A DNA stretch of 64,000 bases from Salvelinus alpinus (lineage: Eukaryota > Chordata > Actinopteri > Salmoniformes > Salmonidae). The first letter of the stretch is position 1. Each line of letters begins with the position of its first letter. Location: contig NC_092094.1 of NCBI RefSeq assembly GCF_045679555.1, positions 16,363,112 to 16,427,111 on the forward strand, in the 5' to 3' direction. The notes below the pieces were generated by a model. The model did not search any database. It had not been told where the DNA came from and saw nothing but the letters and a program-made list of their open reading frames with translations. Positions 1 through 64,000 of this stretch are shown piece after piece. A program made the translations under genes and the position numbers.

Positions 1-660
1 CCATACATAGCTTGTTTTTGGTCACAGGTTCAGGAATGGCTGAAGAACTGCAACATTTACTTGGTGTTAACTCTGCAAATAGCACTGCTGGGTGATGTGA
101 AAAGTCATAGTCAATCCATTCAAAATATAATAACATTCTTAGCAAAACATTTTATCTTTAATTTACAATCAATAGAAACTATGTTCAGAAATAGATGGGA
201 GGTGTTGAGGGAAGCTGGATGGGAATAAAAGTAACAAAAAAACAAGAAAACGAATGTAACATATACCATGCCCGTAAAATGTATATACAGTAGGTTCATA
301 ACTATTGTGAATGAGCACAGTTAAAAACATATTTGTCAAATAGAAATCAAATCTGGATGATCTTCAGAGATAGAAGCTGATCTACACCCTAAATATATAT
401 ATATTTTTAAAAGACACACCCAAGAAACATCCACATCAAACCACACCCCCAAGACAACTCTCGTTTGCCTTCAGTCATGGCTGCTAATATTTCAAATGAG
501 GATGGATGAAAAATTTGGCAAAGGAAGTGCAGTCGCCCTTTATGATCAACCTGCAGCGCTCTGTGCTGTCTCTCTACCTCTGGCCCTATGACTGCTCTGT
601 TCTGCTCCGGCCACAGTCAACCTGCAGTAACGAAGCTAATTAAAAAGGCCACGCACAGAA
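1..660. other. No gene recognised (left edge)
   Basis: AT-rich non-coding DNA. I see no coding exon, transposon terminus or RNA gene here. Confidence 0.5.
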
Positions 661-667
661 TCAACCT

Positions 668-1133
668 ACATCCATGGCACTCACACACACATTGCTGAGG
701 GAACACACACACACACAAACATTGCTGAGGGAACACACTCACACACACATTCCTGAGGGAACACACTCACAGACACATTGCTGAGGGAACACACACTCAC
801 ACACACATTGCTGAGGGAACACACACTCACACACACATTGCTGAGGGAACACACTCACAGACACATTGCTGAGGGAACACACTCACAGACACATTGCTGA
901 GGGAACACACACACACACACACACACACATTGCTGAGGGAACACACACACACACACACACATTGCTGAGGGAACACACTCACACACACATTGCTGAGGGA
1001 ACACACTCACACACACATTGCTGAGGGAACACACACACACACACATTGCTGAGGGAACACACACACACATTGCTGAGGGAACACACACACACACAATTAT
1101 ATAGCCTATGCAGACACACACACACACACACTG
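668..1133. repeat. Minisatellite built on (AC)n plus ATTGCTGAGGGAAC
   Basis: A tandem array whose unit is the core ATTGCTGAGGGAAC followed by a variable run of AC or ACTC dinucleotides. Units differ mainly in the length of the AC run, so the period varies from about 20 to 40 bp. Apparent open frames across it only encode Cys/Val-rich low-complexity peptide and are not genes. Confidence 0.9.
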
Positions 1134-1140
1134 AGCCCTA

Positions 1141-1702
1141 CAGCATCCGACCCAAACAAATTCATGATTTCCGCACCCCTGTATACTTTATGTCGTATTT
1201 AACACCGTAATCTATTTTCCCAACCCACCATAGGGTATTGTAAGACATCAGTTACCATGTGGTAGAGGGAGAGGAACACCAGCATGAAGGCAGAAAATCA
1301 ATAGTAGTATAACAATCCATCCTGACATGACCATATTGCCATTCTTACACTTTCATAGATTACATAATCCATATCAAAACCAATTGAATCAAATAAGGCA
1401 TTAGGCCTATAGCGAGCTACAGTGGGTGTGAGGGAGGCACAGAGCAGCTGTCCTACATTAGGCCAGCTTTCCTCCTCTGCTGACTGCTTGCAGAGTTGTG
1501 TTTATATTAACTGACAACCTTGTATTGATTCATATCCACCTAGCCAATACAGTATAGATCTGTAAACCCATTAGGATACTACTACCACCCCATTACTTGG
1601 TATCTGGAAGCAAAAAGTATAGTTTCTCACACATTTTCCCCACACAGTTTCTCCATTCAGCCATGAGAAGACTGCAGAGTGAGGAGACAGAGAGAGCGAG
1701 AG

Positions 1703-1733
<31 letters not shown>

Positions 1734-2667
1734 GAGTGTGTGAGTAGAGAGAGTGAATGCAGTATCAAAGAAAGGGTCAGAATGAAAAAGGTGAGATAGA
1801 GGGTATAGCTTGATGTGTAGCCTGAGGTAACGGTAACGGCTTATAATATGTCTGGGTAACACATGCTGTGTGTGTGCAATGAGCATGGGCTAATGCATGG
1901 GGAATCAACTCCCCCCCCCACACTGAGCCATGACCAACCACCCTCGGCCTCGTCTCTCCATTTTTCTCCCCACCATAGGTTTTACGTTTTCTGTCACTGG
2001 TCTGAAATGTCTTCCTTTGCAGTGCTGCCAGATTGTTGTATTATCTGTAGGCCTACCAATAATGCATGGAGCGCCTGAGCGTGGCATTGTTAACTGCGAT
2101 GTGACAACTGCACTCAAGCACATTAAAGTGTGCTCCACTGACGGAAAAAGCCTTTGTCAAGGCTGAGGCAAATGCATTAATACTGTTGACACGGTGACAA
2201 ACGAGTTAACGCACCACATCTCTCTTTGAGCATTTGTATTCATGATGATACCCAGCTCTGTAACAAGCTGTGGCAATACTCTAGACAGATTATCTATCTA
2301 TCATAAACAACCATTCATCTGGTAATGTTATTCTATTGTGCTGCTTTGAAAAAGTGGCCATCTGAGATTTTGTTGATAAAAAGAAAATGGACTGTAGTTG
2401 TTATAAAGTAATGACACTGTATCTACCCAAGTAGTCAGTTTATGAAGTCCATGTCTGAACATTTCCTAAAAGACATTGGAACTAAGATTGGAACGGGCAT
2501 AGGCCTATGGGACCACACACACACTTCACCGAATGTTGATCTACCGTTCATCTGCCATTCGTTTGGTGTGGTGTGTTTTAGCGACGTTGTGTTTTAGGGA
2601 CGTCTGACTTCCGGCATTTTCGCAGAATCGGTTTCCTAATTACGACGACACACTGTTCAGAGGTTCT
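1141..2667. other. Non-coding stretch with a GA-rich microsatellite
   Basis: No gene recognised. A GA-rich simple repeat lies at about 1687-1755. Short open frames across it are Leu/Ser-rich translations of the microsatellite. Confidence 0.5.
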
Positions 2668-2787
2668 AAGGGTCATTTCCATGTAAAAGGACCCATGAGC
2701 ACCAACATGTGAAGTTCATAGGAGCATATAAAATTGGGTGTCAAAAGAAAGCTAAGAGTCTATCTTTTTGAGAAAGTAAGGCATATA

Positions 2788-4432
<1,645 letters not shown>

Positions 4433-5158
4433 TCAACCATTTTCCATCCTAAAAAATAGGAATAAGCAAAGGCTTTGATTTCTTGTCAAACAGATGGAAA
4501 AGGTGTCTAGGAAAACATATACCAGAAAAGTCTTAAAAGAAATTATTCTCTCTCTCTCTCGCTCTCTCTCTGAATATTTCTCAATATGCAAAGAAGAATA
4601 ATGCATTTGTCTACCTTTGTTTACTTATTTAGGATACATCACCATGTGGAGAATTACATTCATATCCATAGTTATGCATTTTTGTGCAAATTCCATTACC
4701 GCAATTATGTTACCGGGTGTTTTTAACTCAACGTGTCATATAATAGCTGACACCCAATTCTTTTTGCATCTGAATCTTTGATTCTTAATTTGGAGCAGAT
4801 ATCTAACAACGTTTTTGGAAAATGTGGTCGCATAAAATAAATGAGGGAGATTTTACCGACCTTCTGTTGCCAAACTTTGCATCTGCACAGTTCTTCCAGT
4901 AAATTCGCAATTGGATTTCCAGGGCTCTGTCTTCCATATCAGCCAATGAGTAATGTTCACATAGGAAAGGCATCTCTGACTAGTAAATCCACCAGGGATG
5001 ATACGCTAACGGCGTTTTCACACATAGTTTTGAGCTATAGTTCGAATCAGAGTTAGACTATTTGTTACATTGTATTTTTTTCTCTATTTGGTCTGGTTAA
5101 TTTCACATTACCAAATATCAAAGGAACTAAAATTCCTAAACAAAACCATGTTTCCCAG

Positions 5159-7302
5159 CCTGGTCTCATAGACTAGACATAACATAGTAAACGTAAATCC
5201 GGGACACTCAAATTAGTATGAGATGTTACGTTTGAAGATTACTTAAGGCAAGGTTACTTAAGGCAAAAACGAAAGGAAGGTGGTTGGTCATGGTGGATGG
5301 GTGGGCTTATAACGCGAACATCTAGCAACCCAGAGGTTGCATGTTCAAATTTCATCACAGACAACATTAGCACTTTAGCAACTTTGCTTGTGTTGCCCGG
5401 TATATTGGTACCTGCCCGGTACATCCCTTACCAGCCATCACTCACCTGCTTCTCTCTGTCCACTCTTCCTGCACATCTATTCCCCCATATGTTTTTAAAA
5501 TACAATTTAGCCTTGATGGCGATCGGGGATGGAGACCCTGATCAGTCTTCTGTTTTTACATTTGTACATTTGATACATTGGATTAGTGCACAGAGTGCAA
5601 AGTTGATACATTGTACATCATTTCCTCCCTGATATAACCAAGAGCACAGGCCAGTCTGAGTATTGGCTTTGCAAGTTCGCTGTCACACAGCAGTGCCATA
5701 GGAAAAACAGCTTCGGGACAAGCAAGCTTACAGCAATGGAAATGGCTCGTCTCTAGCTCAAACGGTTAAAAGAATATGACATAACCGGAGCTACCTTTTT
5801 ATCTTCATGCGGGATTTCGCACGCATTTGATATAATTTCACAAACCATGTCGCGGCCTGCTAATTATTGGTTTGATAACAAACACCATTGTTCAAGTCAT
5901 GTTACCTAGCTAGCTAATAACCTGGTAACTTGACAGTAGTCCTAGGCAAATTTGATTGCCACAGGAAGAAAGTAAAAGGGTCTGCTACTCATGAGATGTG
6001 CTTCAAAAGGTAGGATTCATATAGGCCTAACTATATAAAACAATTGATCTCTTTCTGGTGCTCCTTACATTCGGTTTGGTGCCTAACATTTGTTAAAGTT
6101 GGAAGCAGTGTGTGTATGTTTGTGGTAGAGAGAGTGGTGTGTGTGTGTGTTTATGAGAACGAGGGAGACGTGTGTCTGTGTTAACTAAAGAGTAAAGGTT
6201 TCATGCAGTATTTTCCCCTTACTGCAACAATGACATGCAGATCAGTATGCATGTACAGTATATTCCTTCCTCACATTCCTCCAGCCAACTCACAGGTAGG
6301 CCTTTGCAAATATTAGCAAATTAGCCATTCTACACAGTATTGTATGATACAGTGAACAGTGTGTAGTTAAATTCAATATGTGTTGAATTGAGTAAAACTG
6401 TGAATATCAGTGACAGGTTTTTGGTGTAGCACATGCGCATAATGTTTAGAAAACAGGAACAACCGTACGGGGGACGTGGCAAACAGGAAGCTAGGCCACT
6501 CTGAATTTTCCCCCCGTGGTATCGCATTACAACTTGGTATCGTGATACTTGGCCTGGTATCGTATCGTTAGTAAAATCTGGTATTGTGACAACACTAAAC
6601 TTTGCAACTACTTAGCATGTTAGCTAACCCTTCTCCTAACCCTTTTAGCTAACCCTTCAACCTAACTCCTAACCCTAACCCCTAGCCTAGCTAACATTAG
6701 TCAGCTAGCTAACATTAGCATTAGACACCTAGAATTAGCCACAACAAATTGGAATTCGTAACATATCATACATGTTGCAAATTTATAACATATTGTATGA
6801 ATTGCAATTCGCAACATATCATACTAATTGTAATTTGTAACATATCATACGAAATGGATAATGGACATCCTGGCAAGGCTCAGGAGAAGATCCTGAAACG
6901 AAAGGTCAAGGGCAGGCAGAGGTCAGTAATCCAGAGCAGAGTCCGAAAGGTACAGAACGGCAGGCAGGCTCAGGGTCAGGGCAGGCAGAATGGTAAAAAA
7001 CGGTAAAACTAGAAAACAGGAACTAGAGAAAGACAGGAGCATGGGAAAAATGCTTGTAGGATTGACGAAAAAAAATGAACTGGCAACAGGCAAACAGAGA
7101 ACACAGGTATAAATACACTAGGGATAATGGGGAAGATGGGCGACACCTGGAGGGGGGTGGAGACAAGCACAAAGACAGGTGAAACAGATCAGGGTGTGAC
7201 ACATCCACAAATTAATACATACCATAGGAAATATAACATATCATACTAAATGGAATGTCTCGGGTTTATGTACAGAACAATATGAAATGGTCTGAGACCA
7301 GG
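5159..7302. repeat. Terminal-inverted-repeat element interrupted by insertions
   Basis: Starts CCTGGTCTCA (5159-5168) and ends TGAGACCAGG (7293-7302), a perfect inverted pair. Internal blocks such as CTAGCAACCCAGAGGTTGC (about 5324), a CTAACCCTAACC-like block (6610-6740) and repeated AACATATCATAC words (6765-6850 and 7227-7240) look like one dispersed salmonid repeat. It is interrupted between about 5390 and 6595 by DNA I cannot classify, and at 6871-7201 by a solo LTR. No coding capacity seen. Confidence 0.6.
6871..7201. mobile_element. Solo LTR
   Basis: A 331-bp block starting TGGCAAGG and ending GTGTGACA (TG...CA), flanked on both sides by CATCC (6866-6870 and 7202-7206), a 5-bp target duplication. 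No internal retroelement sequence is present, so it looks like a solo LTR left by recombination between two LTRs. Its end GATCAGGGTGTGACA resembles the end of the block at 20891-21290. Confidence 0.8.
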
Positions 7303-8250
7303 TTGCAGCCTCAGCCCAGCCCAGTTCCATGCGAGTAATGTGTTTATTGGACAAAAATTATTCAATTAAATCCATTTATGATTATCGTGTGTCCCAATAT
7401 TCATATTACTTTAGTTTTGGACTTCTAACAACATACGCGAGGAAACAGCGCAATAGCTGCTCTAACTGCGATGGGAATAGACTATATTCAGTAGACTATA
7501 TCCCCGGTATAGACCCCATCTCTCCTAATCTGCATCGGATGCGCTGCTACTCACAGAATGTTTCAGAGATATCAAGTTATGATGCTGCGTGTATTTCATC
7601 AAATGCTCGCAGTCAAACAACCAATAATAACACTCAACTCAAAAACTCTGGTTATTTTCCTGTGTTTGGTCCTAACTGCGCTCTCATCTGCAGCAATTCG
7701 CACCACAGTAAGAATTGAATGTGACCAGGACCACCCTCTTTGAGAGAACCACAGTAAGTTGTTCAGTGCGCCCCTGAGTGCAGATAGGGATCAAACCACT
7801 GCAAACAAACCAAACTAAGGGTTTAAACGGACTAGAGTTCGGAAAAATTGCACCAAACCAATTTGGTGTGAAAATAATGTCCCCTAAGGCACCAAGGGAT
7901 ACTGATTGCAGCCAGCCGTTACTAGTTTTCCCCAAAGTCTTTGCAGTTCTGCCTCTGCATCATTTCTCCTCAGTTTACCGAAAAGCACTCCGATCCTCAC
8001 AAAACCCCCGCCCTGAGAGAGGGCTTGATTTGAGCTTTAGAGAGCCGGAGCTTGGCAGTAGCAACAGAACGAACTGGAAAAAAGGGCAGGGTACCAACCA
8101 AGACTTTACAATGTCAAGACCAGACATAATACTGAGTAATGTATCAAACTTCAGAATCAATTAAATGTAGGCAATGAATATTCTAAGATCAAATAACCTC
8201 ATAATGATTAATAATTTCTTTGTGGTGAACATGTAGTAAAAAATGTAATG
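7303..8250. other. No gene recognised
   Basis: Contains open frames of up to about 130 codons, but they match no family I know and lack a convincing splice or start context. I do not call a gene. Confidence 0.4.
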
Positions 8251-8254
8251 TAAC

Positions 8255-9720
8255 AAACCTCCAAACAAACTTCAATGCCATACTTCCGTGGCCTCCAACT
8301 TCTTTTAAATTCTAGTAAAACTAAATGCATGCTCTTCAACCGATTGCTGCCCGCACCCGCCCGACTAGCATCACTACTCTGGACAGTTCTGACTTAGAGT
8401 ATGTGTAAAACTACAAATACCTAGATGTCTAGTTAGACTGTAAACTCTCTTTCCAGACTCACATTAAGCATCTCCAATCCAAAATGAAATCTAGAATTGG
8501 CTTCCTATTTCGCAAACAAAGCCTCCTTCACTCATGCTGCCAAACATATCCTCGTAAAACTGACTATTCTACCGATCCTTGACTTCGGCGATGTCATTTA
8601 CAAAATAGCCTCCAACACTCTACTCAGAAAATTGGATGTAGTCTATCACAGTGCCATCTGTTTTGTCACCAAAGCCCCATATACCAAAGCTCCCGGGTGG
8701 CGCAGTGGTCTAGGGTACTGCATCGCAGTGCTAGCTGCGTCACCAGAGTCTCTGGGTTCGCGCCCAGGCTGGGCTGGGTTCGCGCCCAGGCTCTGTCGCA
8801 GCCGGCCGCAACCGGGAGGTCCGTGGGGCGACGCACAATTGGCATAGCGTCGTCCGGGTTAGGGAGGGTTTGGCCGGTAGGGATATCCTTGTCTCAGTAT
8901 GTAAAAAATGTAATAAAAAATGTATGCACTCTACTGTAAGTCGCTCTGGATAAGAGCGTCTGCTAAATGACTAAAATGTAAAAATGTAAAATGTAAATAT
9001 ACTACCCACCACTGCGACCTATATGCTCTCGTTGGCTGGCCCTCGCTACATATTCATCGCCAAACCCACTGGCTCTAAGTCATCTATAAGTCTTTGCTAG
9101 GTAAAGCCCAGCCTTATCTCAGCTCACTGGTCACCATAGCAACACCCACCCGTAGCACACGCTCCAGCAGGTATATTTCACTGGTCATCCCCAAAGCCAA
9201 CACCTCCTTTGGTCGCCTTTTCTTCCAGTTCTCTGCTGCCAATGACTGGAATGAATTGCAAAAATCACTGAAGCTGGAGACTTCACCCTCTCTAACTTTA
9301 AGCATCAGCTGTCAGAGCAGCTTACCAATCACTGTACCTGTACACAGCCCATCTGTAAATAGCACACCCAGCTACCTCATCCCCATATTAGTATTATTTT
9401 TTGCTCTTTTGCACCCCAGTATCTCTACTTGCACATCCTCATCTGCACATCTATCACTCCAGTGTTAATGCTGAATTCTAATTATTTCACCTCTATGGCC
9501 TATTTATTGCCTTACCTCCCTAGTCTTACTACATTTGCACACACTGTACATAGACTTTTATATTGTGTTTTGACAGTACGTTTGTTTATCCCATGTGTAA
9601 CTCTGTGTTGTTGTTTTTGTCACACTGCTTTGCTTTATCTTGACCAGGTCGCAGTTGTAAATGAGAACTTGTTCTCAACTGGCCTACCTGATTAAATAAA
9701 GGTGATATAAAAATAAAATA
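8255..9720 (+). mobile_element. LINE 3' end (5'-truncated, L2-like)
   Basis: The conceptual translation follows the post-RT C-terminus of a fish non-LTR retrotransposon: a region around the block FTHAAKHILVKLTILPILDF, then AICFVTKAPY, then after a SINE interruption SSRYISLVIPKANTSFGRLF and NDWNELQKSLKLE. It is broken by stops and shifts. It ends in an AT-rich tail containing ATTAAATAAAGG. The upstream endonuclease and RT domains are absent, the usual 5' truncation. The same 3' tail word is used by SINEs at 33160-33332. Confidence 0.85.
8685..8996 (+). mobile_element. SmaI-type tRNA-derived SINE inside the LINE
   Basis: Starts near CAAAGCTCCCGGGTGGCGCA (SmaI site CCCGGG), with A-box-like GGCGCAGTGGTCTAGGG and B-box-like GGTTCGCGCCC, the latter locally duplicated. 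It continues through GTCGCAGCCGGCCGC and ends with TAAGTCGCTCTGGATAAGAG and an (A)TGTAAA tail. ATATAC flanks both sides (8679-8684 and 8997-9002) as target duplication and interrupts the LINE, so the SINE is younger than the LINE copy. Confidence 0.92.
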
Positions 9721-9919
9721 ATACAAGCAGAAGGATCCAGCCAAGTGTAACAGATGTAAATTGTACTCTCCTTGCGTTGTGTTTTGTCCAAATAAATCAC
9801 ATCAGCCAGTGGTCCCAGTTGAGCATCATTTATTTCTGTTGCTGTTGTTAAATAGCAAACAGCACGTTAGTTGTGCAGGGCTTAACGGTATTGATGGCTG
9901 TCGATGGCAAAAATCCCTT

Positions 9920-10269
9920 TGTCAGAGTCTATCTAGAAGATAGCGAAGGAGTCAGGCGCAGGACACAGGTAAGAGTAAAAGAACACTGTAATTTACTCAA
10001 TCCAAGACCTTAACAAAAATCCTGGAAAAAAACAAGGATAAAACAGGACATCGAACTCCAACACACGAAAGACAATCACGCACAAAACATAAAGGGAAAC
10101 CAGAGGGTTAGATAAGGAACACAATTATGAGATGGGAACCAGGTGTGTAAACAGACAAAACAAAAGGAAAAATGAAACATGGATCGGTGGCAGCTAGAAA
10201 GCCGGTGACGTCGACCGCCGAACGCCGCCCGAACAAGGAGAGGGAACAACTTCGGTGGAAGTCGTGACA
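9920..10269 (-). repeat. 3' LTR of the gypsy element
   Basis: 350 bp, nearly identical to the other LTR at 14547-14889 apart from small differences, for example a TCGACC-type insertion near 10210. The high similarity implies fairly recent insertion. It contains the word AATCACGCAC (10074-10083) and a TATA-like TTAGATAA on the plus strand about 25-30 bp above it. Confidence 0.95.
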
Positions 10270-10283
10270 GTACCCCCCCCTTG
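10270..10283 (-). promoter_or_regulatory. Polypurine tract
   Basis: On the minus strand AAGGGGGGGGTAC abuts the 3' LTR. This is the usual primer for plus-strand DNA synthesis of an LTR element, and its position fixes the element's orientation. Confidence 0.85.
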
Positions 10284-10339
10284 ACGCGCGGCTCCAGCAG
10301 CGCGCCGACACCGGCCACGGGGACGACCCGGGGGACGAC

Positions 10340-13300
10340 GATCCGGATGGAGTCAGTGAAATTCCTGGAGTAACGATGGGTCCAGGATGTCCCCCACCGG
10401 TACCCAGCATCTCTCCTCCGGGCCGTACCCCTCCCACTCCACGAGGTACTGAAGGCCTCTCGCCCGACGTCTTGAGTCCATAATGGCTCGCACTGTATAC
10501 GCCGGGGCCCCCTCGTTGTCCAGAGGTGGTGGAGGAACCTCCCGCACCTCAGACTGCTGGAGAGGACCAGCCACCACCGGCCTGAGGAGAGACACATGGA
10601 ACGAGGGGTTAATACGGTAATCAGGGGGGAGCTGTAACCTATAGCAAACCTCGTCCAGTCTCCTCAGGACTTTGAATGGCCCCACAAACCGCGGACCCAG
10701 CTCCGGCAGGGCAGGTGAAGGGGCAGGTTTCGGGTTGAGAGCCAGACCCGATCCCCCGGTGCATACACCGGGGCCTCACTGCGGTGGCGGTCGACACTCA
10801 TCTTCTGCCGCCTGATGGCCCTTTGTAGATGCACATGGGCAGCGTCCCATGTCTCCTCCGAGTGCCGAAACCATTCATCCACCGCAGGAGCCTCGATCTG
10901 GCTCTGATGCCATGGTGCCAGGACCGGCTGGTAACCTAGCACACACTGAAAAGGTGACAGGTTAGTGGAGGAGTGGCGGAGGGAGTTTTGAGCCATCTCT
11001 GCCCAGGGGAGAAACACCGCCCACTCCCCCGGCCGGTCCTGGCAATAGGACCGCAGAAACCTACCCACCTCCTGGTTGACTCTTTCCACCTGCCCGTTGC
11101 TCTCGGGGTGAAAACCTGAGGCAAGGCTGACCAAGACCCCCAGGCGCTCCATAAACGCCCTCCAGACTTTAGACGTGAATTGGGGACCCCGATCAGAAAC
11201 TATATCTATATAATAGGGCCTCCGCAGTCTGTAGGGCCGTAGGGAGACCGGGCAAAGGAAGGAGACGGCAGGACTTAGAAAGCCGATCCACAACGACTAG
11301 GATCGTGGTGTTACCCCGCGAGGGTGGAAGATCCGTCAGGAAATCCACCGAGAGGTGTGACCACGGTCGTTGTGGAATGGGAAGGGGTTGTAATTTCCCT
11401 CTGGGCAGGTGTCTAGGTGCCTTGCACTGTGCGCACACCGAACAGGAGGACACATAAACCCTCACGTCCTTAGCTAACGTGGGCCACCAGTACTTCCCAG
11501 CAAGACAGCGCACTGTACGACCGATGCCAGGATGACCAGAAGAGGTTGAAGTGTGAGCCCAACAGAACAAACGATCGCGGACATCCAACGAAACATACTT
11601 ACGCCCAACCGGACACTGGGTAGGAGTGGGCTCTGAACGTGACGCCCGTTCGATGTCCGCGTCCACCTCCCACACCACTGGTGCCACCAGGCAAGAAGCT
11701 GGAATAATGGGAGTGGGATCTGCGGACCACTCCTCTGTGTCATATATCTGGGACAGTGCGTCTGCCTTAACGTTCTGGGAACCTGGTCTGTAGGAGAGGG
11801 TGAAAGAAAAGCGGGTGAAAAACATGGCCCACCTTGCCTGGCGAGGGTTCAGTCTCCTTGCTGCTTGAATGTACTCCAGATTGCGGTGGTCAGTCCAAAT
11901 GAGAAAAGGGTGTCTGGCCCCCTCAAGCCAATGTCTCCACACTTTCAGAGCCTTGTCAACAGCCAACAACTCCCGGTCCCCCACATCATAGTTTCGCTCC
12001 GCCGGGCTGAGCTTCTTCGAAAAGAATGCACAGGGGCGGAGCTTTAGTGGCGTACCCGAGCGCTGAAACAGCACAGCCCCTATCCCTGCCTCGGACGCGT
12101 CCACCTCAACTATGAACGCTAAGGAGGGATCAGGATGAGCCAGCACGGGAGCCGAGGTAAACAGAGCCTTCAGGTGACCAAAAGCCCTGTCCGCCCCAGC
12201 TGACCACTGCAGTCGCACCGGTCCCCCCTTCAGCAGTGAGGTAATGGGAGCCGCTACCTGACCAAAACCCCGGATAAACCTCCGGTAGTAGTTGGCAAAC
12301 CCTAAAAACCGCTGCACCTCCTTAACCGTGATTGGAGTCGGCCAATTACGCACGGCTGAAATGCGGTCATTCTCCATCTCTACCCCTGACGCGGAAAAGC
12401 GGTACCCTAGGAAGGAGACGGACTGTTGACGTACAGGTCATGTTCCAACAGTCGACCAAGCACCCTGCGTACCAAGGACACATGCTCGGCGCGTGTAGCG
12501 GAGTATATTAGAATGTCATCTATATACACCACTACACCCTGCCCGTGCAGGTCCCTGAAAATCTCATCAACAAAGGATTGGAAGACTGATGGAGCATTCA
12601 TTGACCCGTACGGCATGGCGAGGTACTCATAATGCCCAGAAGTGGGGCTAAATGCTGTCTTCCACTCATCTCCCGCCCGGATACGCACCAGGTTGTAAGC
12701 GCTCCTGAGGTCCAATTTTGTGAAGAAGCGCGCCCCGTGTAATGACTCGGTCATACTGGCTATGAGCGGTAGAGGGTAACTGTATTTTACCGTGATCTTA
12801 TTTAAACTTTGATAATCAATACACGGGCGCAAACCTCCATCCTTCTTCTTCACAAAAAAGAAACTCGAGGAGACAGGTGAGATGGAAGGCCGAATGTATC
12901 TCTGTCCCAGAGATTCGGTGACATATGTCTCCATAGCCGCAGTCTCCTCCTGTGACAGAGGATACACGTGACTCCTCGGAAGTGCAGCTTCTACCAAGAG
13001 ATCTATCGCACAATCCCCCTGTCGATGGGGTGGTAATTGAGTCGCCTTCTTTTTACAGAAGGCGATTGCCAAATCGGCATATTCGGGAGGAATATGCATG
13101 GTGGAGACCTGGTTTGGATCTTCCACCATAGTGGCACCTAAGGAAACACCTACACACCTCCCTGAGCACTGACAGGACCATCCCCTGAGAGCCCTCTGTT
13201 GCCACGAAATAGTGGGATCATGCGAAGCCAACCAGGGAGTCCCCAACACAACAGGGAACGCAGGAGAGTCGATTAGGAAGAGACTAATTCGCTCCCTATG

Positions 13301-13560
13301 ACTCTCCTGCGTTGTCATAGTGAGCGGAGCTGTGACCTCCCTAATTAGCCCCGACCCCAAAGGACGACTGTCTAAGGCATGTACAGGGAAGGGAACATCA
13401 ACAGACACAATCGGGATCCCTAATCTCATAGCAAAGGAACGATCGATAAAAAGTTCCCAGCTGCGCCTGAATCTACTAGCGCCTTATGCTGGGAACGCGA
13501 GGAAAACTCGGGAAATTCTATCGACAACCACATGTGTGCAACAGGGAGCTCTGGGTGAGT
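10340..13560 (-). pseudogene. Gypsy pol: protease-RT-RNase H-integrase-chromodomain
   Basis: Multi-domain polyprotein that processes, reverse-transcribes and integrates the element. Read in minus direction: protease with LVDSGAAG near 13490; RT with KLDLRSAYN and the catalytic YIDDILIY near 12515; RNase H with [16 protein letters not shown] and [11 protein letters not shown]; integrase zinc-binding H-H-C-C region near 11500, first Asp in [10 protein letters not shown], then [10 protein letters not shown] and [10 protein letters not shown]; and a chromodomain with [17 protein letters not shown] near 10400. Frame breaks are visible after the protease site (extra Ts near 13450), near 12410, near 11200 and near 10670. 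The remaining stretches are long and well conserved. Confidence 0.93.
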
Positions 13561-13599
13561 GGTGTGCCTACTCACCTGGGATGACCCACCAGTACTCCG

Positions 13600-14528
13600 C
13601 CTGCTACCTCTACCTCCTGGGGAACCCCCCTAGCACCGACCAGCAGTGTGCCCTCTGCGGCCACAGTTGGTGCAGGGAATGGTCCCCCCTCCGGTCCCCC
13701 TCGTTGCAGCGCCTCCCAATTCCATAGGCGTTGGATCAGGAGCGCTGGGGGATGGAACTGACAGACCCCGATCAGGACGTCCGCGGGAGGCCAACAGGTT
13801 ATCCAACCGGATCGATAGGTCTACCAGCTGGTCCAGTGGAAGGGTGGTGTCCCTGCAGGCTAGCTCCCATTTACATTTACATTTACATTTAGCTCCCGAC
13901 GAACATCCTCTCGTAAGCTACACCTGTAGTGATCGATCAAGGCCCGCTCATTCCATCCCGCGCCGGCCGCCAGAGTTCTAAAATCCAGTGCAAAATCTTG
14001 AGCGCTCCTCATCCCCTGACGTAGATGAAATAGGCGTTCTCCCGCCGCTCTCCCCTCCGGGGGATGATCGAATACCGCCCGGAAACGGCGGGCGAACTCC
14101 TCATAATCATCCAACGTCTGACCTTCCCTACCCCAGATGGCGTTGGCCCATTCCAGGGCTTTACCGGTCAGACAGGAGATGAAGGCGCTCACTCTCTCGC
14201 GTCCCGAAGGGGCTGGCTGGACAGATGCCAGGTAGAGCTCCAGCTGGAGTATGAACCCCTGACACCCGGCAGCTGTGCCATCATACGCTCTCGGGAGCGA
14301 GAGCCAAATCCCACCGGATCCTGATGACGGAGAGGTGGACATCATGGTAGGTAGTGGGGAAACCTGAGGAGACGACACAGGGTTCACGGGAGAACCTCCT
14401 CTCTCCCATCGGTCCATGGTTTGCAGCACGCGATCCATGGCTGTACCCAGACTCTGCAGCATGGTCGTGTGCTGCTGAACGCGCTCCTCCATTTGAAGCG
14501 GAGGGCTGGCTGCACCTGCTGACTCCAT
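13600..14528 (-). pseudogene. Gypsy gag (sushi-type), frameshifted
   Basis: Starts at the ATG near 14528, 18 bp inside the 5' LTR, with a coiled N-terminus (MEERVQQHTTMLQSL) and a capsid-like region containing FILQLELYLA, FISCLTGKALEWA and FRTLAAGAGWNERAL, similar in layout to sushi-derived PEG10/RTL Gag. The frame is lost at 13861-13897 by a small insertion. Past it, the retroviral zinc knuckle C-X2-C-X4-H-X4-C ([14 protein letters not shown], about 13645-13685) is still readable in another frame. Confidence 0.9.
13861..13897. repeat. 21-bp (ATTTAC)n insertion with 8-bp duplication inside gag
   Basis: TAGCTCCC occurs at 13861-13868 and again at 13890-13897, enclosing 21 bp of ATTTAC repeats. 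The insert plus duplication adds 29 bp and shifts the gag frame. The insert resembles the (ATGTAA)n tail found on salmonid SINEs in this window, so it may be an extremely 5'-truncated retroposition. Confidence 0.8.
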
Positions 14529-14531
14529 TAT

Positions 14532-14546
14532 ATTGGTGCGTGATTC
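14532..14546 (-). promoter_or_regulatory. Self-complementary primer-binding site
   Basis: The minus strand directly inside the 5' LTR reads GAATCACGCACCAAT. There is no TGG start matching a tRNA 3' end. Instead AATCACGCAC is exactly complementary to GTGCGTGATT inside the same LTR (plus 14701-14710), which lies about 25-30 bp downstream of a TATA-like TTATTTAA (plus 14735-14742). The 10-bp match would sit at the 5' end of the RNA, as in Tf1-type self-priming. Confidence 0.75.
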
Positions 14547-14889
14547 TGTCAGAGTCTATCTAGAAGATAGCGAAGGAGTCAGGCGCAGGACACAGGTAAG
14601 AGTAAAAGAACACTGTTATTTACTCAATCCAAGACCTTAACAAAAATCCCGTATAAAAACAAGGACAAAACAGGACATCGAACTCCAACATACGAAAGAC
14701 AATCACGCACAAAACAGAAAGGGAAACCAGAGGGTTAAATAAGGAACAGAATTATGAGATGGGAACCAGGTGTGTAAACAGACAAAACAAAAGGAAAAAT
14801 GAAACATGGATCGGTGGCAGCTAGAATGCCGGTGACGCCGAACGCCGCCCGAACAAGGAGAGGGAACAACTTCGGTGGAAGTCGTGACA
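14547..14889 (-). repeat. 5' LTR of the gypsy element
   Basis: 343 bp, TG...CA, paired with 9920-10269. It carries the element's likely promoter: on the minus strand TTATTTAA (14742-14735) followed at RNA polymerase II spacing by the predicted RNA start near 14710. Confidence 0.95.
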
Positions 14890-15880
14890 CCCTTGCATCA
14901 CATTTTCATACTGGGCGAACAAAATACAAAAATACAATACAAAATATAACATGTGTAAATACCTGTTGTTAAATAGGAAACAGTACGTTAGTTGTGCAGG
15001 GCTTAACAGTATTGATGGCTGTCGATGGCAAAATCTGTAGCATGAAGACAACTGTGTTAGCAGTGGGCTTATGTGACCATTACGTCGGTGTATGCTAGCT
15101 AACACACATCCCTAACAGGTACCATATACCCACACATGTATAAATCAGTAATGTACAGCAAACTTGTACATATTGTAAAATAGAAAATAGAAAACAGTAT
15201 TCAGAACGTGACCTACCCCTTGCATCACATTTTCATACTGGGAAGACCTGACGTTCGCGATCTCCCCCTATCTGCAAGCGGGGCCAATCACAACACACCT
15301 TATTGTCATCAGAGTTGAACCAACCAATAAGAATGCTTGAACATTAAATACACCTTTCTTTAGAGGCAAGTGGAAACATAACCAACCCTGTTACACAAGC
15401 ACCAGCTGCCTAGCTGCTCTCTCACTAAGTCACGCCTATAGTGCATTGGGAAACGTGAACCTTTGAGCATAGCATGTAACAGACAACCTCCAACGCACAT
15501 CGGGCTACAATCGCTGCTCATCTATGGTCTGTTTTAGCTAAGAGTCAAGCAGTTTAATGAAGGGAACACATGAATAAACAGCTTCATAGATGTAGCAAGC
15601 AGACCCCTGCCCACTACTAGAGTACTGTAATCATTGGTATTAGCATGCCTCTGGGGTCCCACAGTTCCAAAGTTGAAAAGTTCATGGCTTACTAAAAAAA
15701 ATTACTTATGAAAAATAAACGGTAGCTATTTGGTTATGTAAGAAAACTGTATTTTTCTAGATGTTTAAGATCCCCGAAGCAACAGTCAGAGCTGCAGACA
15801 CCAACACATTTGAAATCAATAATCACCATTGGCATGTGGGGGAGTGAGGGCAACAGAGCTAGACCCTTAGCTAGTTTAGG
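14890..15880. other. Non-coding flank with short duplications
   Basis: No gene seen. A block around AGTTGTGCAGGGCTTAAC occurs at about 9868 and 14992, and CCCTTGCATCACATTTTCAT occurs at about 14890 and 15219. The LTR element therefore inserted into a locally duplicated sequence. Confidence 0.6.
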
Positions 15881-16004
15881 GGCATTTCCATATAAAATGA
15901 CTCATGAGCACCAACATGTGAAGTTCATAGGAGCACGTCAAATTGGGTGTCAAATGAAAGATAAGGCTCTATATTGATGAGAAATTAAGGCATACAGTGC
16001 ATTC

Positions 16005-17582
16005 GGAAAGTATTCAGACCCCTTGACTTTTCCACATTTTGTTACGTTACAGCCTTATTCTAAAATGGATTCAATCGTTTTTTTCCCTCATCAATCTACA
16101 CAGAATACCCCATAATGACAAAGCAAATACAGGTTTTTATGAAATTTTGCTAATTTATTACAAATAAAAAACTAAAATGTCATGTTTACATAAGTATTCA
16201 GAACCTTTACTCAGTATTTTGTTGAAGCATCTTTGGCAGCGATTACAGCCTCGAGTCTTCTTGAGTATGACGCTAGAAGCTTGGCACACCTGTACTTAGG
16301 GAGTTTCTCCCATTCTTATCTGCAAATCATCTCAAGCTCTGTAAGGCTGGATGGGGAGTGTCACTGAACAGCTATTTTCAGGTCTCTCCAGAGATGTTAG
16401 ATCGGGTTCAAGTCCGGGCTCTGGCTAGGCCTCTCAAGGACATTCAGAGACTTGTCCCGAAGCCACTCCTGCGTTGTCTTGGCTGTGTGCTTTGGGTCGT
16501 TGTCTTGTTGGAAGGTGAACCTTTGCTCCAGTCTGAGGTCCTGAGCGCTCTGGAGCAGGTTTTCATCAAGAATCTTTCTGTACTTTACTCCATCTTTTCC
16601 TCGAACCTGACTAGTCTCCTAGTCCCTGTCGCTAAAAAACAGGCCAATAGCATGATGCTGCCAGCACCATGCTTCACCGTAGGGATGGTGCCAGGTTTCC
16701 TCCAGACGTAACACTTGTCATTCAGGTTAAAGAGTTCAATCTTGGTTTCATCAAACCAGGGAATCTTGTTTCTCATGGTCTGAGAGTCATTTAGGTGCCT
16801 TTTGGCAAACTCCAAGCAGGCGTTCATGGACCTTTTACTGAGGAGTGTGTTCCGTCTGGCCACTCTACCATAAAAGCCTGATTGGTGGAGTGCTGCAGAG
16901 ATGGTTGCCCTTCTGGAAGGTTCTCCCATCTCCACAGAGGAATTCTGGAGAGTGACCATCGGGTTCTTGGTCACCTCCCCGACCAAGGCCCTTCTCCCCC
17001 GATTGCTCAGTTTGGCCAGGCAGCCAGCTCTATGAAGTCTTTAGTGGTTCCAAACTTCTTCCATTTAAGAATGATGGAGGCCACTGTGTTCTTGGGGACC
17101 TTCAATGCTGGCCCTTCCTTAGATCTGTGCCTCGACTCAAACCTGTCTCAGAGCTCTACAGACAATTCCTTCATCCTCCTGGCTTGGTTTTTGCTCTGAC
17201 ATGCACTGTTAACTGTGGGACCTTATATAGACAGGTGTGTGCCTTTCCAAATCATGTCCAATCAATTCAATTTACCACAGGTGGACTCCAATCAAGTTGT
17301 AGAAACATCTCCAGGATGATCAATAGAAACAGGATGCATCTGCACCTGAGCTCAACTTCGAGTCTTACAGCAAAGGGTCTGAATACTTATGTGAATAAGG
17401 TATTTCTGTTTTTTTTATTATTAATAAATTTGCAAAAAATTCTAAAAAGCTGTTTTTGCTTTGTAATTTGTATTGTGTGTAGATGATGAGGAAAAGCAAT
17501 TTATTTAATCAACTGTGGAATAAGGCTGTAACGTAACAAAATGTGGAAAAAGTCAAGGGTCTGAATACTTTATGAATGCACT
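16005..17582 (-). mobile_element. Tc1/mariner transposon, CAGTGCATTCGG family
   Basis: Left terminus CAGTGCATTCGGAAAGTATT after a TA; the right terminus is its inverted form with TGAATACTTTATGAATGCACT. About 1.58 kb. The terminal and subterminal inverted repeats are well preserved while the coding part is broken. Confidence 0.93.
16430..17210 (-). pseudogene. Tc1 transposase relic
   Basis: Minus-strand translation retains FYGRVARRNTLLSKRSMNA, AKRHLNDSQTMRN and the first catalytic Asp in [10 protein letters not shown], then [18 protein letters not shown]. It is interrupted by frameshifts on both sides. The second Asp and the Glu regions are not in the same frame, so it is not functional. Confidence 0.85.
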
Positions 17583-17609
17583 TTAATAGATATAAAAAAT
17601 TGCACTTCT

Positions 17610-17835
17610 TGTGGCTGGCAAGGCGCCTGCAGGCTGACTTCGGTCATCAGTTGAACCGTGTTTCCTCCGACACATTGGTGCGGCTTGCTTACGGGTTTAA
17701 GCGGGCAGGCGTTAAGGAGCACGGTTTGGCGGCTCATGTTTCGGAGGACGCATGACTCGACCTTCGCCTCTACCAGCCTGTTGGGGAGTTGGAGCAACGA
17801 GACAAGATCCTATTTGGATGTGACATAAAGGGGGT
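17610..17835 (+). mobile_element. SINE-related block
   Basis: Contains TGTTTCGGAGGACGCATGAC and CGACCTTCGCCTCTACCAG, the middle-to-3' part of a common salmonid SINE, just beyond the Tc1. Family assignment is by eye; no target duplication was identified. Confidence 0.6.
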
Positions 17836-18423
17836 GCATTTTTTTTAAATAAAAACCATAATAATGTTGAAGTAAAGACCCCTGCTAACTAATAGCAATA
17901 CTTATTTGCCTTCTGTAAATGTAAGAAACATTGCCTTGTGCCTTGTAATTCCGTTACCAAAAACACACATATCGTTAAGATATTTCCTATTTTCTCTCCC
18001 TCATGAGGAGGGAAGATAATGAATGGTCACAGAAGGAATTACCGAAAAATCAGTAATGGAATTACTGCAGTTGAATTGGCTACAATGGGAAATCACATTA
18101 GTCACAAACCCCAGTTGGGTCACCTGCTACTGTCCTCCCTTTCACTGGCATACTGTTATGTTCAGCTCATAACTGGTGGTCAAAGCAAGACTGTGAAAAC
18201 AGTCTGGACAACCCCTCACTGTCCTTCTCTCTGCCACTCTCTCTCTCTTCTATCTGTCTCCAGTTAATGTCACCTCTCCCAACTCATACTGACACTTACC
18301 ATGACACCTACCACCTACTCTCTTTCCATTTACTGTAACAAGCATCCTGACCCCCTGAGTACCGACCGAACACCGGACGTCCACGGACTTGAAAAGTTGT
18401 TGAAATTTGGTCAGTCCGCCCTG

Positions 18424-19478
18424 GGTCGACCAAATCTGAACCAATCATAGACGTCTATGTTTCACAAGTTTGGACAGCACAGTACAGAACAGTAAAGTCA
18501 ATCAATCAATCAAGTTTATTTTATATAGCCCTTCGTACATCAGCTAATATCTCGAAGTGCTGTACAGAAACCCAGCCTAAAACCCCAAACAGCAAGCAAT
18601 GCAGGTGTAGAAGCACGGTGGCTAGGAAAAACTCCATAGAAAGGCCAAAACCTAGGAAGAAACCTAGAGAGGAACCAGGCTATGAGGGGTGGCCAGTCCT
18701 CTTCTGGCTGTGCCGGGTGGAGATTATAACAGAACATGGCCAAGATGTTCAAAATGTTCATAAATGACAAGCATGGTCAAATGATAATAATCAGGAATAA
18801 ATGTCAGTTGGCTTTTCATAGCCGATCATTAAGAGTTGAAAACAGCAGGTCTGGGACAGGTAGGGGTTCCATAACCGCAGGCAGAACAGTTGAAACTGGA
18901 ACAGCAGCAAGGCCAGGTGGACTGGGGACGGCAAGGAGTCATCATGCCCGGTAGTCCTGACGTATGGTCCTAGGGCTCAGGTCCTCCGAGAGAGAGAAAG
19001 AAAGAGAGAAGGAGAGAATTAGAGAGAGCATACTTAAATTCACACAGGACACTGGATAAGATAGGAGAAGTACTCCAGATATAACCAACTGACCCTAGCC
19101 CCCCGACACATAAACTACTGCAGCATAAATACTGGAGGCTGAGACAGGAGGGGTCAGGAGACACTGTGGCCCCATCCGATGATACCCCCGGACAGGGCCA
19201 AACAGGAAGGATAAAGTAAAGTACAGAACAGTACACTACAGAACAGTACAGTACAGTTGTACATTAGAGTAGAGTTCAGCACAGTAGAGCACACTAGAGT
19301 AGAGTACAGTATAATCTACTGTATTGTACTGTACTCTACTGTACTGAACATATCTATTTTACTGTACTCAACTGTACTAAACTCTACTGTGCTCTACTGT
19401 TCTGTACTGTGTCTAAACTTGTGAAACAGATGTCTGTGATTGGTTCAGATTTGGTCTGGTCCGTACCAACCAAATGTG
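18424..19478. repeat. Fold-back element with AGTACAGA-rich arms, split by an insertion
   Basis: Left arm about 18424-18497 (GACCAAATCTGAACCAATCA, later CAGTACAGAACAGTA) is the inverted complement of the right arm about 19385-19478 (TGATTGGTTCAGATTTGGTC). The interior 19223-19400 is itself an imperfect palindrome of AGTAC/GTACT words. The arms are interrupted by the repeat at 18499-19214. Confidence 0.7.
18499..19214 (+). mobile_element. Dispersed repeat inserted with 8-bp duplication
   Basis: A 716-bp block beginning with CAATCAATCAATCAAGTTTA and passing through GTGCTGTACAGAAACCCAGC, a very common salmonid repeat. AGTAAAGT flanks it on both sides (18491-18498 and 19215-19222). I see no terminal inverted repeats, so its class is open (non-LTR or SINE-like). 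Confidence 0.75.
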
Positions 19479-19925
19479 TTTTTGTTTGGAGGCGGAGCTC
19501 ATTAGAATAATAACCAGTGTGTAGAATAATACCCATATATGCAAAAGAAGGATACTACATATTTCTATCTTCGTGTACCTATTCAGGATACATCACAATG
19601 AAGAGAATGATATTCACAATTATTAATCTCTCTATAGTAAAGATCATGGACCCATAATGTAATTCCGTTACCGTAATTACATTTCCGAATGTAAATCCAC
19701 TTCACCTACTGTAGTTCAATAACCAAAATAATTTTTTTCAAACTCAAGTTGTCATGTCATAGCTGACACCACATTCTTTCTGCAGACATCTTTGATTTTT
19801 AATTCAGAGTAGATATTTAACAGAGTTTTTGGAAAACGTGTTCACATAAAAAAACTGAGGGAGATTTTACCGTAATTCTGCTACAAAACTTTACATCTGC
19901 ACAGTTCTTCCAGTAAATGTGTTTT

Positions 19926-20890
19926 AGTGAAGTTTTCTGTGTAAATTGTCAAAGTACTGTAGTCCTTGTGCATAGACTTGTATGGTTTGTTAAACTTTGA
20001 AATCAATGGTTTTGGTTTGGCATACATTTTAAAGTGAGAAATCAGTCAAAGCGTAATTCCGTTAACATGGAATTGCCCATAGCCTAATGGAGGGGAAACA
20101 TTGGTCTGAGAGCTTGCCATGCAAATTTAACCACCACCAGGCCTGTTGTCAGTTAGCCTAAACCCATCACACCATTCCTGAATGGTTCAGTGGGTTCAGA
20201 CTGCAGACACCACACTGAGAGAAATAAACAAATAAGTAACAAACAAATAAGTCAACTTTGTCTCCTGTATGTTAAAAACACCAACTATCTCTCTCTGTCT
20301 GTCATCTGTCTCCCTGTCTCTTCACCAACTACAGGAATAAAGCACTAATTAGAGAATCACATTATCAATATGAGAGACCGTTTGTTCCATTAGAGAGATG
20401 GCATCGAGCCCCAGCCAGCTAGCAGCAGATTGATTTTTCCTGATGAGTGCTTAATTAAAGACAAGAGTCCACTGCAGATGGAGAAGTAGCACCTCACTGC
20501 CTCCATCTGTGACTACCGCTACCGCACTGCTCAGCAGGCAGTGTCCATGTGGCCAGTCCACACGGCAAGTTGTGTGAAATGGTGCATGGTGGATGTATGT
20601 ATCCTTCCTAGAAGAAGGGGGAAAATGTCTGCTGTGATTACTCCATATTCTTAATTAATCTTATCCCTTTGTGATTCATATACTGTAATACGATCCATTT
20701 TGAGTAGTAGGCTATTTGGGTGGTGGGATAGTCTTATGAAGTCTTCAAAGGTTGTATAAAATAAGTTGTATACTGACTAAACCCTTTACCCTAATCACTG
20801 TCTGTTTATTAATCTCTTCCAGATGCTGAGCAGCCTGGTGTGATGCAGGGCATCAGCTAAAACTAAGTTGACTATTGGAGGGGTGTATAA
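19926..20890. other. No gene recognised
   Basis: Single-copy-looking non-coding DNA. I see nothing interpretable in it. Confidence 0.4.
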
Positions 20891-21290
20891 TGGCACACGG
20901 CGAGACCCAGATTCAGACACAGGACGCAGATGGTTAAAGTCCAAGATGTTTATTAACAATCCAAAAGGGGTAGGTAAGAGAATGGTCATGGACAGACAAA
21001 AGGTCAAAACCAGTTCAGAGTTCCAGAGGTACAGAATGGCAGGCAGGCTCGAGGTCAGGCAGGCGGGAATGGAGTCCAGAAAAACAGGCAAAGGTCAAAA
21101 CCGGGAGGACTAGTAAAAGAGAATAGAAAAGCAGGCGCATGGGAAAACCACACTGGTTGATTTGAACATACAAGACAAACTGGCACAGAGAGACAGGAAA
21201 CACAGGGATAAATACACCAGGGAAAATAAGTGACACCTGGAGGGGGTGGAGACAATCACAAGGACAGGTGAAACAGATCAGGGCGTGACA
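20891..21290. mobile_element. Probable solo LTR
   Basis: A 400-bp block starting TGGCACACGG and ending GGGCGTGACA, sharing its last part (ACAGGTGAAACAGATCAGGG) with the solo LTR at 6871-7201. I do not see a matching 5-bp target duplication, so the boundaries are less certain. Confidence 0.6.
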
Positions 21291-21631
21291 TGGTGTCAGT
21301 TTGACTGTAAGCTCACGGGTACAAGCCCAATGCCCAGGCCCACAAATGGGATTTGTCTGTCAAACAGAACATCAGACTCACTGTTTGCCTGCACCTGGAA
21401 GATGAATTACGACAAATCCCTGCTTCTGATGACTTTGGGTATTCAATGGGAAGTTTAAGGTCTGAGTGACAATGTAGACTAATCACTACGAAGGGTATAC
21501 TTATCTAGAGAAGTAATGTGATAAGTGTAGAACTGAATCATCTAACAAACATAAATAAAATGTACCATTTCATGAACTTAGTCTTTATTCATGCAGCAGG
21601 TAAATAATGCCATAGAAAGTATTGCCATATC

Positions 21632-21850
21632 GAGGAGATTGAAATACTGCTAACTTCCCTTTTCGTCCTCATGCTAACTAGCAGTAGCCACAGCAGCCAT
21701 TATGGAATGGCATATTGTGTTGAACAAAAAGGAGCTGATTGACTGACACTGCCATTCCAAAATGGCGGTGTCGGCTACTACTAACTAGCATGAGGACAAA
21801 AAAGGCAGTTTTCCAGGAAATTAGCAGTATTTCAATCTCTTCGACGTATC
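21632..21850. repeat. Fold-back MITE
   Basis: GAGATTGAAATACTGCTAA near 21636 is matched by its inverted complement TTAGCAGTATTTCAATCTC near 21821. GTCCTCATGCTAACTAGCAG pairs with CTAACTAGCATGAGGAC, and a central pair surrounds TGGAATGGCA / TGCCATTCCA. About 215 bp, no coding capacity. Confidence 0.8.
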
Positions 21851-24800
21851 AGTGTGGATAAAGGTAACATTTGGAGTACAGTGGCATATTCCATCCCTGC
21901 GTTGAGGTACGTTTCCCGACCCATATCTCATGCAGGCTCCATAGTGTATTAATTTAACCATGATTGTGTACAGACCCCAGTGCAGCTCAGCGTAAACAAG
22001 AGTAATGGTAGGGTCGGAATCTTCTGGCAAAATATAGGGTCCCCCCAGAATCTCACATTTCCCTTGTTTTTATTTATTTCAGATACCAAATCAGTAAGCT
22101 GCTATATTGACTTTACTTCATATATGGGTTATTGATCTGATAATGAAAATGTAACTCCTCCCCTCCGCCTTATAATAAACATTTAAAAACGTTAGAATAT
22201 ATTGTTGTATTTGTGAATCCACAAAAATGCTGAAGATTTTTGGTTTAATGTGCTTTCAATTGCTAAAAAGTTATCAAAGCCTTTTGAACAACTGGTGCTT
22301 TAATTTGGAGCAGATACTTATGGGTTTGGTAAGGAACAGATTGAAGAGAGATCAGAGCAGGAGCCTATCATTCTTATCTCTCCAGGGACAGAACATCCTG
22401 TACTCTCAGCTGAATGTCTTAAATGGCATATGAAGAGAAATTGGGTATTGGCTACAATATCTCCTCATTCATGCTTAGAGCTATGAAAATACAAAAAGGA
22501 GTGAATTATTACTCACACAGCACATTCATCCTGACTCCTTAAACCATTTCTGTGGAGACATTGAGCCTCACAGCTACATAATATGGAAATTGAGGCCTGG
22601 AAGTCAAAAAAAACTTCTTAACAAAAAAGGGAAATGGGTGATAGTGAAATAATTTAATGAAGTATGCAGAAGTAAATGTGCCAATTAATAGCTAGAGTAT
22701 GTCACGTTTTCCCGGTATGAAGATTCACCTCTGAATCTTGTTAAGGGTTTGAGTCTTTTTAGATAATAAATGGATCAAGTTTAGTTCTATTCAGCTCAAG
22801 GCTCTGACCTTGGAGCAGGACAGTAGGCGGGTTAAAGATGGATAAGTAGGCTAAGGAAGGACACTGAGGATGCTCTACAGTACGATTTGTTTATAGAGCC
22901 TGTCCGATTCTTGTCTTTGATCATTCTGGAGAAGCTGCTGGGTGGACATCATCTCAACACATAGCTGCCAATGGCAAGGACAATACAGACATTAGCCTGC
23001 ACTGAATTTATGCATGAGCACTGTGGTCTAACAGCAGTTTAGAGAGAAAAGCCATAGAGGGATAAGATTATTTTCTCCAATAATGCTCAGATTATTTGCA
23101 TTTATGGTAAGGATCATCTGGAAATACATAACAGGAGAGTGCCTCAGGTATGAACTACACAATCTAAGTATATTTATGAATATCTTGTTTATTTCTTATA
23201 TCCAAGACTTCACTACACCTCCGCATCACAAATGGAATAATAGAAAGCTGTCAACTAGACATCTGGATAGGTTTATCACAAACCTTGTTGCATTGAACAC
23301 GATGTGAGAACATTATGTAATGAACAAAAGCCACTATGGCTTTTGAAGAAATAACTTAAGTCTTTAAGAATTTATTGTGAATGGTGATGCTTCTTTTTAA
23401 TGGAAACTTGGCAAATGGAAAATGCACACTGAAACCAAACGATGGTCTTCTAGAAGATGTGCTGCTCAGCTTACCCATTGAACACAACAGACAAGCTGTT
23501 TACAAAGAAAATAAGCAATGACTTTCCAGTTGTTGGGTGGGTGTGTAGAACTAAACAGATTAATAAACGCAGCATTTGCCTGAGAAACGTGTCAATCGTG
23601 GTTGAATAGACTAGAGGGTGGATAAGAAGCACAGTGTGAAATGGGGACAGCATACACACAGACTTATAAATCAAAATCCACATTTGGAGAAGACAAAGCT
23701 TCACTGATAATAAAGAGTTGGATTTTCCTTGAGGGCTTAATTAAACCCTTAGAATCGAAATGCTATTATCAGTCCCCAACCCTGCACTGCAATTGACAGC
23801 ATGGCCACTTTGCTTATGAGTCACCAGCCATTAGGGCCCTCTGATATTTGTTAGGTAACAATATATCAACATTGCTGCAACGTTTATGAGACATAAACGT
23901 GTTTCTCTGGGGGGCTATATGGCATGATACACACCCAGTAGTTATGTCTAGCCTATATAGGGAATAGGGTGCCATTTGGGATGTAATCTATGATTTAAAG
24001 TAGGTGGTTACACACCAGTGCTCAGTCTGAAAGAAAAGGATCATGCTTCTGGACACTAGGCAGAGTCAGACAGTGACCCATGCGAGTGGTTCTTCCCACA
24101 TAATGACATCTTTTGAGGCTGCAGACTTCTAAATGATAAAAACAGGTGCTGAGCAGGTAGTTGCTATGCAACAATCGGGTGCGAAGCTAGCAGCAGCAGC
24201 CAGGTGGGCTTCAGCAGAGAGGAGTGAGCACACACAGAGGTGGTTATTAGAGACCTTGGAACACGGTGGGGGACTCTAAAAGGCTGCTGGAACCACAGGT
24301 AGAACGGAGACTTTTCCAGTTTAATAGGCAACCTGCAGCTTGGGCTTGTCTGGTGAAAGAGAGTCGAGCATAGTGGTTCTCTAAATTGTTTCAAATTCAG
24401 AGATGTAGACTTGAGTCCAGAGCGCTATTGTAATGCACAATACTGTATTGATTGCTTCTTTTCACATCCATTGTGTCAAAGAATGAACATTCTGTCTGGC
24501 CAGGCGGAAAAAAATACAAATTTTCTTATTGTAAAACATAAATATGAAGGAGAAAATGAGGCACAAAGATGAAATAGATTGGAGTTGATTGAACTGTTTC
24601 ATGACAAGTTGATGCTATTTGAGCGTGCTGTTATAAATACATTTGAAAGTGAGATTGCCATTGCCATCTATGACACCGGTTTATCTCTGAAATAATTATA
24701 TCCACAGATAATAAGAGCCTATTCTCTCTTCAGTATTTGGAGTTGAGATTGGTTGAGCAAAGAGGGGAACGGTGGGCTGAAACAAATCTACCTCCCTCAC

Positions 24801-25568
24801 CACCACAGTGGAGGCTCATATGGATGGAATGTAATGAATGGTACCCTTACCACCACCTTCCCTTATTCACCACCACTCCCTCCTCTCTATCCCCAATCCC
24901 TGGAGTTTAATTAGGCTCTCTAAGCTCTGTCTGAATAATGAAACACCTGAGCACACCTGAATGTCTCTGCTCAAACAGACAGAACGAGACACACAGAGAG
25001 AGAGAGGGGGGGGGAGAGAGATGATTTGCATTTTGCGCCGTACTTCCTGGTAAGCCTGCCCTCCAAGGCTATGGTATAGAAGAAAATAACATAGATATTT
25101 GTCCACAGATGTGAAGATTATAGATTGTATGTCTACAATAATTTACATTCAATAACTGGGCTTACGTCTTTTTTTCTTAATTAAGTGTATGACCATTTGA
25201 AATGTGTTTGAAATGCAATGAAAAATACTTTACAAGACTACCATCTAGTGGTGTTTTTACACATTACAGCGGGTCAATTATCCTTCTCCAGGAGAGGAGA
25301 GGGATGTGGAAGCGCGAATGAGCAAGGCAGGGGCTAAGGAAATTATATGGGCACTGGTGGTGCAGAGCTGGCAGGAGCAGGAACAGCAACACTAAGGACA
25401 GGCATCTATTCCCTGTTCAGAGTAAAGTCGGGGAGGATGGTATGAAGGGACAGAAGAGAGGAGGCCATTTTTACAAGGCTACGGGTGGGACACAGTCGGT
25501 TTAATAAGTCATTATATGTGATAGGAAAGCGTCCAACAGGAAGGTGTGATTACCGCAAGGAAACAGAG
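21851..25568. other. Long gene-free stretch
   Basis: No exon, RNA gene or intact transposon recognised. A fragment at about 23950-23982 (AGGGAATAGGGTGCCATTTG) belongs to the same MITE family as 46489-46563, and a purine run lies near 24990-25020. Confidence 0.5.
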
Positions 25569-25576
25569 ACATTGGA

Positions 25577-25947
25577 GGGGTGGGTATAATTTGTAGAACG
25601 TTCCAACAGGAATCCGTTCCAAAAACTTCTTAAAGTACAAGGTTGCCAACAAACGCATACAATGTAACATGATCAATTCACCTAACGTTTGCTAAATAGC
25701 TGTCGAATAGGCATCAACTCACCACGTAGTTTATTCTTAATGTTTGTCAATAGATTACCAGAGTGAGGACAGACATTTTTCGGAATAAACATGGTGAGTG
25801 AAAAACGTAATTAATTAGCCCACTCCCTACCCGGTATCGTATTATGCTACTATACAACTTTGTATGCGTTATTTGTGGGCAACCCTGTTATTTACGAAGT
25901 TTTTGGATCAGATTCCTGTTGGAACGTTCCAAAAATTATACCCACCA
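25577..25947. mobile_element. MITE with 8-bp target duplication (hAT-like)
   Basis: A 371-bp element whose ends GGGTGGGTATAATTTGTAGA and AAAATTATACCCACC form an imperfect inverted repeat of about 44 bp that includes GAACGTTCCAACAGGAATC. ACATTGGA lies directly outside both ends (25569-25576 and 25948-25955). An 8-bp duplication suggests mobilisation by a hAT-type transposase. No coding capacity. Confidence 0.88.
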
Positions 25948-26076
25948 ACATTGGAGCATGTGCTGATAGTGTGGGCAGTATGATAGGGAAAGAGACTGAG
26001 AATAGGGGAGAATGGGATACAGTAATTGAGTTTAAGTAGCATACTGAGTTGAACATCGTTAGATACAATCACAAAT

Positions 26077-26133
26077 ATTTTGTTATATTTTTTAAGAGAA
26101 ACGTTATTTTGTTATATTTTTTAAGAGAAACGT
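26077..26133. repeat. 29-bp direct repeat upstream of znf277
   Basis: Two adjacent, virtually identical copies of a 29-bp unit containing TTGTTATATTTTTTAAGAGA, about 160-220 bp before the znf277 start codon. Confidence 0.85.
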
Positions 26134-26279
26134 AGCTGGCAGATAGGATTCAGTTCCTCCCAATAAAGTAGGTGGCGGTAATGCTCCACAACGTTGGATG
26201 CCAACTGCCGATAAACGCCAAAGAAGAACACCAGCCGTACCGCTGATAAACCGAACAGAAGAGCGTCAGCTGCATTGAC

Positions 26280-26287
26280 CACGTGAC
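26280..26287 (+). promoter_or_regulatory. E-box CACGTGAC just before the znf277 start codon
   Basis: CACGTGAC lies 9 bp before the ATG at 26296. It matches the palindromic E-box bound by bHLH-Zip factors such as USF, MYC and TFE. Function is inferred only from the motif. Confidence 0.35.
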
Positions 26288-26295
26288 ATTTGAAG

Positions 26296-29200
26296 ATGGC
26301 TGCCTGCATGGAGAGAAAAATAAATTCAGGTACGTGTCACTATCTCTGGATAACGCAAATAATTAACCCATATGACTCTCCCCATGTCTCTATAAGAGGT
26401 ATATATGAACGCAATTGCCTATTTAAGAAATACCTAATTTAATACACGTTAACCCTTCAATATTGCTAAAGAAGTAGCTAGCTGTTCAACTTGCTAGCTA
26501 TAACTACCTGTAAAATGCAATTCTGACAACTTCTTTTTCAGGATTCACTCATACGGTATCATGACTTTGATGCAAATAAAGTAGCTAAGTAATGTGTATA
26601 ATGTTTTGGAGTCAGTTATTCACAATGTGATATTGTGCTTGTACTCATTGGGGACGATTCAGACTTAGGAACTTTACGCCTTTTCTACGCACTTCTCAGT
26701 ATTTGGTATTCAGACTTACCTTATTCAGTCCCATAACGTGCTCTGCAGTTGTGGCTACCAAACATATTTTATTGTGGAGTTTAAATTCAATAGGGTTTTC
26801 AGTACATTATTTATCTTAAAGCCATCCCGTTTAAATACGGTGTACCTTTTTTTTTTGCTCGAATTTTGTCAACAGACTAGAATATATCGAGAAAATGGTT
26901 CAGAATATTAGGGATCAATGAAAGAAAGCCATCAAAATATATGTATATTCCTCTCCGTTTCAGCACCAATTGGTATATGTAAAAGGGGTACACAGAATCT
27001 CTGAATGTCTCCCCTATGTGGAAGCTAGGTAGTAAATTGCAACAGTACTAGGCTGCATTCAAAAGACATTTCCCCGTAACATGGTGGAGACTCACGCTTG
27101 AGCATTTTACTTTCGGTTTTGGTCCACCAGCTTCAAACGGTTGTAAAAATGTTATTTTTTGTTATTGAAAATATATTTCACAGCGATTTTAATGGTACAC
27201 GGATTCCTTACACGATTCAGTGCTTGATTTCTCAGAAACTGAAATTGAGTTAACTCTAGAATTTAATAACCAGGAAATGAGTGGGCTGCTTGACCCGATT
27301 TCCGCTAGATAACTCAGCCAAAAAATATCCTATGTGTAGCTCCTTTAAAAATAGTCTGATCTTGTAGATTTTTTAGATTTAGTAAATAATGTCATTTATG
27401 AATCAAAAGTTCTACAACCCATGTTGGAATATTAGTGTACATTTTTAGTGTACTTTTTCTCTTTCCAGTTAGCGGGTAGATTTGCTTTTAGCCAAATCTT
27501 TTTAGAGCCAGCCAAATAATTTCATGTTTTGAAAAGTTATCCTAGATCAGGATTCATTGTTTGAATGGTAAGATGCCAATCATTTGAGTGTGAGTGTACT
27601 ATGGTAAAGTTGATATGCTTCAGTTAGCCATATGACTGGTTTCACATTTGTCTCCAGCGATTTATAAGGTAAAATAGATCTATAACAAGTGTCATTATTT
27701 TTACTATTCCCTTATCCAGATGGATTACTCATTTAACTAGCTCTTATCAATAGCTATTATCAAGTTGTAAATTTAAAGTGCATGGAGAATGGTGTTTTTA
27801 TCGGGGGAAAATAAAGTAGATGCTTTTTCCACTTGGAACCGGCAGGTTGGCTAGACCTTATTCGTGGTTTCTTTGCGCATAAATGTGGAATTATTAGGGA
27901 ATTAAGTCAAGGTCAGAGTACAGCGTATCATCTGTAGACACACCTCCGCCACACCTTCATATATTCTATCTCCACCCCAAATGAATAGGTGAATAGGATG
28001 CTGTTCTCATGCTTAAGTTCAAGATCAGAATATGCATAGAGAGAAGTGCATACAAAGTGAATTATGTTCCATTTACGTGCGCTTAACTTATTTTTTTTTG
28101 TCATATTGCTTAGTTTTAATGCTCCATTTTTGAGAAGGGGTGAGAATCATATCAAGCAATGTTTAATAAGAGCATGTTTCACTCTCTCCCCTCAGATGAA
28201 CAGGAGTGGATACTGGAGCCTCTGTGTTTCCCTGAGCAGCCTGCTACAGACATCGGCACCAACTCATCCTCTCATCATGACATGGAGGTGGTGACCTGTG
28301 TGCTCTGCTCTCACTCCGCCCCTTTGTCAGAGAAGGACCGCCTCCTAAAGCACCTAGTACTGGAGCACAAGCTGGTCATCGCTGATGTCAAACTCATCGC
28401 TGACTTTCCTAAGTATGCAGCAGAGATACTATATTTGTATATATCCTGAGTATACAAAACCATTATTTTCATGACATAAACTGACCAGGTGAAAGCTATG
28501 ATCCCTTATTGATGTAACTTGTTAAATCCACTTCAATCAGTGTAGATGAAGGGGAGGAGACTGGTTAAAGAAGGATTTTTAAGCCTTTAGACAATGAGCC
28601 ATTCAGAGGGTGAATGGGCAAGACAAAAGATTTAAGTGCCTTTGAACTGGGTATGGTAGTAGGTTCCAGGTGCACCGATTTGTGTCAAGAACTGCAACGC
28701 TGCTTGGCTTTTCATGCTCTCAACTTTTTCCCATGTGTATCAAGAATGGTCCACCACCCATAGGACATCCAGCCAACCTTGCACAACTGTGGGAAACATT
28801 GGAGTCAACATGGGCCAGCATCCCTGTGGAACGCTTTCGGTGTTCAGCCATGTGTGGGCCTTGGAGGGCATAGGCCATCCACTGGGGAGTCAGGTCCAGC
28901 CAATCAGAATTAGTTGGGGTTTTTTTCCCGCAAGAGCTTTATTACAGACAGAAATACACCCCCCCCCCCCCCAGACGATCCCGCAGGTGAAGAAGCCAGA
29001 TGTGGAGGTCGTGGGCTGGCGTGGTTACAAGTGCGGTTTTCTAAAATAACGTTGGAGGCAGCTTGTGGTAGACAAATGAACATTCAATTATTTGTCAACA
29101 GCTCTGGTTGACATTCCTGCAGTCATTATGCCAATGTAACGGATGTGAAATGGCTAGCTAGTTAGCGGGTACGCGCTAGTAGCGTTTCAATCAGTTACGT

Positions 29201-32200
29201 CACTTGCTCTGAAACCTAGATGTAGTGTTGCCCCTTGCTCTGCAAGGGCCGCGGCTTTTGTGGAGCGATGGGTAACGATGCTTCGTGGGTGTCAGTTGTT
29301 GATGTGTGCAGAGGGTCCCTGGTTCGCGCCCGTGTCGGGGCGAGGGGACGGTTTAAAGTTATACTGTTACACCAATTGCATGCTCCCTCAACTTGAGACA
29401 TCTGTGGCATTGTGTTGTGACAAAACTGCACATTTTAAAGTGGCCTTTGTCCACAGCACAAGGTGCACCTGTGTAATGATCATGCTGTTTAATCAGCTTC
29501 TTGATATGCCACACCTGTCAGGTGGATGGATTATCTTGGCAAAGGAGAAATGCTCACTAACAGGGATGTAAACAAATTTGTGCACAATGAGAGAAATAAT
29601 CTTTTTGTGGGTATGGGACAACTCTGGGATTTTTTTATTTCACCTCATGAAACATGGGATCAACACTTTATGTTGCGTTTTATATTTTTTGTTCAGTGTA
29701 TAAAATATATTTTCTACGGTATGTAGCCTCTCTTGAGTCCTCCTGACCACATAATAACTAGAATGCATCTATTTCTATGGTCCTGATTATCAAGTTCCCT
29801 ATCACAATTGCGGCACAGGTTTGATGTTTGATCTATACAAACCGTTATTAAACAGTAATAGCTGTTATGAAAACTGGGATAAATCACATGGAGAGATTGT
29901 CAAGCGTGGCTGGCTACTTTTTGTGTACAGTTCCCTCCCTCTTCTCCAGAGGAAATGTATCACATGTCTATCACACAAAAAATTAACTGTGTTCTACTGT
30001 GTCCATTTCTTTCAGATACATGGAATACTGGAAGAACAGAATCTCTGAGAAACCCATCACAGATTTCTGCAGTGTGATCAAGACTAACTCGCAGGGCCCT
30101 GTTGGTAAGTAGTATTAATATACTATAGATAGCCTTGAGGTTCACAATATGGCTGCTTCTACTTTACCCTGTTCTTGCATTATATTATTTAATATACCCT
30201 CTTGATGTGCTTTTCAGAAAAACAGGAGCATTACTTCCTTCTGTGTGATGTCCTGCCAGAGGACAGGGTCCTCAGAGAACATCTCCAACAGAAACGACTG
30301 GTGAGTTACATTTTAGTCAATTAGGGTTAAGTGCCTTGCTTGACAGATTTTTCACCTAGTCGGTGCTGGGATTTGAACCAGTGACCTTTCAGTTACTGGC
30401 CCAACGATCTTAACCGCTATGTTATCTGACAAGTTTTCAGAACAACCTCTATTTTATGTATACACTATACTGTATGTCCCTAGGCTAATATTCACAAAGC
30501 ATCTTAGAGTAGGAGCGCTGAGCTAGGATCAGGTCTTCCCTGTCTGTAGAAACATTCTTATTATAATCTAAAAGACAAAACTGATCCTACATCAGCACTT
30601 CTACCCTGAGACACTGTGACTTCCCACTGGGACTGCATAGTTTAATTTATGCTAGTAACTTACACTGTTGGTCCACAGGAGGAGATCCTGGAGCAGCAGC
30701 AGAGGGAGAGGGATGACGGCAGCTTCCAGCGCATCTGCATGTTCTGCAATGACGAGTTCACTGGGAACAGGTCGTCACTGCTCAACCACATGGCCAGGGA
30801 GCACTCGTTCAGCGTGGGACTGCCTGACAACATAGTGTACTGCGTAGAGTTCCTTGACCACCTACAGAGCAAACTGGATAAGTAAGTTAGTTTTTGGAAT
30901 GGATATCCTTTTTATGTTAATGTTTGTTTGTTTGCTATTTTTATCATTTGAAAAGAAAATTGTCATCTGTAGCCATCTGTAATTTACTAATTGGTAACAC
31001 TGTAGTAACGTTTTCCAGTACTTTTTGTTTTTCTGTGAAGGAGAGTGCTGGTTGGTGTCACACAGACATTAGCATTACTCAACCAAACAATGTTTCACAG
31101 AGCTTTGAGTGTTTCATTGTTTTTTGTTCCCAGTCTGCAGTGCCTGTATTGTGAGAAAACATTCAGAGACAAGATGACACTGAAGGATCACATGAGAAAG
31201 AAACAGCACCGCAGAATCAATGGCAACAACAGCGAGTATGACTGCTTCTACATCATCAACTACCTGGTACGCTCAGTGTTGTGTGAGAGTATAACTAATA
31301 TAAATGCATATTGCCATATTTGACCTGAAAATATATTATTTTCACATTTAATTAGTTTAAAGGGTCATCAAATGATGATAGACCATAGTCTTTATCTATT
31401 TCCCCTGCTACAGGAGCTGGGGAAAACATGGGAAGAGGTCCAATCTGAGGATGATCGGGAGATGGAGGATGAAGATGAGTAAGGATTTTCCTAGTGACAC
31501 AGTCATTGTTTGGGATGGTCAAATAGTAGGTTAGATGATTTGTAATCAGTGTTCTCTTGGATTGAATGGTATGCACTTTTGCAGTGTTGTATTTACCATT
31601 GAGGAAATGGCTGTCTGTTCTCTCTTCAGTGATTGGTCAGACTGGCAGGCTCACCCAGTGTGTGCTGTGTGCCTGTTCTGTGAGCAGCAGTCAGAGAGCA
31701 TGGAGAAGATCTACACACACATGGAGGTAACAGTCCCCTTACGCAGTTGTTGACAAATTAGGCCCATGCATTGCCGGTTTGGGAACAGCTACTTCAATAT
31801 GGTTCATGGATCTGTTTTTCTTCACCATGCATTTTCAGGAAAGCCACGGATTTGATCTGCACAAGTTGAAAACCGAACTCAGTGAGTAATATTGCACACC
31901 TGCTATGCTTTGTTGTACAAAACCCACCATAAAAACAAACACGTACATCCATCCAAATGAATGGGCATACCAGTTCTTCCCAAACTAGGGCTACATTTAC
32001 AGGCAGCTGAGTTATATTTTTCCACTAATTGGTCTTTTGACCAATCAGATAAGCTCTTTTGCCAATAATTAGGCAAGGGATCATAATTTGGTTGTGTGTA
32101 TAAATGCAGCCTAAGTGGCCTGATAAGCATGTCTTCTCCCAGATCTGCGGTTCTACCAGCAGGTCAAACTGGTAAACTACATCAGACGAGAGATCCACCA

Positions 32201-32744
32201 GTGCCGTTGCTACGGTTGCCAGGAAAAGTTTGGGTCCAAACCTGAGGTTATACGTCATGTAATGGAGGCAGGTCACGTGATGCAGCTACCAGAGACGTCA
32301 ACCTGGGACCAACCACAGTAAGTCTGGAGCTCTCATAAGTGATGTGCATGGAAAATGTATTGTTTACTTGTAATATTGTTAACTAAAACCATATTAAGAA
32401 CAATAACAAGACTATTGTTTTACTACAGTTTAAAAGTGATGTGTTATTGGAATGCTGAATGAATGGTATTGTTAATTGCTCAACTCTCCATCTGGTGGCT
32501 ATTGTAACTGTTTCTGATGTCTAAGTGCCAGTCATTACAGCCCATTCTCCAATCCAGGTATTACTTCCCCACCTATGAGAACGACGCCCTCCTCTGTGCC
32601 TTGTCGGACAGTGACAGTGAATCAGAACACACAGGCCCTTGGGGAGACGTCCCTGTCATAGCTGAGGACATCTCTAACCTGAAAGTCCTGAAGCAGACTA
32701 GCGTCCTCAGCCACCTTCTGAAGAACACAGACAGCTCTAGTTAA
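26296..32744 (+). CDS. znf277: Zinc finger protein 277
   Basis: C2H2 zinc-finger protein, expected nuclear; in human it is known from RNA/ribosomal-protein-linked complexes and stem-cell repression. Coding exons: 26296-26329, 28196-28412, 30016-30104, 30218-30300, 30679-30881, 31134-31266, 31414-31478, 31630-31726, 31839-31881, 32143-32317, 32558-32744. All introns are GT-AG and phases join without a stop, giving 441 aa (human about 450). The start ATG gives [11 protein letters not shown]. Zinc-binding segments: [75 protein letters not shown] and [18 protein letters not shown]. An acidic stretch [11 protein letters not shown] separates the third and fourth; the acidic-serine C-terminus has SDSDSESEH. 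Intron 2 carries Tc1-derived elements. Function is by family recognition. Confidence 0.95.
26330..28195 (+). other. znf277: znf277 intron 1
   Basis: 1.87 kb between the tiny first coding exon and exon 2. I see no recognisable repeat or exon inside it. Confidence 0.6.
28450..28858 (-). mobile_element. Non-autonomous Tc1/mariner derivative (GTATACAAAAC end)
   Basis: Begins 38 bp after znf277 exon 2 with GAGTATACAAAACC and continues through ACCAGGTGAAAGCTATGATC, TTAAATCCACTTCAATCAG and CCATGTTGACTCCAATG on the minus strand, a common salmonid Tc1 derivative. The other end is lost at the junction with the next element near 28858. Confidence 0.7.
28859..29698 (-). mobile_element. Tc1/mariner derivative, left end missing
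   Basis: Homologous, block by block, to the complete copy at 61333-62129: CCCGCAGGTGAAGAAGCC, CTGGCGTGGTTACA, GTGCACCTGTGTAATGATCA, and the right end TTTTTGTTCAG. The left terminus is missing, cut at the join to the neighbouring element. A 237-bp compact element interrupts it at 29135-29371. Confidence 0.75.
29135..29371 (+). mobile_element. Compact 237-bp element with TG...CA ends
   Basis: Starts TGTAACGG and ends CTGTTACA, flanked by CCAA on both sides (29131-29134 and 29372-29375). Comparison with the uninterrupted copy near 61810 supports insertion at this point. The interior contains B-box-like CCTGGTTCGCGCCCG after TGCTTCGTGGGTGTC, so it could be a tRNA-derived SINE, or a short solo LTR given its TG...CA ends. 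I cannot decide between these. Confidence 0.7.
30322..30425 (-). repeat. SINE fragment in znf277 intron
   Basis: Short piece containing AAGTGCCTTGCTTGACAG and GGGATTTGAACCAGTGACC, an internal part of the family also seen inverted at 33160-33332 and in the same orientation at 38455-38660. Confidence 0.55.
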
Positions 32745-33091
32745 AAGGCTGGATGGAAGGACCAATGATGTTATAAACTCAGTGGAGGATGCTCAGGGGA
32801 GAACGGCTCATAGAGGGACACAGTGCAACAACTTCTTGCTTCGCTGTATCTCCAACAAGCCAGTGATGCTCATCACACTGTGCACTTAGCAGACCAGCAC
32901 GCATGTGCAGAAATGAACATGGCCTGTTTCACAAGAATTTCCTGAGCCTGGACTACATTTATGTATGATTTAATGTCGTACATGGTGATTTGTACCAAGT
33001 ATAACATACCTGCAGGTGGATTTAAGTTTCATACAGTATGATTGCTGACAAACGTGACCTCACTGCAGAGATGTGACAATTGCTGAATGTA

Positions 33092-33097
33092 AATAAA
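33092..33097 (+). promoter_or_regulatory. znf277: znf277 polyadenylation signal
   Basis: AATAAA, 348 bp after the stop codon, the first canonical signal downstream of the gene and before the SINE. Confidence 0.65.
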
Positions 33098-33159
33098 CAT
33101 TATGAATATACTATAACTGATGGTTCCCTCTCGTTTAGCTTGCTTATACAATAGCTGTA

Positions 33160-33332
33160 TGAATGGCAGGTAGCCTAGTGTAGGTTGCAAGATCGAATCC
33201 CCGAGCTGACATGGTAAAAATCTGTCGTTCTGCCTCTGAACAAGGCAGTTAACCCACTGTTCCTAGGCCATCATTGAAGATAAGAATTTGTTCTTAACTT
33301 ACTTGCCTAGTTAAATAAAGGTAAAATAAAAA
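33160..33332 (+). mobile_element. SINE downstream of znf277
   Basis: tRNA-like promoter word GCAAGATCGAATCCCCGAGC, body TAAAAATCTGTCGTTCTGCC, and 3' tail AGTTAAATAAAGGTAAAATA. The tail word TTAAATAAAGG is shared with the LINE end at 9700, as expected if the SINE uses LINE machinery. Confidence 0.8.
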
Positions 33333-34433
33333 AACACAACACATTTTCTAAACCCTGAGCTGCAATAAAGTAAAAAAAACAGTCTACAGATTAAATTGGA
33401 ATCTGTCTGTTACTTAATAGACATCCATTTTCTAGTGCTTTTTGTCAGCCTTGGTGGTCTTAACATGAATAATGTGTTGTGTGGCTTTGTCCAGAACCAC
33501 CTGCCGTATAGTCGACCCCAAACTGCAAAGTACTCAGTGTCTCCACCACGTCATTCACATCAGGACTCACATTCAAACACGTCACTGAAACAGACAAACA
33601 CAGAAGTAACACATTTTGGATAAGTAATACGTTCAGTTAAAATACATCACAAAATCATAAGCAATGCATCCTGTCAAGACGTTTCAGTATTTGGAAATGT
33701 CGAAGTCAGATTATTTTCAGTATTTTAGAGGAAAACTTTACCTTAGCATCTCCACTGAGACATGGCTGAAGCAGGTGTGTAAGTTGAGTTTAAATGTCAC
33801 ATGCAGCGTATTACATTTCAGGGCACTGAAAACCTAAGCACAGAGAATACCTTCTGTAAGTCATGGTCCCCTCAAATGCACAAAAAATGTAAAACAATTC
33901 TTTCACGAGTTCCAGAAGGCAAGCTTAATCAAGCCAAGCTCAAGGATTTCAAAGAAAATATCTGCCCCCACCCCATAAACACCACATCTCCTCACATCAG
34001 AGTGTGAGCTACCCGTCCCAGGGACATCAAGGATTTGTTGATGACTGCGGTCTCGACCAGTCTGTCGTTTGGCTTCTGTCTTGGCGATGAGCTCGGACCC
34101 CGCCAAGTCACACAGGGTATTGTGAGACGACACAATCTGTACCCTCCACAGTCAGGGTGAGCAACAGGTGGACCGAGAGCTGAAGAGGGAGAGGCTCTTC
34201 CTAGCAATGGGTTCACAACCATACTGGTATTGACATGACTTGAGGTAGGCCTATCTTTTATCTTTATTTTGGTTGAGCCAATCTTTCTATTTTCCCCATT
34301 TCCATCACGTTCAGAATGCCGTCCTCGGTCTTCACCTCGACGTGGGTCAGCCCAGACACAGAGATGGACTTCCTCTAGGTCAATATCTCTAATGAACTGG
34401 TGGGACTTTGATAGGAGATCATTTAGGTCAGGG

Positions 34434-34620
34434 TTTCCCAAACCGGGTCCTGGGGCCCCTCCTAGGTACACGTTTTGTTTTTTGTCCTAGCACTACACAG
34501 CTGATTTAAATAACCAAAGCTTGATTATGAGTTGGTTATTTGAATCACCTGTGTAGTGCTAGTGCAAAAACCTAAATGTGCACCCAGGGTGGGCCCCAGG
34601 ACTGAGTTAGGGAATCTCTG
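34434..34620. mobile_element. Fold-back MITE inside the kinesin pseudogene
   Basis: GGTTTCCCAAACCGGGTCCTGG pairs, imperfectly, with CCAGGACTGAGTTAGGGAAT at the other end, and CTAGCACTACACAGCTGATT pairs with AATCACCTGTGTAGTGCTAG. It separates the MLEIYNDSLY block from the next kinesin block. Confidence 0.8.
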
Positions 34621-34821
34621 GTATAGGCTGTCATTGTAGATTTCCAACATGTGTGTAAGTCGTCCTAGGATAGAATGCAGACGCTACTGTATATCCATCC
34701 GCACAAGACCTTACTATGGGCAGGGTCCCTTCAAATACTTCCTCCTGCATGGAGAGACAAATTGAGAGAGCACACCGGCACAATATCTAATACCATCACA
34801 AAAACAAATGTTCTAATCACA

Positions 34822-34978
34822 AGAGGTTGGTGGCACCTTAATTGGGGAGGATGGGCTCGTGGTAATGGCTGGAATGATCTCAAACATTAAAAAAACATGG
34901 TTTCCATGTGTTTGATGCCATTCCATTTGCTCCGTTCCAGACATTACGAGCTGTCCTCCCCTCAACAGCCTCCTGTGG
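34822..34978. mobile_element. Second fold-back MITE in the kinesin pseudogene
   Basis: GGTTGGTGGCACCTTAATTG to CCCCTCAACAGCCTCCTGTG, with ACATGGTTTCCATGTG at the centre. A widespread salmonid hairpin repeat; a fragment of it lies near 24800. Confidence 0.75.
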
Positions 34979-35289
34979 CCCTAATCCATTGGGTTCTGTG
35001 TTTCAATTAAATTCACCTACCTGTGAGGTGCTCAAGGGTTAAACTTGATCAAATAGTAACTTATTCTTGGTTCCCTTGTTGTTGACCAGATGCTCCTGGT
35101 CTGAGTATCTGCCAGTGTCCCCCTGGAGCTTCAGCAGCTTGTTGTAGAGGACCTCCTTGTAGAGCAGGGATGGGTTGTGGGGGCCACAAAAAATCTGAAC
35201 TCATCATGGGGGGGGGGGGCAGTGGTCCACGGGTCTGCATACCCACATCCATCCCCCAACTTGCGGTAAAAACTATTTATCTCCCCCCT

Positions 35290-35760
35290 TTAACAGTATG
35301 CTTAGGGTCATTGTCCTGCTGGAAGACTGAAACAGGTTTCCTTCAAGAATTTCCCTGTATTTAGCACCATCCATCATTCCTTCGATTCTGAACAGTTTCC
35401 CAGTCCCTGCCGATGAAAAACACCCCCACAGCATGATGCTGCAACCACCATGCTTCACTGTGGGGATGAGGTTCACGGGGTAATGAGGTGTTGGGTTTGC
35501 ACCAGACATAGAATTTTCCTTGATGGCCATTTTATTCTCATTTGACCAGAGTAACTTCTTCCATATGTTTGGGGAGTCTCCCATATGCCTTTTGGCAAAC
35601 ACCAAACGTGTTTGCTTAATTTCTTTACGCAATGGCTTTTTTCTGGCCACTCTTCCATAAAGCCCAGCTCTGTGGAGTGTATGGCTTAAAGTGGTCCCAT
35701 GGACAGATACTCCAATCTCCGCTGTGGAGTTTTGCAGGTCCTTCAGGGTTATGGTCTCCT
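35290..35760 (-). pseudogene. Transposase relic of the outer Tc1
   Basis: Minus-strand translation shows [20 protein letters not shown], then WSNENK where the first catalytic Asp should be (Asn instead of Asp), then [18 protein letters not shown] and [15 protein letters not shown]. It is cut off before the Glu region by the left truncation. Confidence 0.85.
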
Positions 35761-35959
35761 TGTTGCCTCTCTGATTAATTCCCTGGTCTGTGAGTTTTTG
35801 TGGGTGGCCCTCTCTTGGCAGGTATGCTGTGGTGCCATATTCCTTCCATTTTTTAATAATGGATTTAATGATGCTCCTTGGTCTTCATGGTGCCGCTTGC
35901 TTGGCGGTGGCCCTTGCTTAGTGGTGTTGCAGACTCCGGGGCCTTTCAGAACCAGTGTA

Positions 35960-37494
35960 CAGTCGTGGCCAAAAGTTTTGAGAATTACACAAATATTAAT
36001 TTCCACAAAGTTTGCTGCTTCAGTGTCTTTAGATATTTTTGTCAGATGTTACTATGGAATACTGAAGTATAATTACAAACATTTCATACGTGTCAAAGGC
36101 TTTTATTGACAATTACATGAAGTTGATGCACAGAGTCAATATTTGCAGTGTTGACCCTTCTTTTTCAAGACCTCTGCAATCCGCCCTGGCATGCTGTCAA
36201 TTAACTTCTGGGCCACATCCTGACTGATGGCAGCCCATTCTTGCAAAGTCAATGCTTAGAGTTTGTCAGAATTTGTGGGTTTTTGTTTGTCCACCCGCTC
36301 TTGAGTATTGACCACAAATTCTCAATGGGATTAAGGTCTGGGGAGTTTCCTGGCCATGGACCCAAAATATTTATGTTTTGTTCCCCGAACTACTTAGTTA
36401 TCATTTTTGCCTTATGGCAAGGTGCTCCATCATGCTGGAAAAGGCATTGTTCGTCACCAAACTGTTCTTGGATGGTTGGGAGAAGTTGCTCTCGGAGGAT
36501 GTGTTGGTACCATTCTTTATTCATGGCTGTGTTCTTAGGCAAAATTGTGAGTGAGCCCTCTCCCTTGGCTGAGAAGCAACCCCACACATGAATGGTCTCA
36601 GGATGCTTTACTGTTGGCATGACACAGGACAGATGGTAGCGCTCACCTTGTCTTCTCCGAACAAGCTTTTTCTGGATGCCCCAAACAATCGTAAAGGGGA
36701 TTCATCAGAGTAAATGACTTTACCCCAGTCCTCAGCAGTCCAATCCCTGTACCTTTTGCAGAAAATCAGTCTGTCCCTGATGTTTTTCCTGGAGAGAAGT
36801 GGTTTCTTTGCTGCCCTTCTTGACACCAGGCCATCCTCCAAAAGTCTTTGCCTCACTGTGCATGCAGATGCACTCACACCTGCCTGCTGCCATTCCTGAG
36901 CAAGCTCTGTACTGGTGGTGCCCCGATCCCGCAGCTGAATCAACTTTAGGAGACGGTCCAGGCGCTTGCTGGACTTTCTTGGGCGCCCTGAAGCCTTCTT
37001 CACGACAATTGAACCGCTCTCCTTGAAGTTCCTGATGATCCGATAAATGGTTGATTTAGGTGCAATCTTACTGGCAGCAATATCCTTGCCTGTGAAGCCC
37101 TTTTTGTGCAAAGCAATGATGACAACACGTGTTTCCTTGCAGGTAACCATGGTTGACAGAGGAAGAACAATGATTCCAATCACCACCCTCCTTTTGAAGC
37201 TTCCAGTCTGTTATTCGAACTCAATCAGCATGACAGAGTGATCTCCAGCCTTGTCAACACTCACACCTGTGTTAACGAGAGAATGTCAGCTAGTCCTTTT
37301 GTGGCAGGGCTGAAATGCAGTGGAAATGTTTTTGGGGGATTCAGTTCATTTGCATGGCAAAGAGGGACTTTGCAATTCATCTGATTACTCTTCATAACAT
37401 TCTGGAGTATATGCAAATCGCCATCATACAAACTGAGACAGCAGACTTTGTGAAAATTAATATTTGTGTCATTCTCAACTTTTGGCCACGACTG
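35960..37494 (-). mobile_element. Tc1/mariner transposon, CAGTCGTGGCCAAAAG family, nested
   Basis: Perfect inverted ends CAGTCGTGGCCAAAAGTTTT and CTTTTGGCCACGACTG with TA on both sides (35958-35959 and 37495-37496). About 1.53 kb. Structurally complete, inserted inside the older element at 35285-37784. Confidence 0.95.
36145..37150 (-). pseudogene. Tc1 transposase with few lesions
   Basis: Starts MVTCKETRVVIIALHKKG; the N-terminal helix-turn-helix part has KSTIYRIIRNFKESGS and the hook-like GRPRKSS. The catalytic domain has YSDESPLRLFG (Asp 1), FQHDGAPCHKA (Asp 2) and, further on, a PDLNPIE-like region. Visible defects are a frameshift near 36615, between the first Asp block and TVKHPETIHVWGCFS, and a TAG in place of a Trp codon after KMITK near 36390. 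Better preserved than the other copies here. Confidence 0.88.
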
Positions 37495-37784
37495 TATATA
37501 TACTGAGATCATGTGACAGATCGATTTCACACAGGTGGACTTTATTTAACTAATTATGTGATTTCTGAAGGTAATTGGTTGCACCGGATCTTATTTAGGG
37601 GCTTCATAGCAAAGGGGGTGAATACATATGTGCGCACCACTTTCCATTTTTTTCACTTCACCAATTTGGACTATTTTGTGTATGTCCATTACATGAAATC
37701 CAAATAAAATACATTTAAACTACAGGTTGTAATGCAAGAAAATAGGAAAAACACCAAAGGGATGAACACTTTAGCAAGGCACTG

Positions 37785-39779
37785 TATGTGAGTCCCCAGG
37801 ACTAGGGGGTCCTGATTTGAAAAACACTGCATTAACATTAAGTTTGTTCCAAATCCGTAAACTCCGTCAATATCTCGCATAATATTCTCTGATAGCCTGA
37901 AAGGAGGTGGTTGGCTGCATTACAGACTAATTGACACTTAATGACCTTATGAAGCGATTACAGAAAAGAACTGCCAGTGTATGCATTTCACAGCAAAGTG
38001 GAATAGACAGGCCTAGTTTATTGCATACCAGCAGAGTGCATAATATGTCCACTGAAACAGTACCATAATGTGTCTGTATATCAATCAATTAAAAACACTG
38101 AAATCTCCATTTTTATTGCATAGTTGAGACTTCCATCAATGCTTAAGATTAAAACATGTCCATACATATACAGTTGATTAGGCTAAGCTTGCATATCTAA
38201 ATCACTGTATATGATATGATAAACCCCAGAACACAATCATGCATAAATGCAAGATCACATCCTACATTGGGTCCATATTCCTCCAGGTAGTGCAATCAGT
38301 ATAGGTACAGTAACAACCCTCAGACTCCCTGAGGTAATTATAGTAGATACCAGACGTCCCAAAAGCAGTATAAACAAAGTTATTCATACAAAAGAAATGA
38401 ATAGCAGATGTGAAACAGCAGTGATAGGGAAAGGGGGATACCTAGTTAGTTGTACAACTGAATGCATTCAACTGAAATGTGTCTTCCGCATTTAACCCAA
38501 CCCCTCTGAATCCGAGAGGTGTGGAGTGCTGCCTTAATCGACATCCACGTCTTCGGCGCCCAGGTAACAGTGGGTTAACTGCCTTGCTCAGGGGCAGAAC
38601 GACAGATTTTTACCTTGTCAGCTCTGGGATTCGATCCAGCAACCTTTCGATATTCTTCAAAGCTTTGACATTAAGTAGTTAATTAAAAGCTGAATATACA
38701 AATAGGCCTAGGTGTATGGAAACACATGGATAGCAATCAAATATGAAAGTATTGAATTAGAAATCCACATTCCACTCTTGAAAATAAATTAAATACCTAT
38801 TATCGTAATACAATATCTTAGTAACCTGATATCCTTTTTTGAACAGGGACAAAAAGGCCATTTGTGAAAAATATCAGATTTACAAAGCTGGATGGGGGCA
38901 TGCATTGGTCATAATTCATGAATAGTGCAATCAGTGTAACCACTGCAACTTTTTGTTGTTTGAAAATCCAATCTGGGAGAGTGACAATATGATACCACTT
39001 CACTACAGCAGCAGGGCTTCTCAGCCTGAAATTGTGATAAACAGGGAAAAAGAGGTATACATTTCAATTAGAATTTTTAGAGAGATTGAATTAATAGAAA
39101 AGTTTAAAAAAGGTGGGAATATGCAGGTACAACTGGAGTTCAGAGAACGGTACAACTACCCCAATAAACCCACCAAAAGACTAGAAATGAATTGATTTAA
39201 AATAAAACTCTAATCAAATAACCACCACTAATGAATCTATAGAATGACTTGTAAGGAATAGCCAAACAATAATTTGGGATAGAAACATGTAGTACTACAT
39301 CAAAATACCATAGTATATCAAAATCAGGAACCTCATATCAGTAACTTTGTACTTTAGCACACATAAGCAAAACATATAGCTCACACACACACACACACTA
39401 TCTGTAACTGTCTAGTTAGTCATTAAAGGGAAACCTTGGGATTTCAGCATGCTAGCAGATACCCAGACTTCCACTCATTGTGCTAATGCTAGTGACCTGT
39501 AACTTCCTTCATACTGGACACAGAGACATGATATCCACTAGTTCATCTGACTCTGGGGAAGTAGATAAAGGGCCTCATTGCCAAACTCCCGAAGTTTCCT
39601 TTAAGATTTCACAATCAACAGCTGCCTTCACTGAGGGTCCTAAAAACTCAGCGATCAATATCACACAACCAATCAATCAATTACAAAAACTGATTTAGAA
39701 AACATTTCTGTACGGTGAAAAACGTGTAAATACAAAGTGAAGAAGCCTTAGACAGTATGGATCATACAGAGGTGAATTT
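37785..39779. other. tmem168 downstream region, mostly featureless
   Basis: Probably includes the 3' untranslated region of tmem168 (minus strand). I see no exon. A SINE lies at 38455-38660 and a short (AC)n run at about 39382-39402. Confidence 0.4.
38455..38660 (-). mobile_element. SINE, inverted relative to 33160-33332
   Basis: Contains ACAGTGGGTTAACTGCCTTG, GGCAGAACGACAGATTTTTA and GGGATTCGATCCAGCAACC, the inverted complement of blocks in the SINE at 33160-33332. Confidence 0.75.
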
Positions 39780-42700
39780 CTAAGATTTTACCAACTTGAA
39801 CCCTTGGCCAGTGTCTAGTATGGCCGGGGGAAACCAGTTGAGTTTGACCCTTTTAAGGCACCGTAGGCAGACACTGCATAGCCAAAGCAGGTTCAGCCCC
39901 CCACACCAGAGAGCTAACTGGACCACGGGGTAGGTCATCCTGGGGAAGTACATCCTCCAGTGTTGAGTGACATCACTTTCTGTGGGCAGGTGCAGTGTGT
40001 AATCACTCCAGTGCTTAGAGATGCCGTAGGCAGCGGTGACAGTCCTTCCCCTCTCCGACCACTGGACAGTGCTGTCTGCATTGCAGTTGTACTCCACCCA
40101 CTGAGAGGTGAAGTCCCCAAGCTGGGGGGTGTCCTGGAGCTCAATATCCGTGGCTCGGGCTAGCTGGGCCCCCTGCACCGCCACATAAAGCCCCCCCACC
40201 TTCCTTACCTCCTTCACCCAGGGTAGGGAGTTCTCACTGTCCAGGACCAGGATGAGGCGGGAGCAGGAGTCACTGTTCTTCTCCCTCCACCATTCCAGGA
40301 TCTTGTCCAGTTGAAGGGTGCCCCCTCCTGACAGACAACCACAGCACAGGGCAGAGTTAGAGAGAGAGCAGTAGAATGCTGTGGTGGATAGTACTTTATT
40401 TTGTGGTTTCAGTACCATAAAATAATGTGCTACAGAGAGTGAGTTAAAGTAACTGAGCTTCACAGAATGACAAAACTTCTAAGTGATTGGTACCTGCTAG
40501 TGCCCACTCTCCGCTGCGGTGGGTATGCCCACTGTAAAACACCACATAGGTGTCATGGCGAGGCCCATCGGCTGTGCAGAGCTCCATGAAGGCTTTGAGC
40601 TTCACCTGTAGGGCTTCCAGAGTCACCCCGCTGGTGGAGTAGTCGCAGCCGAACGTCTCGATCATGTGGTGGGAGAAGAAATTCTGTATACTGTTCAACA
40701 TGCCCGTGGAATGCATGTTCAACATATGTACCTGATCCGGAGGTAACAGAGTGGGCTGCCCATCAGGACTGCAAGGGAGAGAGGGAATGAAAGGGTGAAG
40801 AGAAGGGAAGGAGTGAGGATGATTGCAGTAAGGGTATGTGAAATTAAAGACTGTAGAAAAGTATGCGCCCGTGTGTTGAGTAAGTATAGTATAGTTTGTA
40901 CTGTACTGTGCCTTCAGAAAGTATTCATACCCCTTGACTTGTTACACATTTTGTTGTGTTACAGCCTGAATTCAAAATGGATTAAATATTTTTTCCCCCT
41001 TACCCATCTACACACAATACCCCTGGACAAAGTGAAAAAGTGAACAAAATGTTTTTAGAAATTTTTGAAAAAGTATTGACAATTAAATACAATAGTATCT
41101 CATTTATATAAGTATTCACACACTTGAGTCAATACATGTTAGAATCACCTTTGGCAATGATTACAGCTGTGAGTGTTTCTGGGTAAGTCACTAAGAGCTT
41201 TCCACACCTGGATTGTACAATATTTGCACATTATTATTTTTAAAATTCTTCCAAGCTCTGTCAAGTAGGTTGTTGATCATTGCTAGACAGCCATTTTCAA
41301 TACGATTTAAGTCAAAACTGTAACTAGGTCACTCGGGAACATTTGATGTCGTCTTGGTAAAGCATCTCCAGTATATATTTGGCCTTGTGTTTTAGGTTAT
41401 TGTCTTGCTGAAAGGTGAATTGGTCTCTCCGTGTCTGTTGGAAAGCAGATTGAGCCAGGTTTTCCTCTAGAATTTTGCCTGTGCTTAGCTCTATTCCGTT
41501 TATTTTTTATCCTGAAAAACTCCCCAGTCCTTAATGATTACAAGCATACCAATGTTCCCTCTAATATGTGGTGTTCAATGCAGGCCTACATTGCATGAGA
41601 CCTTTAGAAAACATTTTTAGATTATGAAGGGCTTGACATTAATTAATGATCTTTTACTTGATCTGTAACACCATGGGCCAAATAGGTGACTGTAAATTGC
41701 ATTGTATTGTGAGATGCAAGAAACCACTTAACAAAATATAATGAATTGTTATTACCATACAGATAATTTGATAATGTAGGCTACCCCTCTGCCTATTTGC
41801 ATAATCAAGCCTGTCTCAAAATACAACACCGCCCCTTGAATTAAAACATAAACTTTTTTTTCCTCTCACCTGACTGGCTTTACATCAACAGCTTGAAATG
41901 TAGCCTACCCATTTTGTGCTCTTGTAGTAAAGTAAATTTATTTGCCACATTTCTTGCAGTATTACTTTAGTGCTTTGTTGCAAACAGGATGCATGTTTTG
42001 GAATATTTTTTTTCTGTACTGGCTTCCTTCTTTTCACTCTGTCATTTAGGTTAGTATTGTTGAGTAACTACAATGTTGTTGATCCATCCTCAGTTTTCTC
42101 CTATCACAGCCATTCAACTCTGTAACTGTTTTAAAGTCCCCATTGGCCTCATGGTGAAATCCCTGAGCGGTTTCCTGCCACTCCGGCAGCTGAGTTAGGA
42201 AAGACACCTGTATCTTTGTAGTGACTGGGTGTATTGATACACCATCCAACGTGTAATTAATTACTTCACCATGCTCAAAAGGATATTCAATGTCTGCTTT
42301 TTCTTTTACCCATCTACCAATAGGTATCCTTCTTTGCAAGGCATTGGAAAACCTCCCTGGTCTTTGTGGTTGAATCTGTGTTTGAAATTCACTGCTCGAC
42401 TGAGGGACCTTACAATTATGTGTTGGGTACAGAAATTAGGTAGTCATTCAAAAAGCATGTTAAATACTATTATTGCACACAGAGTAAGTCCATGCAACTT
42501 ATTATGTAACTTGTTAAGCAAATTTTTAACTCCTGGACTTAAGGCTTGCCATAACAAAGGGGTTGAATACTTATTGACTCAAGACATTTCAGCTTTTCGT
42601 TTTTAATTAATTTGTAAATATTTAAAATAAAACGTTGACATTATGAGGGTATTGTGTACAGTCCAGTGACATAAAATCTCAATTTAATCCATTTTAAATT

Positions 42701-44467
42701 CAGGCTGTAACAAGAAAATGTGGAAAAAGTCAAGGGGTGTGAATACTTTCTGAAGGTACTGTATATATTTGGGTGTCCACTATCCATACATTCCTACCTG
42801 CAATAGTTGGTGGGGATGACCACTGCATACCCCACACATGTGCCGCCTAGGCAGTTCCCCAGCTCATAGAAGAGGCCGTGGAACAGAGACTCCAGAGCCA
42901 GGACCAGCAGGAGCATACTCATAAAGATACTGCTGGAGGACTGAAACACAGACAGACACAATGGGTCACATTCACACACTAACCAAAAAAGTAGGACTAT
43001 TAAGAAGATGGCTCTGAATATCTATGACCTCAAAAACTATGGGAAAGTGTCCAATCTCAATTTCTTTTACGCCAGTTAACATAGCTTATCAATAAAACAA
43101 ACAGACTAAGTTATATGAGCCATTAAGGTATAACATAGCTGGTCTGGACTGAATAACAGTGCTATATCAATGACTGGAGACATACCTGCCATGATAAAGC
43201 AGCCAGGATGACGGTGGACACCAGACTGAAGAGCACCAGGCGTTCAGAGATGAGACAGAAGTGTCTGACTCCTTTAGAGGCCATAACCTTGTCTAGGCAG
43301 CTGCTCCCGGCTCCCTGGGCCAGACACACCCTCTGGCAGTCACTCAGCTTGGTGTGGAAGCCCCACAGAGTGATGATGAACACCACGTGACAGATGGCCC
43401 AGAACACCCCACTCAGCATGAAGCCCGGGATCATCAGGTACCACCGGTCCAGGTCCACCAGCTTCAGGGCTGCCAGGATCAAGAAGCCCACCTGGGAACA
43501 AGGACCACAATGGAAGTAAGTCTACTGTTGACTCTGTGTTTTTATCCTCAATTATTTTTTGTGTGCATCATTGTACTCACATGGCTGGGGAAACTCTATA
43601 TGCATTTTAAATGTATCAAATCAAATTAATTCAAATCACCTCCGCCAGGAGCAAAGGCAGGAGGGACAGCCTGCGCCACAGCCCCCTCCAGGCAAGGTAG
43701 GGCAGCCAGCGCTCGGTCACCGACAGCCCACTGAAGTACACGTCCAGCAAGGGGTCGCAGATCAGCTGGCTGAAGAAACATGACAGGGCGAAGGGGTTGG
43801 TGGTGATGCCCAGCGCCTTGAAGAACAGCACCGCGGTGATGATGGAGAAGCAGACCAGGTTGGGCAGGGCCAGGAGAGCCTTCATGCGCAGGGCCACCAT
43901 CAGAGTAGCCAGGGCCACCACTAGCACCACTACACTCATGGACTTCTGGATGAATAAGACAGTACTGGCGATGGCAAAGCCTGCCAGCTCTAGGGCCTCT
44001 GCTGAGGTGAGGAAGGCAGGGCGGTACCTGGTGCAGCCGCACATCCTCTCCAGCAGAGCCCACAGCGTCCTCAAGACAACACTGGCCAGCAGGAGGTAGT
44101 TGGTGGCTTGCTCTTTGATGTTGCTCTCCAGAGTGGGGTTGTTGAGGAAACACAGGAGGCCAAGCAGGAAGCCAAACCACAGGTGGAGGAGGCTCAGGCT
44201 GACTTTTTCCATGCTGAAGTAATAGTACAGTATGCTTGCTATCCCGAGGACAAACAGGGCCAGAACAAATATGATGAGGATCATGGGTTCCTCAGTCTTC
44301 TCCCATCGCACATAGAGCCCCAGGCAGAGAGCCACCAGCAGGTTCAGACCAGACAGGTAGCCCAGACATCTGACAGAGGACCACATGTTAACCTCTCCGT
44401 TGACCTCCTCCAGTCTGGTCATCGCTGCATGCAGACAGTGACTGACACAGTACCGTAAGCGACACAT
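39780..44467 (-). CDS. tmem168: Transmembrane protein 168
   Basis: Multi-pass membrane protein of poorly known function. Coding exons on the minus strand: 44467-43640, 43491-43186, 42940-42798, 40768-40494, 40327-39780; all GT-AG, phases join, 699 aa plus TAG (human about 697). The start gives [20 protein letters not shown] as in vertebrate orthologues. The first roughly 410 residues hold many hydrophobic segments (for example [49 protein letters not shown]-proximal and [11 protein letters not shown] regions). Residues about 440-620 form a soluble domain with [12 protein letters not shown] (His507, His509), EWALAG and [10 protein letters not shown] (547-551). A last hydrophobic segment lies near 645-665; the end is [11 protein letters not shown]. 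No lesions seen. A degenerate Tc1 occupies the intron before exon 4. Confidence 0.96.
40906..42761 (-). mobile_element. Degenerate Tc1/mariner in tmem168 intron
   Basis: Ends GCCTTCAGAAAGTATTCAT and TACTTTCTGAAGGTACTG flanked by TA, with subterminal TTTTGTTGTGTTACAGCC. About 1.86 kb, longer than usual and lacking any long open frame; only scattered transposase words remain. Same family as the outer element at 53659-56705. Confidence 0.88.
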
Positions 44468-45010
44468 TTTGATATGTAGGAGTAGCTAACAGTTAGTTAC
44501 AGCTGGTAACGTTATTAGTTAACAGTTCAGAGGCAATTAAAACCTTTCCATGAAGCTAACTTAGCTAGATTGCAAGACTATGGCGAAAAAAGTCACTCAC
44601 TAGCTAGCCACCTTGAACTAACAGAGCAGCAAACTTTGAGCTAGTGATAGGTAGTCTAAGCTAGCTAACGTTAGCTAGAAGTTACTAGCTACTTAGCTAG
44701 TTTTTGCTAGTTAGCTAGCTACATGGTTTTTGCTAGTTAGCTAGCTACATGATTTGTCGGTAGCTAGCTTGCAGTTGTACGACTTGCAGATGGTACGCTT
44801 GATTACATGGTCCGTTTGCTGTTTCTCTTCTTTCGTGTGTAAATAGATACGTCTCATACAAACCTAGCTAGCCCAAATTAATTTATTTCACTTGAAGGAG
44901 CAGGAGACAAAAATACTTATTTTCCACTTCGAAAACTTTTCGGTCAAATGACTGCCGCCATCAAACTAGAACGGCGACTACGTCACTACGGCAAATCAGT
45001 AGTACAAAGT
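44468..45010 (-). promoter_or_regulatory. tmem168: tmem168 upstream region
   Basis: Rich in GCTAGCTA words, with a 27-bp duplication around TTTTTGCTAGTTAGCTAGC (about 44701 and 44728). A GCCGCCAT element (44954-44961; YY1-type GATGGCGGC on the minus strand) and a CRE half-like TACGTCA (44979-44985) lie about 490-520 bp before the start codon. Transcription start not determinable from sequence alone. Confidence 0.4.
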
Positions 45011-45190
45011 GGCGGAGAGGAAAGTCGAAGTATGGAAATTCATAAAGTGTGATGACTAATCAATAAATCTAGACGTACTGTAAATGAGGCTATTCCACTG
45101 AATATTACAATTACTTTATCAATATAGGTTAAACCATACTACACATTGATATACTTATGCCCTAACTAACATGATCAACACCTAGTCAGC

Positions 45191-45834
45191 AGATTGTAAC
45201 GGGCTAATGTGATGCTCAATTAGCCGTTACAGGACAGGGTATGGCCAACGAAGAGGGTATGGCCAAGGTTGGTCTAAAATTCTCTGCTACGCCAAACAGT
45301 ACGTTTGGGTAGCAGAGAATTTTAGACCAACCTTGGCCATACCCTCTTCGTTCGAGTCACCCAGACATGTATCTTCTAGAATGTTGGTGTCCAGTTGCAG
45401 GTGGTTCCCTTGCATTTAGAAAATGTTCCAGTATTAAAATAAATACAAATGTTGTAATCCAACAATGCATATACCACTATCTTGTCTACTTCATATCTTC
45501 TCTCATTGATTGAGAAGGTTGAGTCCACCCGAAACTGCCGTTTGTCATGACACTCACTGGTGTCGATCAATGAGAGAAGATTTGAAATAGAAACAGATCG
45601 TAGCGTACCCATCATTGGATTACTTCATCAAGCAAAAACATTTTAATAACAGAGGATTTTCTAAATGGAAACGAACCACCTGAAACTGGACATTTTGGAA
45701 GATACATGTTTGGCCGAATCGAGAACGAAGATGGTATCGTCAAGTTAAGGTTGGTCGAAAAGTCTGTGCTACGCCAAACAGTACCTATCCTGTAACAGCT
45801 AATGAAAGGATTACAGTAACCCGTACAATCTACT
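45191..45834. mobile_element. Large fold-back element with a nested 44-bp hairpin
   Basis: The whole block folds on a centre near 45538. Outer ends AGATTGTAACGGGC and CCGTACAATCT pair; AGACATGTATCTTC pairs with GAAGATACATGT; CTTCTCTCATTGAT (45497-45510) pairs with ATCAATGAGAGAAG (45566-45579). The left arm also holds a perfect 44-bp inverted repeat (45247-45290 against 45309-45352). No coding capacity; likely a non-autonomous DNA element. Confidence 0.8.
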
Positions 45835-46488
45835 AGCTAATCAATACCATGACTCAATTAGTTTACTTCAGTCCTATAGGAAAACAGTGAATGGAAGAGG
45901 ACACAATAATCACACATGAACACTGCATTTCCATTCATTTATAAAAGAGAGAAGAGGGGGAAAAGATGCACACATTGTCGAAATCCTTAATACTGAAAAT
46001 GAAGCTATTCATGCAAGTAATGGAATCTTGGAAGACAGATGAGATGTATTCCTAAATGCTAACTGGTACAATTGACAACGCTCAAGAAAATGAACTAAAA
46101 TGAGAAAATGTATTTTGTATTTTCTGTTACTAAAGATAAATAGTTGAAAGTACACCAAACATGAACTGACCAGAAAGTTAACAGATTTAGAGCAAATTGA
46201 ACGCAAAGTAATTATTAATGAAAAATTTTAACAAAATACATTGTTCTTAGGGTAAAACATTGAGCCAATGATACTTTGCAGTTGTAGATGGTAGTAGGTA
46301 GCTCATTTGGACAGTTGCACATAAACATTTGGCAAAAGAAGCCCGTTGAATGCTGCCAAGTGAAGGGAGTTTTCCAACACAGTATGGCCTGGGGATAAGT
46401 AAGAAGGCACCTTTAGGATTACAGGTATCCTGATGTACATCATACTGTTTATACTAATAAGACTATGGTTGTTTGTGTAGCATCCCAA

Positions 46489-46563
46489 ATGGCACCCTAT
46501 TCCCCATATAGTGCACTAGTTCTGAGCAAGGCCCATAAAGAATAGGATGCCATTTGGGAGACC
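46489..46563. repeat. MITE fragment
   Basis: CATCCCAAATGGCACCCTAT at one end and AGGATGCCATTTGGGAG at the other form an inverted pair around GTGCACTAGTTCTGAGC, a short deleted copy of a common salmonid hairpin repeat. Confidence 0.7.
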
Positions 46564-47072
46564 TAATCCTAAATCCCCCATGACAGGAATCACATGACTC
46601 ATGGCAACTGAGAGATTCATCTACTATTTATGAAATAAAGTGCCACAGACAAGTTCATTACAACACACATCCACACTAAAAAGGGGAACATAAATACCAT
46701 TCCCCATAAGATACAGTACTTTCAGGATACACCTGGCTATTGCTAAAATGCACTTTGATGGGATCAGAAGTTGCATGACTATTGATGAGACAGCAGGGTA
46801 TTAGTGCAAAACCTCATTGAGGTGAATCATTTGGAATTGTTTGAGCGCTCATAACAAAATAATTTTAAATTGTTCGGAGTTAAAACTTAAGCAGAGTACA
46901 CATTTAGTACTTTCATGTGTAAAGTGATATAGTCAAAATGTACTTACTGATGCAATGAATGACTCAATATTTGTTGATACTACACCTATACTAGCAACCC
47001 ATGAATGAAAAAATACAAAATCATACAAAAACAATTCATATTTTTAATTCAGAAATGACTAATGCTAGTCCC

Positions 47073-47235
47073 ATGTAGCTGTTGGTAGAGCGCGGCGCTT
47101 GCAGCGCCAGGGTTATGGGTTTGATTCCCACGGGGGACCAGTATGAAAAAAGTATTAAAATGTATGCACTTACTACTACTGTAAGTCGCTCTGGAAAAGA
47201 GCATCTGCTAAATGACAAAAATGTAAAAATGCTTA
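47073..47235 (+). mobile_element. HpaI-type tRNA-derived SINE
   Basis: A-box-like TAGCTGTTGGTAGAGCGCGG, B-box-like GGGTTTGATTCCCACGGG, then TGTAAGTCGCTCTGGAAAAG and an ATGTAAAAATG tail. The tRNA-like head is followed by the same tail module as the SmaI-type SINE at 8685-8996. Confidence 0.88.
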
Positions 47236-48727
47236 AGGCAAATGTTGCTGTCCTCAGATACGATGTAGAGTAAAGGAAGAGAGATGAACAGCAACTGACA
47301 GCTAGAGCTGTAGTCTCTTGGTCGACCTGTTTCACTTCAGTGGACATAATAAGATATGTTTTATCTCTACATACACCGGATAGGTGCAGTGAAATGTGTT
47401 GTTTTAAAAAGGGTCAGCCATAATAGTACGGTGCCCCTGGAGTAAATTAGGGTTAAGTGCCTTGCTCAAGGACACGTCGACAGAGTGTGAGCAGTCTTCT
47501 TTTTTGGAATATGTTACCAGTACCCATAGAGAAGCTACCAGCTACCTATAAAGAAGCAAAGACATTAATGCAGACATATTATTGATCTGATAATGTAGCC
47601 TAAATAATATTACAGAAAAAAAAGTGATTACAAACAAGGATGTAATGACAAAAAATGCTAAAACTTCTGGGTTACAACATTGAAGGTAAATTAAGATGAA
47701 TTAAAACCAGTTTCTTCACACCAGCACAGAAAAGAGAGCAATGACTATTTCACAACTCGTACCATGTTACACAATGAGAAAAACACGGTTAACAGTTTCA
47801 CATTAGTAAAAGTAGTTACGTACACCTATCTTAAAGTTCTGAAAATGCTACAAATCTATTGTAAAAGAGCCATGAGATCAGCCCAAAAAAATGCTGAATT
47901 AAAACGCCATTGTCACACATCGTGTTGGACAAGACACGTGTTCAAAAGGGAACAAATCAAAACATTTTGGCTGAGGGTACAATGTATTTTTCTTAATTTA
48001 AAAAATTAAAATGCACACCAAGAATTAGAGAAAGTCTAGCCTCATCTGACTAACATCTCAATCGCTCCACTCCAACCAAACTTGACAAACCTCTGTGGTA
48101 TCAGTCCATTTAAGAGGGATTTAAAGTCAGTGGCTTGCTGGTACTGAAGCACATTCACTGTTTAACTACTAAGAAAAAGCCTTTGAAGGAGTAAAGATTG
48201 CTTTTCTTCTGTTAGTAGAGTGAGATCAAAGATGGGATAAAAAAACAAGGGGCAGACTTACTCAGTCTCAGTATTCAGCGACCAAGTTTTTATTTTTAAA
48301 AACTACCTTATTTACTGAAGTGTGTGTGTGTGTGTGTGTGTGTATTGTGTTGAGTGACTAACCATCAAAGATACCGAAAAAATAAACTGACTTCTGTAAA
48401 CGTCTTTTTCTTTCACTCTGTGCAAACTGCATTGTTTAGTTAAGGAAGAGGAGGAGTGTGAGAAGAATGCAGCAGGTTCATTTGGTAGCGCAGCAGTTGT
48501 GTACAGACAGACTGTATCCCTACCCCTTGGGCCTATCCACTCGATGTTGCATGTCTGAAGGCTCTGGATAGGTATAAGTAGTGTGGCGTTAAAGCGTCAC
48601 CCATATTGCTTCCACGTTACAGATCTGTAAACATTGAAGGGTTATGGCCAAGAGGAGTGGTAGGGATCGAATTGGAACTGGTAAAAGAGAAGAAGAGAGT
48701 AGCTAGTAGGGTTTTAGCTGGTCTAGC

Positions 48728-58243
<9,516 letters not shown>

Positions 58244-58480
58244 AGTCCTACGACACTTCTTCTCCTCCTTCACATCTAGCTACACTAGCTAGCTACCGGT
58301 GTCGGCCCCCGCGCACCCGATCCACTAGCCAAATACGCGCGCGCTGATTGGTTCGCCTGGACAGATATACTGTGAAGTTGACAACTGTATGACCAATCAC
58401 AGAGCTGAAAACAGAAACGCCTTCTTATAGAATTTGTAGCGTCAGCATACAGTTGCATGTGCTGTTTGCTGTTTAAATTG
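58244..58480 (-). promoter_or_regulatory. samtor: samtor upstream region
   Basis: CpG-containing block with ACGCGCGCGC and inverted-CCAAT boxes on the plus strand (GATTGG near 58345 and CCAATC near 58393). Consistent with a housekeeping-type promoter; the start site cannot be fixed. Confidence 0.4.
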
Positions 58481-58994
58481 AATTATACAAAAGATTATGG
58501 ACATACTGACAAGATACATGTCTCTCCGAGTCCGCCCACAATGGGAGTCGTTGTCCACAAAGTGGAACGGCGGGCTGTGTAGTTCCCGGGTTTCTTTTCT
58601 TTAGATTAGTGGATACATCTCATTATTGTAATCTTTTTTGAGTGTAGCCCCATACAATGAATATGTGTAGCCATCTCGAGACAACTCCGATATAAAGTGT
58701 TTTTTCTCAAAGTTGCCGTGATGTCACGTGTTCTACTTCTACAGTACACTCATAACAACTTAAGCATTGAAAAACGTATTTTTGATTACATAAACCTCGC
58801 ATAGCAAACAATCCATTCATTTTTATGTTGACCAAATTCGACAATCAAATTGACCTCCATACAAAAACTCCTTGCTTGGTGGGCGAAACGACGGGGGGAA
58901 AAAGCGTTGCGTTGAGGGAGACAGATTTTCTGCCGAGTTGGTTCTCTCTTCCTCTTCCATGGCGTTGTTGAATAGTTGTTTCTGATTAATTTGA

Positions 58995-59470
58995 AGGGCA
59001 TTCTAGAGCGTGGATTATTTAAGAAATAAGGCACGAGGGGGTGTGGTATATATATATATATACCACGGCTAAGGGCTGTTCATATGCACGACCCATCTTG
59101 GAGTGCCTAGACACAGCCTTTAGCCGTGGTATATTAGCCATATACCACACACACCTGAGGTGCCTTATTGCTATTATAAACTGGTTACCAACATATAATT
59201 AGAGCATTAAAAATAAATGTTTTGTGATACCTGTGTTATACGGTCTGAAATACCACGGCTGTCAGCCAATCAGCATTCAGGTCTCAAACCACCCACTATA
59301 TAATTCCATTTATAAACCGGGTGGTTCGAGCACTGATTGCTGATGGCTGAAAGCCATGGTGTATCAGACTGTATACCATGGGTGTGATCAACAATTACTA
59401 TTTACTGGTCTAATTGCGTTGGTAACCAGTTTATAATAGCAATAATGCACCTCAGGGGTTTGTGGTATTC
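58995..59470. mobile_element. Fold-back repeat (TACCACGGCT family)
   Basis: TATACCACGGCTAAGGGCTG and CAGCCTTTAGCCGTGGTATA form a left hairpin. TTGCTATTATAAACTGGTTACC near 59168 pairs with GGTAACCAGTTTATAATAGCAA near 59420, and TGAGGTGCC with GCACCTCA outside. Nested hairpins of a common salmonid MITE. Confidence 0.8.
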
Positions 59471-59774
59471 TGGAAGGCTGGCTGGACCATCACTGGAGAG
59501 TTGAACAGAGGCAGTGTGTTGCTGTCAATGTGTTGCGCTCTTTCTCCAAGTTGTAGAAGCAAGCTAAGCATAAACTGGCTACTCATGAATTTACTTATCA
59601 TCATCAGTGAAGCTGTTGTATGGAAATGTTTTGTATCCTTTGTTTTGTTTTGTTTCAAGAGAACTAAATTAACTTGGCTTGCTTTTGCCAGTTGATGTAC
59701 CGTTAGAGCTGGCCAAAAGTTGGCTGACGTTAGCTATTATTTTTACCTCAATCACACCAGACCTGAATCAAACA

Positions 59775-60673
59775 ATGAAACTAGCGGCCAAACAATTGAA
59801 GAACGATATTCTGATCTTTTTTCATTGCAATGTGAGTTTTTGTTGGTCAGCATAGCAATGTAACGTATTGATCTGCTAATTTCCAACTTTTCTCACAAAC
59901 ACAGTAATAAACAGCTCTAGTCTTCACTATCTTGGTGCACAGTCAGTACACAACACTATGCTCATTATGTCTTAGCAGGATCAGATGGTGACAGGTGTCC
60001 CAGCAGGGTCCGACAGCCAGGGAAGACCCATCTACAGAGCTCAGGTGACTTTTGCAGTATATTAACAATATCAGTGAATGATACAAAGTTCCATCTTGAA
60101 TTGATGGGTAGACCTACAGTAGCTACAGGACAGCAGTTTCAGTTTAAAGCTACAGTCTGAGATCTGGGAATAATGGTAATTTCAATTATTGAACCATTGA
60201 TTCTATTCTTAGATAATATAATTCTTAGTCATGCCTCATTTTAGGAGGATCAGATGGTGACAGGGGTCTCAGCAGGGTCAGGCAGCCAGGGAAAACCAGT
60301 CTGTGATAGCGCTGAGGTACATTTTTGAAGATACATCACTTTATTCTCTCTGGACAAGCCAGATACTTCAAAGATTGAAACTATTTTAAGGCAGTGTGAC
60401 AAACCTCTGTTGATTTCCAAACTGTATTAAGTGTTGATAGAGGATTGTCCCGATGCCACAAAACATGTCAAACAAAAATGTGAGGAAGACCTGGAAGAAG
60501 CTATTGATGATGATGAATGTATACAGATACCTGTATGTTTGAATGCCCAGTCATGTTCATATAATCTCAGACATAAATTACTGCAGTTTAAAACCATTCC
60601 ACAGAAGATGCTATATGCCAGTGAAACTGAATTACGTGCAATCAGCAATGTCATTCATTTGCTGGAGGTGTAA
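59775..60673 (+). CDS. Candidate uncharacterised four-exon gene
   Basis: No family recognised. Four possible coding exons join in phase 0 throughout: 59775-59831, 59976-60044, 60245-60316, 60443-60673; 142 aa plus TAA. Each junction has GT and AG (donors GTGAGT, GTGACT, GTACAT; acceptors CTTAG, TTTAG, GATAGAG). Exon 1 reads MKLAAKQLKNDILIFFHCN. Exons 2 and 3 are duplicates of each other: QDQMVTGVPAGSDSQGRP and EDQMVTGVSAGSGSQGKP. Exon 4 is acidic then mixed: CEEDLEEAIDDDECIQIPVC, LRHKLLQFKTIPQKMLYASE, ending VIHLLEV. No signal peptide or known domain. Exon 1 is the weakest call; further 5' exons may be missing. It could also be a decayed gene or a fragment of a transposon-encoded protein. Confidence 0.4.
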
Positions 60674-61330
60674 AACACAGGGATATGTTGTATTTGCATT
60701 TGCATATGTTATGGTCTTGTGAAGGCTGGCTGAATTCTGGCAAAGAGTATGTTATTTTATCTCATCACAGATTTTCCCTTCTCCCTGTTTTTGTTTTTTG
60801 GAAATGTTGATACTGAAGACTGTTACAAGAAGAAACTGTAACCAAGCATTTATAGCGGTCTTAGAAATGCATTGCCGTTAATTGGAAGGTTGGTTATCCT
60901 CCCACAATGTCACAATGGATGGCATAAATGTCAAGTTATGTTTCACTAGATTTGTTTGTTACAAGATTAAGGGTAAACTGAGCAATTTGCATAAGGTCTC
61001 GATGCCTTATATGGAATACAGTATGACAAAAGGAGTCTGTATTGAAACATGCCCACGTCAGGGGAGATATCTATTTCGGCAATCCCTAGCTGCTGGGCTG
61101 CTCAATCCTAGCCCTGGGGGTCTGCTGTCCTGTGGGTTGTCACTCTGGCCTTGGTTTAACATACCCAAAACCAATAATGAATATTTCGCTAAGATCCTAA
61201 AGCTGAGTGGTGTGTATTGGGTTGAGGCGCTGCAGGGCGGTGGACCCCTAGGAACAGGACAGGGCGATCCAGCTATATTGTGTGCAAGGAAAAAGAGCTC
61301 TACAGTACTATTAGGCTTATGATATGAAAT
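60674..61330. other. No gene recognised
   Basis: An open frame of about 146 codons crosses 60882-61322, but it has no recognisable domain and runs through a repeat-like block near 61090-61300. I do not call it. Confidence 0.4.
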
Positions 61331-61332
61331 AT

Positions 61333-62129
61333 ACTGAACAAAAATATGAACGCAACATGCAACAATTTCAAAGATTTTGCTGAGTTACAGTTCATAAAAG
61401 GAAATAAGTCAATTGAAATAAATCCATTACGCCCTAATCTATGGATTTCCATGACTGGTCAGGGGCGCAGCCATGGGTGGGCATAGGAGGGCATAGGCCC
61501 TCCCACTTGGGAGCCAGACCAACCCACTGGGTCCCAGGCCCAGCCAAACAGAATGAGTTGTTCCCCACAAAAATACTTTATTACAGACAGAAATACTCCT
61601 CAGCACCTCCTCACTCCTCAGACAATCCCGCAGGTGAAGAAGCCAGATGTGGAGATTCTGGGCTGGCGGGGTTACATGTGGTCTGCGGTTGTGAGGCTGG
61701 TTGGACAAACTGCCAAATTCTCTAAAACAATGTTGGAGGCGGCATATCGAAGCCAAATGAAAATTGAATTCTCTGGCAACAGCTCTGGTGGACATTTCTG
61801 CAGTCATCATGACAATTGCACGCTCGCTCAAAACTTGAGACATCTGTGACATTGTGTTGTGCGACAACACTTCAAATTTTAGAGTGGCCTTTTATTGTTC
61901 AGGCACAAAGTGCACCTGTGTAATGATCACACTGTTTAATCAACTTATTGATATGCCACACCTGTCAGGTGGATGGATTATCTTGATAAAATGTTCAGTT
62001 ACAGGGATGTAAACAAATTTGTGCAACATTGCTTTTTGTGCATATGGAGCATTTCTGGGATCTTTTATTTTCAGCTCATGGAACATGGGACCAACACTTT
62101 ACATGTTGCATTTATATTGTTGTTCAGTA
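61333..62129 (-). mobile_element. Tc1/mariner derivative with internal deletion
   Basis: Ends ACTGAACAAAAATATGAACG and ATTGTTGTTCAGT, inverted and TA-flanked. About 0.8 kb, so roughly half a full Tc1. Blocks match the partial copy at 28859-29698. Confidence 0.85.
61590..61858 (-). pseudogene. N-terminal transposase relic
   Basis: Minus-strand translation reads LSERAIVMMTAEMSTRAVAR, REFGSLSNQPHNRRPHVTPP and [13 protein letters not shown]: the helix-turn-helix and GRPR-like hook of a Tc1 transposase. The catalytic DDE domain is absent, deleted from this copy. Confidence 0.85.
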
Positions 62130-62163
62130 TATATGGAGGATTTGCTGTTTGTGTTTTAATGTA

Positions 62164-62200
62164 TAGTCGTGGCCAAAAGTTTTGAGAATGACACAAATAT
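62164..62200 (+). repeat. Tc1 terminal fragment (AGTCGTGGCCAAAAG)
   Basis: AGTCGTGGCCAAAAGTTTTG followed by AGAATGACACAAATAT matches the terminus of the Tc1 at 35960-37494, but the sequence turns into a LINE after about 37 bp, so only the tip remains. Confidence 0.85.
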
Positions 62201-64000
62201 ATGGGGGGTATTCCTTATGATTAACGAGACGTGGTGTGATCATAACAACATACAGGAACTCAAGTCCTTCTGTTCACCTGACTTAGAATTCCTCACAATC
62301 AAATGTCGACCGCATTATCTACCAAGGGAATTCTCTTCGATTATAATCACAGCCGTATATATTCCCCCCCAAGCAGACACATCGATGGCCCTGAACAAAC
62401 TTTATCTGACTCTATGCAAACTGGAAACCACACATCCTGAGGCTGCATTCATTGTAGCTGGGGATTTTAACAAGGCTAATCTGAAAACAAGACTCCCTAA
62501 ATTCTATCAGCATATCGATTGCGCAACCAGGGCTGGTAAAACCCTTGATCATTGTTATTCTAACTTCCGCGACGCATATAAGGCCCTCCCCCGCCCTCCT
62601 TTCGGAGGGCTGACCAAAGCTGACCATGACTCCATTTTGTTGCTTCCAGCCTACAAACAGAAACTAAAACAAGAAGCTCCCGCTCTCAGGTCTGTTCAAT
62701 GCTGGTCCGACCAATCTGATTCCACGCTTCAAGACTGGTTCGATCACGTGGATTGGGATATGTTCCGCATTGCGTCCAACAACAACATTGACGAATACGC
62801 TGATTTGGTGAGCGAGTTCATTAGAAAGTGCATCGGAGACGTTATACCCACAGCAACGATTAAAACATTCCCAAACCAGAAACCGTGGATTGATGGCAGC
62901 ATTCGTGCGACACTGAAAGCGCGAACCACTGCTTTTAACCAGGGCAAGGTGACCGGAAACATGACCGAATACAAACAGTGTAGCTATTCCCTCCGCAAGG
63001 CAATCAAACAAGCTTAAGCGTCAGTATAGAGACAAAGTAGAGTCGCAATTCAACGGCTCAGACACAAGAGGTATGTGGCAGGGTCTACAGTCAATCACGG
63101 ATTACAAAAAGAAAACGAGCCCCGTCGCGGACCAGGATGTCTTGCTCCCAGACAGACTAAATAACTTTTTTGCTCGCTTTGAGGACAATACAGTGCCACT
63201 GACAAGGCCCGCTACCAAAACCTGTGGGCTCTCCTTCACTGCAGCTGAGGTGAGTAAAACATTTAAACGTGTTAACCCTCGCAAGGCTGCAGGCCCAGAC
63301 GGCATTCCCAGCCAGGTCCTCAGAGCATGCGCAGACCAGTTGGCTGGTGTCTTTACGGACATATTCAATCAATCCTTATCCCAGTCTGCTGTTCCCACAT
63401 GCTTCAAGAGGGCCACCATTGTTCCTGTTCCCAAGAAAGCTAAGGTAACTGAGCTAAACAACTACCGCCCCGTATCACTCACTTCCGTCATCATGAAGTG
63501 CTTTGAGAGACTGGTCAAGGACCATATCACCTCCACCCTACCTGATACCCTAGACCCACTCCAATTTGCTTACCGACCCAATAGGTCCACAGACGACGCA
63601 ATCGCAACCACACTGCACACTGCCCTAACCCATCTGGACAAGAGGAATACCTATGTGAGAATGCTGTTCATCGACTACAGCTCAGCATTTAACACCATAG
63701 TACCCTACAAACTCGTCATCAAGCTCGATCGACCCCGCCCTGTGCAACTGGGTACTGGACTTCCTGACGGGCCGCCCCCAGGTGGTGAGGGTAGGTAACA
63801 ACATCTCCACCCCGCTGATCCTCAACACTGGGGCCCCACAAGGGTGCGTTCTGAGCCCTCTCCTGTACTCCCTGTTCACCCACGATTGCGTGGCCATGCA
63901 CGCCTCCAACTCAATCATCAAGTTTGCGGACGACACTACAGTGGTAGGCTTGATTATCAACAACGACGAGACGGCCTACAGGGAGGAGGTGAGGGCCCTC
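62201..64000 (+). mobile_element. L2-like LINE, running off the window
   Basis: ORF2 of a non-LTR retrotransposon, endonuclease then reverse transcriptase, 5'-truncated at about 62201. Endonuclease motifs: VAGDFNKA (near 62455), LDHCYSN and ADHDSILLLP. RT motifs: NPRKAAGPDGIPSQ, LNNYRPVSLTSVIMKCFERL, LFIDYSSAFNTI and, in another frame past about 63720, [20 protein letters not shown] and the catalytic FADD (near 63922). Frameshifts near 63016 and 63720 break the frame. The 3' part lies outside the window. Confidence 0.93.

What the first reader, a model, noticed from the sequence alone, without database searches (positions are those of the whole stretch)
14531..14746. Tf1/sushi-type self-priming signal in a salmonid gypsy element
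The site next to the 5' LTR does not start with TGG. Its AATCACGCAC is an exact complement of GTGCGTGATT inside the LTR, placed 25-30 bp downstream of a TATA-like TTATTTAA, i.e. where the RNA would begin. Known knowledge: Tf1 primes reverse transcription by folding the first 11 nt of its RNA onto the primer site, and fish sushi elements were proposed to do the same. Here promoter spacing, complementarity and position all agree, giving a testable RNA start.
Basis: partly seen in the sequence, partly recalled or inferred. Interest (0 to 1): 0.75.

Follow-up and report, generated by a model that had tools for sequence, protein, structure and literature searches.

The report
Self-priming signal in fish retrotransposon
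A broken fish jumping gene carries the marks of a known trick, in which the first letters of its own RNA fold back to start DNA copying instead of borrowing a host tRNA, and six distant relatives show the same layout with different letters.

Summary
A Ty3/gypsy chromovirus (9920-14889, minus) has a 343-nt 5' LTR ending ...CTGACA, then G|AATCACGCAC (14536-14545). That 10-mer is the exact complement of GTGCGTGATT in the LTR (14701-14710); the first TGG begins only at nt 20 after the LTR. A match of 10 or more arose in 29 of 20,000 shuffled LTRs. TATTTAA starts 31 nt before the word.

The strongest new evidence is comparative. Of 7 contigs of the L001-L008 group that hold TATA region, LTR end and gag side, 6 show the same layout with other sequences: a 2-nt spacer, an 11-12-nt PBS, and its perfect complement 31-33 nt after the TATA T. 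The seventh (L005) has only a decayed match. A second helix joining the LTR end to the leader is supported in 5 of those 6, weakly in the fish.

This is Tf1/sushi self-priming, already established for the group: a new member, not a new mechanism. The copy is broken, the RNA start is inferred, no other fish copies could be examined, and "salmonid" was not verified.

The parts
9920..14889 (-). LTR retrotransposon (chromovirus), broken copy, read right to left
   Evidence: LTR pair, domains, 5-bp target duplication
14547..14889 (-). 5' LTR, 343 nt, TGTCACG...CTGACA
9920..10269 (-). 3' LTR, 350 nt; 10 substitutions in 343 aligned sites against the 5' LTR plus one 7-nt gap
14735..14742 (-). TATA-like TTATTTAA; no other TATAAA, TATATA or TATTTA in the LTR
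14701..14710 (-). proposed RNA 5' end and self-primer, GTGCGTGATT; inferred +1 at 14710 (T|G step)
   Evidence: the RNA start itself is inferred
14536..14545 (-). primer-binding site AATCACGCAC, after a 1-nt spacer from the LTR end
14681..14690 (-). 5' arm of proposed second helix, TGTTGGAGTT
   Evidence: 105 of 2000 shuffles as good; 0 of 89 other leader 26-mers
14547..14556 (-). 3' arm of proposed second helix, GACTCTGACA (end of the LTR)
14575..14582 (-). possible arm of a third helix, CTGACTCC; weak
   Evidence: 61 of 1000 mononucleotide shuffles as good
14519..14526 (-). possible partner of the third helix, GGAGTCAG in the start of gag; weak
13860..14528 (-). gag frame from the ATG at 14528, ends early
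12407..13483 (-). reverse transcriptase frame
11193..12437 (-). RNase H and integrase zinc-binding frame
10664..11296 (-). part of integrase core, another frame
   Evidence: rve, below Pfam's cut-off
10353..10775 (-). integrase C-terminal SH3_Tf2-1 and chromodomain
10273..10282 (-). polypurine tract AAGGGGGGGG, before TAC and the 3' LTR
9915..9919 (+). target-site duplication CCCTT, left copy
14890..14894 (+). target-site duplication CCCTT, right copy

Best explanation
The site is the self-primer system of a Tf1/sushi-type chromovirus. TATA-directed transcription in the 5' LTR starts at or within a base or two of 14710, so the RNA begins GUGCGUGAUU. These first 10 nt pair with AAUCACGCAC just after the LTR; the end of the LTR pairs with leader nucleotides a little further in, giving a structure like the U5-IR stem of retroviruses; RNase H of the element's own enzyme cuts the 5' end off after about nt 10, and the freed 3' end primes minus-strand DNA into the LTR. 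Shown here: the sequences, their positions, the recurrence in six relatives. Inferred: the RNA start, the cut, the priming. This copy no longer works (its coding frames are broken), so it records the system of its family.
For: Exact 10-nt complement at the PBS position, 29 of 20,000 shuffles as good. Word begins 31 nt after the T of the only TATA-like motif in the LTR, at a T|G step. No TGG before nt 20. Six relatives (L001, L002, L004, L006, L007, L008) have a PBS of 11-12 nt after a 2-nt spacer, complementary to a word 31-33 nt after TATA. Counting the fish these are five different words, four of them unlike each other; L001 against L002/L006/L007 is a one-pair compensatory change. All 10 aligned pairs vary between elements; that every cell pairs is by construction, since complementarity was the search criterion, but the position at the LTR end and after TATA was not. 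Fold: fish priming duplex at mean pairing probability 0.88-0.89 at 7 of 10 RNA lengths (start at 14710); 0.94-0.96 in 6 of 6 relatives. Chromodomain and SH3_Tf2-1; Gag-PEG10 match. Literature: Tf1/sushi elements self-prime (PMC10085805, PMC6317226, PMC4600332).
Against: No RNA 5' end is known. No other copy of the fish family could be examined (14 unanswered calls to the genome search). At 3 of 10 RNA lengths (0.33, 0.63, 0.78) and at the shorter of two lengths (0.23; the longer is the 0.33 case) other folds compete. The fish duplex is 10 nt, not 11 as in Tf1, with a 1-nt instead of a 2-nt spacer. The fish second helix is weak against shuffles (105 of 2000), and the LTR end of the fish pairs as well with the leader of L001 (-11.7) as with its own (-11.8). 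The third helix of the Tf1 'pretzel' is not convincingly found. L005, in the same group, keeps only 7 of 11 matches. The 3' LTR TATA-like site is altered. The relatives are 48-52% identical in an RT segment, so they support the mechanism of the wider group more than of this family.
Confidence: 0.88

Rival explanations
1. The element is primed by a tRNA in the usual way, and the LTR match is chance.
For: tRNA priming is the rule in most LTR elements (recalled). This copy is degraded, so a PBS could have decayed.
Against: Mature tRNAs end in CCA (recalled), so a 3'-end primer needs TGG at the PBS; the first TGG begins at nt 20 after the LTR, in the gag start codon. A 10-nt match by chance is 29 of 20,000, and six relatives have the same layout.
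Confidence: 0.03
2. The complementarity is real and selected but serves another step, such as RNA packaging, dimerisation or control of gag translation (the ATG is 7 nt beyond the PBS).
For: The duplex lies just before the gag start; such long-range pairs can regulate translation or packaging (recalled).
Against: The place at the LTR-internal junction, where the first DNA must start, and the start of the word at the TATA-predicted RNA start are both required by self-priming and not by these roles.
Confidence: 0.05
3. Self-priming operates, but the RNA starts elsewhere and an internal LTR stretch is the primer.
For: In the more distant contigs L013 (9-nt match, TATA at 44 nt) and L011 (13-nt match at an unproven LTR, TATAT at 55 nt) the word is further from a TATA-like motif. 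In L001, L002, L004, L006 and L007 a near-copy of the PBS (9 of 11 or 12) lies between TATA and the word, better than 4940 or more of 5000 shuffles each; an RNA starting upstream of it could hide the primer in a local hairpin.
Against: In the fish and six relatives the distance is 31-33 nt in 7 of 7. The fish and L008 lack the PBS-like copy upstream of the word.
Confidence: 0.04

Closest known systems
Tf1 and Tf2 of fission yeast (founders of the Tf1/sushi group)
   Same: Chromodomain gypsy element; PBS complementary to the RNA 5' end; further leader pairing next to the PBS (PMC10085805 and PMC7175516, passages).
   Different: Tf1 uses 11 nt with a three-duplex structure; the fish copy shows 10 nt, a weak second helix and no convincing third one. 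No RNA data for the fish element.
Vertebrate sushi elements (sushi-ichi and kin; Butler et al. 2001, not held, cited in papers seen)
   Same: Fish chromoviruses of a group said to self-prime. Benachenhou's Sushi LTR model has TGTYANR...CNTNACA ends, a TATA-like stretch and a T-rich U3 (PMC3601003, passages and its Sushi section); the fish LTR fits the start, differs at one position of the end, and its U3 is 41% T. Sushi-ichi was reported in four teleosts (PMC2684134, passages).
   Different: No named sushi sequence was available for comparison, so the place of this family within the group is not set. Neither LTR contains AATAAA, which the Sushi model has.
Tcn1-clade chromoviruses of non-seed plants
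   Same: Reported as mostly lacking tRNA-type PBS and predicted to self-prime (PMC6317226, passages); possibly what L001-L008 are, but that was not tested.
   Different: L001-L008 are only 48-52% identical to the fish in an RT segment. One such element, SM-Tcn1, was reported to show no evidence of either priming type (PMC2864245, passages).

Membership tests
Tf1/sushi group of chromoviruses | Ty3/gypsy domain set with a chromodomain at the integrase C-terminus | tested here: met
   Chromo 1.8e-09, SH3_Tf2-1 6e-15, RVT_1, RNase H, Integrase_H2C2, Retrotrans_gag above cut-off; rve below it
Tf1/sushi group of chromoviruses | PBS complementary to an LTR word instead of a tRNA 3' end | tested here: met
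   no tRNA set was compared
Tf1/sushi group of chromoviruses | The LTR word is the very 5' end of the RNA | not testable with these tools
   only TATA spacing (31 nt) and a T|G step support it
Tf1/sushi group of chromoviruses | Extended leader pairing next to the PBS (U5-IR-like helix) | tested here: inconclusive
   fish 105 of 2000 shuffles as good, 0 of 89 leader segments; 5 of 6 relatives at 0-38 of 2000, L004 at 1837
Tf1/sushi group of chromoviruses | Third duplex of the 'pretzel' | tested here: inconclusive
   fish 8 nt, 61 of 1000 shuffles as good; L008 9 nt, 7 of 1000; the other 5 of 7 at 168 or more of 1000
Tf1/sushi group of chromoviruses | RT groups with named Tf1/sushi elements in a tree | not tested
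   no named reference sequences at hand; the tree holds only the fish and contig relatives and its deep branches are weak
Tf1/sushi group of chromoviruses | Gag related to sushi-derived mammalian genes | tested here: met
   only PDB hit at E up to 1 is PEG10, 1.7e-06; the tie of Peg10 to sushi-ichi is from the start of the abstract of PMC4340606
tRNA-primed LTR retrotransposons | PBS begins with TGG within a few nt of the LTR | tested here: not met
   first TGG begins at nt 20 after the LTR
Skipper-type chromoviruses | Polypyrimidine stretch in place of the PBS, no LTR complement (PMC5006619, passages) | tested here: not met
   site is GAATCACGCACCAA with a 10-nt LTR complement

The most novel reading that the evidence does not exclude
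Across widely separated Tf1/sushi-type elements the promoter and the primer are locked together: TATA sets +1 at 31-33 nt, the next 10-12 nt are the primer, and the LTR end folds onto the leader just behind it. If so, RNA 5' ends and primers of these elements could be read from genome sequence alone, and the PBS must co-evolve with the start site. I found no statement of this fixed spacing in the passages seen; one full-text search aimed at it listed two fission-yeast papers, seen only in passages and one section.
Probability: 0.5. Interest if true: 0.5.

Novelty: new member of a known kind. Interest (0 to 1): 0.38.

Why it matters
Self-priming was demonstrated in yeast Tf1 and proposed for vertebrate elements. 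A base-exact prediction of the RNA start in a fish element, backed by relatives with other words in the same place, makes the vertebrate claim easy to test with 5'-end data. If the TATA-to-primer distance is fixed, it gives a simple rule for finding more such elements.

Tried and rejected
Relatives of the RT in viral contigs, with the single protein and with an alignment: 9 and 248 pattern matches, none confirmed. The genome-contig scan gave 17 loci, all in records named as bacteria, by content eukaryotic gypsy elements. Of these 17, 8 hold an LTR-gag junction together with the TATA region, by my reading: L001, L002, L004, L005, L006, L007, L008, L013. L003, L009, L010, L012, L014, L015, L016 and L017 have no usable 5' LTR before the RT. 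L011 has a candidate junction downstream of its RT whose LTR start was not found. L005 and L013 were left out of the pair counts and (L005: match decayed to 7 of 11; L013: 9 nt, 44 nt from TATA).

The scan also returned 9-13-nt matches without TATA in several loci (0-1.6 hits expected per locus from five mononucleotide shuffles); I take most as chance. A slicing fault in that script let it pair sites within 60 nt of a contig start with places further on: the extra hits of L001 (position 2088), L002 (positions 37 and 19) and L003 are of that kind and were not used as PBS evidence. The L002 one led to the PBS-like copy upstream of the word.

A third leader helix was tested and not supported overall. 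A tree of RT segments did not resolve the place of the fish element; support for the L001-L008 group is 0.63. Copies in the host genome could not be searched: the genome search did not complete in any of 14 tries. One literature search, with zebrafish among its terms, held no paper. Papers 10.1007/s002390010154 and PMC1369541 are not held.

Full report
What is there. The element lies on the minus strand. Its LTRs are 14547-14889 (5', 343 nt) and 9920-10269 (3', 350 nt), 95.1% identical with gaps counted and differing at 10 of 343 aligned sites plus one 7-nt gap (K2P 0.030). A 5-bp duplication CCCTT flanks it. Pfam finds Retrotrans_gag, RVT_1, RNase H, Integrase_H2C2, SH3_Tf2-1 and Chromo above cut-off in successive stretches. 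These lie in different frames with stops, so this copy is broken. The only solved structure that Gag matches at E up to 1 is PEG10; Ty3 is among the nearest solved RTs.

The observation. Reading the minus strand, the LTR ends ...GACTCTGACA and is followed by G, then AATCACGCAC, then CAATATA and the gag ATG. AATCACGCAC (14536-14545) is the exact complement of GTGCGTGATT (14701-14710), which begins 31 nt after the T of TATTTAA. The 3' LTR holds the same word, but its TATA-like site reads TTATCTAA. A match of 10 or more to the 13 nt after the LTR came up in 29 of 20,000 dinucleotide shuffles of the LTR, and in 205 of 126,430 13-mers from the rest of the window. The first TGG begins at nt 20 after the LTR, so a tRNA 3' end cannot pair there in the usual way.

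Relatives. One scan of prokaryote genome records with the RT returned 17 loci, evidently eukaryotic contaminants; two scans of viral contigs confirmed none. A mechanical scan for a PBS 0-3 nt after ACA with a complement 60-450 nt upstream found, in L001, L002, L004, L006, L007 and L008, an 11-12-nt word whose PBS follows the LTR end after a 2-nt spacer and which begins 31-33 nt after the T of TATAAA or TATATA. In the stretch examined (up to 300 nt upstream of the word, but only 37 nt in L002, 83 in L006, 127 in L004 and 205 in L008) no other TATAAA, TATATA or TATTTA was seen, apart from an overlapping one in L004 and two in the fish that lie outside the LTR. L005 of the same group has the junction but only a 7-of-11 match; L013, more distant, has 9 nt at 44 nt from TATA; L011 has a 13-nt match at an unproven LTR, 55 nt from TATAT. 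The fish and six relatives show five different words; those of L002, L006 and L007 are the same and that of L001 differs by one pair, so four are independent in look.

Covariation. With words and PBS aligned at the primer 3' end, all 10 pairs have two or three pair types among seven elements, and 70 of 70 cells are Watson-Crick. The fish word pairs at 1-3 of 10 positions with the PBS of the others. Complementarity was the search criterion, so the perfect pairing is by construction; what is not by construction is that such a word is found in 6 of 7 members of the group, each at the LTR end and each 31-33 nt from TATA.

Folding. The leader from the inferred RNA start pairs word and PBS with mean probability 0.94-0.96 in 6 of 6 relatives. 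In the fish, with the RNA starting at 14710, it is 0.88-0.89 at 7 of 10 RNA lengths and 0.33, 0.63 and 0.78 at the other three; at one further length, it is 0.23, where the first nucleotides pair with GUGC in gag instead. Five other start points were also tried, with the same pattern. Just behind the word, the leader can also pair with the LTR end: fish UGUUGGAGUU with GACUCUGACA. Shuffles as good or better, of 2000: fish 105, L001 0, L002 7, L006 18, L007 38, L008 38, L004 1837; other leader segments as good: 0 in six elements and 53 of 76 in L004. The own LTR end is the best partner for the leader in 5 of 7 elements (not in L004, and by 0.2 kcal/mol not in L006). This resembles the U5-IR-like helix of Tf1 (title of Lin and Levin 1998 in the reference list of PMC4600332; the three-duplex structure as described in PMC10085805). 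A third helix was not supported overall.

Something unexplained. In L001, L002, L004, L006 and L007 a near-copy of the PBS (9 of 11 or 12 letters) lies between TATA and the word, matched by 13 to 60 of 5000 shuffles; L005 has a similar stretch by eye. It follows the word, since L004 has another word and another copy. The fish and L008 lack it. It could be a by-product of reverse transcription, a promoter feature, or a hairpin arm in longer RNAs.

How it most likely works. Transcription starts about 31 nt after the TATA-like box, the first 10 nt fold back on the PBS, RNase H frees the primer, and minus-strand synthesis enters the LTR. In Tf1 the first 11 bases do this, with a cut between bases 11 and 12 (PMC7175516, passage). 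The word starts at a pyrimidine-purine step in the fish and in five of six relatives; in L004 such a step is one base inside, which would make its primer 11 nt. The start, the cut and the priming are inferred.

Known or new. Papers seen in passages state that self-priming is common to Tf1/sushi elements, in fungi and vertebrates, and predicted in plant Tcn1 elements (PMC10085805, PMC6317226, PMC4600332). Butler et al. 2001, the vertebrate paper, is not held. So this is a new member of a known kind. Two searches with salmon among the terms showed no such element in their listings (20 of 23 and 3 of 3 papers listed), and a search for self-primer with TATA and transcription start listed two fission-yeast papers. 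The library lacks most subscription journals, so this is weak evidence of absence. That the host is a salmonid was not tested; Tc1-like termini in the window fit what I recall of salmonid Tc1 elements.

Noticed in passing
L001, L002, L004, L006, L007, between TATA and the primer word (for example L006 65-94): A near-copy of the PBS lies upstream of the predicted RNA start, making an inverted repeat across it; it differs along with the word, and is absent in the fish element and L008. Unexplained.
   Followed up: partly
2786-4425, 51398-52988, 53981-55580: Three Tc1-like transposon copies, about 89-91% alike, with AGTTGAAGTCGGA...TACATACAC-type termini, similar to what I recall of salmonid Tc1 elements.
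   Followed up: partly
13861-13897: In gag, a 21-nt ATTTAC-type repeat lies between two copies of TAGCTCCC (8 bp), next to the end of the first gag frame; it looks like a short insertion with an 8-bp target duplication.
   Followed up: no
9842-9912 and 14963-15033; 14891-14915 and 15218-15242: The target locus holds local repeats (71 nt at 96%, one copy on each side of the element; an exact 25-nt repeat on its right side).
   Followed up: partly
L001-L017: Records named as bacterial genomes (seven of the 17 loci labelled Trichormus) contain contigs that by content are eukaryotic gypsy retrotransposons, that is, probably contamination.
   Followed up: partly
L006 and L008, both ends: Identical 55-nt ends: probably assembler circles in which the two LTRs have collapsed into one.
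   Followed up: yes
47068-47139: One tRNA-Ala-like gene (anticodon TGC) called by ARAGORN with the bacterial setting; may be a SINE or a true tRNA.
   Followed up: no
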